Source of the DNA: Nocardioides xinjiangensis
GTDB lineage: Bacteria; Actinomycetota; Actinomycetes; Propionibacteriales; Nocardioidaceae
DNA length: 64,000 nt
Reading direction: 5' to 3'
Assembly (NCBI RefSeq): GCF_017916455.1
Contig: NZ_JAFMSY010000004.1
Location: 186,001 to 250,000, forward strand
The notes beneath the pieces were generated by a model that did not search any database, was not told where the DNA came from, and was given only the letters and a program-made list of their open reading frames with translations. Within the stretch, counting starts at the first letter, position 1, and every line of letters starts with the position of its first letter. Below are positions 1-64,000 of this stretch, one piece after another. Both the position numbers and the translations under genes were made by a program.

Positions 1-400
1 CGCGGTGCAGGATCCCGGACCGGTGTGCGGTCTCGATCGCGCTGGCGAGCTTGATGCCGGTGGACACCGCGTCGACGGGCGCCATTGGGTTCGACCGCAC
101 CCGCACGCCGAGGTCCGGCGGGGGGCAGTAGCGCATGACGAGGAACGGACGACCGCCCTCGGCGGTCACGCCGGCCGTGATCACCGAGACGATGTAGGGG
201 TGGTCGGCCAGCCGTGCCATCGCGTTGGCCTCGGCCGTGAAGAGGTACTTCTCCCGGTCGGTGAGCGGCACGTCGGGGCGCACGACCTTCACGGCCACGC
301 GCTGGCGCGGCCACTGCTGCTCGTAGAGGAACACGTCGGCGAAGCCGCCGCTGCCCAGGTGCTCGACGAACGTGAACCCGGGGATGACGGGGGCGCTCAC
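1..400 (-). CDS. Ser/Thr protein kinase, N-terminal part (runs off left edge)
   Basis: The first 133 residues of a eukaryotic-type Ser/Thr kinase, read leftward and cut by the window edge. Visible are the glycine loop (GSGGFADVF, about residues 16-24), the VAVK lysine at K38, a helix-C glutamate near E57 and the beginning of the HRD catalytic loop (LHR, 131-133) at the edge. Such kinases phosphorylate Ser/Thr on target proteins, often FHA-domain partners. The GTG start at 400 overlaps the stop of the FHA gene by three bases (GTGA), so the two are translationally coupled. Whether a transmembrane segment or PASTA repeats follow cannot be seen. The kinase assignment is firm; the substrate is unknown, the neighbouring FHA protein being the obvious candidate. 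Confidence 0.9.
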   Translation of the reverse strand, partial: MSAPVIPGFTFVEHLGSGGFADVFLYEQQWPRQRVAVKVVRPDVPLTDREKYLFTAEANAMARLADHPYIVSVITAGVTAEGGRPFLVMRYCPPPDLGVRVRSNPMAPVDAVSTGIKLASAIETAHRSGILHR

Positions 401-1575
401 CGGGCGACCGCCCCCGTCTCGAAGCGCACGGCGTAGACCTGGGCCATGTCGAGGACCGTGCCCGGCTCCAGGACGTACGCGTCACCCGGCCGCATCCGCT
501 GGGGCTCGCGCCCGGGCGGTGCGATGGTCGTGCCGCCGCGGCTCTCGAGGTCGCGCGCCACGACGTCCCAGCCGTCGAGCTCGACCTGGAGGTGGCGGCG
601 GGAGACGAAGGAGTGGTCGGCCGGCAGGTGGACCAGGTGCGGCCAGTCGGTGCTGCCCTCCGGGGGCGCGGGCTTGCGACCCAGGATCACCCCCCGGTCG
701 AGCGGCACCACCTCGCCGGTGGGCAGGCGGAGCCCCCCGAGCGAAGGACGCTCGACCCGGCGCGGTTCCTGGGGTGCGACCCGCTGGTGGCACACGCGGC
801 ACTGCGGCGCGGCCGGCGGGGTGAGGTGCCCGAGCGGGCAGCTGACCGCCAGCACCGTCGGGGCCGTGCTGTGCGCGAGGTGCGCCGGGCGCGTCGACGT
901 CGGCCCGGCCGCGTCGGCGGCCGGTGCGGTGTGCGGGGCGGACGCCGGTCGGATCGTGGTGTGCGTGCCCTCCTCGATGCGCTCCACCAGCAGCGGGTCG
1001 GGCTCGGCGGTGTCGGGAAGGGCGCCGGTGTCCTCCACGCGCCGGCGGACCCGGTTGCGGGGAGGTGGGCCGTCGGGCCCCTTGGCCGCCAGGATCGAGG
1101 CCGGGATGCCGTCGATGAGGGCCCCCGCGGGCGCGGGCGGCTCGGAGGCGCGCGCGTGCTGCACGGGCGCAGCAGTGCGGAGGGACACCGGCTCGAGCTC
1201 CACGCGGCCGGCTGCGACGACTCCGCCCACCAGGCGTCGCAGGGGAGCCACGCCGTCGGGGTCCGCGCCGGCGTCGATGCTCAGCACCCGCACCGGCCCG
1301 GCGAGGCGGACGTGGCCGGTGCCGCGCGAGAGCGTGGTGGACGCCCCGGAGGTGAAGTCGACCAGGGCCAGGCCCGGCGGGTCGCCCTCGAAGGCCTTCT
1401 CGACGACCGCCAGCACGCGCTCGGCGACGCTCGCGCCGGAGGGCGCGGTCAGCGACACGACGTCCCAGATCTCCTGCACCACCCGCTCGTCAGCGGGGTC
1501 GCTCAGCAGCACCCAGTGGGCGCCGCTGCCGATGAGCACGCCCGACCCGTCGGCGTAGCGCGCCTCCACGATCAC
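397..1575 (-). CDS. FHA-domain protein with zinc-ribbon-like motif
   Basis: A 392-residue protein with a C-terminal FHA domain (about 281-388; GRK at 299-301 and SRRH at 325-328), the fold that binds phosphothreonine peptides. Ahead of it lies a short cysteine motif, CPLGH...CRVC (C246, H250, C259, C262), that could hold zinc. The N-terminal 135 residues form an unrecognised domain, followed by a Pro/Ala-rich linker. The linker contains GTHTT (T205-T208), which resembles the phospho-acceptor threonine pairs of GarA-type FHA proteins; this is inference only. The gene starts with GTG after a purine-rich tract and overlaps the downstream kinase start. It is divergent from the giant Ig/FN3 gene. 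Its likely role is as phosphorylation-dependent adaptor for the kinase. Confidence 0.85.
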   Translation of the reverse strand: MIVEARYADGSGVLIGSGAHWVLLSDPADERVVQEIWDVVSLTAPSGASVAERVLAVVEKAFEGDPPGLALVDFTSGASTTLSRGTGHVRLAGPVRVLSIDAGADPDGVAPLRRLVGGVVAAGRVELEPVSLRTAAPVQHARASEPPAPAGALIDGIPASILAAKGPDGPPPRNRVRRRVEDTGALPDTAEPDPLLVERIEEGTHTTIRPASAPHTAPAADAAGPTSTRPAHLAHSTAPTVLAVSCPLGHLTPPAAPQCRVCHQRVAPQEPRRVERPSLGGLRLPTGEVVPLDRGVILGRKPAPPEGSTDWPHLVHLPADHSFVSRRHLQVELDGWDVVARDLESRGGTTIAPPGREPQRMRPGDAYVLEPGTVLDMAQVYAVRFETGAVAR

Positions 1576-1656
1576 CGCCGACCCCCCTCGTCCACGCCCA
1601 CCGCTCCATCATCACCCATGACGGCAGACGGGTGCACACGGTTCGGACTTGTCGAA

Positions 1657-1689
1657 AACTTGTCGCAAGTTCCGGGACATACTTACCCT
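1657..1689 (+). promoter_or_regulatory. Promoter of the Ig/FN3-MoxR operon with a palindrome over the -35
   Basis: TTGTCG (1660-1665), an 18-nt spacer and TACCCT (1684-1689) form a sigma-70-type promoter. The -35 lies inside the perfect palindrome AACTTGTCGCAAGTT (1657-1671). Transcription would begin near 1696, which argues for the GTG start at 1745 and against an in-frame TTG at 1649. A repressor or activator site is inferred from the position of the palindrome. Confidence 0.45.
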
Positions 1690-1744
1690 CCAGTGGGTGA
1701 CTGCGGTGGGCGCAGGCCATCCGTGGGGGTCAAGGGGGACCGGC

Positions 1745-4700
1745 GTGGGACGTGCGACTGCTCTGCGTCGCCACCGGGCGGGCATCGCCTCGGGCGTCGC
1801 GCTGGCGATCGCCTGCACCGCCGTGGTCGTCCAGGCGCTCGGCGCCCAGGGCTACAAGAAGCACGAGGCCGACCTCAACGACGGCGGGGTGTGGGTCGTC
1901 AACGGCAGGAAGGGCTGGTCCGGCCGGCTCAACAAGCCGATCAACCAGCTCGACGGCGTCGTGCCCAACCAGGACGGCAAGGCGCGCCTCGACGTCGTCC
2001 AGGACGGCGCGGCCGTCGTCACCCTCAACGCCGACGCCAGCCGCGGGCAGGCCCTGGAGACGAGCCGCCTGGAGGCGCAGGACGGTGGCGCCGCGGCCGT
2101 CCCGGTCTCCGGCGACGTGCGGATGGCCGGGGGGACGCTCGCCACCGCCGACGCCGAGACCGGTGACCTCTGGGCGGTGCGCTACGACCCGCAGGTCGGC
2201 AAGCCGGTGATGACCGCGGTGGACCGGCAGACCGACCCGCTCGCGACGGCGGGCGAGGGCGCCGCCCTCGCCGTCAGCCAGTCCGGCACGATCGTCGCCA
2301 CCTCGACCGAGGAGGGCACCCTCACGACGGTGCCGCCCGAGGGAACCGGGTTCGGCAAGCCGCGGACCCGTGACCTGCCCGCCGACGCCGGCCGGGTCTC
2401 CGAGGTCACCACCGTCGGCGACCGCGTCGTCACGCTCGACAGCGACGCCGGCGTGCTCGGTGTGCTCGACGGTGCCACGGCGTCCGTCCCGCCCGGCAGT
2501 CGGCTCCAGCAGGCCGGCCCGTCCTACGACGCCGTGCTGGTCGGCGCGCCCGACGGGTTGCTGAGCGTCGACCTCGAGTCCGGCGACGCCACCACCGTCT
2601 CCGACATGGCAGGCACGCCCGCGGCTCCCGTACGCCTCGGCGCCTGCGTCTACGGCGCGTGGTCCGGCGGACTGGGCGCCGTCGCGGTGCAGTGCGGCTC
2701 GGACGAGGTGAACGAGGACCCGCTGGGCGGCGACGCCACCAGCCTGGCGTTCCGCGTCAACCGCGGGGAGATCGTGCTCAACGACGCCAACAGCGGCACC
2801 GTCTGGGACGTCCAGCAGGACCGACCGGTCGAGATCGACAACTGGGAGGCGTTCACGTCGAAGAAGAAGGACGACGAGGACGACGACGAGAACGAGAACC
2901 AGACCGAGGCGGATCGCCGCCCGCCCCGGGCGAAGCCCGACTCCTACGGCGTCCGTGCGGGCCGCACGACCGTCCTGCACCCGCTCGACAACGACTCGGC
3001 CCCCGACGGGCGCCTGCTGAGCATCGTCGACGTCGACCAGCCCTCGGGCGGCGCTCGCGTGGAGATCAGCCCCGACGGCCAGACGCTCGTCCTGCAGATG
3101 CCCGACGACGCCCGCCCCACGCGGTTCGACTACTTCATCGACGACGGCCGCAACGGCGTCTCGGCGCACGCCGCGATCGACGTGACCGTGCGGGGCACCG
3201 GGCAGAACGAGCCGCCGACGCTGCGCGAGGGCTACGAGAAGCCCACCTACAAGGTGCCGCACGGCGGCGCGCTCGCCGTACCGGTGCTCTCGGACTGGCG
3301 CGACGACAGCGACGGCGACACGCTGCTGCTGGACTTGGCCCAGGCGGTCGGGGGCGAGGAGTCGGGTGCGCGCGCCCGTACGACGGCCGACGGGCGGATC
3401 CGCTTCTCGGCGCCGACGGGACCGGCCGACGGCGCGCAGCTGGTCCGGGTCGAGCTGGCCGTGACCGACGGCCGCTCGGCACCGGTGCGCACGTCGATGA
3501 GCTTCCAGGTGCAGGCGCCGAAGGACCAGACGTCGTTCGCGCCCAGCGCGGAGCCCGACGTCGTGCGCGGCGAGGTCGGCAAGCCGATCAAGATCCGTCC
3601 CCTGCTCAACGACCTGCCGGGGTCGGACCCCAACGACACCGACGCCGAGCTCGCGCTCGGCGGCAAGGTGCCCCAGCAGCCGGGGGCGAAGATCGTCTCC
3701 GACCTCGACTCCGGCCAGATCACCTTCACCGGCGACCGGGCCGGCACCTACTTCCTCAGCTACGACGCGGGCTACGGCAACGCGCCGCTCGACCAGGGCA
3801 CCATCCGGGTCGACGTGAAGCCGCGGCCCAAGCGCGCGGCCGACCCGATCGCGATGCCCGACACCCTGACGGTCTACGGCCAGGCACCCGGCACCGTCGA
3901 CGTGCTCGCCAACGACCTCGATCCTGCCGGCGGGCTGCTGGTGGTCCAACGAGCGGCGGGGGACCGGCCCGGGCAGCTCGACGTCGCCATCGTCGACGGC
4001 CGCTGGCTGCGGATCTCGGCGGTCCAGCCGACACTCGCTCCCGCCACCCAGACGGTGTCGTACACCATCAGCAACGGCACCAGCACGGGAGTGCGTGGCG
4101 AGGTCGTGGTCACCCAGCGTCCCGCCCCGGCCGACAACACGCCGATCACCGTCTCCGACCGGGTCGTGGTCCGCGCCGGCGCGTCGGTGTCGGTGCCCGT
4201 GCTCGACAACGACGTGTCGCCGGCCGGCGACCGGCTGACGCTGCTGAACGACCTCGTCGAGAGCCAGACCCCCGGCCAGCTCGACGTCGCCGCGCCGATC
4301 GACGTGACCGGCGACCTCGGCAGCGCGTTCGTGTCCGGCAGGGTGGTCCGCTACGTCGCTCCCGAGGCGATCGAGGACCGCGACACCTACACCATCACCT
4401 ACGTCGCCCAGAACCTGGAGGGCAAGCGGGCCCCGGGCACGCTCAAGGTCACGATCGTCCCCGCGGACGACCCCAACGACCCGCCCGAGCCCCCGACGCT
4501 GGAGGGGCGGGTGGTGTCCGCCGACTCCGTGAAGATCCGCGTCCCGAGCGTGGGCGTGGACCGCAACGGCGACCCGGTCACCGTCACCGGCATCACCTCC
4601 GCGCCGCGCCTGGGCCGCATCGTGGCGGTGGGCGGCAACTTCCTGGAGTACCAGGCCTACCCCCGCACGGTCGGCACCGACGAGTTCACCTACTCGGTGG

Positions 4701-7700
4701 TCGACTCGCAGGGCGCCTTCGCGACCGGCACGGTGCGGGTCGCCGTGGTGGCGCCCGGCCAGCCGCAGCCGCCCCTGGCCGTCGAGGACCGGCTCACCGT
4801 CGAGCCCGGCCGCACGGCGACCTTCGACCCGTTGGCCAACGACTTCATCGCGGCGGGCGACGCGGTCGAGGTCGAGCTGCTCGACGCCCCCGGCGGTGCC
4901 ACGCTGGACCCCGAGACCAACCTGGTGACGGTGCCGGCGCCGGACGCGGCGGACGCGCCGCCCACGGTGCTGGTCTACCGGGTCACCAACGGGCTCGACG
5001 AGTCTCGCTCGACGATGACCCTGACGACCGCCCCGGACCACAACAACCCGCCGGTCGTCCACGACGCGTTCGGCCGGGCCGACGACAGCGGCAGCGTGGT
5101 GGTCGACGTGCTCGAGGGTGCCTACGACCCTGACGGTGACGCGGCCGACCTCGCGGTCGCCGAGGTGTCCGGGGACGACTCGGCCCGGGTGGTCGACGGC
5201 GTCCAGGTGAGGGCCGACCGCGGCGAGGCCCCGAAGGTGCTGCCGTTCGTGGTGCGCGACGCCGACGGCGCCACGGCCGCCGCGTCGGTCTACATCCCGC
5301 CGACGGGCAACGGCCTGCCCTACGTCCTGCCCGACGCGCTCATCGAGCTCGACTCCGGCGGCAGCACCAGCGGCAAGGTCTCCGACTACGTCGCCGCTCC
5401 CGACGGCGCCCAGGTGCGGCTGGCGTCCGGGCGCCGGTCGTGGTCGGCGTCGCCGTCGGCGCTCGTCGCCGGCCCCGACGGGGACAACCGCTTCACCCTC
5501 TCGGCGTCGCCCGGCTTCCGCGGCCCGGGCGCGCTCCTGGTGGAGGTGACGACCGCGAGGGACGCCAGCGGCAACGAGGACGCCACGACCGTCGACGACG
5601 GCGTGACGGCGCTGCTCTCGATCCCGGTGCAGGTCGGTGACGACACCCCGTCGCTCGAGTGCCCGTCCACCGTCGTGCCCATCTCGGCGGGCCAGCGCGT
5701 CGACCTCGACATCGCGACCTTCTGCAAGGTCTTCACCCTCGACCCGCGCGACGCCGCCGGCCTGGCGTACTCCGCCGAGTGGAGCCAGTCCGTCGACGGG
5801 GTCGACGCCGGCGGTGTCGAGGGCTCCGTCGTCGCGATCAGCGCGGCCGACACCGCCACCCAGGGCGGAGAGGCCGTGCTGGCCGTCCGGGCGGGGGAGA
5901 GCAACACCGAGGAGGTGCGGTTCCGGCTGGCGCAGGCGCCGCCGCCGCGGCTGTCGCCGATCCGCGTCGAGACGATGGAGGCGGGCCAGAGCCGGACCTA
6001 CGACATCGGCGCCTACCTCCGGGCCGGGGTGGCCGAGCCCGACCCGACCATCGTGTCGGTCCAGAGCACCGGCAACCCCGGCGTCCGCGCGACGACCGAG
6101 GGGAGCCGGCTCACGCTGACCGCGGAGCGCGACACCCGAGGGGTCCGCGCGAGCTTCCGCCTGGTCGTCAGCGACGTCGCCGACTCCGACCCGCCGTCGT
6201 CGCGCACCGCGGAGGGCAGCATCCAGTTCCAGGTCATCGGCACCCCCAGCCAGCCGGGCGAGCCGCGGCCCTACCAGACCAACTCCGAGGTCGGCACCAT
6301 CAAGATGTCGTGGGCCCCGCCCGACGACGACGGCGGCGCGCCGATCACCCACTACGTCGTCCGCGAGGAGCGGCGAGGCGCGACCCAGCGGTGCGACACC
6401 AACGAGTGCGTCTTCCGCAAGCTCCAGACCGGTGGGCGCTACAGCTTCCGCGTGCAGGCGGTCAACCGCGTCGGGGCCAGCGAGTGGAGCGACCTGTCCC
6501 GCTCCGCGCGGGCCGACACGGCGCCCGGGCGCGTCCAGGACATCACGATGGCCGACCGGGGCAACCAGCAGATCACCGTGGCCTGGGACCGCCCGGCGAC
6601 GAGGACCTCGCAGATCCTCGACTACACGATCACCTGGGCGGGCGGCCAGGCGGTCGTGCCGGGCGACGTCACCTCCTACACGGCGACCGGTCTGGACAAC
6701 AACGAGAAGTACGTCTTCACGATCAAGGCACAGAACGCGGTGGGCTACTCACCGCCGCGGCCGTCCCCGGAGATGCAGTCGCTCGGTACGCCGCCCGTCC
6801 CGGCCGCGCCCGCGGTGACCGACCTCGAGGCCGGCGCGAACCAGACCAACCTCCGCATCAGCTGGCAGCCCGTCCTGCCCGAGGGGCCGGGACCCACCGT
6901 CTACACCGTCAGCTACGCCAACGGCGCCACGTCGGGTCCCGTGCCCGGGTGCCAGCGGACGGCGTCGCTCACCTGCACGCACACCGGCGTGCCCTACGAC
7001 GGCCTCGTCTACACCTACCGGGTGGTCGCGGCGAACCAGCCGCTCGGTGAGCCCGGCAACCGGTCGCAGCCCAGCGAGGGCACGTCGATCGAGGCCGTCG
7101 GTCGGCCCGCCGCGTGGGGCGCGTTCCAGGTGCGGGCGACCGGCGCCAACCAGGAGGCCGAGGTCACTTACACGGTGCCCGACTCGCGCGGCAGCACCAG
7201 CAGCGTCGGCGTCCTGGTCGGTGGACAGGTGGTGCGCGACTTCGACCAGCAGACCGGCACCAACACCGTGCGGTTCGCGACGCCCAGCAACGAGCAGCCC
7301 TACCCCGTCCAGCTGCGGGTGTGCAACGAGGACGCTCCGGTCGGCTGCACGCTGAGCGGGCAGCAAAACGTGCAGACCTACGGCCGCCTCGACGGCATGC
7401 TCGACGACGTCGGTCCCGGACGGGTGAACGGCAGGACGGTGACATGGACCATCACCGGCACCAGCAACGGCAACCCGAGCATCGTGGAGGTCCAGGTCGA
7501 CGGAGGCGCCCCCGAGCTGTTCCGTCCGGGCGGGCCGGGCCGCTTCTCGTTCGAGAAGACGTACACCGCGTCGGGCTACAACCAGAACGCCACCATCTCG
7601 GTGCGCCTGTACGACGACGACCCCGGCGGCCGGGGAGAGGACCGCTCCTCCCGCACGGACCGTTCCGGCCCGCCCCCAGCGCCCGCAATCGGCGTGTCCC

Positions 7701-8017
7701 GAGGCGCCGCGTGCACCGACGGTGACCTGGACGCCGGCAACGACTGCTGGGACGGCCCGCCCGAGCGACCCTGCGACACCGCGTCCTGCGGGTTCGTGCA
7801 CTTCAGCGTCACGTTCGCGCCCGACGCGCCCGACGCCATCTGGCGCTGCCGGTTCGACAAGTTCCCGTGGCCGTCCTCGCGGGTGGCGCAGGGTGCGGGC
7901 AGCTCCTCCGGCCAGGTGGATGCCTACTACGACGCCGGCGAGACGGTGTCGGGCCGGTGCGAGTTCTCCGCCAACTACCCGGACCAGTCCTTCAGCTTCG
8001 CCTTCCCTCCTCCGTAG
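1745..8017 (+). CDS. Giant membrane-anchored Ig-like / fibronectin type III protein
   Basis: About 2,090 residues. A short basic N-terminus and one hydrophobic segment (about 13-33) suggest membrane anchoring with the bulk outside. A beta-rich region (about 50-360) is followed by a Lys/Asp/Glu-rich stretch (about 371-394). Next come roughly eight Ig-like/cadherin-like modules of the tandem-95 style (about 396-1185, many with LDND or LANDL motifs), further beta domains, and about three FN3 modules (about 1500-1785). A C-terminal region contains several cysteines (from about 1980). GTG 1745 was chosen because AAGGGGG lies 5 nt upstream and the in-frame TTG at 1649 overlaps the promoter. No LPxTG motif is seen. 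The gene heads a run with moxR, DUF58 and transglutaminase-like genes. A surface scaffold or adhesin role is inferred; the function is unproven. Confidence 0.85.
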   Translation: MGRATALRRHRAGIASGVALAIACTAVVVQALGAQGYKKHEADLNDGGVWVVNGRKGWSGRLNKPINQLDGVVPNQDGKARLDVVQDGAAVVTLNADASRGQALETSRLEAQDGGAAAVPVSGDVRMAGGTLATADAETGDLWAVRYDPQVGKPVMTAVDRQTDPLATAGEGAALAVSQSGTIVATSTEEGTLTTVPPEGTGFGKPRTRDLPADAGRVSEVTTVGDRVVTLDSDAGVLGVLDGATASVPPGSRLQQAGPSYDAVLVGAPDGLLSVDLESGDATTVSDMAGTPAAPVRLGACVYGAWSGGLGAVAVQCGSDEVNEDPLGGDATSLAFRVNRGEIVLNDANSGTVWDVQQDRPVEIDNWEAFTSKKKDDEDDDENENQTEADRRPPRAKPDSYGVRAGRTTVLHPLDNDSAPDGRLLSIVDVDQPSGGARVEISPDGQTLVLQMPDDARPTRFDYFIDDGRNGVSAHAAIDVTVRGTGQNEPPTLREGYEKPTYKVPHGGALAVPVLSDWRDDSDGDTLLLDLAQAVGGEESGARARTTADGRIRFSAPTGPADGAQLVRVELAVTDGRSAPVRTSMSFQVQAPKDQTSFAPSAEPDVVRGEVGKPIKIRPLLNDLPGSDPNDTDAELALGGKVPQQPGAKIVSDLDSGQITFTGDRAGTYFLSYDAGYGNAPLDQGTIRVDVKPRPKRAADPIAMPDTLTVYGQAPGTVDVLANDLDPAGGLLVVQRAAGDRPGQLDVAIVDGRWLRISAVQPTLAPATQTVSYTISNGTSTGVRGEVVVTQRPAPADNTPITVSDRVVVRAGASVSVPVLDNDVSPAGDRLTLLNDLVESQTPGQLDVAAPIDVTGDLGSAFVSGRVVRYVAPEAIEDRDTYTITYVAQNLEGKRAPGTLKVTIVPADDPNDPPEPPTLEGRVVSADSVKIRVPSVGVDRNGDPVTVTGITSAPRLGRIVAVGGNFLEYQAYPRTVGTDEFTYSVVDSQGAFATGTVRVAVVAPGQPQPPLAVEDRLTVEPGRTATFDPLANDFIAAGDAVEVELLDAPGGATLDPETNLVTVPAPDAADAPPTVLVYRVTNGLDESRSTMTLTTAPDHNNPPVVHDAFGRADDSGSVVVDVLEGAYDPDGDAADLAVAEVSGDDSARVVDGVQVRADRGEAPKVLPFVVRDADGATAAASVYIPPTGNGLPYVLPDALIELDSGGSTSGKVSDYVAAPDGAQVRLASGRRSWSASPSALVAGPDGDNRFTLSASPGFRGPGALLVEVTTARDASGNEDATTVDDGVTALLSIPVQVGDDTPSLECPSTVVPISAGQRVDLDIATFCKVFTLDPRDAAGLAYSAEWSQSVDGVDAGGVEGSVVAISAADTATQGGEAVLAVRAGESNTEEVRFRLAQAPPPRLSPIRVETMEAGQSRTYDIGAYLRAGVAEPDPTIVSVQSTGNPGVRATTEGSRLTLTAERDTRGVRASFRLVVSDVADSDPPSSRTAEGSIQFQVIGTPSQPGEPRPYQTNSEVGTIKMSWAPPDDDGGAPITHYVVREERRGATQRCDTNECVFRKLQTGGRYSFRVQAVNRVGASEWSDLSRSARADTAPGRVQDITMADRGNQQITVAWDRPATRTSQILDYTITWAGGQAVVPGDVTSYTATGLDNNEKYVFTIKAQNAVGYSPPRPSPEMQSLGTPPVPAAPAVTDLEAGANQTNLRISWQPVLPEGPGPTVYTVSYANGATSGPVPGCQRTASLTCTHTGVPYDGLVYTYRVVAANQPLGEPGNRSQPSEGTSIEAVGRPAAWGAFQVRATGANQEAEVTYTVPDSRGSTSSVGVLVGGQVVRDFDQQTGTNTVRFATPSNEQPYPVQLRVCNEDAPVGCTLSGQQNVQTYGRLDGMLDDVGPGRVNGRTVTWTITGTSNGNPSIVEVQVDGGAPELFRPGGPGRFSFEKTYTASGYNQNATISVRLYDDDPGGRGEDRSSRTDRSGPPPAPAIGVSRGAACTDGDLDAGNDCWDGPPERPCDTASCGFVHFSVTFAPDAPDAIWRCRFDKFPWPSSRVAQGAGSSSGQVDAYYDAGETVSGRCEFSANYPDQSFSFAFPPP

Positions 8018-8096
8018 CCGACGCCGCCGCCGGGCCGAGGTCCGCCGGGCCCGCATGCTCGTACCTCGCGACTCACCGACACCACCAGGAGCACCC

Positions 8097-9068
8097 TTGA
8101 CGATCAGCCACGAACAGGCCGAGTGGTTCAGGTCGACCTTCGACCAGCTCACGGACAACATGGAGAAGGCCGTCCTCGGCAAGCGCCACGTCGTCCGTCT
8201 GGCGCTGACCTGCCTGCTCTCCGAGGGGCACATCCTGCTCGAGGACTTCCCCGGCACGGGCAAGACCATGCTGGCGCGGGCCCTCGCCAACACCGTGCAG
8301 GGCAGCCACGCGCGGATCCAGTTCACCCCGGACCTGCTGCCGTCGGACGTCACCGGCGTCACGGTCTACGACCAGCACAAGGGCACGTTCGAGTTCCACC
8401 CCGGCCCGATCTTCCACACGATCGTCCTAGCCGACGAGATCAACCGGGCCTCGCCCAAGACCCAGTCGGCGCTGCTCGAGGTGATGGAGGAGGGCCGGGT
8501 GACCGTCGACGGCGTCGCCCACCCCGTGGGCAGGCCGTTCCTCGTGATCGCCACCCAGAACCCGATCGAGCAGGCCGGCACCTACCGGCTCCCCGAGGCG
8601 CAGCTCGACCGCTTCCTGATGAAGACCTCCGTGGGCTACCCGGACCGTCAGGCCACCGTCGAGCTGCTCAACAACGCCGCCGTACGCGATCGCGCGGCGC
8701 TCGTCACGCCCGTGATCACCGCCGCCACCATCGCGCAGATGAGCGGGCTCGCCGACGACGTCTACGTCGACCCGGCGGTCATCGGCTACGTCGCCGAGCT
8801 CGCGGAGGAGTCGCGGCGCCAGCCGCACGTCAAGCTGGGTCTCTCGGCCCGCGGCTGCCTGGCCTTCGTGCGCGTCGCCAAGACGTGGGCGGCCGCGGAC
8901 GGGCGCGACCACGTGGTGCCCGACGACATCAAGGACCTCGCGGAGCCGGTGCTCTCCCACCGCCTGCTCCTCGACGCCGAGGCGCAGTTCAGCGGCGTCG
9001 ACGTGCAGACGGTGATCTCCCGCCTGCTCGACGCCGTCGCCCCGCCGACCGACCGCGTGGGGGTCTGA
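8097..9068 (+). CDS. MoxR-family AAA+ ATPase
   Basis: A 323-residue AAA+ ATPase of the MoxR family, a group of chaperone-like enzymes that usually act with neighbouring DUF58 or VWA proteins. Walker A is FPGTGKT (51-57) and Walker B is LADEINRA (111-118); the [12 protein letters not shown] sensor region and the C-terminal AAA lid are present. The TTG start has AGGAG five bases upstream; an in-frame ATG at 8055 is possible but has no ribosome site. It lies 79 bp after the giant Ig/FN3 gene and 8 bp before DUF58, so one transcript is likely. The partner assignment rests on gene order. The family call is firm, the client unknown. Confidence 0.95.
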
Positions 9069-9076
9069 CGCGTCCG

Positions 9077-10273
9077 ATGGGCCCACAGGGATTCAGGGGG
9101 CGGCTGAACGACGCGCTCGAGGTGGTCAAGCCGATCGGCTGGCTGGTCGTCGGCCTCGGCCTGGGCGCGCTCCTCGTCGCCGTCTTCACGCTGTGGCGCG
9201 AGCTGGCGGTCCTGGGCACCGCGTGCCTGGTGCTCGTCGCGCTGGCGCTGCCCTTCCTGGTGGGTCGCACGACGGTCTCGGTCGACCTGCGGCTGCAGCC
9301 CGAGCGGGTGGCCGCGGGGGAGTCGGTGGCGGCCGGTGTCCTGGTCGTCAACCGTGCGGCCTCCCGCCTGGTCCCCACGACCCTCGAGGTCCCGGTGGGC
9401 TCGGCCGTGCACCGCTACGGCATCAGCTCGCTGGCGCCGGGCGCCGCCCACGAGGAGTCGTTCACGATCCGCACGGAGCGGCGGGGGGTGATCGCGGTGG
9501 GGCCGGCGATGACCCGGCGCGGCGACCCGGTCGGCATCTTCTCGCGCGACGTCGTCTGGACGCCGGTCCGGGAGGTGCTGGTGCGTCCGCACCTGGTGCC
9601 GATGGAGTCCCTCGGCGCCGGCCTGCTGCGCGACCTCGAAGGCGTCTCGACCGACGCCGTGAGCCAGAGCGACCTCGCCTTCCACGCCCTGCGCGAGTAC
9701 GTCCCCGGCGACGACCTGCGCCACATCCACTGGCGCTCGTCGGCCAAGGTGATGGCCTCCACCGGCGAGTCCGCGCTGCTGGTGCGCCAGTACCTCGACA
9801 CCCGCCGCAGCCACGCCACCATCGTGGTCGACGACCGGCTGGCGTCGTGGGCCGACCCGGAGGACTTCGAGACCGCGATGGCCGTCGCCGCCTCCATCGC
9901 CGTGCGGGCGGTGCTCGACGAGTTCGACGTGTCCTTCGTCTGCGGCCGCCACGCCTCGTCCGGCTCCGACGGGCACCTGGCCCTCGACGCGGTCTGCCGC
10001 GCCGACTTCGGCGACCGCGGCCTGGTGGAGTCCGGCCGGCAGGCCACCGTGCTGGCACCCGACACGAGCCTGGCGTTCTTCGTGGGCGGCAGCGAGTCGC
10101 CGTTCACCGACATGCTGCGCTGCGCCGCGGCGTTCCCGCCCGAGGTGCGTCGCTTCGGCATCGTGGTCGACCCCGCCGGCAACAGCCGCGTCACCGAGAC
10201 CGGCGGCCTGCCGGTCCTCCACCTCGCCGCCAAGGACGACCTCGGCGGCCTCCTCCGGTGGAGCGTCCGGTGA
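9077..10273 (+). CDS. DUF58 domain-containing membrane protein
   Basis: A 398-residue protein with two hydrophobic segments near the N-terminus (about 18-65) and the DUF58 core. The family signature is clear at about 209-225 ([17 protein letters not shown]), followed by a VWA-like alpha/beta region. DUF58 proteins are regularly encoded beside MoxR ATPases and transglutaminase-like proteins and are thought to be their adaptors; the biochemical role is not settled. The start at 9077 lies 8 bp after the moxR stop, and the stop overlaps the GTG of the next gene, indicating tight coupling. Nothing is truncated. Confidence 0.92.
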
Positions 10274-12777
10274 GCCCCCGTCGGGGCGCGCGCCGGAGCC
10301 CCGGCGGCCCCGGCGGCCCCGGTGGCACGTCGCCCTCCGTGACCGGCACCCGCACCCGCGTACGGCCCCACGCGCTGCTGCCCGACCGGCACTCGTGGAC
10401 CGACATCGCCTTCACCCTCGCCCTGGCCGGGGTGGCCCTCACCGCGTTCGGCACGTCGTTCACCGGGGTGGGCTACCTCGTCGTCGGCATGGCGGGGGTG
10501 GTCATCGCGGTGGTGGTCACGCACCTCACCCGCGCAGCGGGGTGGCCGGTCGTCTCGTCCGTCGTGATCTGCCTGGCCCTGTTCTTCCTGCTGGGCGGTC
10601 CGCTGTGCCTGCGCTCGCTCGGCGACACCTACGCCCTGCCCGGTGGTGCGACGCTGGCGCGCCTCGCCGACCAGGCGGTCTTCGGCTGGAAGGACCTGCT
10701 CACCACGCTGCCGCCGGTCGACGGCGACGGGCCGCTGCTGGTGCTCCCGTGGCTGGCGGGGATGCTCGCCGGTCTCATGGGCCTGAGCCTGGCGCACCTG
10801 CCGGTGCGGCGCGCCTGGCTGGCCGCGATGCTCCCCGTCGTCGGCATGACGGTCGTGCTGTCCGGCGCCATCCTGCTCGGCGTCCGCCACCCCCAGTCGC
10901 TGCTCGTGCAGGGCTCGGTGTTCACCGGCCTGGCGCTCGCGTGGCTGGCGGTCCGGGCCCGCCGGGCCAGTGCCACCGTGCACGGCGGGGCCACGTCGTA
11001 CGTCAGGGGCGTCGGGGCGGTGGCCATGCTCGCCGCGGCCGCCGGCATCGCCTACCCGGCGAGCGCGATCTTCACCGAGGACGACACCGAGCGCGCCGTC
11101 GCGCGCAACTGGGTGGAGCCGCCCTTCGACATCGGGCGATACCCCTCGCCGCTCGCCGGCTTCCGCAAGTACGTCGACCTCAAGGGCAGGACCGACGCCA
11201 CCAACGTCTACGACAAGGCGCTGCTCGACGTCGAGGGGGTCCCGGCCGGCACGCGGGTCCGGTTCGCCACGATGGACCGCTACGACGGCATGGTGTGGGG
11301 GGCGAGCGACGACGCGCTGCCGGGTCCGGCCGACGACTCCTTCCAGCGGGTGTCGTCGACCATCGACAACCCCGTCGAGGGCGAGGCGGTCGACGTCACC
11401 GTGACCCTCGGCGAGGGGTGGAGGGGCGTGTGGCTGCCGACCGTCGGCGCCCTGCAGTCCATGCAGTTCGAGACCAGCGACGCCCGGACCAAGGCGGAGG
11501 TGTTCCGCTACAACCTCGCCACGTCGACGGCGGTCGTCCCGACCGGCATGCAGCCCGGGGACCGCTACTCCTTCACGGCGGTGCGACCCGACGACGAGCT
11601 GACCGACGAGACCGTCGGCTCCTCCGAGCTCGCGCCCCTGCCGAGCGGGGCGACCTTCATCCAGGGACCGACCGAGAAGTGGACCGAGGACGCGGGCCCC
11701 GACCCGATGGACCGTGTCCTGGCCGCCGCCGAGCACCTGCGCACGCAGGGCAGGTACTCCGACGGCGTGGGTCGCACCGAGCGCATCTACGTGGCCGGAC
11801 ACAGCGTGTGGCGCCTCTCCGACGAGTTCGTCAACGCCCCGCAGATGGTCGGCAACGACGAGCAGTACGCCGCGACCATGGCCCTCGTCGCCAACGGCAT
11901 CGGCGTCCCCGCACGGGTCGTGCTCGGCGCGGTCGTGCCGGAGGACGGCACGGTCATGGGCAAGCACGTGTCCGCGTGGGTGGAGCTGCGCGCCGCCGAC
12001 GGCTCGTGGAAGACGCTGCCCACCGAGGCGTTCATGTCGACGACGCCGCCGGCCGAGCAGATGCCCGAGACCAACACACCGATGTCGGGGACGGTGATCC
12101 CGCCGCCGAACCCGATCCCGCCGCCGTCCGACGCGGGGGAGCAGAGCGACGCCGACCTCAAGGAGCGCAAGGCGACCCGCAAGAAGGCCGACGAGGACGA
12201 GGAGAGCCTCATCCCGGGCGTGCCGTCCTGGCTCGGTGTCGTCCTGGGCTACGTCGGCGTGCCCGTGCTCCTCGTCGCGCTGGTCCTCGGCGGCATCGTC
12301 GGGCTCAAGGCGTTGCGTCGCCACCGTCGTCGCAGCGCCGGCTCGCCGTCGGCACGCTTCGTCGGCGCCTGGCGAGAGCTCGTGGACCACGCCCGCGACC
12401 TGGGGCAGGTCGTCCCACTGGGCCCGACCGTCACCCGTCGCGAGCAGTCGGTGGGCATCGTCTCCGGCCAGGCCGGGGCGCTCGCCCGCCGGGCGGACAG
12501 CTTCGTGTTCGGCCCGCGCACGCCGGAGGCGGGCGCCGCGAGGTCCTACTGGGAGCAGGTGGACGCCGAGCGGCGCGCGATGTCGCAGGAGGTGGGGCGC
12601 TGGCAGCGCGTCCGCGCCGCGATCAGCCTGCGGTCGCTGCGACGCACCTCGCCCGGGGCGGTGCGCGGCCGGCGCCCCGACGCCCGCCCGGAGGCCGGCG
12701 CCGCCGCGACGGACGCCGCGGCCCCCGCGACCGGGCGTGTCGTGCCGACCGCGCGGCGTTCGCGCCGGGTTCGCTGA
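10270..12777 (+). CDS. TgpA-like transglutaminase-fold membrane protein, catalytic triad absent
   Basis: An 835-residue membrane protein of TgpA-like layout: a Pro/Gly-rich N-terminus, about six to seven transmembrane helices (roughly 40-270), a large extracytoplasmic region with a transglutaminase-like domain (about 475-590), a Pro-rich linker, one more helix (about 655-680) and a basic cytoplasmic tail. The triad is not conserved. The Cys position reads GNDEQYA with D530, the His before Ala-Trp is S568 (HVSAW) and the Asp position is P584 (WKTLPTEAF). I therefore predict a binding or structural role and no cross-linking activity. The GTG start overlaps the DUF58 stop. The alignment is by eye and the fold was not computed. 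Confidence 0.88.
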   Translation: MSPRRGARRSPGGPGGPGGTSPSVTGTRTRVRPHALLPDRHSWTDIAFTLALAGVALTAFGTSFTGVGYLVVGMAGVVIAVVVTHLTRAAGWPVVSSVVICLALFFLLGGPLCLRSLGDTYALPGGATLARLADQAVFGWKDLLTTLPPVDGDGPLLVLPWLAGMLAGLMGLSLAHLPVRRAWLAAMLPVVGMTVVLSGAILLGVRHPQSLLVQGSVFTGLALAWLAVRARRASATVHGGATSYVRGVGAVAMLAAAAGIAYPASAIFTEDDTERAVARNWVEPPFDIGRYPSPLAGFRKYVDLKGRTDATNVYDKALLDVEGVPAGTRVRFATMDRYDGMVWGASDDALPGPADDSFQRVSSTIDNPVEGEAVDVTVTLGEGWRGVWLPTVGALQSMQFETSDARTKAEVFRYNLATSTAVVPTGMQPGDRYSFTAVRPDDELTDETVGSSELAPLPSGATFIQGPTEKWTEDAGPDPMDRVLAAAEHLRTQGRYSDGVGRTERIYVAGHSVWRLSDEFVNAPQMVGNDEQYAATMALVANGIGVPARVVLGAVVPEDGTVMGKHVSAWVELRAADGSWKTLPTEAFMSTTPPAEQMPETNTPMSGTVIPPPNPIPPPSDAGEQSDADLKERKATRKKADEDEESLIPGVPSWLGVVLGYVGVPVLLVALVLGGIVGLKALRRHRRRSAGSPSARFVGAWRELVDHARDLGQVVPLGPTVTRREQSVGIVSGQAGALARRADSFVFGPRTPEAGAARSYWEQVDAERRAMSQEVGRWQRVRAAISLRSLRRTSPGAVRGRRPDARPEAGAAATDAAAPATGRVVPTARRSRRVR

Positions 12778-12808
12778 TTGGCGTTCTCGCAGGTCGCCTG
12801 ACTAGACT
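12778..12808 (+). promoter_or_regulatory. Putative promoter of the infA ribosomal cluster
   Basis: TTGGCG (12778-12783) and TAGACT (12803-12808) are separated by 19 nt, just after the preceding stop codon. TAGACT is a good actinobacterial -10, while the spacer is slightly long. It would give a leader of about 200 nt before infA. Confidence 0.4.
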
Positions 12809-12814
12809 GGCTCG

Positions 12815-13021
12815 TCGGCCCAACGTGGGCTGTGTGTCGTGGTGCCTCGCGGCTGCCCGGATCTCGTGCGACTCGTCCCTGACGTGTCGGTGCGCGCCCG
12901 GGAAGGGGCTCCCGGGACGCCCCACGAGGTCCACCGGCCACCTGCGCGCAGGAGCCGGGCGGTTCCCGGGCCGACGGTAGACACGCATTTTGATCCAGCA
13001 CTGCGACAGATTGTGGAGGAC
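12815..13021 (+). other. Untranslated leader upstream of infA
   Basis: No convincing gene lies in this stretch. It contains a hairpin with arms CCCGGGA (12897-12903) and TCCCGGG (12910-12916). A GGAGGA ribosome-binding tract sits immediately before the infA ATG. A regulatory leader is possible but unproven. Confidence 0.3.
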
Positions 13022-13243
13022 ATGCCGAAGAAAGAAGGCGTGATCGAGATCGAGGGCACCGTCGTGGAGGCCCTCCCCAACGCCATGTTCCGCGTGGAGC
13101 TGGCCAACGGGCACAAGGTGCTCGCGCACATCAGCGGCAAGATGCGCCAGCACTACATCCGGATCCTCCCCGAGGACCGGGTCGTGGTGGAGCTCTCGCC
13201 GTACGACCTCACCCGGGGTCGGATCGTCTACCGCTACAAGTGA
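13022..13243 (+). CDS. infA: Translation initiation factor IF-1
   Basis: A 73-residue OB-fold protein of the usual length. The stretch [20 protein letters not shown] and the segment [20 protein letters not shown] are hallmark IF-1 sequence. IF-1 binds the 30S A site and assists IF-2 and IF-3 during initiation. The ATG at 13022 is preceded by a GGAGGA tract. It is first in the actinobacterial infA-rpmJ-rpsM-rpsK-rpsD-rpoA-rplQ cluster and follows a promoter-like sequence about 215 bp upstream. Nothing is unusual about the protein. Confidence 0.98.
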
Positions 13244-13292
13244 CACTGCCAGCCGAGTAGCGAGCCAGCTACACCGTGAGAAAGGCGTTGAC

Positions 13293-13406
13293 ATGAAGGT
13301 CAACCCGAGCGTCAAGCCCATCTGTGACAAGTGCAAGGTCATCCGCCGTCACGGCCGGGTCATGGTCATCTGCGAGAACCCCCGCCACAAGCAGCGGCAG
13401 GGCTGA
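13293..13406 (+). CDS. rpmJ: 50S ribosomal protein L36
   Basis: A 37-residue protein, [16 protein letters not shown] at the start and a basic tail. It carries the zinc-ribbon ligands C11, C14, C27 and H33, so it is the zinc-binding (C+) form. L36 is a small component of the 50S subunit. The ATG follows AGAAAGGC (10 nt gap). Because it is so short it is easily missed; its place between infA and rpsM and its full family match make it secure. Confidence 0.97.
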
Positions 13407-13411
13407 GCGAC

Positions 13412-13434
13412 CTCGTCCGGCTCCGCCGGACGAG
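13412..13434 (+). terminator. Hairpin between rpmJ and rpsM
   Basis: A perfect 10-bp stem (CTCGTCCGGC, then GCCGGACGAG) with a 3-nt loop lies just after the rpmJ stop. No T-tract follows. It could be a weak terminator, attenuator or processing site inside the 231-bp gap before rpsM. I saw no other recognisable element in that gap. Confidence 0.4.
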
Positions 13435-13637
13435 CAGGGCGAGCGGCGCGGCCGCTTGCGGCTCGACCCGAGCAGGACCACCGCACCACCGCACAACTGA
13501 AACACCACAACGTGATCGCTAGGCCGGGCACCGCCCGACCGAAGTCACCTCCGGAGCACTGGCCGGAGCCCACCCGAGGCGGGATGGGACGCGACACGAC
13601 CAGAAACCAGCGCACGAACAGACAAGGAAACCGCCAC

Positions 13638-14012
13638 ATGGCACGCCTCGTTGGTGTTGACCTCCCGCGCGACAAGCGCATCGAGGTCGCCCTCACCTAC
13701 ATCTACGGCATCGGCCGTACCCGCGCCAAGCAGCTGCTCGAGACCACCGGTGTCGACCCGAACGCCCGCGTCCACACGCTCGGTGACGAGGAGCTGGTCA
13801 AGCTTCGCGACGAGATCGAAGCCAACTTCAAGATCGAGGGTGACCTCCGGCGTGAGGTCCAGGCGGACATCCGCCGCAAGATCGAGATCGGCAGCTACCA
13901 GGGTCGCCGCCACCGCATGGGCCTCCCGGTCCGCGGCCAGCGCACCAAGACCAACGCGCGCACCCGCAAGGGCCCCAAGCGCACCGTCGCCGGCAAGAAG
14001 AAGGCCAAGTGA
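13638..14012 (+). CDS. rpsM: 30S ribosomal protein S13
   Basis: A 124-residue S13 with the helix-two-turn-helix region ([14 protein letters not shown], 22-35) and the conserved basic C-terminus ([18 protein letters not shown], about 98-115). S13 sits in the 30S head and contacts the 50S subunit and P-site tRNA. The ATG is preceded by AAGGAAA about 9 nt upstream. It is followed after 70 bp by rpsK, the usual order. Length and sequence are normal for actinobacteria. Confidence 0.98.
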
Positions 14013-14082
14013 TCGCACGCCTCACGGCGTCTCACTGACCTCTTCCACGAAGCTTCCCGACCAGAACCTCAGGAGTTACTGA

Positions 14083-14478
14083 ATGCCTCCCAAGAGCCGC
14101 GCGACCAAGGTGCGCCGCAAGGAGAAGAAGAACGTCGCCCAGGGCGAAGCCCACATCAAGAGCACGTTCAACAACACCATCGTCACGATCACCGACCCGA
14201 CCGGTGCGGTGATCTCGTGGGCCTCTGCCGGCACCGTCGGCTTCAAGGGCTCGCGCAAGTCCACCCCCTTCGCCGCCCAGATGGCTGCCGAGGCCGCCGG
14301 CCGTCGCGCCATGGACCACGGCATGAAGAAGATCGACGTCTTCGTCAAGGGCCCGGGCTCGGGTCGTGAGACCGCCATCCGGTCGCTGGGTGCCATCGGC
14401 CTCGAGGTCGGCACCATCCAGGACGTCACGCCCACCCCGCACAACGGATGCCGGCCGCCCAAGCGCCGCCGCGTCTGA
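14083..14478 (+). CDS. rpsK: 30S ribosomal protein S11
   Basis: A 131-residue S11. Conserved segments include [18 protein letters not shown] (24-41) and the C-terminal [17 protein letters not shown]11 helps form the 30S platform and the mRNA exit region next to S7 and S18. An AGGAG site lies 6 nt upstream of the ATG. It stands between rpsM and rpsD, 28 bp before the latter. The N-terminal region is rich in Lys and Arg, as in other actinobacterial S11 proteins. Confidence 0.98.
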
Positions 14479-14506
14479 CCCGAGACTGAGAAAGAGAGAC
14501 TGACAC

Positions 14507-15115
14507 ATGGCCCGCTACACCGGTCCCATGACCCGCAAGTCGCGCCGTCTCGGTGTCGACCTCGTCGGCGGCGACTCCGCCTTCGAGAAGCGTCCCTACG
14601 CCCCCGGCCAGCACGGCCGCGGCCGCATCAAGGAGTCGGAGTACCTGCTCCAGCTCCGTGAGAAGCAGAAGGCGCGCTTCACCTACGGCGTGATGGAGAA
14701 GCAGTTCGTCCGCTACTACAAGGAGGCCAGCCGCCGCCAGGGCAAGACCGGCGACAACCTCCTGCAGCTGCTCGAGTGCCGCCTCGACAACGTGGTCTAC
14801 CGCGCCGGCTTCGCCCGCACGCGCCGCCAGGCCCGCCAGCTCGTCGTGCACGGCCACTTCCTGGTCAACGGCAAGAAGGTGGACATCCCGTCCTACCAGG
14901 TCACCGACCACGACATCATCGACGTGCGCGAGAAGTCGCTGGAGCTGACCCCGCTGATCGTGGCCCGTGAGACCCACGGCGAGCGCGTCGTCCCCGCCTG
15001 GCTCGAGGTCATCCCCTCGCGGATGCGCATCCTGGTGCACCAGGTCCCGGTCCGGGCGCAGATCGACGTCCCGGTCCAGGAGCAGCTCATCGTGGAGTAC
15101 TACTCCAAGAAGTGA
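14507..15115 (+). CDS. rpsD: 30S ribosomal protein S4
   Basis: A 202-residue S4 with an N-terminal region lacking the zinc-ligand cysteines (C-minus form) and a C-terminal S4 RNA-binding domain (about 92-155, with RLDNVVYRAGFARTRRQARQ). S4 nucleates 30S assembly, and in many bacteria it represses its own operon. A GAGAGA tract lies about 6 nt before the ATG. Its stop is followed almost immediately by a 16-bp perfect hairpin, so rpsD may be the end of one transcriptional unit. Confidence 0.98.
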   Translation: MARYTGPMTRKSRRLGVDLVGGDSAFEKRPYAPGQHGRGRIKESEYLLQLREKQKARFTYGVMEKQFVRYYKEASRRQGKTGDNLLQLLECRLDNVVYRAGFARTRRQARQLVVHGHFLVNGKKVDIPSYQVTDHDIIDVREKSLELTPLIVARETHGERVVPAWLEVIPSRMRILVHQVPVRAQIDVPVQEQLIVEYYSKK

Positions 15116-15120
15116 CCCAC

Positions 15121-15157
15121 CGTCGGTGGCCGCCCGCGCCCCGGGCGGCCACCGACG
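15121..15157 (+). terminator. Strong hairpin between rpsD and rpoA
   Basis: A perfect 16-bp GC-rich stem (15121-15136 with 15142-15157) and a 5-nt loop begin six bases after the rpsD stop. No T-run follows, which is common for actinobacterial terminators. It could terminate or attenuate transcription into rpoA, or cap the upstream mRNA after processing. Confidence 0.6.
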
Positions 15158-15232
15158 CCCCGCTCTTCCCCTCGCCAACTCCATCAGGTTCGGATCCGTC
15201 AAATAGTGGGTGGATCCGGAAAGGAAAACTCC

Positions 15233-16249
15233 GTGCTTATCGCTCAGCGCCCGACCCTCACGGAAGAGACCGTCGACGAGTTCCGCTCGCGGTTCGTCAT
15301 CGAGCCCCTCGAGCCCGGCTTCGGCTACACGCTCGGCAACTCGCTTCGTCGTACGCTCCTCAGCTCCATCCCGGGTGCCTCGGTCACCAGCATCAAGGTC
15401 GACTCCGTCCTCCACGAGTTCTCGACGATCGAGGGCGTCACCGAGGACATGACCGAGATCATCCTCAACCTCAAGGGACTCGTCGTCTCCTCCGAGCACG
15501 ACGAGCCGGTCGTGATGTACCTGCGCAAGTCCGGTGCCGGTGACGTCACCGCCGCCGACATCACCCCGCCCGCCGGTGTCGAGGTGCACAACCCCGAGCT
15601 CAAGATCGCCACGCTGTCCGACAAGGGCAAGCTGGAGATGGAGCTCGTCGTCGAGCGCGGTCGCGGCTACGTCTCGTCCGTGCAGAACAAGGGCGCCGAC
15701 AACGAGATCGGCCGCATGCCCGTCGACTCGATCTACAGCCCCGTGCTGAAGGTGACCTACAAGGTCGAGGCGACCCGTGTCGAGCAGCGCACCGACTTCG
15801 ACAAGCTGGTCATCGACGTCGAGACGAAGCCGTCGATCCGTCCCCGCGACGCCATCGCCTCGGCCGGCAAGACCCTGGTGGAGCTCTTCGGCCTGGCCCG
15901 CGAGCTCAACGTCGAGGCCGAGGGCATCGACATCGGCCCGTCGCCGGTCGACGAGCAGCTCGCCGCCGACCTGGCACTGCCGGTCGAGGACCTCCAGCTG
16001 ACGGTCCGCAGCTACAACTGCCTCAAGCGCGAGGGCATCCACACCGTGGGTGAGCTGATCTCCCGCTCCGAGCAGGACCTGCTCGACATCCGCAACTTCG
16101 GCGCGAAGTCGATCGACGAGGTGAAGGCCAAGCTCGTCGAGATGGGCCTCTCGCTCAAGGACAGCGCGCCCGGCTTCGACCCGCACGCCGCCCTCGCCGC
16201 CTACGGCGACGACGACGACGACGCGTTCATCGAGGACGAGCAGCTCTGA
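15233..16249 (+). CDS. rpoA: DNA-directed RNA polymerase subunit alpha
   Basis: A 338-residue alpha subunit. The N-terminal assembly domain (about 1-225) has [15 protein letters not shown] and [20 protein letters not shown]. The C-terminal domain (about 245-315) has [14 protein letters not shown] and [16 protein letters not shown], and an acidic tail follows. It dimerises to seed RNA polymerase assembly and contacts UP elements and activators. GTG 15233 was chosen because actinobacterial RpoA starts with (M/V)LIAQRPTL and AAGGA lies about 8 nt upstream; an in-frame GTG at 15206 is less likely. The upstream hairpin suggests that rpoA may have its own promoter. Confidence 0.98.
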
Positions 16250-16344
16250 ACCCCCGGGCTCCGGCCCGACCTCACCCAAACCGACCGGCGCCGCCGGTCG
16301 TCTACCCGGGTACCTGACACGGCCCGAGAGAAGAAAGGCACCCC

Positions 16345-16950
16345 ATGCCCAAGCCCAAGAAGGGTCCCCGCCTCGGCGGCAGCCCGGCCCACCAGCGCTT
16401 GATGCTGTCGAACCTGGCGACCGCCCTGTTCGAGCACGGCCGGATCACCACCACTGAGACCCGGGCGCGCCTACTGCGCCCGGTCGCGGAGAAGCTGATC
16501 ACCAAGGCCAAGCGCGGCGACCTGCACAACCGTCGCGAGGTCCTCAAGACCATCCGTGACAAGTCGGTCGTGCACACCCTGTTCACCGAGATCGCGCCGA
16601 CCTTCGCCGAGCGTCCCGGTGGCTACACCCGGATCACCAAGATCGGCCCCCGCAAGGGCGACAACGCCCCCATGGCGATCATCGAGCTGGTGACCGAGGC
16701 CTACAGCCCCAAGGCCCCGTCGACGAAGAAGACCGAGGCCGCTGCCGCTCCCGCGCCGGCCGCCGAGGCCGCTCCCGCCGAGGTCGAGGCCGAGGGCGTC
16801 GACGGCGAGACCGAGGTGCTCGACACCGAGGCCACCGAGGTCGAGTCGGCCGAGGCGCAGGCCCAGGGCGACGCCGCCGAGGTCACCGACGCGCCGGAGG
16901 CCTCCGAGGCCACCGACGAGCCGGCTGCCGAGGACGACACCAAGGCCTGA
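16345..16950 (+). CDS. rplQ: 50S ribosomal protein L17 with acidic C-terminal extension
   Basis: Residues 1-122 are a normal L17 ([21 protein letters not shown] at 11-31; the ERPGGYTRI motif). Residues 123-201 are an Ala/Glu/Asp-rich low-complexity tail absent from the classic 120-residue protein. L17 lies near the peptide exit tunnel of the 50S subunit. The ATG is preceded by AGAAAGG. The gene closes the rpoA unit and is followed by a terminator hairpin. Similar acidic tails are known from other actinobacteria, so this is a lineage trait; its function is unclear. Confidence 0.97.
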
Positions 16951-16973
16951 TCCAGGTCCACCCGCACCACGCG

Positions 16974-17003
16974 AGGCCCGCCACCCTTCGGGGCGGCGGG
17001 CCT
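16974..17003 (+). terminator. Terminator after rplQ
   Basis: A 13-bp stem with one mismatch (AGGCCCGCC and CCC against GGG and GGCGGGCCT) is closed by the stable tetraloop TTCG (16987-16990). It lies 24 bp after the rplQ stop. No U-tract follows. It precedes the palindromic repeat array. Confidence 0.65.
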
Positions 17004-17036
17004 TCGCGCGTCCCGGGCGCGGACGTCGTACGCCCG

Positions 17037-17252
17037 AGCGGTGCGTGGGGCAGGTTTTCGCGGGCAGGAAGCTGCCTCACGCACCGCTGGCGCGGAGGTC
17101 GTGGGTCGAGCGGTGCGTGGCGCAGGTTTCCGCGGGCAGGAAGCTGCCTCACGCACCGCTGACGCGGTGTTGTACACCCGACCGGTGCGTGAGGCAGATT
17201 TTCGCGGGCAGGAACCTGCCTCACGCACCGCTGACGCGGAGGTCCAGGGTCG
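17037..17252. repeat. Three tandem 72-bp units, each with a 52-bp palindrome
   Basis: Copies at 17037-17088, 17109-17160 and 17181-17232 have an exact 72-bp period. Each begins with (A/C)GGTGCGTG and G(G/C)CAG, and ends CTGCCTCACGCACCGCT, so the ends pair. In copy 3 the stem is 15 bp without mismatch. The middle contains TTTCGCGGGCAGGAA in all copies (TTTTCGCGGG in two). The 20-bp spacers are also related (G-C-G-C-G-G near the start, G-T-C-G at the end in two). The array lies between convergent rplQ and the panE-like gene. It resembles REP/palindromic intergenic elements; it could terminate transcription both ways. Short open frames across it are by-products of the repeat. Confidence 0.85.
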
Positions 17253-17274
17253 TACGCCGAGCGAGCGGGGCCGG

Positions 17275-18231
17275 TCAGAGCGCCGCGAGGACCGCGCCGG
17301 CGTCGAGGCTGCGGGGCGGGCCGCCCGTGGCGGCCAGCCTCCGCGTCGCGGCCACGACGGCCTCGTTGACCGGCGTCGGGAGGCCGAGGAGCCTGCCCTG
17401 GAGCACGACCTCGCCGGCGAGGTAGTCGATCTCGGAGTCTCCGGTGGCGCGGGTCAGGCTCTGCCACGTCGACCCGCCCCGGCGATCGAGGTCGGGGCGG
17501 CGCACGAGGATCGACCCGCGCCGGGCGCGGTCCTCCTCGGCGCTCACGACCGTGGCGCCCGCCGCGGCGAGCACCTGCTCCCCCTCCGCCTGCGCCAGCT
17601 CTGCGAGCCGGTCGGCCTCCTCGCCCTCGGCGAACGAGGCGTCCACGCCGTTGCCGAGGTTCATCACCAGCTTGCGGCGCTTCATCGCCATGATGTCCTC
17701 GCGCTCCACCGACTCGATCCGCGCGGCGCGGAGGTCGGCCGACACCGCGGCCGTGGTGGCGTCGGTGCCGCCCGGGAAGCGGCCGATGTCGAGGATCGCC
17801 GGCGTGGGGTGGCACGAGGCCACCACGACCCCCGGCTCGAGGTGGGTGGCCGGCAGCATCACGCAGACGGCGTACGTGCGGGCGAAGAGCCGCAGCACCG
17901 CCAGCTCGGTCGCGACGCCGTTGGTCAGGCAGACGACCGGCACGTCCGCCGGAGCGTGGGCCCGCAGGTCCGCCAGGGCGGCGGCCGCCTGGTGCGACTT
18001 CACCGCCAGCAGCACGACCGTGTCGTCGGTCCACTCGACGTCCGCCGCCGAGTCGGTGGCCGGCGCGTCGACGCGGTGGCGGCCGTCGCCGGCGTCGAGG
18101 GTGAGGCCGCGGGCGCGGATCGCCGCGAGGTGCTCGCCGCGGGCGACCAGCGTGACAGCGCTGCCGGCCCGGTGGAGGTGTCCGCCGACGACCCCGCCGA
18201 CGGCGCCCGCGCCGTACACCACGTATCGCAT
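17275..18231 (-). CDS. 2-dehydropantoate 2-reductase (KPR/PanE) family protein
   Basis: A 318-residue Rossmann enzyme with the dinucleotide motif GAGAVGGVVGGHL (8-20) and the family's LAVKSHQ (75-81), LTNGV and MKRRKLVMNLGN segments. Members reduce ketopantoate to pantoate with NADPH, a step toward CoA, but several paralogues use other 2-keto acids. No other pantothenate genes are adjacent, so I do not assign panE. The ATG at 18231 has no Shine-Dalgarno but a -10-like TAGGCT ends exactly 6 nt before it, so the transcript may be leaderless. It is read toward the palindromic array. Confidence 0.88.
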   Translation of the reverse strand: MRYVVYGAGAVGGVVGGHLHRAGSAVTLVARGEHLAAIRARGLTLDAGDGRHRVDAPATDSAADVEWTDDTVVLLAVKSHQAAAALADLRAHAPADVPVVCLTNGVATELAVLRLFARTYAVCVMLPATHLEPGVVVASCHPTPAILDIGRFPGGTDATTAAVSADLRAARIESVEREDIMAMKRRKLVMNLGNGVDASFAEGEEADRLAELAQAEGEQVLAAAGATVVSAEEDRARRGSILVRRPDLDRRGGSTWQSLTRATGDSEIDYLAGEVVLQGRLLGLPTPVNEAVVAATRRLAATGGPPRSLDAGAVLAAL

Positions 18232-18237
18232 GCCCCG

Positions 18238-18243
18238 AGCCTA
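18238..18243 (-). promoter_or_regulatory. -10 box for a leaderless panE-like transcript
   Basis: TAGGCT on the minus strand ends 6 nt before the ATG. That is the usual spacing for leaderless actinobacterial mRNAs, and no ribosome site is present. The -35 region was not recognised. Confidence 0.4.
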
Positions 18244-18262
18244 GGAGCGCCCGCGGCGCGGG

Positions 18263-18829
18263 TCAGGCAGGCGGTCGCCAGCCGGGATCGCGGCCCACGA
18301 ACGCCATCAACCGGTCCACGACCGGCGCGTCGTCGGGCACGGGCACGGCGGGGCCGTACTGGCCCGACTCGCGCAGCAGCTGCTCCATCGGCCGCATCCC
18401 CTCGAGCAGCCGGCCGGCGAAGTCCTCGTCGATGCGCGCCTCCTGGCCGCCGGCGCGGGCGAGGTCCCAGGAGTGCATGACGACGTCGGCGGTGTAGAAG
18501 CGGTCCACGGTGTCGGCGAGCGAGTGCGTCCCGACCCGGGGGTGCGTGAAGGTCTCGTCGCCGCGCTCGTCGAGGAGCGCCTGCACGGCGCCGGCGTGGT
18601 GCCGCCACGCCGCGACCGGGTCGTCGGCCACCGCGGGACCGGAGGGCAGCTCGACGCCACCGGCGGCGAGGAAGCCGGGGAACCACGACACGAGGTGGTC
18701 GACGACGTCGCGCGCGGTCCAGCCGTCGACCGGTGAGGGGGCCGACCAGTCCGGGGTGTGCGCGGCCAGCCGGGAGAACTCCCCGGCCGCGGCCTCGTGG
18801 CGGGCGGCCGGGGACTCGGGCAGCGCCAT
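18263..18829 (-). CDS. TIGR03086-type / DinB-like metalloprotein
   Basis: A 188-residue protein resembling the TIGR03086 and mycothiol-dependent maleylpyruvate isomerase (DinB-like) families. It shows the early GWTARDVVDHLVSWFPGFL (41-59) with H50. Around 125-131 it has the TADVVMHSWDLARA segment, where H131 is a likely metal ligand. The four-helix fold typically binds a divalent metal; the enzymatic role is mostly unknown. Its ATG overlaps the stop of the SRPBCC gene (TGATG), and it is third in an arsR-SRPBCC-DinB operon. A role in detoxification or thiol-dependent chemistry is inference from the family. Confidence 0.8.
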   Translation of the reverse strand: MALPESPAARHEAAAGEFSRLAAHTPDWSAPSPVDGWTARDVVDHLVSWFPGFLAAGGVELPSGPAVADDPVAAWRHHAGAVQALLDERGDETFTHPRVGTHSLADTVDRFYTADVVMHSWDLARAGGQEARIDEDFAGRLLEGMRPMEQLLRESGQYGPAVPVPDDAPVVDRLMAFVGRDPGWRPPA

Positions 18830-19347
18830 CACAGCTCGCCGTCGGCCAGCAGCGTGTCGATGGCGGCGTACCCGTCGTCGACGCCGACCTCCATGCCGCT
18901 GCGGAGCCACGCGTCGCGGTCCTCGAAGGAGCCGCAGAGGCTCACCGCGTGGAGCCGCGTGCGACCGTCGCCGAGGTCCTCGAAGGTCAGCGTCTCCAGC
19001 GAGACGCCGTCGGGCATGCCGTCCCAGGTGAACGTCTGCACGATGCGGTCCTCGCGCACCGTGTGGAAGCAGCCGTGGAAGGACGTCTCGAAGTCCTCTC
19101 GGCCGTCGCTGCCACGGGCGGTGTAGCTCCAGCTGCCGCCGTCGCGGGCGTCCCAGTGCGTGATGTCGGCGCCCACACCCGTGGGCCCGATCCACCGGGC
19201 GAACAGCTCGGGGTCGGTGTGCGCCCGGAACAGCTGGGCGGGCGTGGCGGCGAAGTCGCGCCAGATGTGGATGGCGGGCACCTTCTCGTCCGCCTCGATC
19301 GCGGCCTCGGTGTAGCGGGTCGTGCGGGCGTCCTGCGTGGTGGTCAT
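18829..19347 (-). CDS. SRPBCC (AHSA1-like) domain protein
   Basis: A 172-residue protein of the START/AHSA1 superfamily, which forms a helix-grip fold with a deep hydrophobic pocket. The typical start of the domain (IHIWRDFAATPAQLFRAHTDPELFARWIGP, about 26-55) and GGSWSY are clear. Such proteins are very often encoded immediately after an ArsR regulator, as here. The ligand is unknown. AGGAA lies 8 nt before the ATG, which overlaps the arsR stop (ATGA), and the stop overlaps the next start. The operon is therefore translationally linked throughout. Confidence 0.88.
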   Translation of the reverse strand: MTTTQDARTTRYTEAAIEADEKVPAIHIWRDFAATPAQLFRAHTDPELFARWIGPTGVGADITHWDARDGGSWSYTARGSDGREDFETSFHGCFHTVREDRIVQTFTWDGMPDGVSLETLTFEDLGDGRTRLHAVSLCGSFEDRDAWLRSGMEVGVDDGYAAIDTLLADGEL

Positions 19348-19712
19348 GATGCGGTTCCTTCCTGCGATGCGGTGGAGCGGTGGGTGGTGTCGTCGTCCTG
19401 CATCCGCGCGAGCACGGCGTCGAGGCGCGTGAAGCGCTCCTCGGCCCGTCGGCGGTAGCGCTCGATCCATCTGGTCATCAGGTCGAACACCTCGGCTTCC
19501 AGGTGCACCGGCCGGCGCTGGGCCTCCCGGGTCCGGGTCACCAGGCCGGCGTCCTCGAGCACCTTGAGGTGCTTGGAGACGGCCTGGACGCTCACGTCGT
19601 ACGGCGCGGCCAGCTCGTTGACGGTGTGGTCGGCCTCGGTGAGCCGGGCCACCATGTCGCGACGAGTGGGGTCGGCCAGGGCGGCGAAGACGCGGGAGAG
19701 CTGGTCGGTCAC
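19344..19712 (-). CDS. ArsR-family winged-helix repressor
   Basis: A 122-residue winged-helix regulator. It has the ADPTRRDMVARL segment (12-23) and the recognition helix around VSVQAVSKHLKVLEDAGLV (40-58), followed by the basic wing TRTREAQRRPVHL. There is no CxC metal site, so it is probably a non-metal ArsR of the type paired with SRPBCC proteins. The GTG start has AAGGTG 5 nt upstream. Two copies of a TCAACCA-type palindrome in its own promoter region point to autorepression. Its operon also encodes SRPBCC and DinB-like proteins. Confidence 0.92.
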   Translation of the reverse strand: MTDQLSRVFAALADPTRRDMVARLTEADHTVNELAAPYDVSVQAVSKHLKVLEDAGLVTRTREAQRRPVHLEAEVFDLMTRWIERYRRRAEERFTRLDAVLARMQDDDTTHRSTASQEGTAS

Positions 19713-19724
19713 GGAACACCTTCT

Positions 19725-19740
19725 TCAACTGATTGGTTGA
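19725..19740. promoter_or_regulatory. Operator copy 1 for the ArsR repressor
   Basis: TCAACTGATTGGTTGA differs from the perfect site at 19771 in two positions of one arm and in the central dinucleotide. It lies between the -10 and the GTG of arsR, a position suited to blocking transcription. Confidence 0.6.
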
Positions 19741-19744
19741 ATAC

Positions 19745-19774
19745 AAGGTAGGCCCGCTGCGGCGTGGTTGTCAA
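19745..19774 (-). promoter_or_regulatory. arsR operon promoter
   Basis: On the minus strand TTGACA (19774-19769), an 18-nt spacer and TACCTT (19750-19745) make a near-consensus vegetative promoter. The -35 overlaps operator copy 2 and the region after the -10 contains operator copy 1. Confidence 0.65.
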
Positions 19775-19786
19775 CCAGTTGGTTGA
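19771..19786. promoter_or_regulatory. Operator copy 2 for the ArsR repressor
   Basis: TCAACCAGTTGGTTGA is a perfect palindrome with 7-bp arms. It overlaps the -35 of the arsR promoter and lies 46 bp centre-to-centre from copy 1. It is also 69 bp upstream of truA, so an effect on truA is conceivable. Confidence 0.65.
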
Positions 19787-19842
19787 GGAACGTCGCGCGG
19801 GTCGGCGGCCGCGCCGCTTCCGCGCGGCCCGGCCGCCCGGCC

Positions 19843-19848
19843 TAGGAT
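19843..19848 (+). promoter_or_regulatory. -10 box for a leaderless truA transcript
   Basis: TAGGAT ends 6 nt before the GTG of truA, and there is no Shine-Dalgarno. The context ATCGCTGCGTG is repeated exactly before the ABC-F gene at 28070. Confidence 0.4.
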
Positions 19849-19854
19849 CGCTGC

Positions 19855-20691
19855 GTGCGCCTGCGGATCGACTGTGCCTACGACGGCGCGGAGTTCTCCG
19901 GCTGGGCGGCGCAGCCGGGCCTGCGCACCGTCCAGGGCACCCTCGAGGCGGCTCTCGCCACCGCGCTGCGCGTGCCGGACGTACGGGTCACGGTGGCGGG
20001 CCGCACCGACGCCGGGGTGCACGCCCGCGGCCAGGTGGCGCACCTCGACGTGGACCGCGACGTGGTCCTCGCGTCCGCCGGGCGCTCCGCCGATCCACCG
20101 CTCGAGGCGCTCGCGCGCCGGGTCGACGGGATCCTGCCGCCCGACCTGCGCGTACGCCGGGTGGTGGAGGCGCCGGACGGCTTCGACGCCCGCTTCTCCG
20201 CGACCTGGCGCCGCTACGCCTACCGGATCGCCGACTCACGCGAGCTCGCCGACCCGCTGGTGCGCGGTCACGTGCTGACGTGGGGCCGCCGCCTGGACCT
20301 GGACGCGATGAACGAGGCGTCGGCATCGCTCGTCGGACTGCGCGACTTCGCCTCCTTCTGCAAGCAGCGGGAGGGGGCGACGACGGTGCGCACCCTCCTC
20401 GACCTCCGCTGGACGCGCGACGACTCCGGCCTCGTGGTCGGGACGGTGCGGGCCGACGCCTTCTGCCACAACATGGTCCGCGCCCTCGTCGGGTGCCTCC
20501 TGGCGGTCGGCGAGGGGCGCCGGCCGCCAGGCTGGCCGGCCGAGGTGCTGGCCGGCAGGCGCCGCGACCAGGGCGTACGGGTGGTGCACGCCCACGGCCT
20601 GACCCTCGAGGAGGTCGGCTACCCCGACGACGAGGACCTGGCCGCGCAGGCCGGACGAGCCCGAGCACGACGAGAGGCGATCGATGCCTGA
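19855..20691 (+). CDS. truA: tRNA pseudouridine(38-40) synthase TruA
   Basis: A 278-residue pseudouridine synthase. The catalytic aspartate is D52 in [12 protein letters not shown] (49-60). Other family segments are RYAYRI and DASFCHNMVR-like [12 protein letters not shown]. The enzyme converts uridines 38-40 of the tRNA anticodon stem to pseudouridine. In many actinobacteria truA directly follows rplQ; here about 2.9 kb of leftward genes separate them. The GTG start at 19855 appears leaderless. The end overlaps the next gene by 8 bp, so the methyltransferase is probably cotranscribed. Confidence 0.97.
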
Positions 20692-21280
20692 GCACTACTT
20701 CTCCGCCGACCCCAGCGTCCCCTTCGAGCGCGAGCGCTTCACCGCCGAGCTCTGGGGCAGCACCCTCGCCTTCGACACCGGGGCCGGGGTGTTCAGCCGC
20801 GGCCACCTCGACCACGCGACGGCCGTCCTCTTCCACGAGCTGGAGCCCCCGCCGCAGGGCCAGTTCCTCGACCTCGGCTGCGGCTACGGCGTCATCGGGC
20901 TGGCCATCGCCCGCGCGGTGCCGCTCGCCAACGTCACGGGCGTCGACGTCAACGAGCGCGCCCTGCTGCTCGCCAACGAGAACGCTCGAGCGGCCGGCCT
21001 CGACTCGCGCTTCGTGGCGTGCCTGCCGGACCAGGTGCCGGGCAACCAGGTCTTCGACGAGATCTGGTCGAACCCGCCGATCCGCATCGGCAAGGAGGCG
21101 CTGCACGCGCTGCTGCTCACCTGGCTACCCCGACTGACGCCGGACGGCCGGATGGTCATGGTCGTCGGCAAGAACCTCGGCGCCGACTCGCTGCAGCGCT
21201 GGCTCACCGACGAGGGGTGGCCCACGGAGCGGCTGGCCAGCCGCAAGGGCTTCCGGGTGCTGGAGACCCGGCGCGGCTGA
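20684..21280 (+). CDS. RsmC-like class I SAM methyltransferase
   Basis: A 198-residue methyltransferase corresponding to the C-terminal catalytic domain of RsmC/RlmG enzymes. SAM motif I is [11 protein letters not shown] (62-72), the acidic motif is GVDVNERAL, and the NPPI motif (130-133) is the N-P-P-(F/I/Y) signature of enzymes that methylate a base amino group. The substrate is probably rRNA guanine, but the single-domain form leaves this open. It starts 8 bp inside truA, which fits a shared RNA-modification unit. Its stop is 21 bp from the convergent sortase stop. Confidence 0.88.
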
Positions 21281-21301
21281 GGGCTGCCGTCGGCACTCGC
21301 G

Positions 21302-22045
21302 TCACCGGCTGTCCCGGGCGGGTCGCGTCGCGACCAGCACGCCGATCTTGTCGATGCGGTGCTCGGGATTGCCGAACTCGTCGGACCAGTAGTTGCCGGC
21401 AGCGTGGTCCTCGAGCGTCGCGCAGGTCGAGAGGGTGATCATCGCTCGCGTCGCGGACTGCCCGGGCCGGCCCGGCACCTCGGCGCGCTGCGCCCGGAGC
21501 GAGGCGGGCCGGCGGAAGGACGTCCACCGGGTGCGGCGCACCTCGTAGACGTGGAGCGTGTCGCCGCTGCGCACCCGGATCCGGTCGCCGCGCACCAACG
21601 ACGGCGAGTGGCGCAGGGGAGCGGTGCCGGTCAGCCGGTGCCCGGTGATGATGTAGTTGCCGACCTCGCCGGGGCCGGTGCCGCCGCGCGGCCCCCGCGG
21701 GGACGCCATCTCGCCGGCGTTCTGGAGCGCAGTGCCCGGCGCGTCGTCGGGGGAGCCGCGGTAGCGCACGACGGGGAAGTCGCGCAGCCCGATCGCCGGG
21801 ATGGTGACGTAGGAGCGGCGCGGCTCCGGCCGCTCGGGCTCCGGCTCCGTCGTGGGCTCGGTCGTGGGCTCGGTGGGCTCGGTCGTGGGCTCGGTGGGCC
21901 CGGACGCCGTGCCCGCCTCGGGCGCCGACGCGCTCGTCGTGCGCTCCTGTGCGGGAGTCCGCCCGGCCCGCGGGTCGTCGGCGGCGCACGCCGTCGTCAC
22001 CACGGCGAGGGCCGCGGCGAGGGTGAGCGCGACGCGGCCTGCCAC
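21302..22045 (-). CDS. Class E-type sortase
   Basis: A 247-residue sortase. A hydrophobic N-terminal segment ends in a possible lipobox (VTTAC, C20), then comes a Thr-Glu-Pro repeat linker (51-70). The catalytic domain has H136 (ITGHRL), C208 (TLSTC) and R230 (EHRID). Sortases cleave a sorting signal and attach the surface protein to the cell wall. TLSTC resembles the TLTTC signature of class E. The spacing between Cys and Arg is longer than I expect, with inserted sequence around 211-228. No LPxTG-type substrate is seen in the window. The GTG start has TACGGT ending 6 nt upstream and no ribosome site. Confidence 0.87.
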   Translation of the reverse strand: MAGRVALTLAAALAVVTTACAADDPRAGRTPAQERTTSASAPEAGTASGPTEPTTEPTEPTTEPTTEPEPERPEPRRSYVTIPAIGLRDFPVVRYRGSPDDAPGTALQNAGEMASPRGPRGGTGPGEVGNYIITGHRLTGTAPLRHSPSLVRGDRIRVRSGDTLHVYEVRRTRWTSFRRPASLRAQRAEVPGRPGQSATRAMITLSTCATLEDHAAGNYWSDEFGNPEHRIDKIGVLVATRPARDSR

Positions 22046-22051
22046 GACTCC

Positions 22052-22057
22052 ACCGTA
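22052..22057 (-). promoter_or_regulatory. -10 box for a leaderless sortase transcript
   Basis: TACGGT on the minus strand ends exactly 6 nt before the GTG of the sortase gene. Confidence 0.4.
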
Positions 22058-22084
22058 CGGAGGAGCTGGGCGTGCGAGGCGCCG

Positions 22085-23329
22085 TCAGCCCAGGCGGACG
22101 GGCAGCCGCTCCACGCCGTGGACGATGGCGAGCTCGGTGAAGCGCAGCTCGGTGGGGTCGCAGGCGAGCGCGAGGTCGGGGAACCGGCGGGCCAGGGCGA
22201 CGAGCGCGGTCCGGAGCTCCATGCGCGCCAGCTCCGCGCCGATGCAGCGGTGCAGGCCGTGGCCGAAGGCGAGCGTCCCGGCGGACGCCGTGGTGGGGTC
22301 GAAGCGCTCGGCGTCGACGTGGCGCGCGGGGTCGCGGCCCGCGCCGGTCAGCGACACCACGACGATGTCGCCGGCGCGGACGACCTGCTCGCCGACCGGC
22401 ACCTCGTGCCGCGCGACTCGGGGGAAGGCGACCTGCACGGGGCAGACGAACCGCAGCAGCTCCTCGACCACCCGGTCGACCTCCGTGGGGTGGCCGCGAC
22501 GCAGCGCCTGCCACGAGTCGGGGTGCTGGAGCAGGACCCACGTGCCGAGGGAGAGCATGCTGGCGCTGGTCTCGTAGCCGCCGAGGAACACGCCGTCGGC
22601 GAGTCCACCGAGCTCGACGTCGTCGAAGTCCGCGCCGTGGTCGGCGACCATCCGCGCGAGGAGTCCGTCAGGGAGGTGGGGCTCGCGTCGCTCGGCGGCG
22701 ACGATGTCGATGAGGAACTGCCGGGTGCCCGCCGCGGTGTCGAAGATCCGCCCGCCGGCGTCGCGCAGGTCGAACCGCGCCGCGCCGTGCTGGCGGAACG
22801 CAGACCGGTCGACGTCGGGCATGCCGAGCAAGTCGCAGATCACCCCGAACGGCACCTGGAAGCCGAACCGCTCGACGAGGTCGACCTCGGGTCCGTGGGC
22901 CGCCATGTCGTCCAGGGCGGCCTCGACCACGCGGTCGATGTCGGGCTGGAGCTCGGCCAGCCGCCGGCGGGTGAAGTAGGGGGTCAGCACCCCGCGGAGG
23001 CGGCCGTGGTCGGGCTGGTCGGTCATGCCCAGGCCGCCGATGCGCTCGGCCGGGGCGCGGTCCTGCCGGCCGATGAGGTCGCGCACGTCGTTGGCGAAGG
23101 CCTCGGAGTCGGCTAGCACGGCGCGGGCGACGTCGTACCCGGTGACCAGCCAGACGCGGGTGCCGAGCAGGCTGGCGAAGCGCACCACGTCGCCGCGCTC
23201 GCGGGCCTGCGCGAGCCGGGGGACCGGCTGGACGCCGTCGCGCTGGAGCGGGTAGCGGATGCGGGCCGGCACACGGCGGGCCGACGTGAGGGCGACCCGG
23301 AGTGCCGTGCTGCGCAAGGTGGCTGGCAT
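22085..23329 (-). CDS. Cytochrome P450
   Basis: A 414-residue soluble bacterial P450. The heme-binding loop is FGHGLHRCIGAEL with the axial ligand at C362. The oxygen-activation helix carries GGYETS where the usual motif is (A/G)GxxT, and the ExxR motif is EELLR. It inserts oxygen into an unknown organic substrate using electrons from a ferredoxin; no ferredoxin or reductase gene is adjacent. ATG 23329 was chosen because it gives the normal family length; upstream in-frame starts add a Cys/Pro/Gly-rich stretch. The divergent aldo/keto reductase may share regulation. Confidence 0.94.
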   Translation of the reverse strand: MPATLRSTALRVALTSARRVPARIRYPLQRDGVQPVPRLAQARERGDVVRFASLLGTRVWLVTGYDVARAVLADSEAFANDVRDLIGRQDRAPAERIGGLGMTDQPDHGRLRGVLTPYFTRRRLAELQPDIDRVVEAALDDMAAHGPEVDLVERFGFQVPFGVICDLLGMPDVDRSAFRQHGAARFDLRDAGGRIFDTAAGTRQFLIDIVAAERREPHLPDGLLARMVADHGADFDDVELGGLADGVFLGGYETSASMLSLGTWVLLQHPDSWQALRRGHPTEVDRVVEELLRFVCPVQVAFPRVARHEVPVGEQVVRAGDIVVVSLTGAGRDPARHVDAERFDPTTASAGTLAFGHGLHRCIGAELARMELRTALVALARRFPDLALACDPTELRFTELAIVHGVERLPVRLG

Positions 23330-23441
23330 GCGGCCAGTCAACCGCCCGCAGGGGTGTGGCGCCATCAGGCACGCCCCGGATCGGCCCTCGGGGGAATCCC
23401 CGAGGCAGCGACGCGGCCGGCCGAGGAGGCAGGATGGGGCC

Positions 23442-24470
23442 ATGCCCTACGACGCAGCGCCCGACAGGTACGACGCCGGCATGGAGTACAGGTTCACCGG
23501 AAGGAGCGGCCTGCGGCTCCCTGCCCTGTCGCTGGGCCTCTGGCAGAACTTCGGCACCGACCGGCCCGAGGAGACGCAGCGGGGGATCCTGCGGCGCGCC
23601 TTCGACCGCGGGGTCACCCACTTCGACCTGGCGAACAACTACGGCCCGCCCTACGGCCGCGCCGAGGAGAACTTCGGCCGCTACCTCCGCGACGACTTCG
23701 CGGCCCACCGCGACGAGCTGATCGTCTCCACGAAGGCCGGCTGGGACATGTGGCCGGGCCCCTACGGGCAGGGCGGCGGCTCCCGGAAGTACGTGCTCGC
23801 GTCGCTGGACCAGTCGCTGCAGCGGCTCGGCCTCGACTACGTCGACATCTTCTACAGCCACCGCTTCGACCCCGACACCCCCGTCGAGGAGACGATGATG
23901 GCCCTCGACACCGCGGTCCGCTCGGGCCGTGCGCTCTACGTCGGCATCTCGTCCTACTCGGCGGCGAAGACCCGGGAGGCCGCCACCATCGCCCGGGAGC
24001 TCGGCACGCCCCTGCTCATCCACCAGCCGTCGTACTCCATGCTCAACCGCTGGATCGAGGGCGGGCTCCTCGACGAGCTCGAGCAGCAGGGGATGGGCTG
24101 CATCGTCTTCACCGCGCTCGCGCAGGGGCTGCTGACCGACCGCTACCTCGGCGGCGTGCCGGACGACTCCCGCGCGGCCCGCGAGGGATCGACCGTCGCC
24201 GGGCTGGACGACCAGGTGCTGGACCGGGTGCGGTCGCTCAACGCCATCGCCGAGCGCCGCGGCCAGAAGCTCGCCCAGCTGGCGCTCCAGTGGGTGCTGC
24301 GCGACCGGCGGGTCACGAGTGCGGTCATCGGGGCCTCCAGCGTGGAGCAGCTCGACACCAACCTCGACGCCCTGTCGGCCGCGCCGCTCACCGACGACGA
24401 GCTCGCCGAGATCGACCAGCACGCCGTCGAGTCCGGAATCAACCTCTGGGCGAAGCAGACCGAGCAGTGA
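23442..24470 (+). CDS. Aldo/keto reductase (GpmK/YghZ-type)
   Basis: A 342-residue TIM-barrel NADPH reductase of the AKR14/beta-subunit-like group. The tetrad is recognisable: D and Y in THFDLANNYGPPYGRAEE (about 60-77), K in STKAGWDMWPGPYG and H in FYSHRFDPD. E. coli YghZ, its closest well-known relative, reduces L-glyceraldehyde 3-phosphate and methylglyoxal. Activity here is inferred. A GAGGAGG tract lies 13 nt upstream; CAGGAT also ends 6 nt before the ATG. It is followed after 49 bp by a flavin disulfide reductase, so a redox pair is possible. Confidence 0.92.
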   Translation: MPYDAAPDRYDAGMEYRFTGRSGLRLPALSLGLWQNFGTDRPEETQRGILRRAFDRGVTHFDLANNYGPPYGRAEENFGRYLRDDFAAHRDELIVSTKAGWDMWPGPYGQGGGSRKYVLASLDQSLQRLGLDYVDIFYSHRFDPDTPVEETMMALDTAVRSGRALYVGISSYSAAKTREAATIARELGTPLLIHQPSYSMLNRWIEGGLLDELEQQGMGCIVFTALAQGLLTDRYLGGVPDDSRAAREGSTVAGLDDQVLDRVRSLNAIAERRGQKLAQLALQWVLRDRRVTSAVIGASSVEQLDTNLDALSAAPLTDDELAEIDQHAVESGINLWAKQTEQ

Positions 24471-24519
24471 GGCAGCGCGTCCAGCGCCTGCGCACCCGGG
24501 GTGCCGAGCGGGTGCGCCC

Positions 24520-25896
24520 GTGACCCCGGCCTCCACGCGCGTGGTCGTCGTGGGCGCCGATGCGGCCGGGATGTCCGCGGCGCACCAGGCGCTGCGCACC
24601 GCCCGGCGGACGGGCCGGCGGCTGGACGTCACCGTGCTCGAGCGCGGGCACCACACGTCCTACAGCGCCTGCGGCATCCCCTACTGGATGGCCGGCGACG
24701 TCCCCACCGGTGACGACCTCGTCGCCCGCACCGCCGACCAGCACCGCGAGGCCGGGATCGACCTGCGCTTCGGCGTCGAGGTCGTGGCCGCCGACCTCGC
24801 GGCCCGGACCGTGACCACGGCCGACGGGGGAGCGGTCGGCTGGGACGAGCTGGTGGTGGCCACCGGTGCCCCGGCGGTCGTGCCGGACTGGGCGCTGCGG
24901 TCGGACGGCACGACGTACGACGGCGTCGGCGTGGTCAAGACGCTGGACGACGGCGCGGCCTGGATCGAGCGCTTCGCAGCGGCGGGAGACGGTGCGCACG
25001 TGGTGGTCGTGGGCGCGGGCTACGTCGGCGTCGAGGTGGCCGAGGCCGCCCTGCGGCACGGGTTCGGCGTCACCGTGCTGACCCGCGGGCGCGGCACCGG
25101 GATGCTCGAGGACGAGCTGGCCGACCTGGTCAACACCGGGCTCGTCGACGCGGGTGCCGAGCTGGTCCTGGGTGCCGAGGTGACCTGCCTCGACGTCACC
25201 GACGGCCGGGTGAGCGGCGTGCGGTGGGACGGCGGCACGAGGGCGGCGGACCTCGTGATGGTCGCCGTCGGCGTGCGCCCGGCGACGGACTTCCTCGAGG
25301 GCACCGGCCTCGAGCTCTCTCCCAACGGGGCGTTGCGGCCCGACCCGCACGGCCGGGTCGGCGACCACGTGTGGGCGGCCGGCGACTGCTGCGAGGTGCG
25401 GCGCCGCGTCGACGACCAGTGGGTGTTCCGCCCCCTCGCGACGTACGCCACCAAGCACGGCAGGGCGCTCGGCGACAGCCTCGCGGGCGGGTCGCTCGGC
25501 TTCGACGGGATGGTCGACACCTCGATCACCCGCTTCGCCCACGCCGACGTGCACCTGGAGATCGCCCGCACCGGCCTGTCGCGCCGCGACGCCGACGCCG
25601 CCGGCTTCGACGCGGTCGCCCTGCTCACCGAGGGCACCACGACGGCCGGCTACCTCCCCGAGGCCGAGCCCGTGGCCGTCTGGGTGATGGCCGACCGCGC
25701 CACCCGGCGGCTGCTGGGCGTGCAGGTCGTCGGCGGCCGGGGCGCGGGCAAGCGGGTCGACGCGGCCGCCGCCGTCCTCTGGGCGGGCGGCAGCGTCGAC
25801 GACCTCGCGTGGATGGACCTCGCCTACGCCCCGCCGTTCTCCACGACCTGGGAGGTGCTGCAGGTGGCGGCGCGCCGGGTGGCCGAGCGGCTCTGA
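24520..25896 (+). CDS. FAD-dependent pyridine nucleotide-disulfide oxidoreductase (CoA-disulfide reductase-like)
   Basis: A 458-residue flavoprotein. It has an FAD-binding segment (VVVVGADAAGMSAA, about 8-21), a second dinucleotide motif (VVVVGAGYVGVEVAE), the late VWAAGDCCEV FAD motif and a C-terminal dimerisation domain. C51 in SYSACGIPYW is the single redox cysteine of the NADH oxidase/CoA-disulfide reductase family. It may reduce CoA disulfide, polysulfide or a related thiol using NAD(P)H. The GTG at 24520 is inferred from the FAD motif position. It lies downstream of an aldo/keto reductase on the same strand. Confidence 0.88.
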   Translation: MTPASTRVVVVGADAAGMSAAHQALRTARRTGRRLDVTVLERGHHTSYSACGIPYWMAGDVPTGDDLVARTADQHREAGIDLRFGVEVVAADLAARTVTTADGGAVGWDELVVATGAPAVVPDWALRSDGTTYDGVGVVKTLDDGAAWIERFAAAGDGAHVVVVGAGYVGVEVAEAALRHGFGVTVLTRGRGTGMLEDELADLVNTGLVDAGAELVLGAEVTCLDVTDGRVSGVRWDGGTRAADLVMVAVGVRPATDFLEGTGLELSPNGALRPDPHGRVGDHVWAAGDCCEVRRRVDDQWVFRPLATYATKHGRALGDSLAGGSLGFDGMVDTSITRFAHADVHLEIARTGLSRRDADAAGFDAVALLTEGTTTAGYLPEAEPVAVWVMADRATRRLLGVQVVGGRGAGKRVDAAAAVLWAGGSVDDLAWMDLAYAPPFSTTWEVLQVAARRVAERL

Positions 25897-25936
25897 GCCC
25901 GCGGAAACCGGTTGCCGCCGCCTGCAGGATGGCGGC

Positions 25937-26671
25937 ATGGAGCTCGAGATCGTCACCCTCGCCGACCGCCCCGACCTCATGGAGGTCTTCTGGGACCTCG
26001 AGACGTCGTGGCCGGAGTTCATGAAGCACGACCCGATCGGCAACGCGTACTACAACGTCCTGAGCGAGTTCAGCGAGTTCGTGCTGGTCTGCCTGGACGC
26101 ATCCGGCCGGATGGTCGCGAAGGCCCACTCGGTGCCCTTCCAGCTGGGCGAGGGCGAGCTCCCCGACGCCGGCTGGGACGCCGCCATCCGCAGCGGCCTG
26201 CTCACCCGGCTCCGGGGCGAGCAGCCGGACGCCGTCAGCGCCGTGGAGATCGCGGTCGAGCCCGGGCTCCAGGGCACGGGGCTCTCGGGGCGCATCCTCA
26301 CGGCGCTGCGGGAGAACGCCGGACGGCTCGGCTTCTCCGAGCTCGTCGCGCCGGTGCGCCCCAACGGCAAGGCCGACGTCCACGAGCCCATGGCGACGTA
26401 CGCGTTCCGCACCCGCGGCGACGGGCTGCCCGTCGACCCGTGGCTGCGCGTGCACGTGCGGGCCGGCGGCCGCATCGACCGGGTCGCGCCGCGCTCCATG
26501 GTCATCCCGGGCACCGTGGAGGAGTGGCGCGAGTGGACCGGGCTGCCGTTCGACACGACCGGGCCCGTCGTCGTGCCCGGGGCCCTCGCGCCGGTGATGT
26601 GCGACGCCGAGCACGGCACCGCGACGTACGTCGAGCCGAACGTGTGGGTCCGCCACCCCACGGGGGTGTGA
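25937..26671 (+). CDS. GNAT-like acetyltransferase
   Basis: A 244-residue protein with a GNAT-like core: acidic strand and helix (residues 1-65), then AVEIAVEPGLQGTGLSGRILTAL (about 101-123), where the Q/G-x-G pyrophosphate-binding motif reads QGTGLS. The C-terminal half has no second obvious motif. Acetyl-CoA binding is likely; the acceptor is unknown. The ATG has no Shine-Dalgarno and CAGGAT ends 6 nt before it. It converges with the Nramp-like gene, with 29 bp between stop codons. Confidence 0.7.
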   Translation: MELEIVTLADRPDLMEVFWDLETSWPEFMKHDPIGNAYYNVLSEFSEFVLVCLDASGRMVAKAHSVPFQLGEGELPDAGWDAAIRSGLLTRLRGEQPDAVSAVEIAVEPGLQGTGLSGRILTALRENAGRLGFSELVAPVRPNGKADVHEPMATYAFRTRGDGLPVDPWLRVHVRAGGRIDRVAPRSMVIPGTVEEWREWTGLPFDTTGPVVVPGALAPVMCDAEHGTATYVEPNVWVRHPTGV

Positions 26672-26700
26672 GGCCCGGGGCGTGAGGCCGGCAGCCGGCG

Positions 26701-27960
26701 TCAGCCTCCTGAGACCGCCTTGCGCACCTCGTTGACGCACAGGGCCAGGAAGGCGAGGGCGCACAGCGCCATCAGCACGTTCGAGTGGAGCTTGTTGCGC
26801 CACTCCTGCGGCGTGCGGTCGGTGTTGAGCAGCCACAGCAGCGTGATCGCCAGGAACGGCATGAAGAACGCCCCGAGCACGCCGTAGGCCAGGATCAGCC
26901 ACACGGGCTTGCCGAGGAACATCATCGCCATCGGCGGGAAGGTCAGCCACAGGATGTACGCGCGGTACCACCTGCCGCCGGCGCGGGCGGCGGGGTCGGC
27001 GCTGGTGCCGCCGGTGGCGTGCGTCATGAAGTCGGCGAACATCAGGCTCACGCCGTTCCAGACCCCGACCAGCGAGGACATCGCGGCCGCCCAGAACCCG
27101 AGCAGGAACAGCTTGCCCGCCCACTGGCCGTAGCGGTCCTGCAGGACCACGCCGAGGTCGAGCAGGCCGGCGTCGCCGCTCTCGATCGCGACGCTCGTGG
27201 AGTAGAGCAGCTCCGCGCCCACGACCAGGGTGGCGAGCACGAAGATGCCGGTCACGACGTAGGCCACCGTGTTGTCGATGCGCATAACCCGCATGAACCG
27301 GGGGGTGTCCCAGCCCTTCTCCCGCAGCCAGTAGCCGTAGGCGGCGAGCGTGATGGTGCCACCGACCCCGCCGGCCAGCGCGAGGGTGTTGACGAGGCCG
27401 CCGTCCGGGATGCGCGGCGCCAGGCCCGTGACCAGCTCGCCGAGGTTGGGCAGCGTCAGCAGCGCGGCGCCGACCATGGTGACGAACATGATGCCGACCA
27501 GGGCGGCCAGGACCTTCTCGAAGACGCCGTAGCGCCCGGTCCACACCAGGACGAGGCCGAGCAGCCCGGACAGGATGCCCCACCACGTGGTGGACAGGCC
27601 GCCGGCGAGGCCTTGCAGCGCGAGACCGGTGCCTGCCATGGCGGCGGCGCCGTAGACGAAGCCCCAGATCACGATGTACGGCGCGAAGTACCACGTCGTC
27701 CACACGCCGAGCGAGCGCCAGCCCTCGAAGATCGTCCGTCCGGTCGCGAGCGAGTAGCGGCCCGCGCCCTCGACCAGCACGATCTTCATCACGCACCCGA
27801 CGACGACGCACCACAGCAGCGTGTAGCCGAACTTCTGGCCGGCGATCAGGGTCGCGACCATGTCGGCGGCGCCGACGCCGGTCGCGGCGACCACGAGGCC
27901 GGGACCGATGATCTTCCAGCGCGGGACGGTGGTCTGCTCCGGGGAGGTGCTCTGGGACAT
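26701..27960 (-). CDS. Nramp-like membrane transporter lacking the DPGN and MPH motifs
   Basis: A 419-residue membrane protein with about 11 transmembrane segments and overall Nramp sequence character (opening PRWKIIGPGLVVAATGVGAADMVATLIAG). Nramp proteins move divalent metals with protons. In canonical members TM1 carries DPGN and TM6 an (A/M)PH metal site. Here TM1 reads TGVGAADM and the TM6 region reads AAYGYWLREKG, so both are missing. Its substrate is thus uncertain; NRAMP-related magnesium or non-metal transporters are possible relatives. ATG 27960 is preferred since TAGGGT ends 7 nt upstream. A GTG three codons earlier is the alternative. Confidence 0.8.
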   Translation of the reverse strand: MSQSTSPEQTTVPRWKIIGPGLVVAATGVGAADMVATLIAGQKFGYTLLWCVVVGCVMKIVLVEGAGRYSLATGRTIFEGWRSLGVWTTWYFAPYIVIWGFVYGAAAMAGTGLALQGLAGGLSTTWWGILSGLLGLVLVWTGRYGVFEKVLAALVGIMFVTMVGAALLTLPNLGELVTGLAPRIPDGGLVNTLALAGGVGGTITLAAYGYWLREKGWDTPRFMRVMRIDNTVAYVVTGIFVLATLVVGAELLYSTSVAIESGDAGLLDLGVVLQDRYGQWAGKLFLLGFWAAAMSSLVGVWNGVSLMFADFMTHATGGTSADPAARAGGRWYRAYILWLTFPPMAMMFLGKPVWLILAYGVLGAFFMPFLAITLLWLLNTDRTPQEWRNKLHSNVLMALCALAFLALCVNEVRKAVSGG

Positions 27961-27967
27961 GGGGTGC

Positions 27968-27973
27968 ACCCTA
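27968..27973 (-). promoter_or_regulatory. -10 box for a leaderless Nramp-like transcript
   Basis: TAGGGT on the minus strand ends 7 nt before the ATG at 27960. It lies in the 109-bp gap shared with the divergent ABC-F gene. Confidence 0.4.
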
Positions 27974-28057
27974 GCCGCGGACTAGACCACTGTGCGCCGG
28001 TGCGGTGCCGCCTGGACGCCGCCGGAAATCCACGCGACGCGGACCGGCGGTGCTTGC

Positions 28058-28063
28058 GAGAAT
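28058..28063 (+). promoter_or_regulatory. -10 box for a leaderless ABC-F transcript
   Basis: GAGAAT ends 6 nt before GTG 28070. The following bases match those before truA (ATCGCTGCGTG). The first base is not T, so this is a weaker case. Confidence 0.3.
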
Positions 28064-28069
28064 CGCTGC

Positions 28070-29749
28070 GTGGGTCACGTGGATGTCGCCGGGGTGCGCT
28101 ACGAGCTGCCGGACGGGCGGGTGCTGCTCGACGACGTCAGCTTCCGGGTGGGCGACGGCCAGAAGGTCGCGCTCGTCGGTGCCAACGGGGCGGGCAAGAC
28201 CACGCTCCTGCGGATCGTCACCGGCGACCTCAAGCCGCACGCGGGCGTGGTCACGCGCTCCGGGGGGCTGGGGGTGATGCGTCAGTTCGTCGGTCACGGG
28301 GGTGCCGACGAGACCGTCGCCGACCTGCTGCTCTCCGTGGCGCCGGCCGACGTGCGCCGGTGGGCCCGGGAGGTCGCCGACCACGAGCTGCGGCTGATGG
28401 ACGACGACAGCGAGCCGGTGCAGATGGCGTACGCCGAGGCGCTCGGGCACTACGGCGACGTGGGCGGCTACGACCTCGAGGTCGTCTGGGACAAGGTGAC
28501 CACCGCGGCGATGGGCCTGCCCTACGACCGCGCGAAGTACCGCGCCCTCACGACGCTGTCGGGCGGCGAGCAGAAGCGGCTGGTGCTGGAGTACCTCCTC
28601 CAGGGCCCCGACCAGGTGCTGCTGCTCGACGAGCCCGACAACTACCTCGACGTGCCCGGCAAGATCTGGCTCGAGGAGCGGATCCGCGAGTCGCCGAAGA
28701 CGATCCTCTTCATCAGCCACGACCGCGAGCTGCTCGCCAACACGGCCACCCGGATCGTCACCGTCGAGCTCGGCAGCGCCGGCAACCTGGTGTGGACGCA
28801 CCCGGGCGGCTTCGCGAGCTACCACCAGGCTCGCGCCGAGCGCTTCGAGCGGTTCGAGGAGCTGCGCCGGCGCTGGGACGAGGAGCACGCCAAGCTGCGC
28901 GCCCAGATGCTGATGTACAAGCAGAAGGCGGCCTACAACTCCGACATGGCCAGCCGCTACCAGGCGGCGCAGACCCGGCTGAGGAAGTTCGAGGACGCCG
29001 GTCCGCCGACCGAGCAGCCGCGCGAGCAGCAGGTGAAGATGCGGCTCAAGGGCGGGCGCACGGGCAAGCGCGCCGTCGTGTGCACCGACCTCGAGCTGAC
29101 CCGCCTGATGAAGCCGTTCGACCTCGAGGTCTGGTACGGCGAGCGGGTGGCCGTGCTGGGCTCCAACGGGTCCGGCAAGTCGCACTTCCTGCGGCTGCTG
29201 GCTGCCGGCGGGAGCGACCCCGACGTCGAGCACCAGCCCGTCGGCGTCCCTCCGGCGCCCGTCGCGCACACCGGCAGCGCCAAGCTGGGAGCCCGGGTCC
29301 GGCCGGGCTGGTTCGTGCAGACGCACGAGCACCCCGAGCTGGTCGGTCGCACCCTGCTCGAGATCCTGCACCGCGGCGACGACCACCGCGACGGCATGGG
29401 TCGCGAGGCCGCGAGCCGGGTGCTGGACAGGTACGAGCTCGCGCACGCCGGCGAGCAGCGGTTCGAGTCGCTCAGCGGCGGCCAGCAGGCCCGCTTCCAG
29501 ATCCTGCTGCTCGAGCTGTCCGGAGCTACCCTGCTGCTGCTGGACGAGCCGACCGACAACCTCGACGTGCAGTCCGCGGAGGCGCTCGAGGCCGGTCTCG
29601 AGGCCTTCGAGGGCACGGTGCTCGCGGTGACCCACGACCGCTGGTTCGCACGCGGCTTCGACCGGTTCCTGGTCTACGGTGCCGACGGCGAGGTCTACGA
29701 GTCCGACGGACCGGTGTGGGACGAGGGCCGCGTGGCGCGCGCCCGCTGA
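28070..29749 (+). CDS. ABC-F family ATP-binding protein
   Basis: A 559-residue soluble protein with two ABC ATPase domains and no membrane segments. Domain 1 has Walker A GANGAGKTT (about 38-46), signature LSGGE and Walker B LLLDEPDNYLD. The interdomain linker (about 255-330) is rich in Arg, Lys and Gln, as expected for the ribosome-contacting P-site tRNA interaction motif. Domain 2 has GSNGSGKS, LSGGQ and LLLDEPTDNLD. ABC-F proteins bind the ribosomal E site and rescue stalled or drug-bound ribosomes. Which subfamily it belongs to cannot be told. GTG 28070 removes a non-homologous N-terminus. Confidence 0.92.
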   Translation: MGHVDVAGVRYELPDGRVLLDDVSFRVGDGQKVALVGANGAGKTTLLRIVTGDLKPHAGVVTRSGGLGVMRQFVGHGGADETVADLLLSVAPADVRRWAREVADHELRLMDDDSEPVQMAYAEALGHYGDVGGYDLEVVWDKVTTAAMGLPYDRAKYRALTTLSGGEQKRLVLEYLLQGPDQVLLLDEPDNYLDVPGKIWLEERIRESPKTILFISHDRELLANTATRIVTVELGSAGNLVWTHPGGFASYHQARAERFERFEELRRRWDEEHAKLRAQMLMYKQKAAYNSDMASRYQAAQTRLRKFEDAGPPTEQPREQQVKMRLKGGRTGKRAVVCTDLELTRLMKPFDLEVWYGERVAVLGSNGSGKSHFLRLLAAGGSDPDVEHQPVGVPPAPVAHTGSAKLGARVRPGWFVQTHEHPELVGRTLLEILHRGDDHRDGMGREAASRVLDRYELAHAGEQRFESLSGGQQARFQILLLELSGATLLLLDEPTDNLDVQSAEALEAGLEAFEGTVLAVTHDRWFARGFDRFLVYGADGEVYESDGPVWDEGRVARAR

Positions 29750-29822
29750 GCCGCGGCGTGCCCGGGAAAGTGCACGCCTTCGGGGGAGGACAAGGTTTGT
29801 CGAGGGCGGTGAGGATGTCGCC

Positions 29823-30833
29823 GTGCTGCAGCCCTCGCGCCGTCCCGACGCGCTCGCGGTGCCCCACCACCTGTTGCTCGGGCCCGCCACGCACGGCGTC
29901 ACCCGGTACGCCGGCGAGGTGGCCGGAGCCGCAGGGGCGCCGGTCGTCCGGGACGTCGGGCGCCTCGTCGCCGGGACCCCGGTGCACCTCCACGTGACCG
30001 ACCGCCTGCTCGGCCGCGACCCCCGGGACGCCGCGGCGGCGGTGGAGTCGCTCGCGCGGCGGGTGTGCCTGACGGTGACGCTGCACGACGTCCCGCAGCC
30101 GACCGACGGACCTTTGTTCCACGAGCGGGCGGCGGCGTATGGGCGGATCGTGCGGGCGTGTCGGGCCTGGGTCACCAACTCGTGGCACGAGCACGCGCTG
30201 GTCGATCGCTGGAGCGCGGCCGGCGCCCGCGGGACGGTGATCCCGCTCCCGGTGCCCGAGGTGGCGCGCATCCCGCGCATCGTCGGCACGACCTCGCCCG
30301 CCGAGCCGGTGCTGGGGGTGTTCGGGTTCGTCTACCCGGGCAAGGGTCACCGCCAGGTGGTGCGGGCCGCGGCGGCTCTCCGGCGCGGAGGGACGTCGGC
30401 ACTGGTGCGCGTGCTCGGCGGCGCGGCGCCCGGGCACGCCGAGGAGGTGGCGACGATGCTGCGCCTGAGCCGGGAGCGCGGTGTGCCGCTCGAGGTGACC
30501 GGTCGGGTGCCGGAGGGCGGGGTCGTCCGTGCCCTGCAGCGCGTCACCGTGCCCGTCGCGGCGCACCGCAACGTGTCCGCGTCGGCGAGCGTCAACTCGT
30601 GGATCGCCGCCGGACGCCGGCCGCTCGTGCGCGACGGTGCCTACGCCAGGGAGATGGCGGCACTGCGGCCCGGCACGATCACCCTCTTCGACGACGCGAC
30701 GCTCGTGCCGCGCCTGGAGGAGGCGCTGCTGCGGCCCTCGTCCACGTGGACGGCCCCCGACGCGGACCTCGGGCCCCGGTTGGCCGACACCGTCGAGGCC
30801 TACCGCGCCTGGTGGGCCGCGGTGCACCGATGA
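29823..30833 (+). CDS. Glycosyltransferase (GT4-like)
   Basis: A 336-residue protein of GT-B type. The C-terminal half shows the expected order: GVFGFVYPGKGHRQVVRAAAAL (about 158-179), a VTGRVPEGGVVRALQRVTVPV segment and the SASASVNSWIAAGRRPLV donor-binding region. The N-terminal half begins near PHHLLLGPATHGVTRYAGEVA. It would transfer a sugar from a nucleotide donor; the acceptor is unknown. The GTG start was taken from sequence similarity at the N-terminus. The stop overlaps the ATG of a GT2 gene (ATGA), so the two enzymes likely act on one glycan. Confidence 0.8.
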   Translation: MLQPSRRPDALAVPHHLLLGPATHGVTRYAGEVAGAAGAPVVRDVGRLVAGTPVHLHVTDRLLGRDPRDAAAAVESLARRVCLTVTLHDVPQPTDGPLFHERAAAYGRIVRACRAWVTNSWHEHALVDRWSAAGARGTVIPLPVPEVARIPRIVGTTSPAEPVLGVFGFVYPGKGHRQVVRAAAALRRGGTSALVRVLGGAAPGHAEEVATMLRLSRERGVPLEVTGRVPEGGVVRALQRVTVPVAAHRNVSASASVNSWIAAGRRPLVRDGAYAREMAALRPGTITLFDDATLVPRLEEALLRPSSTWTAPDADLGPRLADTVEAYRAWWAAVHR

Positions 30834-32107
30834 CCGCTCCACCGCCCTACGGGACGAGCGTGCCCGGCAACCGGTGGGACCTCGCTCCCACCGGCTCGCC
30901 GCGACGGAGCGTGTCGGTGGTGGTGACGCACTACGAGCAGCAGGCCCAGCTCGACCGGACCCTGGCGGCGCTGCGCCGCCAGACCCGCCTCCCCGACGAG
31001 GTCGTCGTCGCCGACGACGGCTCCAGCAGGGCGCCCGACGTCCCGCCCGGCGTCCGGCTCGTGCGGCAGGCCGACGAGGGTTTCCGGGCGGCCGCTGCCC
31101 GCAACCTCGGGGTCGCCGCGACCAGCGGCGAGGTGCTGGTGCTGCTCGACGCCGACACCTGCCCCGAACCCGCGTTCCTCGAGCGCATGGCGGCGCTGCC
31201 CGAGGCGTTGCCGGAGGCGCTGGTCGTCGGCCGCCGTCGCCACGCGGACCTGTCCGGCACGTCCCCCGGGGACATCGTCGAGGCGGTCGGGCCGACGCAG
31301 GAGCTCCCCGAGCCGGAGTGGCTGCGCACCGCGTACGCCGCCACGCGCGACCTGCTCGACGCCGACGCGACGAGCCACCGCTTCGTGATCAGCGCCGTGC
31401 TGGCGTGCAGCCGCTGGTGGTACGACGAGGTCGGCGGGTTCGACGAGTCGTTCCGCTCCTACGGCGGGGAGGACTGGGAGCTCGCGCACCGGTCGTGGCT
31501 CGCCGGCGGCCTGCTGGCGCACCGCCCGGACGCCGTCGCCTGGCACGACGGCCCCGACGCCGCGACGCGCCGGCGCGATCCGGACTCCCGGCTGGCCGAG
31601 ACCGTCGCGGTCGCCGACCGCACCTGTGCCCCGGGCACGACGTGGCGCGGGCTCGGGCGCGGTCCGGCGGACCTCGTCGTGACCCTCCAGCCGGAGCTGG
31701 GGCCGACCGAGGCGCTCGTCACGCTCGACTCGCTGCTGGCGGCCCTGCCCCGCGCGGCCGTCCGGCTCGGTGGGCAGCACCGGGCGCTGGTGGGCGCCGA
31801 CCCCCGGGTGCTGCGGCTCGAGGACGACCTCCCCGCCAGCGCGCGCCTGCACCTCGTCGTACGACGCGGGCTGGTCGGCGACCGAGCGGCCTGGACGTCG
31901 GCGCTCGAGGGCCTCGACGGCACCGTCGCCTCGCGCGAGGTGGCCGCCGGCAGCGCGGAGGTCCAGGACCTGCGGCTCCTGCGCCGGGCGGCCCGGTGGC
32001 ACCGGGCCGACCTGGCGCCCGGCGGCCCGCCGCTCGCCACGGCGCTGCGGGCGTGGACGCGGGACGTCACGCTGGAGTCGTGGTTGGGCGGGTGGGCCGG
32101 CGGCTGA
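30830..32107 (+). CDS. Family 2 glycosyltransferase with C-terminal extension
   Basis: A 425-residue GT-A glycosyltransferase. Residues about 27-250 form the catalytic domain: VSVVVTHYEQQAQLDRTL, VVVADDGSS, the DxD motif in LLDADTCPE, and the GGFDESFRSYGGEDWELAHR acceptor region typical of galactosyltransferase-like enzymes. Residues about 270-425 form an extra alpha/beta region that looks like a degenerate second GT2-like unit. The acceptor is unknown. Its ATG overlaps the preceding glycosyltransferase stop. The stop is 13 bp from the convergent siderophore-interacting protein. Confidence 0.88.
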   Translation: MTAPPPYGTSVPGNRWDLAPTGSPRRSVSVVVTHYEQQAQLDRTLAALRRQTRLPDEVVVADDGSSRAPDVPPGVRLVRQADEGFRAAAARNLGVAATSGEVLVLLDADTCPEPAFLERMAALPEALPEALVVGRRRHADLSGTSPGDIVEAVGPTQELPEPEWLRTAYAATRDLLDADATSHRFVISAVLACSRWWYDEVGGFDESFRSYGGEDWELAHRSWLAGGLLAHRPDAVAWHDGPDAATRRRDPDSRLAETVAVADRTCAPGTTWRGLGRGPADLVVTLQPELGPTEALVTLDSLLAALPRAAVRLGGQHRALVGADPRVLRLEDDLPASARLHLVVRRGLVGDRAAWTSALEGLDGTVASREVAAGSAEVQDLRLLRRAARWHRADLAPGGPPLATALRAWTRDVTLESWLGGWAGG

Positions 32108-32119
32108 GCGCCGCTGCGC

Positions 32120-32923
32120 TCAGGCCGGGACCTCCGCCGCCACCGCGCGCACCCAGTCCGCCTTGACCGCACGCCACTGCTCGTCGTCGTGCCCGCGGCG
32201 CCAGTAGGGCGAGCAGGAGAGCAGCTCCTCGCGCACGATCCGCTCGGCGAGCAGGACGCGGCGCACGGCACGCGTCGCCGCGGCCTCACCGTGCACGAAG
32301 GCACTGACGGTCCCGGGGGGCCGGGGGAGCGCGCGCACCGTCTCGGCGAGGAGGTCGTCCGGGTCGCCCGCGTGCGAGGCCCGGTGCACCCAGCGGACGT
32401 CGAGGACGCCCGAGGAGCTGAGCGGCACCTCGCCGGCGGCGTCCTCGACCTCGACGACCGCCACGACCGGCCGGCCCGCGGGAACGGCCTCGGCGCAGGC
32501 GGCGATGGCCGGGAGCGCGCTCTCGTCACCCACCAGCAGGTAGCTGTCGGCCTCGGGGTGGGGCCGGTAGCCGCCGGCCGGGCCGCGCAGCTGCAGGCGG
32601 TCGCCGGGGGAGGCGTGCAGCGCCCACCGGCCGGCGTGACCCACGTCGCCGTGCGCGGCGATGTCCAAGGTCAGCTGGCCGCGGGCCTCGTCCCACGAGC
32701 GCACGGTGATGCGACGTGCGAACGGCCGCTGGGCCCGCGGCAGGTCGCGCACCTCGTCGTCCTGGAACGGCACGGAGTAGGGCGCGGACGGCGGCAGGAA
32801 GAAGCAGTTGACGTACTCGTCGGCGTCCCCGGTGGAGACGAAGCCCGCGAGCCCGGGCCCGCCGAGCACCACCCGGACCAGGTGCGAGCCGAGGCGCTGC
32901 GTGGAGACGACCTCCCCGTGCAC
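32120..32923 (-). CDS. Siderophore-interacting protein (ferric-siderophore reductase)
   Basis: A 267-residue flavoprotein of the SIP/ViuB family. The FAD-binding domain shows the ARRITVRSWDEARGQLTLDI stretch with the R-x-Y/V-T-like signature, then GPAGGYRPHPEADSYLLVGDESALPAI, and the C-terminal NAD(P)H domain ends in YWRRGHDDEQW. It reduces Fe(III) in the imported siderophore to release iron in the cytoplasm. GTG 32923 is my start. An alternative TTG at 33007 adds 28 residues of RTCSR repeats encoded by a 15-bp tandem repeat, which look non-homologous. It faces the divergent uptake operon, with the iron box between. Confidence 0.9.
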   Translation of the reverse strand: MHGEVVSTQRLGSHLVRVVLGGPGLAGFVSTGDADEYVNCFFLPPSAPYSVPFQDDEVRDLPRAQRPFARRITVRSWDEARGQLTLDIAAHGDVGHAGRWALHASPGDRLQLRGPAGGYRPHPEADSYLLVGDESALPAIAACAEAVPAGRPVVAVVEVEDAAGEVPLSSSGVLDVRWVHRASHAGDPDDLLAETVRALPRPPGTVSAFVHGEAAATRAVRRVLLAERIVREELLSCSPYWRRGHDDEQWRAVKADWVRAVAAEVPA

Positions 32924-32963
32924 GTCAGCACCGCCCGTCGGGCGCAGCGGCGTACGGCGTGCA

Positions 32964-33008
32964 CAGGTACTGCGCGAGCAGGTACGGCGCGAACAGGTGC
33001 GGCGCAAA
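32964..33008. repeat. 15-bp minisatellite, three units
   Basis: Units CAGGTACTGCGCGAG, CAGGTACGGCGCGAA and CAGGTGCGGCGCAAA lie head to tail. A degenerate unit may precede them. They lie upstream of, or at, the start of the siderophore-interacting gene and make its true start uncertain. Confidence 0.8.
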
Positions 33009-33131
33009 CAGACGCGGGCGGGACGGAACGGGATGGTGCACGGCGATCTCCTCGGGACGTCGCCCGCGCTGCGACCGGTGGGCCGGCGCGGGCCGGGGCC
33101 GACCCCTGTCGACCCGGGTCCACGGTATCAG

Positions 33132-33150
33132 TTAGGTTTGCCTTACCTAA
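33132..33150. promoter_or_regulatory. IdeR/DtxR iron box
   Basis: TTAGGTTTGCCTTACCTAA matches the 19-bp IdeR/DtxR consensus in both TTAGGT/ACCTAA arms. It lies 20 bp before the substrate-binding lipoprotein gene and in the divergent region with the siderophore-interacting gene. Repression by iron-loaded IdeR is expected; other elements in the gap were not identified. Confidence 0.9.
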
Positions 33151-33169
33151 TCGAGAAAGCGGGGACGAG

Positions 33170-34210
33170 ATGTCTGCAGCACGAAGGACGGCGCTGCCCG
33201 TCGCACTGGTCGCGATCGCCGCGACCCTGGCGGCGTGCGGATCGGAGGCCGAGGGGACGGAGGCCCCGTCGGAAAGCGCGGCCACGGAGGACTGGCAGCC
33301 GGTCACCGTGCAGCACGCGTTCGGCGAGACGGTCCTCGAGGAGAAGCCCGAGCGGGTGGCGACGGTCGACTTCGCCAACCAGGAGGTCCCGCTCGCGCTC
33401 GGCATCGTGCCGGTCGGCATGTCCGAGATGACGTGGGGCGACGACGACGGCGACGGCGTCCAGCAGTGGACCGAGGACCGGCTCGAGGAGCTCGGCGCGG
33501 AGACGCCGGTCCTCTTCGACGAGACCGACGGCTACGACTTCGAGGCCGTCGCGGGCACCGACCCCGACGTGATCCTGGCCGGCTACTCGGGCCTCACCGA
33601 GGACGACTACAACACCCTCAGCGAGATCGCGCCGGTCGTGGCGTACCCGGACGACCCGTGGGCGACCGAGTGGCGCGACTCCATCGTGCAGAACGCCACG
33701 GGCCTCGGCATGGAGGCCGAGGGGGAGCAGCTGGTCGCCGACCTGGAGCAGACCATCGACGACGCGCTGGCGACGCGGCCCGAGCTCGAGGGCGTGACGG
33801 GCATGTTCATGACCCACGTCGACCCTGCGGACCTCAGCGAGATCAACTTCTACAGCGCCGCCGACACGCGCTCGAAGTACCTCACCGACATCGGCATGGA
33901 GATCGCGCCGAGCATCGTCGAGGCGACGGGCGACAGCACCGACTACGCGGGCTCCATCAGCGCCGAGCGCGCCGACGAGCTCGCCGACGTGGACGTCATC
34001 ATCACCTACGGTGGCCAGGAGCTCATCGACGCGCTCGAGGGCGACCCCGTGCTGTCCCAGCTGCCGGCGGTGAAGAACGAGGCCATCGTCACGCTCGACG
34101 GCGCCGAGGCGATGGGCACGGCCGCGAACCCCACGGCGCTCTCGGTCCCCTACCTCGTCGAGGACTACGTCGCCCTGCTGGCCGACGCGGCCGCGTACAC
34201 GACCGAGTGA
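33170..34210 (+). CDS. Iron-siderophore ABC transporter, substrate-binding lipoprotein
   Basis: A 346-residue FecB/BtuF-type binding lipoprotein. The signal peptide ends in the lipobox LAAC (C23), after which the protein is acidic. The body shows two helical-backbone lobes with VQHAFGETVLEEKPERVATVDFANQE (about 48-74) and the typical LAGYSGLTEDDYNTLSEIAP. It catches ferric siderophore outside the membrane and hands it to the permease pair. The binding specificity is not visible. It is followed after 34 bp by two permeases and an ATPase. IdeR control is indicated by the iron box 20 bp upstream. Confidence 0.93.
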   Translation: MSAARRTALPVALVAIAATLAACGSEAEGTEAPSESAATEDWQPVTVQHAFGETVLEEKPERVATVDFANQEVPLALGIVPVGMSEMTWGDDDGDGVQQWTEDRLEELGAETPVLFDETDGYDFEAVAGTDPDVILAGYSGLTEDDYNTLSEIAPVVAYPDDPWATEWRDSIVQNATGLGMEAEGEQLVADLEQTIDDALATRPELEGVTGMFMTHVDPADLSEINFYSAADTRSKYLTDIGMEIAPSIVEATGDSTDYAGSISAERADELADVDVIITYGGQELIDALEGDPVLSQLPAVKNEAIVTLDGAEAMGTAANPTALSVPYLVEDYVALLADAAAYTTE

Positions 34211-34244
34211 TGCCGCCGAGCGGCCCCGACGCGGTGACCCACCG

Positions 34245-35300
34245 GTGACGACGTCGCTGGGCAGCCGCCAGGCCTCCGGACCCGCCGCCCCTGCAGCGCC
34301 GCTGCGGGGGCGCCGGACCCGGGGCCTGGCGCTGCTCCTGCTCGCGGTCGCGCTGCTCGCCGCCGCCGCCACGTCCATCGTCCTCGGCTCGCGCGACGTG
34401 TCCTGGGCCGAGGTCTGGGCCGGTCTCTCGGGCCGCGCCGACGGGTTCGCCGAGGCCGCGGTCGCGAAGCGGGTGCCGCGCACGCTGCTGGCGGCCGTCG
34501 CAGGAGCCGCCCTGGCCGTGTCGGGGCTCGTGCTGCAGGGCATCACCCGCAACCCGCTGGCCGATCCCGGGATCCTGGGGGTCAACACGGGCGCCTCCCT
34601 GGCCGTCGTCAGCGGCATCGCCTGGTTCGGCCTGGTCTCCCCGACGAGCTACATCTGGGTCGCGATCGTGGGGGCGGCGCTCGCCTCCGCCTTCGTCTGG
34701 ACCGTGGGGTCCCTCGGGCGCGGCGGGGCCACACCGCTGAAGCTGACGCTGGCCGGGGCAGCCACCGCGGCCGCCCTCTCGTCGTTCGTCACCGCCGTGG
34801 TGCTGCCCCGCCCCGACATCTCCGAGAACGTCGTGTCGTGGCAGGTCGGCGGCGTCGGCGGGGCGACCGACGACAAGGTCTGGCTGGTGGCGCCGTTCCT
34901 GCTGGCCGGGGCGCTGCTCTGCGCCTGGTGCGCCCGCGGCCTGAACATGCTCGGCCTCGGCGACGACCTCGCGGCCGGCCTGGGCGAGGACGTGAACCGC
35001 ACCCGGCTGCTGGCCGCCGCCGGTGCCGTCACCCTGGCGGGCGCCACGACAGCCGTCACCGGACCGATCGCCTTCGTCGGCCTCGTCGTGCCCCACGTCG
35101 GTCGGCTGCTGCTCGGGACCGACCACCGCTGGCTGCTGCCCTTCAGCGCCATGGGCGGCGCCGTGCTGCTGCTCGTCGGCGACGTCCTGGGACGCGTCGT
35201 CGTGCCGCCGTCGGAGGTGGACGTCGGGATCGTCACGGCCCTCGTCGGGGCGCCGGTCCTTATCGCGGTGGTCCGCGGGTCCCGGGTGCGTGAGCTGTGA
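34245..35300 (+). CDS. Iron-siderophore ABC transporter, permease 1 (FepD/BtuC family)
   Basis: A 351-residue permease of the BtuC/FecCD family with about 9-10 transmembrane helices. It has the conserved RVPRTLLAAVAGAALAVSGLVLQGITRNPLADPGILG region (about 84-120) and the coupling GPIAFVGLVVPHVGRLLLG (about 265-283). It forms half of the membrane channel together with the next gene. The GTG start was inferred from the protein start and overlaps nothing. Its stop overlaps the GTG of permease 2 (GTGA), so the two are coupled. Confidence 0.94.
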   Translation: MTTSLGSRQASGPAAPAAPLRGRRTRGLALLLLAVALLAAAATSIVLGSRDVSWAEVWAGLSGRADGFAEAAVAKRVPRTLLAAVAGAALAVSGLVLQGITRNPLADPGILGVNTGASLAVVSGIAWFGLVSPTSYIWVAIVGAALASAFVWTVGSLGRGGATPLKLTLAGAATAAALSSFVTAVVLPRPDISENVVSWQVGGVGGATDDKVWLVAPFLLAGALLCAWCARGLNMLGLGDDLAAGLGEDVNRTRLLAAAGAVTLAGATTAVTGPIAFVGLVVPHVGRLLLGTDHRWLLPFSAMGGAVLLLVGDVLGRVVVPPSEVDVGIVTALVGAPVLIAVVRGSRVREL

Positions 35301-36373
35301 GCGTCCTCCCGCGCACGGTGGCCGACGACGTGGCCGCCGACAGCCCCGACCTCCTCCGGGTGGTCTCCGCACGCCGGGCCCGCCACCGCAGGCGCCGCCA
35401 GCTCGTCGGCGCCCTGGCCGCGCTCGTGCTGGCCGCCTACCTCGGCAGCCTCATGCTCGGGTCGACGACCTACGGGCTGGTCGACGTGGCGCGCGTGGTG
35501 GTCGGCGACGACGCCGGCGGCGCCGAGTTCGTCGTCGGGCGGCTGCGGCTGCCGCGGGCCACCCTCGCGCTGCTCGTGGGGGTCGCGTTCGGCCTGGCGG
35601 GGGTCACCTTCCAGACGCTCCTGCGCAACCCGCTCGCGAGCCCGGACGTCATCGGGGTCACCGAGGGTGCCAGCGCCGCTGCCGCCGTCGCCATCGTCAG
35701 CCTCTCCCTCAGCGGACTCGCCGTCTCCTGGCTCGCGGTCGCGGCGGGGATCGGCGTCGCCCTCACCATCTACCTGCTGGCCTACCGGCGCGGCACCGCG
35801 GCCGGCACGCGGCTGATCCTGATCGGCATCGGCGTGGCCGCGATGATGCAGAGCGTCATCGCCTGGCAGCTCGAGCGCGCCACCAACTTCCAGCTCGCCG
35901 AGGCGCTGCGCTGGCTCACCGGGAGCCTCAACGGCGCCCTCTGGCGCGACGTCCTGGTGGTCCTCGCCGCCGTCGTCGTGCTGGGCGGCACCGTGCTCCT
36001 CCAGACGCGCGCCCTGGCGGCCGCGCAGCTCGGCGACGACGCGGCCTCGGCGCTCGGCGTACGCATCGAGCGCACGCGACTGCTCACCATCGTGGCCGCG
36101 GTCGGGCTCGTGTGCCTGGCCACGGCGGCGTCGGGGCCGATCGCGTTCCTCGCGCTGCTGTCCGGCCCCATCGCCGCCCGGGTGGTGGGGCCACGCGGGT
36201 CCCTGCTGGTGCCGGCGGCGCTCGTCGGGGCGCTGCTCACCCTCGTCGCGGACCTCGCCGGTCAGTACGCCTTCGGCACCCGGCTGCCCGTCGGCGTCGT
36301 CACGGGCATCCTCGGCGCCCCCTACCTGCTCTACCTCATCGTCCGCGTCAACCGGGTCGGAGGCACCCTGTGA
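35297..36373 (+). CDS. Iron-siderophore ABC transporter, permease 2 (FepG/BtuC family)
   Basis: A 358-residue partner permease. Conserved segments are RLPRATLALLVGVAFGLAGVTFQTLLRNPLASPDVIG (about 83-119) and GPIAFLALLSGPIAARVVG. A basic region precedes the first helix. Together with permease 1 it makes the pathway for ferric siderophore. It starts with GTG inside the stop of permease 1 and ends overlapping the ATPase GTG, which suggests fixed stoichiometry of the three parts. Confidence 0.94.
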   Translation: MSVLPRTVADDVAADSPDLLRVVSARRARHRRRRQLVGALAALVLAAYLGSLMLGSTTYGLVDVARVVVGDDAGGAEFVVGRLRLPRATLALLVGVAFGLAGVTFQTLLRNPLASPDVIGVTEGASAAAAVAIVSLSLSGLAVSWLAVAAGIGVALTIYLLAYRRGTAAGTRLILIGIGVAAMMQSVIAWQLERATNFQLAEALRWLTGSLNGALWRDVLVVLAAVVVLGGTVLLQTRALAAAQLGDDAASALGVRIERTRLLTIVAAVGLVCLATAASGPIAFLALLSGPIAARVVGPRGSLLVPAALVGALLTLVADLAGQYAFGTRLPVGVVTGILGAPYLLYLIVRVNRVGGTL

Positions 36374-37185
36374 CCACCAGCCAGCCACGCCTGGAGATCG
36401 AGCGGCTGACGCTCGGCTACGGCGACCGGGAGGTCGTCCACGACCTCGACCTCGTCATCGCGCCGGGCGACGTCACCGCCATCGTGGGGCCCAACGCGTG
36501 CGGCAAGTCCACGCTGCTGCGCTCGATGACGCGGCTGCTGCCGCCCCGCACCGGCCGCGTGCTCCTCGACGGCAAGGAGGTCCACGCCACGCCGGCCAAG
36601 CAGCTCGCCCGCCGGATGGGGCTGCTGCCGCAGTCGCCGATCGCGCCGGAGGGCATCACCGTCGGCGAGCTCGTCGGACGGGGCCGGCACCCGCACCAGC
36701 GCGTCCTCGCCCGCTGGTCGCAGGCCGACGACCGCGCCGTGACCGCTGCGCTGCGGGCCACCGACACCCTGGAGCTGATGGACCGCGCCGTCGACGAGCT
36801 GTCCGGCGGGCAGCGGCAGCGCGTGTGGATCGCGATGGCGCTCGCGCAGGAGACCGAGGTGCTGCTCCTCGACGAGCCCACCACCTTCCTCGACATCAGC
36901 CACCAGGTCGAGGTGCTCGACCTGCTGACCGACCTCAACCGCACCAGCGGCACGACCATCGTGATGGTGCTCCACGACCTCAACCTCGCGGCGCGCTACG
37001 CCGACCACCTGGTCGCCCTCCACGACGGCCGGCTGCACTCCGCGGGCCGACCCCACGAGGTGCTCGTGCCCGAGCTCGTCCGCGACGTCTTCGGCATGCC
37101 CAGCGCCGTCATCGAGGACCCGGTGTCGGGCAAGCCGCTCATGCTGCCCATCGGGCGGCACCACGTGCTCACGCGGGACGGCTGA
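36370..37185 (+). CDS. Iron-siderophore ABC transporter, ATPase (FepC family)
   Basis: A 271-residue ABC ATPase. Walker A is GPNACGKST (about 41-49), the signature is LSGGQRQR and Walker B is LLLDEPTTFLD; a switch histidine is in MVLHDLNLA. It drives import through the two BtuC-type permeases. It begins with GTG overlapping the preceding stop. It is the last gene of the iron operon; the next gene starts 25 bp downstream, so read-through is possible. The closest families are FepC/FhuC, in keeping with the siderophore assignment. Confidence 0.95.
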   Translation: MTTSQPRLEIERLTLGYGDREVVHDLDLVIAPGDVTAIVGPNACGKSTLLRSMTRLLPPRTGRVLLDGKEVHATPAKQLARRMGLLPQSPIAPEGITVGELVGRGRHPHQRVLARWSQADDRAVTAALRATDTLELMDRAVDELSGGQRQRVWIAMALAQETEVLLLDEPTTFLDISHQVEVLDLLTDLNRTSGTTIVMVLHDLNLAARYADHLVALHDGRLHSAGRPHEVLVPELVRDVFGMPSAVIEDPVSGKPLMLPIGRHHVLTRDG

Positions 37186-37210
37186 GCGGTGCAGGTGCTT
37201 CGATGAGGGC

Positions 37211-38005
37211 ATGACCACGCGTCGCGGGCTCTTCGTCGCCCCCTTCGACCAGCTGGCCGACCCGCGGGTCGTCGGCGACCTCGCCGCCGACGCCGAGGCG
37301 GCCGGCTGGGACGGGTTCTTCGTCTGGGACCACCTGCTCTACGGCGAGCGCGTCACCGACATCGCCGACGTGTGGACCTGCTGCGCCGCGGTCGCGATGC
37401 GCACCGAGCGCCTCCTGCTCGGACCGATGGTCACCCCGCTGGCCCGGCGCCGGCCGCAGGTCCTGGCGCGGCAGGCGGCGAGCCTGGCGGTGCTGTCGCG
37501 CGGCCGCTTCGTCCTGGGCCTCGGGCTGGGCGACGACTGGGTCGGCGAGTTCAGCGCCTTCGGCGACGAGCCCGACCCGAGGACCCGCGCCCGGATGCTC
37601 GACGAGGGACTGGAGGTCCTCTCCGGCCTGCTCGGCGGCGGGCGGGTGGACCACCAGGGCGAGCACCACGCCGCCCGGGGGGTGACGTTCCGTCCCGCGC
37701 CCGACGTGTTGATCTGGCTGGCGGGCCGCTTCCCCAACCGCGCGCCGCTGCGGCGCGCGGCGAGGTACGACGGGTTCTTCGTCATCGGCCTCGACGGCCC
37801 CGGCGACCTGGAGCGCACGGTGTCCGCGCTCGCCGAGCACGACCCGGCTCCGGGCTTCGACGTCGTGGTCGACCTCCGGCCCGAGCAGGACCCGGGCCCG
37901 TGGCTGGACCGCGGCGCCTCGTGGGTGCTGACCCGCATCGGGCCCTTCGACCTCGACCTCGACGAGGTCCGCCGGGTCGTCGCGTCGGGTCCGGCCCGGA
38001 CCTAG
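37211..38005 (+). CDS. LLM-class flavin-dependent oxidoreductase
   Basis: A 264-residue luciferase-like monooxygenase-family protein. It starts with GLFVAPFDQLADPRVVGDLAADAEAAGWDGFFVWDHL (about 6-42) and has VLSRGRFVLGLGLGDD, both typical of the family. The cofactor may be FMN or F420; the sequence does not settle this. The substrate is unknown. Its ATG follows TTCGAT by 6 nt with no clear Shine-Dalgarno. The stop codon overlaps the stop of the convergent acyl-CoA dehydrogenase in the tetranucleotide CTAG. Confidence 0.88.
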   Translation: MTTRRGLFVAPFDQLADPRVVGDLAADAEAAGWDGFFVWDHLLYGERVTDIADVWTCCAAVAMRTERLLLGPMVTPLARRRPQVLARQAASLAVLSRGRFVLGLGLGDDWVGEFSAFGDEPDPRTRARMLDEGLEVLSGLLGGGRVDHQGEHHAARGVTFRPAPDVLIWLAGRFPNRAPLRRAARYDGFFVIGLDGPGDLERTVSALAEHDPAPGFDVVVDLRPEQDPGPWLDRGASWVLTRIGPFDLDLDEVRRVVASGPART

Positions 38006-39150
38006 AACGCGCTGACCCCGGTCTCCGCCCGCCCGATCAGCAGCTTCTGGATCTGCGACGTGCCCTCGTAGAGGGTCATCACCCGGGCGTCGCGGAGGTA
38101 CTTCGCGACGGGGAAGTCGTCGACGTAGCCGGCGCCGCCGTGCACCTGGATCGCGTTGTTCGCCGCCCGCACGGCCGCCTCCGACGCGAAGAGCTTCGCC
38201 TTCGACGCCGCCGTGCCGTAGGGCTCGCCCCGGTCGACGAGGTCGGCGCAGCGCCACGCCAGCAGCCGGGCCGCGTCGGCGTCGACCGACATGTCGGCGA
38301 TCAGGTCCTGCACGAGCTGGAAGGACGCGATCGGCTTGCCGAACTGCGTGCGCCGGGTGGCGTACGCGACCGAGGCCTCGAGGCAGCCCTGCACGATGCC
38401 GACGCAGCCCGACGCGACGGCGAGCCGGCCCTTGTCGAGGGTCCCCATCGCGATCCGGAACCCCTGACCGACCTCACCGAGGCGCGCCGCGTCGGGCACA
38501 CGTACGCCGTCGAGGAACAGCTCGGCGGTCGCCTGCCCGCGCAGGCCGAGCTTGCCGGTGACCTCGCGCGCCACGAACCCGGGGGTGTCGGTGGGCACGA
38601 GGAACGCCGTGACGCCGCGGGGGCCGTCGTCGCTGGTGCGGGCGAAGACCAGGGCGACGTGGGCCCACGTGCCGTTGGTGATGAACAGCTTCTGGCCGTC
38701 GAGCACCCAGTCCGACCCGTCCCGGACGGCGCGGGAGGTCAGGTTGCCCGCGTCGGAGCCGGTGCCGGGCTCGGTGAGGCCGAAGCAGCCCAGCGTGGAG
38801 GCGGTGGCCAGCTGCGGCAGCCACTCCCGCTTCTGCTCCTCGCTGCCGTGGAAGAGGATCGACTTGCCGACCAGCCCGCTGCTGACCGAGACGATCCCCC
38901 GGAGCGCCGAGTCGGCACGGCCGAGCTCCTCCATGGCGAGGGAGTAGGTCACGTAGTCACCCCCGACGCCGCCGTACTCCTCGGGGATCGTGAGCCCGAA
39001 GAAGCCGAGGTCGGCCATCTTCCGCACGATCGCGAGGTCGACGGACTCCTCGCGGTCCCACCGCATGCGATGCGGGACGGCCTCGCGCTCCAGGAAGTCG
39101 CGGGCGAGGTCGCGGAAGGCCTGCTGGTCCTCGGTGAGCGAGAGGTCCAT
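38002..39150 (-). CDS. Acyl-CoA dehydrogenase (third gene of the operon)
   Basis: A 382-residue acyl-CoA dehydrogenase with the full set of features: FGLTIPEEYGG, CFGLTEPGTGSDAGNLTSRAV (FAD/substrate loop), QLVQDLIADM and the C-terminal YEGTSQIQK where E362 is the expected catalytic base. It forms the alpha-beta double bond in an acyl-CoA and passes electrons to ETF. The chain-length preference is unknown. Its ATG overlaps the stop of the preceding dehydrogenase (TGATG). It ends head-on against the LLM gene. Confidence 0.95.
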   Translation of the reverse strand: MDLSLTEDQQAFRDLARDFLEREAVPHRMRWDREESVDLAIVRKMADLGFFGLTIPEEYGGVGGDYVTYSLAMEELGRADSALRGIVSVSSGLVGKSILFHGSEEQKREWLPQLATASTLGCFGLTEPGTGSDAGNLTSRAVRDGSDWVLDGQKLFITNGTWAHVALVFARTSDDGPRGVTAFLVPTDTPGFVAREVTGKLGLRGQATAELFLDGVRVPDAARLGEVGQGFRIAMGTLDKGRLAVASGCVGIVQGCLEASVAYATRRTQFGKPIASFQLVQDLIADMSVDADAARLLAWRCADLVDRGEPYGTAASKAKLFASEAAVRAANNAIQVHGGAGYVDDFPVAKYLRDARVMTLYEGTSQIQKLLIGRAETGVSAF

Positions 39151-40289
39151 CAGAGCGCGTCGACCAGCTCGTGGTCGTCCACCCGGCCGGCGAGGCGGGC
39201 GAGGTGGTGCGGGCCGTTGCCGAGCCACTGCTCGAGCACGGCCAGGTGCGCGGTCCCGACGCCGACGGCGTACTCCGCGGTCATGCCGATGCCGCCGTGC
39301 AGCTGGATCGCCTCCTGGCCGATGTGCCGGCTCGACCGGCTGACCTGCAGCCCGACGCGGTCGGCGGCCTCCGCCACCGCGTCGCGGTCGCCACCGGCGA
39401 TCGTCATCGTCGCCCAGTCGACCATGCTGTGCACCAGCTCGAGGGAGACGTACATGTCGGCCGCCCGGAACGTCAGCGCCTGGAAGGTGTTGAGCGTGAC
39501 GCCGAACTGCTTGCGCGACCTCAGGTAGTCCGTCGTCGCGCGCAGCTGGCTCTGCAGCACGCCGAGGGCCTGGTTGGCGCCCAGGATGCGTGTCAGGTCG
39601 CTGATCGTCGCGATGCTCGGGGCCAGGTCGCGCCCGGGCTCGCCGAGCGGCGTCGCGGTGCTGCCCTCGAAGCGGACGGTGGCTGCGCGGGTCAGGTCGG
39701 CCGCCGCGTAGCCGCTGCGCGACACGTCGTCCGCGGCGACCAGGAAGACACCGGTGCCGCCGCCGTCGGGCAGCGCGGCCGTCACCACGAAGCAGTCGGC
39801 CGACTCGCCGCCCATCACCGGGTCCGCCACCCCGTCCAGAGTCCAGCCGTCGCCAACGACCGAGGCGCGGACGCCGTCGGCGCGCGCGGCCCAGCGGTCG
39901 CCGGGGGAGGTGTCGGCCGCAGCGAGCAGGAGGTCGCCGGCGCTCAGTCGCCCGAGCAGGTCGGCTCTCTGCTCCGCCGTGCCGACGGCCGCCACGAGCC
40001 CGCCCGCGTGCACGACGCCCGACAGGTAGGGCTCGGGGGCCAGCACGCGGCCCAGCTCCTGGCAGACGATGCCGATCTCGACGGGGCCGGCGCCGACGCC
40101 GCCGTCGCTCTCGCTGAACGGCAGCCCGAGGATGCCCATCTCGGCCAGCCGACCCCACAGGGCGCGGTCGAACCCGGGCTCGGCGGCGACCGTGCGACGC
40201 CGGGCCTCGTGGTCGGCGTACGCCGTCGCCAGGAGGCCCCGGACGGCCTCGCGCAGCGCCTGCTGCTCGTCGTCGTAGGTGAAGTCCAT
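39150..40289 (-). CDS. Acyl-CoA dehydrogenase-like protein (second gene, probable non-catalytic subunit)
   Basis: A 379-residue protein of acyl-CoA dehydrogenase fold: LGLPFSESDGG early, LRATTDYLRSRKQFGVTLNTFQALTFRAADM in the FAD region, and IQLHGGIGMTAEY. The C-terminal EGT catalytic motif is replaced by LEQWLG. Such shortened or altered members pair with an active partner in the alpha2beta2 dehydrogenases of mycobacterial sterol and related side-chain degradation. The first gene of this operon is the natural partner. It is separated from that gene by 13 bp. Confidence 0.9.
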   Translation of the reverse strand: MDFTYDDEQQALREAVRGLLATAYADHEARRRTVAAEPGFDRALWGRLAEMGILGLPFSESDGGVGAGPVEIGIVCQELGRVLAPEPYLSGVVHAGGLVAAVGTAEQRADLLGRLSAGDLLLAAADTSPGDRWAARADGVRASVVGDGWTLDGVADPVMGGESADCFVVTAALPDGGGTGVFLVAADDVSRSGYAAADLTRAATVRFEGSTATPLGEPGRDLAPSIATISDLTRILGANQALGVLQSQLRATTDYLRSRKQFGVTLNTFQALTFRAADMYVSLELVHSMVDWATMTIAGGDRDAVAEAADRVGLQVSRSSRHIGQEAIQLHGGIGMTAEYAVGVGTAHLAVLEQWLGNGPHHLARLAGRVDDHELVDAL

Positions 40290-40302
40290 CTCGTCCGCCC
40301 CT

Positions 40303-41454
40303 TCAGAGTCCCAGGATCGTGCGGCTGATGATCTGGCGCTGGATCTCGTTGGAGCCGCCGTAGATCGAGGCCTTGCGGAGGTTGAGGTACGTCGGCGCCG
40401 ATCGTCGCGCCCAGCCCTCCTGGGGCGAGTCGTCGCCTGCCCGCGCCGCCAGCGAGGCCGGTCCGGCGAGGTCGAGCGCCAGCTCGCTGACGGCCTGCTG
40501 CAGCTCGGTGCCCCTGAGCTTGAGCACCGACGAGGCCGGGTGCGGCGCGCCGTCGGAGGAGTGCGCGACGACGCGGAGCGCGGTCAGCTCGAGGGCGAGC
40601 AGCTCGTTCTCCAGCTCGGCCACCCGGGCGCGGACCAGCGGGTCCGCCAGCTGGTCGGCAGCCGTCGCCTTGAGCGTGGCCAGGGCGCGCTTGGTCGCGC
40701 CGACGGGCGCGACGCCCACCCGCTCGTTGCCGAGCAGGAACTTCGCCATGGTCCAGCCCGCGCCGGGCTCACCGACGAGCAGGTCGCCGGGGACCCGGAC
40801 GTCGGAGAACCACACCTCGTTGACCTCGTGGCCGCCGTCGATGAGCTCGATCGGGCGCACCTCCACCCCGGGCGTCGTCATGTCGATCAGCAGCATGGAG
40901 ATGCCCTGCTGCTTCTTGACCTCCGGATCGGTGCGCACGAGCGTGAAGATCCAGTCGCCGTGCTGCCCGAGCGTGGTCCAGGTCTTCTGGCCGTTGACCA
41001 CCCAGTCGTCGCCGTCGCGCACCGCGGCCGTCCGCAGGCCGGCGAGGTCGGAGCCGGCGTCGGGCTCGGAGAAACCCTGGGACCACCAGATGTCGAGGTT
41101 CGCGGTCGCGGGCAGGAAGCGCTGCTTCTGCTCCTCGGAGCCGAAGTGGGCGATCACGGGGCCGATCATCGAGGCGTTGAACGCCAGCGGCGCCGGGACG
41201 CCGGCGCGCTGCATCTCCTCGTGCCACAGGTGGCGCTGGAGCTCGGTCCAGTCCTGGCCGCCCCACTCGGTCGGCCAGTGCGGGACGGCGAGCCCCTCGG
41301 CGTTGAGGATCCGCTGGCTCGCGACGATCTGCTCGCGGGTGAGGTGGCGTCCCTCCAGGACGGTGTCGCGGATCTCCCGGGGGACCTTCGTGGTGAAGAA
41401 CTCCCGCATCCGGTCGCGGAACTCCGCGTCGCGGGGGCTGAGCGCGAGCTGCAT
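40303..41454 (-). CDS. Acyl-CoA dehydrogenase (first gene of the operon)
   Basis: A 383-residue acyl-CoA dehydrogenase. PHWPTEWGGQDW, WSQGFSEPDAGSDLAGLRTAAV and the C-terminal KASIYGGSNEIQRQI are clear. The usual catalytic EGT is GGS here, as in the FadE29-like subunits of heteromeric dehydrogenases, where the base lies elsewhere. ATG 41454 has AGGAG 5 nt upstream; longer in-frame starts add an unrelated Pro-rich stretch. It is read with the two following dehydrogenases, and no acyl-CoA ligase or hydratase is nearby, so the substrate is not evident. Confidence 0.94.
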   Translation of the reverse strand: MQLALSPRDAEFRDRMREFFTTKVPREIRDTVLEGRHLTREQIVASQRILNAEGLAVPHWPTEWGGQDWTELQRHLWHEEMQRAGVPAPLAFNASMIGPVIAHFGSEEQKQRFLPATANLDIWWSQGFSEPDAGSDLAGLRTAAVRDGDDWVVNGQKTWTTLGQHGDWIFTLVRTDPEVKKQQGISMLLIDMTTPGVEVRPIELIDGGHEVNEVWFSDVRVPGDLLVGEPGAGWTMAKFLLGNERVGVAPVGATKRALATLKATAADQLADPLVRARVAELENELLALELTALRVVAHSSDGAPHPASSVLKLRGTELQQAVSELALDLAGPASLAARAGDDSPQEGWARRSAPTYLNLRKASIYGGSNEIQRQIISRTILGL

Positions 41455-41546
41455 GTGGCTCCTCGTGGTGGGCGTGGCCGGCGGCGTGCCCATCATGGCG
41501 TGGCTGTCCAGCGGGGCGACGGGCGGTGGGCCCGCCGCCCGCCGGC

Positions 41547-42797
<1,251 letters not shown>

Positions 42798-42893
42798 GTC
42801 GTCCACGGTGCGTCCGTACCCTGTGGAGGCCCTGAGAACGCGCTGGGAAGGCGCCCAGACCTGCGGGGCCGCCGGCACGGGGCTCCGGACGCG

Positions 42894-42927
42894 CGAGAGC
42901 CCCCGGCCGGGTGGCCGGGGGCTCTCG
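42894..42927 (-). terminator. Terminator after citrate synthase
   Basis: A perfect 15-bp GC-rich stem (42894-42908 with 42913-42927) and a GGGT/ACCC loop lie 35 bp past the citrate synthase stop. There is no U-tract. It separates the gene from the HtrA-like protease. Confidence 0.7.
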
Positions 42928-42962
42928 TCAGCCTGTCGTCAGCGTGTCGTCGGCGGGGAGGC

Positions 42963-44267
42963 TCAGGCCCAGCGCTCGGAGGCCGCGGTGAAGGTCAGCT
43001 CGCGGTCGCCGGTGTAGATCTGCTTCGGGCGGGCGATCTTCTGGTCCTTGTCCTGCACCAGCTCCGACCACTGCGCCAGCCAGCCCGGGGTGCGGCCGAT
43101 GGCGAACAGCACGGTGAACATCTCCGGCGGGAACTGGAAGGCCTCGTAGATCAGGCCGGAGTAGAAGTCCACGTTGGGGTAGAGCTTGCGCTTGACGAAG
43201 TACTCGTCCTCGAGCGCGATCTTCTCCAGCTCCAGCGCGATGTCGAGCAGCGGGTTGGTGCCGGTGACCTCGAAGACGTCCTCGGCGGACTTCTTGATGA
43301 TCTTGGCGCGCGGGTCGTAGTTCTTGTAGACCCGGTGGCCGAAGCCCATGAGTCGCTCGTTGCCGTCCTTCACGCCGTCGATGAACGCCGGGATGTTCTC
43401 CTTGCTGCCGATGCGCTTGAGCATCCGCAGCACCGCCTCGTTGGCGCCGCCGTGGAGCGGGCCGTAGAGCGCCCCGATGCCGGCCGACACGGCCGAGTAG
43501 GGGTCGACCTGCGAGGAGCCGACGGAGCGCACCGCGTTGGTCGAGCAGTTCTGCTCGTGGTCGGCGTGGAGGATGAAGAGCACGTCGAGGGCCTTGACGA
43601 GCCGCTCGTCGGCCTCGAACTTCTGCTCGCTCATCTTGAAGAGCATCGAGAGGAAGTTGGCGGTGTAGCCGAGGTCGTTGTCGGGGTAGACGTAGGGCTT
43701 GCCCTGCGCGTGGCGGAACGACCAGGCCCCGAGGGTCGGCATCTTCGCGATCATGCGGACGATCTGCATGTGGCGGTTGTCGGCGTCGCTGATGTTGCGG
43801 GCGTCGGGGTAGAACGTCGACAGGGCGCCCACCGAGGCCATCAGCATGCCCATCGGGTGGGCGTCGTAGCGGAAGCCGTGCATGAAGTTCTTGACGTTCT
43901 CGTGCACGAACGTGTGGTAGGTGATCTCGTGCACCCACGCGTCGTACTGCTCCTTGGTGGGCAGGTCGCCGTGGATGAGGAGGTAGGCCACCTCGAGGAA
44001 GTTGGACTTCTCGGCCAGCTGCTCGATCGGGTACCCGCGGTACTCGAGGATGCCCTTGTCGCCGTCGATGTAGGTCACCGACGAGCGGCACGAGGCGGTG
44101 TTGACGAACCCCGGGTCGTAGGTCGCGAGACCGGGCTGCTCGTCATCGAGGCGGATCTGCCCGAGGTCCTTGGCGGCGATCGTGTTGTCGGTGATCGCGA
44201 TGTCGTACGTCTGACCGGTCCGGTTGTCGGTGACAGTCAGGGAATCCTTGGCCGCAACGTCGGTCAC
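42963..44267 (-). CDS. gltA: Citrate synthase
   Basis: A 434-residue type II citrate synthase. The three catalytic residues are H272 (GPLHGGANEA), H311 (GFGHRVYKN) and D367 (NVDFYSG). It condenses oxaloacetate and acetyl-CoA to citrate, the entry step of the TCA cycle, in the cytoplasm. The N-terminal segment contains a short beta-rich region typical of the type II hexameric enzymes, which are commonly NADH-inhibited. The GTG start follows AGGAGCC. A strong hairpin ends the transcript. Length and motifs are normal. Confidence 0.97.
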   Translation of the reverse strand: MTDVAAKDSLTVTDNRTGQTYDIAITDNTIAAKDLGQIRLDDEQPGLATYDPGFVNTASCRSSVTYIDGDKGILEYRGYPIEQLAEKSNFLEVAYLLIHGDLPTKEQYDAWVHEITYHTFVHENVKNFMHGFRYDAHPMGMLMASVGALSTFYPDARNISDADNRHMQIVRMIAKMPTLGAWSFRHAQGKPYVYPDNDLGYTANFLSMLFKMSEQKFEADERLVKALDVLFILHADHEQNCSTNAVRSVGSSQVDPYSAVSAGIGALYGPLHGGANEAVLRMLKRIGSKENIPAFIDGVKDGNERLMGFGHRVYKNYDPRAKIIKKSAEDVFEVTGTNPLLDIALELEKIALEDEYFVKRKLYPNVDFYSGLIYEAFQFPPEMFTVLFAIGRTPGWLAQWSELVQDKDQKIARPKQIYTGDRELTFTAASERWA

Positions 44268-44373
44268 GTCGGCTCCTGTTCATACGTCTTTGTACGTCTG
44301 TGTGCCCCTCAACCTAGACCTGCGCCCGCGGGGACCGCGAATCAGGTGTCCACGCTGCGACTTCGGTATGACG

Positions 44374-45699
44374 TCAGCGCCCCGCCACCCGGTTCGCCAC
44401 CCGCGCGACCCGGCTGGTGCGGCCGAGGCCCGCGTCCTCGCGGCGGTCGGCGGCGCGGTAGAGCCGGTAGAGTGCGTGGACGCCCGCCCACCGCAGCGGC
44501 TCGGGCTCCCACCGCCGTACCCGGTGACCCGCCCACGGGAGCCGGGTGAGGTCGGTGTCACGGCCCAGCACCAGGTCGCGCAGGGTGCGGCCCGCGAGGT
44601 TGGTGGCGGTCAGGCCCGACCCGACGTACCCGCCCGCGTGGCCGAGCCCCGTCGCGGGGTCGTAGGCCACGCTCGCGCTCCAGTCGCGAGGGACGCCGAG
44701 CACCCCGCACCAGGCGTGGTCGAGGCGGATCCCCGCCAGCGAGGGGAACAGCGAGAGCAGCGTCGAGCGCAGCGACTGCACGGTCCACTCCTGCGTGCGT
44801 CCGTCGACGTCGGTGCGCGAGCCGAACCGGTACGGCACGCCGCGACCGCCCAGGGCGATGCGACCGTCGGCGGTGCGCTGGGCGTAGCAGTAGGCGTGCG
44901 CCTCGTCGCCGAGCAGCTCCTCGCCGCTCCAGCCGACCTCCGCCCACTGCGCGGCCGTCAGTGGCTCGGTGACCACCATCGCGGAGTTCATCGGCAGCCA
45001 GTCGCGCCGGTGCCCGGGGAGTCCGGCGGTGAAGCCCTCCAGGCAGCGCAGCACCACGGGCGCCCGCAGGGTGCCGTGCTCGGTGACCACCGCGCCCGGC
45101 TCGATCCGCACGGCGCGGGTGGCCTCGTGCACGCGCACACCGCGCTCCCGCACGAGCCGCGCGACGCCGGAGACCAGCTTGGCCGGCTGCACCCGCGCGC
45201 AGTCGGGGTCGAAGTGGCCGGCCACCGCTCCGGCCACCCGGATCCGGGCCGACACCTGCTCCGCGGTGAGCTCGCCCCCCAGTCGCTGCCGCTGCGCCTC
45301 GGACCGCGCCACGACGAGGACGCCGCTGCGCACGATGTCGGCCTCGATGCCCTCGCGCGCGGCGATCGCGACGACCTCGTCGACGGTGCCGCGCAGCGCG
45401 GCCCGGAGCCGGTCGACGCCGTCGGCGCCCGCCACCTGCTCGTACGCCCGGGCGCTGCCGGCCAGCTCGCTGGACAGCCAGCCGCCGTTGCGGCCCGAGG
45501 CCCCGAAGCCGGCGAACTCGGCCTCGACGACGCGGACCTCGAGCGTGGGATCGGCCTCGCGCAGGTAGTGCGCGGTCCAGAGTCCGGTCAGGCCGCCCCC
45601 GACGATCGCGACGTCGCACGTCGCGTCGCCCCGGAGCGGGTCGGTGGGGGAGGGCAGGCCGAGCTGCTGCCACCAGTAGGACACGCCGCCGTTGCGCAC
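44374..45699 (-). CDS. DAO-type FAD-dependent oxidoreductase
   Basis: A 441-residue flavoprotein of the D-amino-acid-oxidase/glycine-oxidase-like fold. The FAD-binding motif is VAIVGGGLTGLWTAHYL (about 26-42) followed by the acidic VVEAEFAGFGASGRNGGWL, and a C-terminal GYVGSGLTATNLAGRTL closes the FAD site. Related proteins oxidise amines or amino acids such as putrescine or proline betaine; the substrate is not evident here. The GTG at 45699 has GGAGGG about 13 nt upstream. It is divergent from rplM. Confidence 0.88.
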   Translation of the reverse strand: MRNGGVSYWWQQLGLPSPTDPLRGDATCDVAIVGGGLTGLWTAHYLREADPTLEVRVVEAEFAGFGASGRNGGWLSSELAGSARAYEQVAGADGVDRLRAALRGTVDEVVAIAAREGIEADIVRSGVLVVARSEAQRQRLGGELTAEQVSARIRVAGAVAGHFDPDCARVQPAKLVSGVARLVRERGVRVHEATRAVRIEPGAVVTEHGTLRAPVVLRCLEGFTAGLPGHRRDWLPMNSAMVVTEPLTAAQWAEVGWSGEELLGDEAHAYCYAQRTADGRIALGGRGVPYRFGSRTDVDGRTQEWTVQSLRSTLLSLFPSLAGIRLDHAWCGVLGVPRDWSASVAYDPATGLGHAGGYVGSGLTATNLAGRTLRDLVLGRDTDLTRLPWAGHRVRRWEPEPLRWAGVHALYRLYRAADRREDAGLGRTSRVARVANRVAGR

Positions 45700-45724
45700 C
45701 CGGCCATCATGGTCCCTCCCCGTT

Positions 45725-45754
45725 TTGACCCTGCTCCTCGACGCGCCGTACCCT
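45725..45754 (+). promoter_or_regulatory. Promoter of rplM-rpsI-glmM
   Basis: TTGACC (45725-45730), an 18-nt spacer and TACCCT (45749-45754) are close to the vegetative consensus. Transcription would start near 45761. It would leave a leader of about 190 nt. Confidence 0.65.
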
Positions 45755-45760
45755 TGCTGG

Positions 45761-45952
45761 TCGCGACTCCTGCCGCGTCCGCTCCCTCCCCACGGAGGGC
45801 CAGAGCGGGTGCAGATCCGGACGTGATCCCCCCTGGGTGGGGGAGCGATCCGGGCCGTGTTCGTCAGAAGTCGCGCAGCCCCTCGAAGCCTGGGGGGCAC
45901 CACCGCCCCTCGCCCGAGGGACGGACCCAACGAACGAGAACGGGACATCGCC
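45761..45952 (+). other. Structured leader of rplM
   Basis: No gene is seen in these 192 nt. Three short hairpins stand out: CCCTCC/GGAGGG (45784-45799), TCCCCC/GGGGGA (45827-45844) and CCCTC/GAGGG (45907-45920). A ribosomal-protein leader that senses free L13 or S9 is possible, as known in other phyla; this is inference. Confidence 0.35.
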
Positions 45953-46396
45953 GTGCGCACGTACAGCCCCAAGCCCGCTGACATCCAGCGCGAGTGGCTC
46001 GTCATCGACGCCACCGACGTGGTCCTGGGCCGCCTCGCCGTCCAGACCGCCAACCTCCTCCGCGGCAAGCACAAGCCGACCTTCGCTCCTCACATGGACA
46101 TGGGCGACTTCGTGATCATCGTCAACGCCTCCAAGGTGTCGCTGTCGGGGACCAAGAAGACCACCAAGATGGCCTACCGCCACTCCGGCTACCCGGGCGG
46201 CCTGTCGGCCACCCCCTTCGGCGAGCTCCTCGAGAAGGACGCCCGCAAGGCCATTGAGAAGGCCGTGTGGGGCATGCTCCCGAAGAACAAGCTCGGTCGC
46301 CAGATGCTGAAGAAGCTCAAGGTCTACGCCGGCCCCGACCACCCGCACGTGGCCCAGAAGGCCACCCCGTTCGAGATCTCCCAGATCTCCCAGTGA
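45953..46396 (+). CDS. rplM: 50S ribosomal protein L13
   Basis: A 147-residue L13. Recognisable are [39 protein letters not shown] and the C-terminal [16 protein letters not shown]-like segment. L13 joins early in 50S assembly and contacts 23S rRNA. The GTG start at 45953 has no strong ribosome site but gives the standard N-terminus MRTYSPKP. It is 17 bp before rpsI, the usual pair. Confidence 0.98.
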
Positions 46397-46413
46397 CGAC
46401 TGAGGACTGACAC

Positions 46414-46914
46414 ATGTCTGAGAACACCACCGAGGTCGAGGAGACCTTCGAGACCGACGCCGACGGCGTCGCCTACACCTCCGAGAGCGCCGCGTCGGCC
46501 GACACCCCGGCCCGCCCGGCCACCATCGCGCCCGCCGGCGCCACCGGCCGTCGCAAGGAGGCCGTCGCCCGCGTCCGCATCGTCCCGGGCACCGGCTCGT
46601 GGACCATCAACGGCCGCACGCTCGACAGCTACTTCCCGAACAAGCTGCACCAGCAGATCGCCAACGAGCCGTTCGCCGAGCTGCAGCTCGAGGGTCGCTT
46701 CGACGTGATCGCCCGCATCCACGGCGGCGGCATCGCCGGCCAGGCCGGCGCCCTGCGCCTCGGCGTGGCGCGGGCGCTCAACGCCGTCGACGTCGAGGCG
46801 AACCGCCCGGCGCTGAAGAAGGCCGGCCTGCTCACCCGCGACGCCCGCGTCGTGGAGCGCAAGAAGGCCGGTCTGAAGAAGGCCCGCAAGGCCTCGCAGT
46901 TCAGCAAGCGCTGA
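46414..46914 (+). CDS. rpsI: 30S ribosomal protein S9 with acidic N-terminal extension
   Basis: A 166-residue S9. Residues 44-166 are the normal protein ([25 protein letters not shown]; the C-terminal [12 protein letters not shown] reaches the P-site tRNA). Residues 1-43 are an acidic, Ala/Thr/Glu-rich extension. Similar extensions occur in actinobacterial S9. It is cotranscribed with rplM and starts 19 bp before glmM. A GAGGACTG tract lies before the ATG. Confidence 0.97.
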
Positions 46915-46919
46915 TCTCC

Positions 46920-46925
46920 TAGGGT
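46920..46925 (+). promoter_or_regulatory. -10 box before glmM
   Basis: TAGGGT ends 8 nt before the glmM ATG. It may start a separate leaderless transcript inside the rpsI-glmM junction. Confidence 0.35.
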
Positions 46926-46933
46926 CTCGTCAC

Positions 46934-48280
46934 ATGACGCGACTCTTCGGCACGGACGGGGTCCGGGGCCTGGCGAACGCCACACTCACGGCGGAGCTGG
47001 CCCTGGACCTCTCCGTCTGCGCCGCACACGTCCTGGCCGACCGCGGCGAGTTCGAGGGTCATCGCCCCCTCGCCGTGGTGGGCCGGGACACGCGCATCTC
47101 TGGGCAGTTCCTCGAGGCCGCGGTCGTCGCGGGCCTCGCCTCGGCCGGCGTCGACGTGCTGCTCCTCGGCGTCCTGCCCACCCCGGGCGTCGCCTACATG
47201 ACCGACCGCCTGGGCGCCGACCTCGGCGTCATGCTGTCGGCCTCGCACAACCCGATGCCCGACAACGGCATCAAGTTCCTCGCGCGCGGCGGCCACAAGC
47301 TCGACGACGCGATCGAGATCGCCATCGAGCGCCGCATGGGCGAGCCCTGGGCGCGACCCACCGGCGGCGACGTCGGCCGGGTGCGCGCTTACGAGAGCGC
47401 GGTGCAGGAGTACGCCGCGCACCTCGAGAGCACGATCACCCATCCGCTCGCGGGGCTCAGGGTCGTGCTCGACTGCGCGGAGGGCGCGGCCTTCCAGGCC
47501 GGGCCCCGGGCGCTCGAGGACGCCGGCGCCACGGTCGTCGCGATCCACGCCGACCCCGACGGCCTCAACATCAACGACAGCTGCGGGTCCACCCACCTCG
47601 AGTCGCTGCAGGCCGCGGTCGTGGAGCACCGCGCCCATGCCGGCTTCGCCCTCGACGGCGACGCCGACCGCTGCCTGGCCGTCGACGCCGACGGCAACGT
47701 CGTCGACGGCGACCAGATCCTCGCGATCCTGTCGCTGTCCCTGCTGGAGCAGGGCCGGCTCGCCAAGGACACGGTGGTGGCGACCGTGATGAGCAACCTG
47801 GGCTTCGTGCAGGCGATGCGCGCGAGCGGCGTCGGGGTGCGGCAGACCAAGGTCGGCGACCGCTACGTCCTCGAGGCGATGAAGGTCTCGGGCTACTCCC
47901 TCGGCGGCGAGCAGTCGGGCCACGTCATCCTCAGCGACCACGCCACCACCGGCGACGGCATCCTCACCGCGCTGCACGTCCTCGAGCGCATGGCCACCAC
48001 CGGGAAGTCGCTGGCGGAGCTGGCCTCGGTGATGACCCGGCTGCCGCAGGTGCTGCTCAACGTGTCGGGGGTCGACAAGTCGCGCGCCGACGAGGACGCC
48101 GTCCTCGCCGCCGCCGTCGCCGAGGAGGAGGCGCTGCTCGGCGAGCGCGGCCGGATCCTCCTGCGCCCCTCCGGCACCGAGCCCATCGTGCGCGTCATGG
48201 TCGAGGCACCCACCCACGAGGAGGCCGACGGCGTCGCGTCCCGGCTCGCCGACGTGGTGAAGCAGCAGCTGGCGCTCTAG
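46934..48280 (+). CDS. glmM: Phosphoglucosamine mutase
   Basis: A 448-residue mutase that converts glucosamine-6-phosphate to glucosamine-1-phosphate for UDP-GlcNAc and cell-wall synthesis. The phosphoserine loop is SASHNP with S104 as the phosphorylated residue. The metal loop is DGDADR (about 241-246), the sugar loop GGEQSGH and the phosphate loop [12 protein letters not shown]. It is 19 bp after rpsI, the usual order in actinobacteria. In many relatives coaA-glmS follow soon; here glmS is 7.3 kb away. Confidence 0.98.
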
Positions 48281-48363
48281 GCGAGCGCAGCGCGCCCTGC
48301 CTCCTGCTGACGACGCGGGCCGCGCACGCCGATATCCGCATGACGGGCAGGGCGCGCCGCGAC

Positions 48364-48369
48364 TACCGT
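48364..48369 (+). promoter_or_regulatory. -10 box for a leaderless GNAT transcript
   Basis: TACCGT ends exactly 6 nt before GTG 48376, with no Shine-Dalgarno. This favours 48376 over the upstream ATG at 48340. Confidence 0.45.
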
Positions 48370-48375
48370 CGCGGC

Positions 48376-49371
48376 GTGGTCGACATCGAGCAGATCAACC
48401 CGCGCAACGAAGCCGCCCTCAAGGCGTGGTGGGACGTCGGGCACGCGGCGACGGCCGACCGGCCCGGCAAGCCGTGGCCGCTGTGGGAGCAGAGCCGGGT
48501 GGCGCTGACCGCGCCGAACCCCGAGCGCGACGTGGCCCTGTTCGGTGCCATCGAGGGTCGCCGCATGGTGGGCGCCGGCATGGTGCTCCTGCCCACGCGC
48601 GACAACGCCCACCTCGCCGGCGCCGAGGTGTACGTCGACCCCGATCGACGTCGCGAGGGGATCGGGTCGGCGCTGCTGGCGGAGGCGGAGGTGCTGGCGC
48701 TCGGGCACGGGCGCACGACGCTCACCGGCGAGGCGTACGTCCCGCCCGGCGGCACGGCCGCGGCGGAGCCGTTCGCGCTGGGGCGGGGCTTCGCGGTCGC
48801 CACCCGGGAGTCGATCAAGGAGCTGACGACCTCCGACTACCTCGAGCGGCGCGACGCGCTGGCGGCGGGGCTCGCGGGCGCCGGCCAGGGCTACTCGCTC
48901 GTCACCTTCGACACCGTGTGCCCCGAGGAGCACGTCGAGTCGTTCGGGCGCCTCCTGGGGATGCTGGTATCCGAGATCCCGCTCGGCGACCTCGACCTCG
49001 AGGCGTCGGAGTGGAGCGTGGAGCGCGTCCGCGCCGCCGAGCAGCGGCAGGTCGCCACCGGACGGCACGTGCACACGGCCCTGGCGATCGCGCCCGACGG
49101 CACGGTGGCGGGTGTGTCCGACGTGCGCGTCGACGACACGGACCACACGCACGCCCTGGTCGGCATCACGATCGTCGACCCGGCGCACCGCGGACACCGG
49201 CTCGGGCTCGCGCTCAAGGTCGCGACGCACGACCTGGTCCTGGCGACGTACCCCGACCTCAGGACCGTGGAGACGTCCAACGCCGAGGTCAACACGTGGA
49301 TGAACGCCGTCAACGAGGCGCTGGGCTACCGCACGACCGAGACGTTGCTCGAGCTGCAGAAGAGGCTCTGA
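48376..49371 (+). CDS. Two-domain GNAT acetyltransferase
   Basis: A 331-residue protein with two GNAT-like domains, similar in layout to mycothiol synthase. Domain 1 (about 40-145) has VYVDPDRRREGIGSALLAEAE (Q/R-x-x-G-x-G/A motif). Domain 2 (about 200-320) has VDPAHRGHRLGLALKVATHD. Mycothiol synthase itself (MshD) acetylates Cys-GlcN-Ins; this one differs and I do not assign MshD. GTG 48376 was chosen because a -10-like TACCGT ends 6 nt upstream; ATG 48340 would add 12 residues. It converges with the CTPGFWKNH gene, with two hairpins between. Confidence 0.85.
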   Translation: MVDIEQINPRNEAALKAWWDVGHAATADRPGKPWPLWEQSRVALTAPNPERDVALFGAIEGRRMVGAGMVLLPTRDNAHLAGAEVYVDPDRRREGIGSALLAEAEVLALGHGRTTLTGEAYVPPGGTAAAEPFALGRGFAVATRESIKELTTSDYLERRDALAAGLAGAGQGYSLVTFDTVCPEEHVESFGRLLGMLVSEIPLGDLDLEASEWSVERVRAAEQRQVATGRHVHTALAIAPDGTVAGVSDVRVDDTDHTHALVGITIVDPAHRGHRLGLALKVATHDLVLATYPDLRTVETSNAEVNTWMNAVNEALGYRTTETLLELQKRL

Positions 49372-49418
49372 GACGACGGTCAGCCTCGTGACCGCGCCGC
49401 CGCGACCGACGGGGCGGC

Positions 49419-49453
49419 GACGGGCCCCGGGAATCGGATCCCCGGGGCCCGTC
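49419..49453. terminator. Bidirectional terminator hairpin 1
   Basis: A perfect 13-bp stem (49419-49431 with 49441-49453) and a 9-nt loop lie between convergent genes. Such a hairpin can stop both transcripts. Confidence 0.65.
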
Positions 49454-49459
49454 GTCCGG

Positions 49460-49486
49460 CCGGCTCCCGACGTGGTCGGGGGCCGG
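49460..49486. terminator. Bidirectional terminator hairpin 2
   Basis: A 12-bp stem with one G-T pair (49460-49471 with 49475-49486) and a 3-nt loop. It adjoins hairpin 1 and sits 13 bp before the stop of the CTPGFWKNH gene. Confidence 0.5.
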
Positions 49487-49498
49487 GGCTCGGGCCGA

Positions 49499-50035
49499 TC
49501 AGTCGCAGAACCCGGCGGCACCACCGTTGTTCGCCGTGTCGAACAGGTCCTTCGTCGCCTCGTAGGAGCCACTGCCGATCGCCGCGTTCGTCAGCGCCAC
49601 CACCTCCGCCGTGGAGAACGAGTAGTCCACCTCGTCGCTCGCAGCGTTCAACACAGCCGCGGCCGCGTGCCGCAACAGCGCCTTCAAGCCACCACCGCCC
49701 AGCGACAGCGCGGCGTCCAGCGTCATCGACGAGTAGGTCGACGACAGGCCGGTGAAGACGCTGCCCAGCGTCGTGTCGGGGCTGTAGCCGGCGGGATAGT
49801 CGGACGGGTGGTTCTTCCAGAACCCGGGGGTGCAGCCCTCGCCGCCCGGCTCGGGCGTCGTGGTCGTGGTCGTCGTCGTGGTCGTCGTCGTGGTCGTCGG
49901 GACGGTGGTCGTGGTGGTGGTCGTCACCTCTCCGGCGACGCTCACCCCGGCGAACACGGTCGCAAGGACGAAGCCGAGGACCGCCAGGATCGGCAGGCCC
50001 AGCATCGTGGTCAGCCTGTTGTCTCTGTCTTTCAC
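49499..50035 (-). CDS. Secreted/anchored CTPGFWKNH-motif protein with Thr stalk
   Basis: A 178-residue protein. A short basic start (VKDRDNRL) is followed by one hydrophobic segment (about 13-34), then a stalk of about 24 residues made almost only of Thr, and a small domain with the motif GCTPGFWKNHPSDYP. One cysteine is next to the C-terminus (FCD) and can pair with that in CTPG. The motif recurs in secreted proteins of unknown function. The GTG start has AAGGAG 6 nt upstream; an in-frame ATG at 50056 is the alternative. The Thr stalk is encoded by a (GTCGTG)-type simple repeat, so its length may vary. Confidence 0.8.
   Translation of the reverse strand: MKDRDNRLTTMLGLPILAVLGFVLATVFAGVSVAGEVTTTTTTTVPTTTTTTTTTTTTTTPEPGGEGCTPGFWKNHPSDYPAGYSPDTTLGSVFTGLSSTYSSMTLDAALSLGGGGLKALLRHAAAAVLNAASDEVDYSFSTAEVVALTNAAIGSGSYEATKDLFDTANNGGAAGFCD
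49858..49926. repeat. Trinucleotide simple repeat coding the Thr stalk
   Basis: Repeated GTC/GTG triplets on the plus strand encode a run of Thr codons on the minus strand. Slippage could change the stalk length in frame. Confidence 0.75.
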
Positions 50036-50145
50036 CGCGTGCTCCTTCGGTGCCATCGGGTGGGGGACGCCTCGAGCGCACCCTCGAACCGGACCGTAGA
50101 GGGGCCGGGGCGAGGAGAACCCGTCCCGGGCGGGAATTCACTGGT

Positions 50146-50151
50146 TATGGT
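50146..50151 (+). promoter_or_regulatory. -10 box for a leaderless membrane-protein transcript
   Basis: TATGGT ends exactly 6 nt before ATG 50158. No Shine-Dalgarno precedes the start. Confidence 0.4.
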
Positions 50152-50157
50152 GACGCC

Positions 50158-51984
50158 ATGCTTCATCCGGCGCGGATGGACACGGCTCGTTGGACGATGC
50201 GCTCGGCGCTGCTGGCGCTGAGCGCCGTCCTGCTGCTCCTGTGCGCGGGTGCCTCGGCGTCGGTGGGCGACGGACCGGACGACGGGCCCCGGCTGACGCG
50301 GGGGGAGGCGACCCGCATCGTGCTGGTCGAACCGGAGGTCGCCGAGTGGCTGGACCGATACCCGGAGGACTTGCTGATACCCGCGGCCCACTTCATGCCC
50401 GAGCGCGGGGAGTGGGAGGTGAGCGTCTTCACCCCCGAGGCCGGCAAGGTGGCCACCGCCAAGGTCGACGACCGCACCGGCGACACGCGCGACGTCTGGG
50501 CGGGGCCTGAGCTGGCCTGGCCGCTGGCCCGGGGAGGCGGCGTCGGCGGGCTGATCAACGAGCCCCTCCTGTGGCTGGCGTTCTGCCTCTTCTTCGTGGT
50601 CGGCCTCGCGGACTTCAGACGACCGCTGAGCCTGGCCAACCTCGATCTGGTGGCCCTGTTGTCGTTCTCGGTCAACGTCGCGCTGCTCAACGAGGGGCGC
50701 GTGTTCGCCTCCGTGTTGGCCGCGACGGCCTCGCTGGTCTACCTCGTCCTGCGGATGATCCGCGTCGGAGTCACCGGACGCGTCGCCGTCCCGCGCTCGA
50801 CCGTTCCCGTGTGGCTGCTCGTGGCGGGCCTGGTGTTCCTCGTCGGGCTGCGGACGGGGATCAACGTCGAGCACTCGAGCGTGCTGGACGTCGGCTACGC
50901 GGGGGTCATCGGCGCCGACCGCCTCTCGGACGGCGTGTCGCCGTACGGGAGGTTTCCCCATGCGGACAGCGGACGCCCCTGCGGCGCTGAGGCCCACGAC
51001 GGGAGCGTCCTGGACTGGGTCCAGGAGGACGGGCGCTGCGAGACGATCAACTCCTTCGGGGACACCTACGGTCCGGTGAACTACCACGCCTACCTCCCAG
51101 GGCTGTGGCTCTTCGGCTGGAGCGGTCGGTGGGACGAGCTCCCGGCCGTCCACTTCACGACCCTGCTCTTCGACCTGCTCGCCATGGCAGGTCTCGCGGC
51201 CGTGGGGCGCAGCCGGGGCGGGACCAGGGCGGCGGTCGTCCTGCCGTTCGCGTGGGCGGCGAACCCGCTGACCCAGTACACCTCCAGCTCCAACGCCAAC
51301 GACACGATCATGGCCGCCCTCCTCATCTGGGCGTTCTGGGCCGTCTCGTCCCCGCCCGGGCGAGGCTGCCTGGTCGCCCTCGCGTGCTGGACTAAGCTGG
51401 CCGCCCTGATCCTGGCGCCGATGTGGGCGACCTACCCCGGCACCCGTCGGCTGCGGAGTCCGCTCGTGTACGCCACGAGCTTCGCGCTGACCACGGTGCT
51501 GTGCTTCTGGTTCCTGCTGGTCGCCGACGACCCGCTGCGCGAGCTGCGGGTGTTCCTCGACCGGACGTTCATCATCCAGTTCGACCGCAGCTCACCGTTC
51601 TCGCTGTGGGACTGGGGTCAGTACGCCGCTGCGGGCCTGCCCGACCTCTCGGCGGTGCAGCACGTCCTGCAGGGGGTCCTCGTGCTCGCGGCGCTGGTGG
51701 TGGCGGTCCGGCCGCGCCGCAAGTCGCCGCTGCAGCTGGCCGCCTTCAGCGCAGCCCTGCTGATGTCGTTCCAGCTCCTGCTGACCCACTGGTCCGCCTT
51801 GTACACGGTGTGGTTCATGCCGTTCCTGCTCGTGGTCGTCCTGACCGGCGATCTCCTGCAGTCCGGTGGCACGCGTCCGGACGACACGGAAGAGGGCGAC
51901 ACCACAGTCCGGAGCGGGGACGCCGCCCGCGGACAGACCCCCGATTCGCGGTATGCGGCGGCACCGACCTCGCGTCGAGACTGA
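50158..51984 (+). CDS. Membrane protein with PepSY-like N-terminus and GT-C-like transmembrane core
   Basis: A 608-residue protein. After a signal-like helix (about 14-34) comes an extracytoplasmic region (about 45-120) resembling a PepSY unit (LTRGEATRIVLVEPEVAEWL, a VSVFTPEAGKVATAKVDDRTGDTRDVW-type strand pair). Then follow about ten transmembrane helices with a loop rich in Gly/Asp (about 260-305). The AANPLTQYTSSSNANDTIMAALL segment recalls the N-D motif of GT87/mannosyltransferase-type GT-C enzymes. I do not recognise a named family. A polyprenol-linked glycosyltransferase is a hypothesis. Codon usage seems to include more TTG and ATA than neighbours. Confidence 0.7.
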   Translation: MLHPARMDTARWTMRSALLALSAVLLLLCAGASASVGDGPDDGPRLTRGEATRIVLVEPEVAEWLDRYPEDLLIPAAHFMPERGEWEVSVFTPEAGKVATAKVDDRTGDTRDVWAGPELAWPLARGGGVGGLINEPLLWLAFCLFFVVGLADFRRPLSLANLDLVALLSFSVNVALLNEGRVFASVLAATASLVYLVLRMIRVGVTGRVAVPRSTVPVWLLVAGLVFLVGLRTGINVEHSSVLDVGYAGVIGADRLSDGVSPYGRFPHADSGRPCGAEAHDGSVLDWVQEDGRCETINSFGDTYGPVNYHAYLPGLWLFGWSGRWDELPAVHFTTLLFDLLAMAGLAAVGRSRGGTRAAVVLPFAWAANPLTQYTSSSNANDTIMAALLIWAFWAVSSPPGRGCLVALACWTKLAALILAPMWATYPGTRRLRSPLVYATSFALTTVLCFWFLLVADDPLRELRVFLDRTFIIQFDRSSPFSLWDWGQYAAAGLPDLSAVQHVLQGVLVLAALVVAVRPRRKSPLQLAAFSAALLMSFQLLLTHWSALYTVWFMPFLLVVVLTGDLLQSGGTRPDDTEEGDTTVRSGDAARGQTPDSRYAAAPTSRRD

Positions 51985-52024
51985 GGCCAGCGCGATCGTC
52001 GCGAATGCCACGTTGGGGGTGCTC

Positions 52025-54508
52025 ATGCTCACCAGTCCCAGGCGGGTCCTTCTGGCGGCGATCGCCGTCCTCCTCCTCGCGGCCCCCGCAGCCATCGTCC
52101 GCGACGCGACACCCGCGGAGGCGGCGCCGCAGGTCGACACCGGTTTCGGCGTGCAGACCGTGTTCTCCGGCCTCACGCTCCCCACGGTCGTGCGCTTCTC
52201 CCCGGACGGCAGGGTGTTCGTCGCGGAGAAGTCAGGGCTGGTCAAGGTCTTCGACTCGATGAGCGACACCACCGCGACCACGGCGATCGACCTCACCGCA
52301 GACGTCCACTCGTTCTGGGACCGTGGCCTCCTCGGGATGGCGCTCGACCCCGACTTCCCCGCAAGCCCCTACGTCTACCTGCTCTACACGTGGGACCGCT
52401 ACCGCTACGGCGACACGTGCCCCACGCCACCGGGAGCGACGACTGACGGTTGCCTCGCCGACGGACGGCTGGTCCGCATCCCGGTCGACACGGCCAACCG
52501 CCCCGGGACCACGGAGGTCCTCCTCGACGGCAACTTCTGCCAGCAGTTCCCGTCCCACTCAGTGGGGACCGTCGAGTTCGGGCCCGAAGGCGCCCTCTAC
52601 GTCACCTCCGGCGACGGCGCGTCCTTCAACACCGTGGACCACGGCCAGCTCGGCGGCAGCCTCGCCGGCACTCCGACCCCCGTGAACCCGTGTCAGGACC
52701 CGCCGTCCGAGGGCGGAGCGTTGCGCAGCCAGGACCTCCGCACCGGCGGTGACCCGCTGAGCCACGACGGCACCTTGATGCGTCTGGACCCCGACACGGG
52801 CAACGCCTGGCCGGGCAACCCTGGTGGGGGCCGGGTGCTCGCCCATGGTTTCCGCAACCCGTTCCGCACGGCGGTGGCGCCCGACGGCCACGTCTACGTC
52901 GGAGACGTGGGGTGGAACAACTGGGAGGAGATCAACCACGTCCCGAACGCGTCGTCGCTGCGGAACTACGGATGGCCCTGCTACGAGGGCACCGGACGCA
53001 TGGGGTCCTACGACGCCGCCAACGTGCCCGTGTGCGAGTCTCTCTATGCCCAGGGGAGCGCAGCGGTCACGGCCCCGCTGTTCGAGTACCGCCACGGCGT
53101 CGCGCTGGACGCCTGCCCCGAGGTACAGGGCAACTCCAGCGCGATCAGCGGTCTCGCCGTCTACCCGGGCGGTACCTATCCGGGCAAGTACGACGGCGCG
53201 TTGTTCTTCACCGACTACTCCCGGGCGTGCGTCTGGGTGATGTACGCGGGCGCCGGAGGGGTGCCCGACCCCTCGACGGTCGACCGATTCACGACGGAGG
53301 AGCCGTCGGTGGGGCTGTACGCCGGACCGGGGGGCGACATCTTCTCCCTCGACCACATCAACGGTCGCATCCGTCGGATCGTCTCCACGGGGACCAGCAA
53401 CCAGCTGCCCACGGCGTCCTTCGTGGCCGACCCGTCGTCCGGGCAGGCTCCGCTGACCGTCGCCTTCGACGCCACCGCATCCGTCGACCCCGACGGCGCT
53501 CCGCTGCAGTACGCCTGGGACCTCGACGGCGACGGCCAGCTGGACGACGCGTTCACGGCCACGGCCGCCCACACCTACACGACTCCGGGCACCTACACGG
53601 TCCGGCTCCGGGTGGACGACGGTCACGGCGGTGTCGACGACGAGACCGTGCAGGTGGACGTGCGCGCCGACGCCAACCAGGCTCCGACCGCACGCATCGA
53701 CGCCCCGACGTCCGTGACCACTTGGGCCGTCGGCGACACCGTGTCCCTGCAGGGCAGCGGCGTCGACCCCGACGGCGGCAACCTCACGTACCGCTGGGAC
53801 CTCGGGGTGGTGCACTGCTCGGCCACACCGCCGTTCGACTGCCACACCCACCCGCTCGAGACCCGCTCGGGTGCCACCGCCTCCTTCTCCGCTCCGGACC
53901 ACGACTACCCGTCGCGGTTGTCCGTGACGTTGACGGTCACCGACCCGGCAGGGCTGCGGGACGCCGAGACCATCGAGATCCTGCCCCGCACCCGCACGCT
54001 GACCGTCGACACCGTGCCCGACGGCCTGCAGGCCTACGTCGGTGGCGCAGCGGTGACGGAGGGGCAGCCGCAGACCGTCATCGAGCGCTCGACCCAGACG
54101 TTCTCCGTCCCCTCCCCGCAGGTCCTGGGGGAGCACACCTACCAGCTCGTCGGTTGGAGCGACGGCTCCACGTCTGCGGCCCGCACCACGACTGTCGCCG
54201 TCGACCAGGCCTTCACCGCACGCTTCAACGGCTTGCCGCAGGCTCGGGTGACGGCGAACCCGACGACCGGCAAGGCTCCACTGACCGTCCAGCTCTCCGC
54301 GACGGGCTCGACCGACCCGGAGGGTGCGCCGCTGACCTACGCGTGGGACCTCGACGGGGACGGGCAGCTGGACGACGCCACCGGCGCCACTGCCAGCCGC
54401 ACGTTCACCATCAAGGGGACGACGCGGGTGACCGTGCGGGCGACCGACAGCTTCGGTGCCACGTCGACGGCCTCGGTGACCATCACCGTCAAGCCCGGGA
54501 AGCGCTGA
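52025..54508 (+). CDS. Secreted sorbosone-dehydrogenase-like protein with PKD domains
   Basis: An 827-residue secreted protein. A signal peptide (about 1-37, AEA-A end) is followed by a six-bladed GDH/sorbosone-dehydrogenase-like propeller (about 45-455; FSPDGRVFVAEKSG, RGLLGMALDPDF, SHDGTLMRLDPDTG, HGFRNPFR and WNNWEEINHV). Two close PKD domains lie at about 470-545 and 745-825, with a third Ig-like region between. Such propellers oxidise sugars with PQQ or a related quinone, though many homologues are unproven. The PKD modules probably bind cell wall or polysaccharide. GGGGGT lies before the ATG. It follows the GT-C-like gene by 40 bp. Confidence 0.85.
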   Translation: MLTSPRRVLLAAIAVLLLAAPAAIVRDATPAEAAPQVDTGFGVQTVFSGLTLPTVVRFSPDGRVFVAEKSGLVKVFDSMSDTTATTAIDLTADVHSFWDRGLLGMALDPDFPASPYVYLLYTWDRYRYGDTCPTPPGATTDGCLADGRLVRIPVDTANRPGTTEVLLDGNFCQQFPSHSVGTVEFGPEGALYVTSGDGASFNTVDHGQLGGSLAGTPTPVNPCQDPPSEGGALRSQDLRTGGDPLSHDGTLMRLDPDTGNAWPGNPGGGRVLAHGFRNPFRTAVAPDGHVYVGDVGWNNWEEINHVPNASSLRNYGWPCYEGTGRMGSYDAANVPVCESLYAQGSAAVTAPLFEYRHGVALDACPEVQGNSSAISGLAVYPGGTYPGKYDGALFFTDYSRACVWVMYAGAGGVPDPSTVDRFTTEEPSVGLYAGPGGDIFSLDHINGRIRRIVSTGTSNQLPTASFVADPSSGQAPLTVAFDATASVDPDGAPLQYAWDLDGDGQLDDAFTATAAHTYTTPGTYTVRLRVDDGHGGVDDETVQVDVRADANQAPTARIDAPTSVTTWAVGDTVSLQGSGVDPDGGNLTYRWDLGVVHCSATPPFDCHTHPLETRSGATASFSAPDHDYPSRLSVTLTVTDPAGLRDAETIEILPRTRTLTVDTVPDGLQAYVGGAAVTEGQPQTVIERSTQTFSVPSPQVLGEHTYQLVGWSDGSTSAARTTTVAVDQAFTARFNGLPQARVTANPTTGKAPLTVQLSATGSTDPEGAPLTYAWDLDGDGQLDDATGATASRTFTIKGTTRVTVRATDSFGATSTASVTITVKPGKR

Positions 54509-54535
54509 CCGCGACGCGCCGCCGGCGACCGGCGC

Positions 54536-55504
54536 TCAGAGCTTGCGCAACCGCACGTAGCGCACCGAGTGGTCGGCGTCCTTGCGCAGCACGAGGTTCG
54601 CGCGCGAGCGGGTGGGAGCGACGTTCTGCACGAGGTTCGGCTCGTTGATGGAATCCCAGATCCGGGTGGCCTGGTCGACCGCCTCGTCGTGGGACAGCGC
54701 GGCGTACTTGCGGAAGTACGACGCCGGGTCACGGAAGGCGGTCTCGCGCAGCCTCAGGAAGCGGTCGACGTACCAGCGCTTGATGTCGGCCAGCGCCGCG
54801 TCGACGTAGACGGAGAAGTCGAAGAAGTCGCTGACCGCCAGGCCGGTGCGGCCGTCGTCGCGCACGCGGGCCGGCTGCAGGACGTTGAGGCCCTCGATGA
54901 TCACGATGTCGGGGCGCTTGACCACGACCTTCTCGTCGGGCAGCACGTCGTAGACGAGGTGGGAGTAGATCGGCGCCTCGACCTCGTCCCGGCCGGACTT
55001 GATGTCGACGACGAACTTCAGCAGCGCCTTGCGGTCGTAGGACTCCGGGAACCCCTTGCGGTGCAGGATCCCGCGCCGCTCGAGCTCGGCGTTGGGCAGC
55101 AGGAAGCCGTCGGTGGTCACAAGCGCGACGTTGGGGTGCTCGGGCCAGTGCGCCAGCATCTGCTGCAGCACGCGCGCGGTGGTCGACTTGCCGACCGCGA
55201 CCGAGCCGGCGAGCCCGATGACGAACGGCGTGCGCGGCGGGGTCACGCGGTGCAGGAACTCCTCCTGCTCGCGGTGCAGCCGGGAGTTCGCCGCGACGTA
55301 GAGGCTGAGCAACCGCGAGAGCGGGAGGTAGACCTGCTCGATCTCGCGGAGGTCGAGCTGGTCGCCGAAGCCACGGAGGCGGAGGACCTCGTCGGGCGTC
55401 AGGGACGTCTCGGCCGTGCCGGCCAGCTGCGCCCAGGCCCCGCGCTCGAGCTCGACGTACGGGGAGGCCTCGCTGCCGGTGGAGGACGACGTGACCTCGG
55501 GCAT
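54536..55504 (-). CDS. coaA: Type I pantothenate kinase
   Basis: A 322-residue kinase. Walker A is GSVAVGKST (100-108), with [11 protein letters not shown] and [10 protein letters not shown] following as in other CoaA enzymes. It phosphorylates pantothenate, the controlling step of CoA synthesis, and is usually feedback-inhibited by CoA. ATG 55504 has the -10-like CACAAT ending 7 nt before it and no ribosome site. It is divergent from glmS with 65 bp between starts. It converges with the sorbosone-dehydrogenase-like gene (27 bp). Confidence 0.96.
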
Positions 55505-55511
55505 GGGTGCG

Positions 55512-55517
55512 ATTGTG
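55512..55517 (-). promoter_or_regulatory. -10 box for a leaderless coaA transcript
   Basis: CACAAT on the minus strand ends 7 nt before the coaA ATG. It lies in the 65-bp coaA/glmS divergent gap. Confidence 0.35.
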
Positions 55518-55555
55518 GCACCGCGGCGGGCCACGGCTGCGCGGCGGCCTGCCGA

Positions 55556-55561
55556 TAGACT
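55556..55561 (+). promoter_or_regulatory. -10 box for a leaderless glmS transcript
   Basis: TAGACT ends 8 nt before the glmS ATG, with no ribosome site between. It is one of the better -10 matches in the window. Confidence 0.45.
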
Positions 55562-55569
55562 CCCCGGCC

Positions 55570-57414
55570 ATGTGCGGAATCGTCGGGTACGTGGGTCACA
55601 AGCCGGCCGAGAGCGTGGTGATCGAAGGCCTCAGGCGGCTGGAGTACCGCGGCTACGACTCCGCCGGCATCGCGCTCGTCGACGGCGGCACGGTGGTCTC
55701 CGACAAGCGGGCCGGCAAGCTCGCCAACCTCGAGAAGGCCATCGCCGAGACGCCGCTCCCGCCCGTCACCACCGGCATCGGCCACACCCGCTGGGCGACG
55801 CACGGCGCGCCGACCGACCGCAACGCCCACCCGCACCTGGGCCGGGAGCGCCGCGTCGCGCTGGTGCACAACGGCATCATCGAGAACTTCGCCGAGCTGC
55901 GTGCCCGCCTGGAGGCCGACGGCGTCGAGATGGCCTCCGACACCGACACCGAGGTCGCCGCCCACCTGCTCGAGGAGCAGCTGGGGAGCGGCGTGGACCT
56001 CACCGTCGCGATGCAGAACGTGTGCCGCGGCCTCGAGGGCGCGTTCACCCTCGTCGCGGTGGACGCGCACGACCCCGACCGGGTCGTCGCCGCCCGCCGC
56101 AACAGCCCGCTCGTGGTGGGGATCGGCGAGGGCGAGAACTTCCTCGGCTCCGACGTGGCCGCCTTCATCGAGCACACCCGCGAGGCCATGGAGCTCGACC
56201 AGGACCAGGTCGTGACCATCACCCGCGACGGGGTCAGCGTCTCCGGCTTCGACGGCACTCCCGCCGAGGGCCGCCGCTACCACGTCGACTGGGACCTCTC
56301 CGCCGCCGAGAAGGACGGCCACGACTGGTTCATGCGCAAGGAGATCTTCGAGCAGCCGCGCGCGGTGGCCGACTCCCTGCTCGGCCGCCGCGGCGCCGAC
56401 GGCCTGCTGCAGCTGGACGAGATGCGGCTCTCCGACCAGGACCTGCGCGACATCGACAAGATCATCATCATCGCGGCCGGCACGTCCTTCTACGCCGGCA
56501 TGGTCGCCAAGTACGCCATCGAGCACTGGTGCCGCATCCCGGTCGAGGTCGAGCTGGCCAGCGAGTTCCGCTACCGCGACCCGATCCTCACCAGCGCGAC
56601 CCTCGTCGTGGCGATCAGCCAGTCCGGCGAGACCGCGGACACCCTCCAGGCCATCCGGCACGCCCGCGTGCAGCGGTCGAAGGTGCTCGCGATCTGCAAC
56701 ACCAACGGCTCGACAATCCCCCGCGAGTCCGACGGGGTGATCTACACCCACGCCGGCCCCGAGATCGGGGTCGCCTCCACCAAGGGCTTCCTCACCCAGC
56801 TCGTGGCCTGCTACCTGCTCGCGCTCTACCTCGCCCAGGTCAAGGGGACCCGGTTCGGCGACGAGATCTCCGAGATCATGGACCAGCTCGAGGAGATGCC
56901 CGGTCACGTCGAGACCGTGCTCGGCAAGGCCGAGGAGGTCTACGCGCTGGCCCGCGACCACGTCGAGAGCCGGTCGGTGCTCTTCCTGGGCCGTCACGCG
57001 GGCTACCCCGTCGCCCTCGAGGGGGCCCTGAAGCTCAAGGAGATCGCCTACCTGCACGCGGAGGGGTTCGCCGCCGGCGAGCTCAAGCACGGACCGATCG
57101 CGCTGGTCGAGGAGGGGCTGCCGATCCTCTGCGTCGTGCCGCCCCGCGGCCGCGACCAGCTGCACGACAAGATGGTCAGCGGCATCCAGGAGGTCCGCGC
57201 CCGCGGCGCCCGCACCCTGTGCCTCGCCGAGGAGGGCGACACCTCCATCGAGCCGTACGCCGACGTGCTGGTCACGCTGCCGCGGGTGCCGGTGCTGCTC
57301 CAGCCGCTGGTCGCCGTCGTGCCGCTGCAGCTGTTCGCGTGCGAGCTGGCGACCCAGCTCGGCCACGACGTCGACCAGCCGCGCAACCTCGCCAAGTCCG
57401 TCACGGTCGAGTAG
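55570..57414 (+). CDS. glmS: Glutamine-fructose-6-phosphate aminotransferase
   Basis: A 614-residue enzyme making glucosamine-6-phosphate from fructose-6-phosphate and glutamine. The N-terminal glutaminase domain starts with the nucleophile C2 (MCGIVGYVG) and has [10 protein letters not shown] and HNGIIENF. Two SIS domains follow (about 290-420 and 460-600), with the AGTSFYAG and SQSGETADT sugar-phosphate loops and a C-terminal [11 protein letters not shown]. No glmS ribozyme-like leader fits in the short upstream gap. It is followed by acpS after 15 bp. Confidence 0.98.
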
Positions 57415-57429
57415 GCGGTCCGAGCAGCC

Positions 57430-57783
57430 ATGCCGGTCATCGGCGTCGGCATCGACGTGGTCGACATCGACCGCTTCGTGCAGGCCCTCGAGCGCACGCC
57501 GTCCCTGCGCGGGCGGCTGTTCACCGACGCCGAGGCCGTGCGTCCGCCCGCCTCGCTGGCCGCCCGGTTCGCCGCCAAGGAGGCCATCGCCAAGGCGCTC
57601 GGCGCCCCGGTCGGGATGGCCTGGCACGACGCCGAGATCGTCTCGGAGGAGACCGGCCGGCCGCGCTTCGAGATCCGGGGCACCGTCGCCGCCCGCGCGG
57701 AGGCGCTCGGCGTCGCGCACGTGCACGTCTCCCTCTCCCACGACGCCGGCATCGCCTCGGCCGTCGTCGTCCTCGAGGGATAG
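57430..57783 (+). CDS. acpS: Holo-[acyl-carrier-protein] synthase
   Basis: A 117-residue phosphopantetheinyl transferase. D9 in [11 protein letters not shown] and E57/K56 in [12 protein letters not shown] are the Mg/CoA-binding residues, and the HVSLSHD segment is typical. It attaches the 4'-phosphopantetheine of CoA to acyl carrier protein. It lies between glmS and nnrD with gaps of 15 bp each, so it is part of that operon. The close coaA makes a functional link with CoA supply plausible. Confidence 0.95.
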
Positions 57784-57798
57784 GCCGAGGGACGAGTC

Positions 57799-59196
57799 GT
57801 GCTGCACGCCCACACCGTCGAGGCGGTACGCCGCGCCGAGGCCGCCGCGATGGCGCGCCTCCCCGAGGGCGCGCTGATGCAGCGCGCCGCCGCCGGACTG
57901 GCGGCCGCGGTCCTGGAGCTGCTCGGCGGCGGCTACGGCCGCCGGGTGCTGCTGCTCGTCGGCCCGGGCGACAACGGCGGCGACGCCCTGTGGGCGGGCG
58001 CCCGCCTGGCCGCCCGGGGCTCACGGGTGGAGGCGCTGCTGCTCGCCGACCGCGTGCACGAGGCCGGACTGGCCGCGCTGCGGGCCGCGGGGGGTCGCGC
58101 GACGCACGACCTCGACCGCCTCCACGGGGCACCCGACGTGGTCGTCGACGGCATCGTCGGCATCGGGGGCCGCCCCGGCCTGCACCCGGAGGCGGTGGTA
58201 GCGCTCGAGCGGTACGACGGCGTGCCGGTCGTCGCCGTCGACGTGCCCTCCGGCGTGGACGTCGACTCCGGCCGGGTCGAGGGCCCGCACGTCCGGGCGG
58301 ACCTCACCGTCACCTTCGGCACCCACAAGGTCGCCCACCTCGTGGACCCGTCCTCGACCGCCTGCGGCGCGATCCACCTCGTCGACCTCGGCCTGGCCGG
58401 CGACCTGGGCCCGCCGGCGCTCGAGGCGCTCCAGCCCGACGACGTGCGCGCCCTGCTGCCCCGGCCGGGCCCCACCGCGCACAAGTACACCCGCGGCGTC
58501 GTCGGCGTGCGTGCCGGCTCGGACACCTACCCCGGGGCGGCGCTGCTCGCGGTCGCCGGCGCCAACACCGGTCTGGCCGGCATGGTCCGCTACGTCGGTC
58601 CGGCCCACGTCGCCGACACCGTGCGCTCGGTCCACCCCGAGGTGGTCGGCGCCGGTCGGGTGCAGGCCTGGGTCGTCGGCCCCGGGGGAGGGGACGACGC
58701 GGGAGCGATGCTCGACGCGGCCCGCGCCGACGGCGTCCCGGTCGTGGTCGACGCCGACGCGCTGCGCCACGTCGCAGCGCCGCTGCCGGGCTGCGTGCTC
58801 ACGCCCCACGCCGGCGAGCTCGCCGCGATGCTGGGCGTGCAGCGCGAGCCGGTGGAGGCCTCGCCGCTGGAGCACGTCCGCGAGGCCGCCCGCCGGTGGG
58901 AGTGCGTGGTCCTGCTCAAGGGACACCACACGCTCGTGGCCGATCCCGGCGGCCGGGTGCGGGTCACCACGACGGGCGTGCCGTGGCTGGCCACGGCGGG
59001 CGCGGGCGACGTGCTGGCCGGACTCGTCGGCGCCCTGCTCGCGGCGGGGCTCGAGCCGCACGACGCGGCGTCCGTCGGCTCCTGGCTCCACGGCGCCGCG
59101 GCGACCGAGGCGGCGGCCGGGGGGCCGCTGACCGCGACCCGCGTCGCCGTCCAGATCCCGCGGCTGGTGCGCGAGACCCTGAGCGGTGCGCGATGA
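57799..59196 (+). CDS. nnrD: Bifunctional NAD(P)H-hydrate epimerase/dehydratase
   Basis: A 465-residue two-domain repair enzyme. The N-terminal epimerase domain (about 1-210) has GPGDNGGDALWAGARLAARG and VAVDVPSGVDVDSG. The C-terminal ADP-dependent dehydratase (about 220-460) has the LTPHAGELAAMLG segment and the ATAGAGDVLAGLVGALLA nucleotide-binding motif. It converts damaged NAD(P)H hydrates back to NAD(P)H. The GTG start follows GAGGGACGAG. Its stop overlaps the alr ATG (ATGA). The standard fusion order and full length are kept. Confidence 0.96.
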   Translation: MLHAHTVEAVRRAEAAAMARLPEGALMQRAAAGLAAAVLELLGGGYGRRVLLLVGPGDNGGDALWAGARLAARGSRVEALLLADRVHEAGLAALRAAGGRATHDLDRLHGAPDVVVDGIVGIGGRPGLHPEAVVALERYDGVPVVAVDVPSGVDVDSGRVEGPHVRADLTVTFGTHKVAHLVDPSSTACGAIHLVDLGLAGDLGPPALEALQPDDVRALLPRPGPTAHKYTRGVVGVRAGSDTYPGAALLAVAGANTGLAGMVRYVGPAHVADTVRSVHPEVVGAGRVQAWVVGPGGGDDAGAMLDAARADGVPVVVDADALRHVAAPLPGCVLTPHAGELAAMLGVQREPVEASPLEHVREAARRWECVVLLKGHHTLVADPGGRVRVTTTGVPWLATAGAGDVLAGLVGALLAAGLEPHDAASVGSWLHGAAATEAAAGGPLTATRVAVQIPRLVRETLSGAR

Positions 59197-60356
59197 TCGC
59201 CCCCATGACCGATCCCGCGCCGCACCGCGCCGAGATCGTGGTGGACCTCGCTGCCATCCGGCACAACGTCCGCGTCCTCAAGGACCTGGTGAGCGTCGAC
59301 CGGCCGGTGCGGCTGATGACGGTCGTCAAGGCCGACGGCTACGGCCACGGGATGGCCGAGGCGGCCGCGGCCGCCCGCGCAGGCGGGGCCGACTGGCTCG
59401 GCGTGGCGACGATCGACGAGGCACTGGCCCTGCGCGGGGCGGGCGACCGCGGACCGCTGCTGTGCTGGCTCAGCGCGCCCGGCGACGACTTCGCCGGCGC
59501 GGTCGCCGCCGACGTCGAGGTGACGGCGTACTCCGTGGCCGAGCTCGACGAGATCGCCGCCGTGGGTGGGGCGCGCGTCCAGCTGAAGGTCGACACCGGC
59601 CTCTCCCGCGGCGGTGCTCCGCGCGACGCGTGGGCGGCCCTCTTCGCGGCGGCGGTCGCCCACGAGGCCGCCGGCCGGGTGCGCGTCACCGGCATCTGGT
59701 CGCACTTCGCCGCCAGCGACGAGCCCGCGCACCCCGCCAACGACCAGCAGGAGGCGGCGTTCCGGGAGGCGCTGGCGCTGGCCGGCCAGGCAGGGCTCGA
59801 CCCGGAGGTCGCCCACCTGGCCAACTCGGCGGCGGCGCTCCTGCGTCCGTCCTCGCACTTCGACCTGGTCCGGTGCGGCATCGCGTCCTACGGCCTGGAC
59901 CCGGCACCCGGTGCCAGCCCGCGGGTGGGGCTGCGTCCGGCCATGTCCGTGCGGGCCCGGCTGGTGATGAGCAAGGCGATCGCGGCCGGCGACGGCGTCT
60001 CCTACGGGCACACCTGGCACGCCCCCGAGGACACGACCGTGGGCGTGGTGCCGGCGGGCTACGGCGAGGGCGTCCCGCGCGCCGCCGGCAACACCGCCGC
60101 GGTCTGGGTCGACGACTCCCTGCGCCCGATCCGGGGCCGCGTGTGCATGGACCAGTTCGTGGTCGACCTGCACGGCGAGCTGCCGCCTCCCGGCACCGAG
60201 GTGGTCCTCTTCGGCCCTGGTGACCGCGGCGAGCCGACCGCCCAGGACTGGGCCGAGGCCACCGGCACCATCAGCTACGAGATCGTCACACGCCTCGGCG
60301 GGCGCCTGGTCCGCAGGTACGTCGACAGCGACGCGACGGAAGGAACCCCCCGTTGA
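59193..60356 (+). CDS. alr: Alanine racemase
   Basis: A 387-residue PLP enzyme that interconverts L- and D-alanine for peptidoglycan. The PLP lysine is K46 (VVKADGYGHG) and the second catalytic base is Y271 (GVSYGHTW). Other clear segments are GIWSHFAASDEP and the RGRVCMDQFVVDL near the C-terminus. ATG 59193 overlaps the nnrD stop; an alternate ATG lies 4 codons later. It is followed by an alpha/beta hydrolase whose TTG overlaps the alr stop. Confidence 0.97.
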   Translation: MIAPMTDPAPHRAEIVVDLAAIRHNVRVLKDLVSVDRPVRLMTVVKADGYGHGMAEAAAAARAGGADWLGVATIDEALALRGAGDRGPLLCWLSAPGDDFAGAVAADVEVTAYSVAELDEIAAVGGARVQLKVDTGLSRGGAPRDAWAALFAAAVAHEAAGRVRVTGIWSHFAASDEPAHPANDQQEAAFREALALAGQAGLDPEVAHLANSAAALLRPSSHFDLVRCGIASYGLDPAPGASPRVGLRPAMSVRARLVMSKAIAAGDGVSYGHTWHAPEDTTVGVVPAGYGEGVPRAAGNTAAVWVDDSLRPIRGRVCMDQFVVDLHGELPPPGTEVVLFGPGDRGEPTAQDWAEATGTISYEIVTRLGGRLVRRYVDSDATEGTPR

Positions 60357-61417
60357 GCATGAAGGGCCGCATCTTCGGCACCGTGGTGGGCGCGGCCGGG
60401 CTGGCTGCCGCCGCCGGCGCGGTCGGCATCGCCCGCCAGAACCGGGTCATCGGCAACCGTGCCGCCGGCGAGCAGGTGGCGTTCGGCGCGCTGCACAGCC
60501 CGCCCCGCGTGGTGGTCGCCGACGACGCGGTCGACCTCCACGTTGAGATCGACGAGCCGGACGACTTCGGCGGCCCCGCGGCGACCGACGACGACCTCAC
60601 CGTCGTCTTCGTCCACGGCTACTCCCTCAACCTGGACAGCTGGCACTTCCAGCGCGCCGCCTACCGCGGGCAGGTCCGCACCGTCTTCTACGACCAGCGC
60701 AGCCACGGCCGGTCCGCCCGCTCCGCGGAGGAGAACTGCACGCTGACGCAGCTGGCGCACGACCTGCGCCGCGTGATCGAGCACACCGTCCCGGGCCGGT
60801 GCGTCGTCGTGGGCCACTCGATGGGAGGCATGAGCGTGATCTCCCTCGCCGAGCAGCATCCCGACCTCTTCGGCGACAAGGTCGTGGGCGCCGCGCTCAT
60901 CTCGACGACGGCCGGTGGGCTCGACCCCGGCCGCGTCCTGTTCCCGATGCTGCCGCTCGGGCTCGGCGGGCGGTTCATGGGGCGTGCGGTGCGCACCCTC
61001 GACCGGGGGCACCGGATCGTCGACCTCGCCCGCGTGTGGGGCCGCGCGGTGGCCGACGTGGTGACCGACCGCTACGCCTTCGGCGACGACGTCCCCGCCT
61101 CCCAGGTGGAGTTCGTCTACTCGATGCTCAACGCGACGCCGTTCGCCGTGGTCGCGGACTTCTACCCGGCCTTTGCCACCCTCGACCACTTCGAGCACCT
61201 CGAGCCGTTCGGCCGGGTCCCCACGGCCATCGTCTGCGGCACCGAGGACAAGGTCACCCCCATCGGCCACAGCCGCAAGCTGCACAGCAGGATCGCCGGG
61301 TCCAGCCTCCTCGAGTGCGAGGGCGCCGGCCACATGGTGATCCTCGAGCAGCACAAGCAGGTCACCGCCGAGCTCGACGACCTCATCTCGCTCGCCCAGG
61401 GCCAGGTGCTGTCGTGA
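60353..61417 (+). CDS. Alpha/beta hydrolase
   Basis: A 354-residue hydrolase. A hydrophobic N-terminal segment (about 5-27) may be a signal or membrane anchor. The catalytic core has the oxyanion HGYSLNLDSW, the nucleophile in VGHSMGGMS (S about 158), the acid in CGTEDKVTP and the histidine in GAGHMVIL. The substrate is unknown. The TTG at 60353 overlaps the alr stop and has AAGGA upstream; the ATG two codons later is the alternative. Its stop overlaps the GTG of the next gene, so it belongs to the alr-tsa operon. Confidence 0.9.
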   Translation: MSMKGRIFGTVVGAAGLAAAAGAVGIARQNRVIGNRAAGEQVAFGALHSPPRVVVADDAVDLHVEIDEPDDFGGPAATDDDLTVVFVHGYSLNLDSWHFQRAAYRGQVRTVFYDQRSHGRSARSAEENCTLTQLAHDLRRVIEHTVPGRCVVVGHSMGGMSVISLAEQHPDLFGDKVVGAALISTTAGGLDPGRVLFPMLPLGLGGRFMGRAVRTLDRGHRIVDLARVWGRAVADVVTDRYAFGDDVPASQVEFVYSMLNATPFAVVADFYPAFATLDHFEHLEPFGRVPTAIVCGTEDKVTPIGHSRKLHSRIAGSSLLECEGAGHMVILEQHKQVTAELDDLISLAQGQVLS

Positions 61418-62313
61418 GCGTCGTGGTCCGCCGCGTCGGCCCGGAGGCGGCCGCCGAGGTGCTCGCCGTGGTGCGGGAGGCGTTCGGTGACCGGTCGCCA
61501 CTCGACCCGCCCGCCGACGCCCTCGGCGACGACGCCGCCTCGATCGCGCGCCTGCTCCGCCGCCGCGGCGGCCTGCTCGCCGAGGTCGACGGGCGGCCGG
61601 TGGGCTGCGTGGTCCTCGACCCGGCACCCGACGGGCTGGTGCTGCGGCGCTTCGGCGTCACGCCCGACGCCCAGGGGCAGGGCGTCGCGACGGCGCTGGT
61701 CGAGGCGGCCGTGGAGGCGGCCGCGGGCCGCTCGGCGGTCAGGGTCCTCGCCCGCGAGGAGCTGCCCGGCACGGTGGCGTTCTGGGAGGGCCACGGGTTC
61801 GTGGTCACGGGACGCTCGAGCCCGTACGTCGAGCTGGCCCGGTGGCTCGGCACCACCTTCGACGCGCCGGACGCCGAGACCATGCGGGGCCTGGGGGAGA
61901 GGCTGGGGCGCACCCTCGTCGCCGGCGACCTCGTGGTGCTGACCGGCGAGCTCGGGGCCGGCAAGACCACCTTCACGCAGGGCCTCGGCGCCGGCCTCGA
62001 CGTCCGGGGCGGCGTCACGTCGCCGACGTTCGTCATCGCCCGGGTGCACCCCGCGCTGGGGGACGGCCCGGACCTCGTGCACGTCGACGCCTACCGGCTC
62101 GGAGGACTCGACGAGCTCGACGACCTCGACCTCGACGCGTCGCTGGAGGACTCGGTGACCGTGGTGGAGTGGGGCGCCGGCCTCGCCGAGGGCCTGGCCG
62201 AGTCCCGCCTCGAGGTCGTCATCGAGCGGAGCGTCGGGGACCACCCCGGTGGCGCGGACGAAGAGGCGCTCGACCCGCGCCGCGTTTCCCTGCGCTGGGT
62301 CGTCGGACAGTAA
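61414..62313 (+). CDS. tsaE: GNAT domain fused to TsaE, the t6A-complex ATPase
   Basis: A 299-residue fusion. Residues 1-145 are a GNAT acetyltransferase domain (FGVTPDAQGQGVATALVEAAVEA; acetyl-CoA loop QGQGVA). Residues about 150-299 are a TsaE ATPase with Walker A GELGAGKTTF (about 178-187), TSPTFVIARVH and HVDAYRLGG, and VEWGAGLAEGL. TsaE supports TsaB-TsaD in making threonylcarbamoyl-adenosine 37 of tRNA. Free TsaE is about 150 residues, so the N-terminal half is an addition. The reading frame is continuous with no stop. The GNAT substrate is unknown. Confidence 0.92.
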   Translation: MSVVVRRVGPEAAAEVLAVVREAFGDRSPLDPPADALGDDAASIARLLRRRGGLLAEVDGRPVGCVVLDPAPDGLVLRRFGVTPDAQGQGVATALVEAAVEAAAGRSAVRVLAREELPGTVAFWEGHGFVVTGRSSPYVELARWLGTTFDAPDAETMRGLGERLGRTLVAGDLVVLTGELGAGKTTFTQGLGAGLDVRGGVTSPTFVIARVHPALGDGPDLVHVDAYRLGGLDELDDLDLDASLEDSVTVVEWGAGLAEGLAESRLEVVIERSVGDHPGGADEEALDPRRVSLRWVVGQ

Positions 62314-62316
62314 CCT
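62311..62316 (+). promoter_or_regulatory. -10 box for a leaderless tsaB transcript
   Basis: TAACCT ends 7 nt before the tsaB GTG and overlaps the tsaE stop codon. It could start an internal transcript. Confidence 0.4.
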
Positions 62317-62323
62317 CGACGCC

Positions 62324-62962
62324 GTGCTCCTCGCCTTCGACACCGCGACCCCGCTCGTGACCGTCGCGCTCCACGACGGGGACCGGGTCGTCGTCGAGCA
62401 CTCGTCCGAGCAGCCGATGAAGCACGGCGAGCACCTCGCGCCGCTCATCGCCCGCGCGCTCGAGGACGCCGGGATCGTGCGCCAGGACCTCACCTCGATC
62501 GCGGTCGGGGTGGGTCCCGGTCCGTTCACGGGCCTGCGCGTCGGCGTCGTGACCGCGCGGACCCTCGGCTTCGTGCTCGACATCCCGGTCTACGGGGTGT
62601 GCTCCCTCGACGCGATCGCGCTCGAGGCCGCCGCCACCGGTGCCGCACCGGGCAGCTTCCTGGTCGCCACCGACGCCCGGCGCAAGGAGGTCTACCTCGC
62701 CTCCTACGACGCCGACGGTCGCCGCCTGGAGGGCCCCGTCGTGACCCGGCCCGCCGAGGTCGCCACGGACGCCCTGGTCGCCGGCGCGGGTCCGGAGCTG
62801 TACCCCGACGCCTTCCCCCGGGCGCTCGCGCCGGCGCGGCCCAGCGCCGGCTGGCTGGCTGCGGGAGTGGGCTCGGAGCTCGTAGGATTGCTGGACCCCG
62901 AGCCCCTCTACCTGCGGCGCCCCGACGCGGTCGCCGGCGCACCCAGAAAGCCCGTCTCGTGA
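62324..62962 (+). CDS. tsaB: tRNA threonylcarbamoyladenosine biosynthesis protein TsaB
   Basis: A 212-residue TsaB. The N-terminal ASKHA-type segment is LLAFDTATPLVTVAL, followed by the family's GVGPGPFTGLRVGVVTARTLG (about 65-85). TsaB is an inactive paralogue of TsaD that bridges it to TsaE in t6A synthesis. The GTG is taken from the standard N-terminus and fits a leaderless start. It starts 11 bp after tsaE and ends overlapping rimI (GTGA). Confidence 0.95.
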   Translation: MLLAFDTATPLVTVALHDGDRVVVEHSSEQPMKHGEHLAPLIARALEDAGIVRQDLTSIAVGVGPGPFTGLRVGVVTARTLGFVLDIPVYGVCSLDAIALEAAATGAAPGSFLVATDARRKEVYLASYDADGRRLEGPVVTRPAEVATDALVAGAGPELYPDAFPRALAPARPSAGWLAAGVGSELVGLLDPEPLYLRRPDAVAGAPRKPVS

Positions 62963-63414
62963 TCCGTGCCGCCACCCTGGCCGACCTGCCCGCCCTCGTC
63001 GCGCTCGAGCAGGAGCTGTTCGGCGTCGACGCGTGGAGCGAGGCGCTGGTCCGCCAGGAGATCGAGGGGCCCGGCCGGCGCTTCGTCGTGGCCGACGACC
63101 TCTCGGGCTACGGCGTGACCATGAGCGCCGGTGACATCATCGACCTGCTGCGCATCGGCGTACGACCTGAGGCGCGGCGCAACGGCATCGCCTCGCGCCT
63201 GCTCGACGAGCTGCTCGTCGACACCCACGGCGCCTCGCGCATGCTGCTGGAGGTGAGCGTGGCCAACGCCCCGGCGCTCGGCTTCTACGTCGCCCGCCAG
63301 TTCAGCGTGATCGACGTGCGCCCCCACTACTACCGCGACGGCTCGGAGGCGCTGGTGATGTGCCGCTGGCTGCCGGGTGCCGCGCGCGCGGAGACGGCGA
63401 CGGCGCATGACTGA
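62959..63414 (+). CDS. rimI: Ribosomal protein S18 N-acetyltransferase-like (RimI family)
   Basis: A 151-residue GNAT enzyme of the RimI family. It starts [29 protein letters not shown] and has the acetyl-CoA loop [17 protein letters not shown] and the [25 protein letters not shown] motif. RimI acetylates the N-terminal alanine of S18. Its place between tsaB and tsaD is standard. The GTG overlaps the tsaB stop, and its end overlaps tsaD by 8 bp. Confidence 0.92.
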
Positions 63415-64000
63415 CGAGCCCCTGGTCCTCGGCATCGAGACCTCCTGCGACGAGACGGGCGTCGGCATCGTCCGTGGCCACACGCTCCTCGCCGACACGG
63501 TGGCGAGCAGCGTCGAGGAGCACGCGCGCTTCGGCGGCGTCGTCCCCGAGGTGGCGAGCCGGGCGCACCTCGAGGCGATGGTGCCCACCATCGAGCGCGC
63601 CGCGGAGACCGCCGGCGTCGCGCTGAGCGACATCGATGCCGTCGCGGTGACGAGCGGGCCGGGGCTGGCCGGTGCGCTGCTGGTCGGCGTCGCCAGCGCC
63701 AAGGCGCTGGCACTCGGTCTCGGCAAGCCCATCTACGGTGTCAACCACCTCGCCGCGCACGTCGCGGTCGACCAGCTCGAGCACGGCCCGCTGCCGGAGC
63801 CGTGCCTGGCGATGCTGGTCTCCGGCGGCCACTCGAGCCTGCTCGAGGTGACCGACGTGACCCTGGGCGTCGAGCCGATGGGCTCCACGATCGACGACGC
63901 CGCGGGGGAGGCCTTCGACAAGGTGGCCCGGCTGCTCGGTCTGCCGTTCCCCGGCGGTCCGCACATCGACAAGCAGGCGCGCAGCGGCAACAGCGTCGCC
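63407..64000 (+). CDS. tsaD: tRNA threonylcarbamoyltransferase TsaD, N-terminal part (runs off right edge)
   Basis: The first 198 residues of TsaD; the usual length is about 340, so roughly 140 residues are outside the window. The [10 protein letters not shown] nucleotide-binding motif (11-20), the metal pair HLAAH (H114, H118) and VSGGHSSL are present. TsaD transfers the threonylcarbamoyl group to A37 of ANN-decoding tRNAs, with TsaB and TsaE encoded just upstream. The ATG lies within the rimI 3' end (8-bp overlap). Confidence 0.97.

Follow-up and report, generated by a model that had tools for sequence, protein, structure and literature searches.

Introduction

Among described systems, one of the closest to the locus presented here is the REP/RAYT pair, in which a fast-evolving gene lies between inverted copies of the palindrome with which it co-evolves (PMC2817692). 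Two protein families offer further points of comparison: AbiEi antitoxins, which bind 23-bp inverted repeats lying 3 or 13 bp apart (PMC7319586), and MTES_1575, which was named a novel Vsr-type REase (PMC3710099). In the literature searched, MTES_1575/DUF559 proteins were tied to no dispersed DNA word, unlike in the case described below. DNA uptake sequences (the DUS/USS dialects) are clade-specific words that stand at gene 3' ends, sometimes as inverted pairs, and number thousands per genome.

The locus is a palindromic array of Nocardioides xinjiangensis. As with REP/BIME elements and their RAYT (TnpA-REP), its palindromes were dispersed between genes, singly or in arrays, and a partner gene lay inside inverted copies of them. 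This partner was not a RAYT, however, and in place of the Y1 HUH transposase it appears to join an AbiEi-like winged helix to a Vsr/DUF559-like nuclease. The element also differed, being a 48-bp inverted pair that is uncompensated, phased and apparently double-stranded, whereas a REP is a stem-loop of 20-40 nt with a GTAG-type head. Relatives of the partner shared the AbiEi-like N-terminal domain with AbiE, and half-sites of 18 bp around a 12-bp centre come close to AbiEi operators; unlike in AbiE, a nuclease-like domain is fused to it and the putative operators are dispersed over the chromosome. The C-terminal domain of these relatives matched PF18741 and PF04480, as in MTES_1575/DUF559 Vsr-like REases. 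The palindromes recall uptake sequences as clade-specific words at gene 3' ends that may form inverted pairs, but they are much longer, paired, phased and present about 150 times per genome, not thousands of times. The literature searched, which did not extend to subscription journals and preprints, yielded no described system built from these parts.

Based on sequence comparison, the interpretation favoured here, with a probability of about 0.7, is that about 31 arrays, this one included, are dispersed over the genome as double-stranded DNA sites bound by a cognate AbiEi-type winged-helix/nuclease-like protein encoded at C5:83230-84246.

The triple array and its dispersal in the genome

The window, a 64,000-nucleotide stretch of the 3.71-Mb genome (C4:186001-250000), contained three units with a period of exactly 72 bp at 17037-17252, which received the highest Tandem Repeats Finder score in the window (342). 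Score and coordinates confirmed the triple palindromic repeat that the preliminary description had placed between rplQ, encoding ribosomal protein L17 (16345-16950, forward strand), and a convergent panE-like gene downstream (17275-18231, reverse strand; ketopantoate reductase-like, named by sequence only). Each unit comprised a 48-bp imperfect palindrome of the form CGGTGCGTGRSGCAGRTT-N12-AASCTGCCTCACGCACCG, with two 18-bp half-sites around a 12-bp centre, and a 24-bp spacer. The palindromes occupied 17039-17086, 17111-17158 and 17183-17230 (48 bp each) and the spacers 17087-17110 and 17159-17182 (24 bp each), with a centre-to-centre distance of 72 bp, or about 7 helical turns. The palindrome consensus was CGGTG-N-GTG-RSR-CA-NN-TT, followed by 12 bp and the reverse complement. 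The loop TTYCGCGGGCAGGAA was common to all three copies in the window, the third copy had a perfect stem of 15 bp, and the stem folds predicted for the forward strand ranged from -33 to -39 kcal/mol (z -5 to -8). Just upstream of rplQ, positions 16282-16331 matched RF03132, the L17-Actino-Proteobacteria ribosomal protein leader (41.7 bits). A separate GC-rich hairpin, terminator-like without a U-tract and outside the palindrome family, lay 3' of rplQ at 16974-17003 (forward strand).

The half-site pattern GGTGCGTGRSGCAG was abundant far above chance, with 127 matches in the 3.7-Mb genome versus 2 for the reversed control. A whole-genome search, as the preliminary description had advised, recovered about 31 intergenic arrays with 149 palindromes, spread over all five large contigs, and the unit length was exactly 48 bp in 141 of the 149. 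By the first gene calls, for which a simple home-made caller was used, none of the 31 arrays overlapped a gene; two were flagged when the arrays were grouped a second time. Seventeen arrays lay between convergent, 12 between tandem and 2 between divergent genes, and those in tandem positions were mostly closer to the 3' end of the upstream gene (10/12, p = 0.03). The dispersed palindromic family suspected earlier was thus found, as tens of intergenic sites, either single or tandem; most stood at gene 3' ends, often between convergent genes.

The arms were common to all arrays, whereas centres and spacers were private to each array yet nearly identical within it, indicating that whole units were duplicated locally as the arrays expanded. 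The earlier proposal that the entire 72-bp unit had been duplicated therefore stood, units being near-identical inside arrays and different between them. The conservation of loop and spacer stressed in the same description held inside one array but did not extend across arrays, as other arrays had other loops and spacers.

Related genomes and inheritance of array positions

Allowing up to 3 mismatches, the palindrome was present in 33 of 197 Nocardioides genomes, with a near-zero reversed control, and the 80 matches listed with names were from Nocardioides only. The highest copy number was that of the N. xinjiangensis genome. A search of relatives had also been advised, and related Nocardioides did carry palindromes, often in the same intergenic slot. 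Slots that also held N. xinjiangensis arrays accounted for 12 of the 27 arrays of N. cavernae and 8 of the 18 arrays of isolate 2B1271, about one being expected by chance on the author's estimate, and a separate pairing of arrays showed more shared pairs than these two counts. Within shared slots, loops and tails were recognisably inherited in close relatives while the arms took the form typical of each species, which suggests that slots were mostly passed on vertically and that the arms were under a trans-acting constraint.

The content of the slot 3' of mdh, compared in 30 Nocardioides genomes (L218-L247), varied by clade between differing repeated words, palindromes and plain hairpins, and so the slot is a general point of arrival for elements of this kind. 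At L237 (genome G010), three tandem units of ~95 bp containing GGTCGAGTAGCCGCGCGGCTGAGGAACGAAGCCGCGACCGGCGTATCGAGGC were found there, unrelated to the 48-bp palindrome.

Nature of the palindrome

At degenerate arm positions, partner arms matched no more than arms taken from separate arrays within one species (pooled p = 0.92). For the N. xinjiangensis genome, an arm permutation showed that arms paired less than shuffled arms; no excess pairing indicative of compensatory stem changes was thus present. Neighbouring palindromes were 61-62, 72 or 82-83 bp apart from centre to centre, corresponding to 6, 7 or 8 helical turns, and 31 of the 37 modal spacings outside the 72-bp peak were in phase (p~1e-20, with shared ancestry ignored). 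The helical phasing and the independence of the arms together point to a protein-bound double-stranded DNA site, and the arm permutation ruled out an RNA or single-stranded DNA hairpin under selection.

It is very unlikely that the palindromes are transcription terminators, that is RNA hairpins ending both convergent transcripts. Such a role would agree with the location of arrays at gene 3' ends, the strong predicted RNA folds and the ordinary GC hairpin that replaces the palindrome at the mdh slot in some relatives, but no U-tract followed the stem (0 found in 16900-17320), the arms were uncompensated, helical phasing is meaningless for RNA, and rplQ already has the hairpin of its own at 16974-17003. 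A U-tract terminator was rejected; what may survive of the bidirectional terminator first suggested is termination as a by-product of sites that, given their phasing and independent arms, look like double-stranded DNA bound by a protein.

The REP-like identity first suggested was not sustained either. A Y1_Tnp (PF01797) search found none in the N. xinjiangensis genome, although 5 of 14 control genomes were positive, which leaves it without a RAYT/Y1 transposase as partner, and arm mismatches were uncompensated. By eye, no GTAG- or CGTC-type head common to the 149 copies was seen outside the arms, flanking bases being locus-specific. Since the Y1 transposase, the compensatory stem and the common head all fail, the family would work like REP/RAYT without being a member of it.

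A reading as a coding repeat (72 being 24 codons) was rejected, since periods of 61 and 82 were seen elsewhere in the family. Viral origin was rejected, the palindrome having 0 matches in viral contigs and the protein family not being found in phages. An uptake sequence was likewise dismissed, as no lone half-sites away from arrays occurred among the 100 matches listed. Arrays from five loci had no match to known structured RNAs in Rfam.

A host role in chromosome structure or supercoiling, with the phased arrays acting as BIME-like or nucleoid-protein sites and a nuclease fold turned binding protein, is conceivable but doubtful. The strong helical phasing, the constrained arms and the retention across species of slots beside core genes would all suit it, as would the placements (58 convergent, 51 tandem and 2 divergent, against 7 convergent among the 54 gene pairs of the window). 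It is harder to reconcile with a copy number ranging from 141 to a few among close relatives, with the many Nocardioides that lack this palindrome and have plain hairpins in the same slot, and with nuclease residues that are still conserved.

The candidate partner gene

Two arrays of the N. xinjiangensis genome bracketed a single gene, C5:83230-84246, outside the window. Its neighbours were a YihY-like gene and sdhB (named by eye), and no AbiEii toxin gene was next to it. Palindromes stood beside the gene in 30 of 30 fetched orthologs and on both sides in 29, those upstream being predicted sites in a position like that of AbiE operators. The gene was at other genomic places in genomes G158, G038 and G066, where the palindromes had a different inner sequence (those of G038 were identified by eye). 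A strong ortholog, defined as over about 440 bits and counting the two frameshifted pieces of G116, was present in 28 of the 33 palindrome-positive and 0 of the 164 negative Nocardioides genomes (Fisher 3e-29, confounded by ancestry). The preliminary description had guessed at a protein acting in trans, which fits this palindrome-flanked gene as candidate partner.

The five palindrome-bearing genomes without a strong ortholog had 1-14 palindromes (14 in one of them; median 3), compared with a median of about 12 where the gene was present (p = 0.02, based on these five genomes). This difference could mean that chromosomal arrays are decoy or antidote sites that restrain a toxic nuclease and are kept while the gene is present, which the AbiEi relationship and the tracking of the protein by the arms would also fit. 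Such a role is improbable, however, given that toxicity of the nuclease is supposed and that the copy-number difference rests on five genomes.

Two genomes had apparently damaged copies. The gene appeared frameshifted in G116 (C34:95546-96489) and had one in-frame TAG in G112 (C7:421498-422445); both are possible natural losses and would be useful for testing palindrome decay.

The partner protein evolved about four times faster than that of sdhB (mean protein distance 0.36 versus 0.08). Given sdhB distance, the flanking word co-varied with the N-terminal domain (110 columns; partial Mantel r = 0.43, p<0.0005, 27 species) and showed no such relation with the C-terminal part (r = 0.05, p = 0.27, 27 species). 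These values come from a re-analysis with a stricter choice of true flanking palindromes, made after an earlier test with a looser palindrome pattern and the whole protein had given r = 0.12 (p = 0.13). For G007, G017, G046 and G088, the gene stood next to a word other than that of the dispersed class found, the search pattern being biased to the N. xinjiangensis word.

The protein of C5:83230-84246 itself was matched by no Pfam or NCBIfam model. Among its relatives, N-termini matched AbiEi_4/AbiEi_1 and C-termini MTES_1575/DUF559 (Vsr-like REase), several of them below Pfam cut-offs; L242 matched PF18741 and L242, L297 and L303 matched PF04480 above the cut-off, and the N. xinjiangensis protein fell below it. 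Support for the AbiEi-type winged helix in relatives was weak in Pfam and clear in PADLOC, and for the N. xinjiangensis protein it came through profile-profile homology, which joined its group to the relatives over 262 columns (98.5%, E 2e-15). The acidic residues D246 and E257 of the nuclease domain were invariant in the family alignment. A search of solved structures by sequence gave no matches, and the AlphaFold model, with five sequences tried, was too poor to use (pLDDT 43). The partner is thus a candidate AbiEi-like winged-helix protein with a Vsr/MTES_1575/DUF559-type nuclease-like domain.

If the nuclease still cuts at or near the sites and repair copies them elsewhere, in a REP/RAYT-like or homing-like manner, gene and palindromes would form an active mobile pair, selfish and without host function. 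This is a serious contender, at somewhat less than even odds. A fast-evolving gene that stands between inverted copies of a dispersed word and co-varies with this word repeats the RAYT/REP organisation (PMC2817692), and the acidic residues D246 and E257 of the nuclease domain do not vary. Slots common between species came to only about 40-45%, indicating that sites turn over, and the gene is found at different loci in G158, G038 and G066. On the other hand, no insertion showing a defined target or an empty-site footprint came to light, and a family-member query was not found in phages and had 3 weak matches in plasmids. Orthologous slots kept their loops and tails while the arms changed, which looks like selected point mutation and not like replacement by copying.

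Gene and word pairs in other Actinomycetes

Inverted flanks were sought by aligning the upstream flank of a gene with its reverse-complemented downstream flank. A score of at least 40 was reached by 32 of 51 family genes and 0 of 205 ordinary genes (Fisher 8e-28); the former, from many actinobacterial genera, were a non-random set of mostly best-scoring matches including several loci of the same clade, and the latter were the author's own selection. One relative, in the Nocardioides genome G041, had on its flanks three direct and three inverted copies of GAGTCGGCGCCAGTTT; this word was also spread through that genome, its spacings following a best-fit period of about 10.45 bp. The G041/G038 word was one of several dispersed words belonging to other family members. 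In the Nocardioides genomes G013 and G037, the words on the flanks of the relatives were of CGAGC-GTC type; dispersed copies numbered 55 and 82 against zero control matches, and their spacings fitted a period of about 10.7 bp.

In the N. xinjiangensis genome, all five other relatives were bracketed on both sides by private words. Within the 332 kb searched (9% of this genome), the words of paralogs L301 and L303 recurred elsewhere, and those of L293 and L295 occurred outside their loci 1 and 0 times (at most 3 mismatches).

The word flanking L303 (C1:1318001-1318495) was GCGTCATRCGGACC-GC-CCTAT, with four copies at a period of 74 bp at a distant locus (L077:971-1230), and L301 (C2:106555-107133) was flanked by the short palindrome GCAATCCCCCGCTTAGGCGGGGGATTGC, which recurred at L064:4048, L074:2306 and L075:2465. 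Local words also bracketed, in inverted orientation, other stretches of 0.4-1.3 kb (G013:C1:905237-905696 and 2707625-2708363; G041:C25:149350-150803), possibly with further genes or gene remnants inside the word pairs.

Relatives at E<=1e-20 occurred in 164 of 395 genomes, from 69 of the 137 genera sampled. Widespread two-part systems in Actinomycetes are probable: each would consist of an AbiEi-like winged-helix/nuclease gene and a private flanking word, dispersed as phased arrays at gene 3' ends and co-evolving with the N-terminal domain, with several such pairs per genome, as a non-HUH counterpart of REP/RAYT. The protein-and-word pairs seem not to have been described before, no paper tying DUF559 or AbiEi proteins to dispersed repeats having been found with the same literature coverage (subscription journals and preprints outside it).

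Proposed mechanism and origin

In the preferred reading, as binding-site arrays of a cognate protein, each monomer would recognise an 18-bp half-site by its N-terminal domain; monomers would form pairs across a palindrome, and stacking would link palindromes that are in phase. With neighbouring palindromes 6, 7 or 8 helical turns apart, protein pairs would come to lie on one face of the DNA and could contact each other. A gene flanked by its own sites would be self-regulating, presumably by self-repression. Dispersed sites would be tolerated at gene 3' ends, where a site interrupts no gene, leaves promoters free and does little harm. They would multiply by local duplication of whole units and pass on vertically, their arms would track the specificity of the resident protein, and where the gene is lost sites would tend to be few.

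The most likely purpose is that of a partly selfish pair like REP/RAYT, in which a trans-acting nuclease and its dispersed sites would have been assembled from unrelated parts. The likelihoods given above to an active mobile pair, to a role in chromosome structure and to decoy sites are not mutually exclusive.

Implications

If this reading is true, evolution would have paired dispersed palindromes with a nuclease dedicated to them at least twice, by unrelated chemistry. The clade-specific intergenic words in Nocardioides would be explained, and 3' intergenic hairpins in these genomes would not simply be terminators. The very common actinobacterial 'DUF559 / AbiEi-like' family would gain its first testable role, and dozens of natural protein-word pairs would become available for reading the DNA-recognition rules of this winged-helix family.
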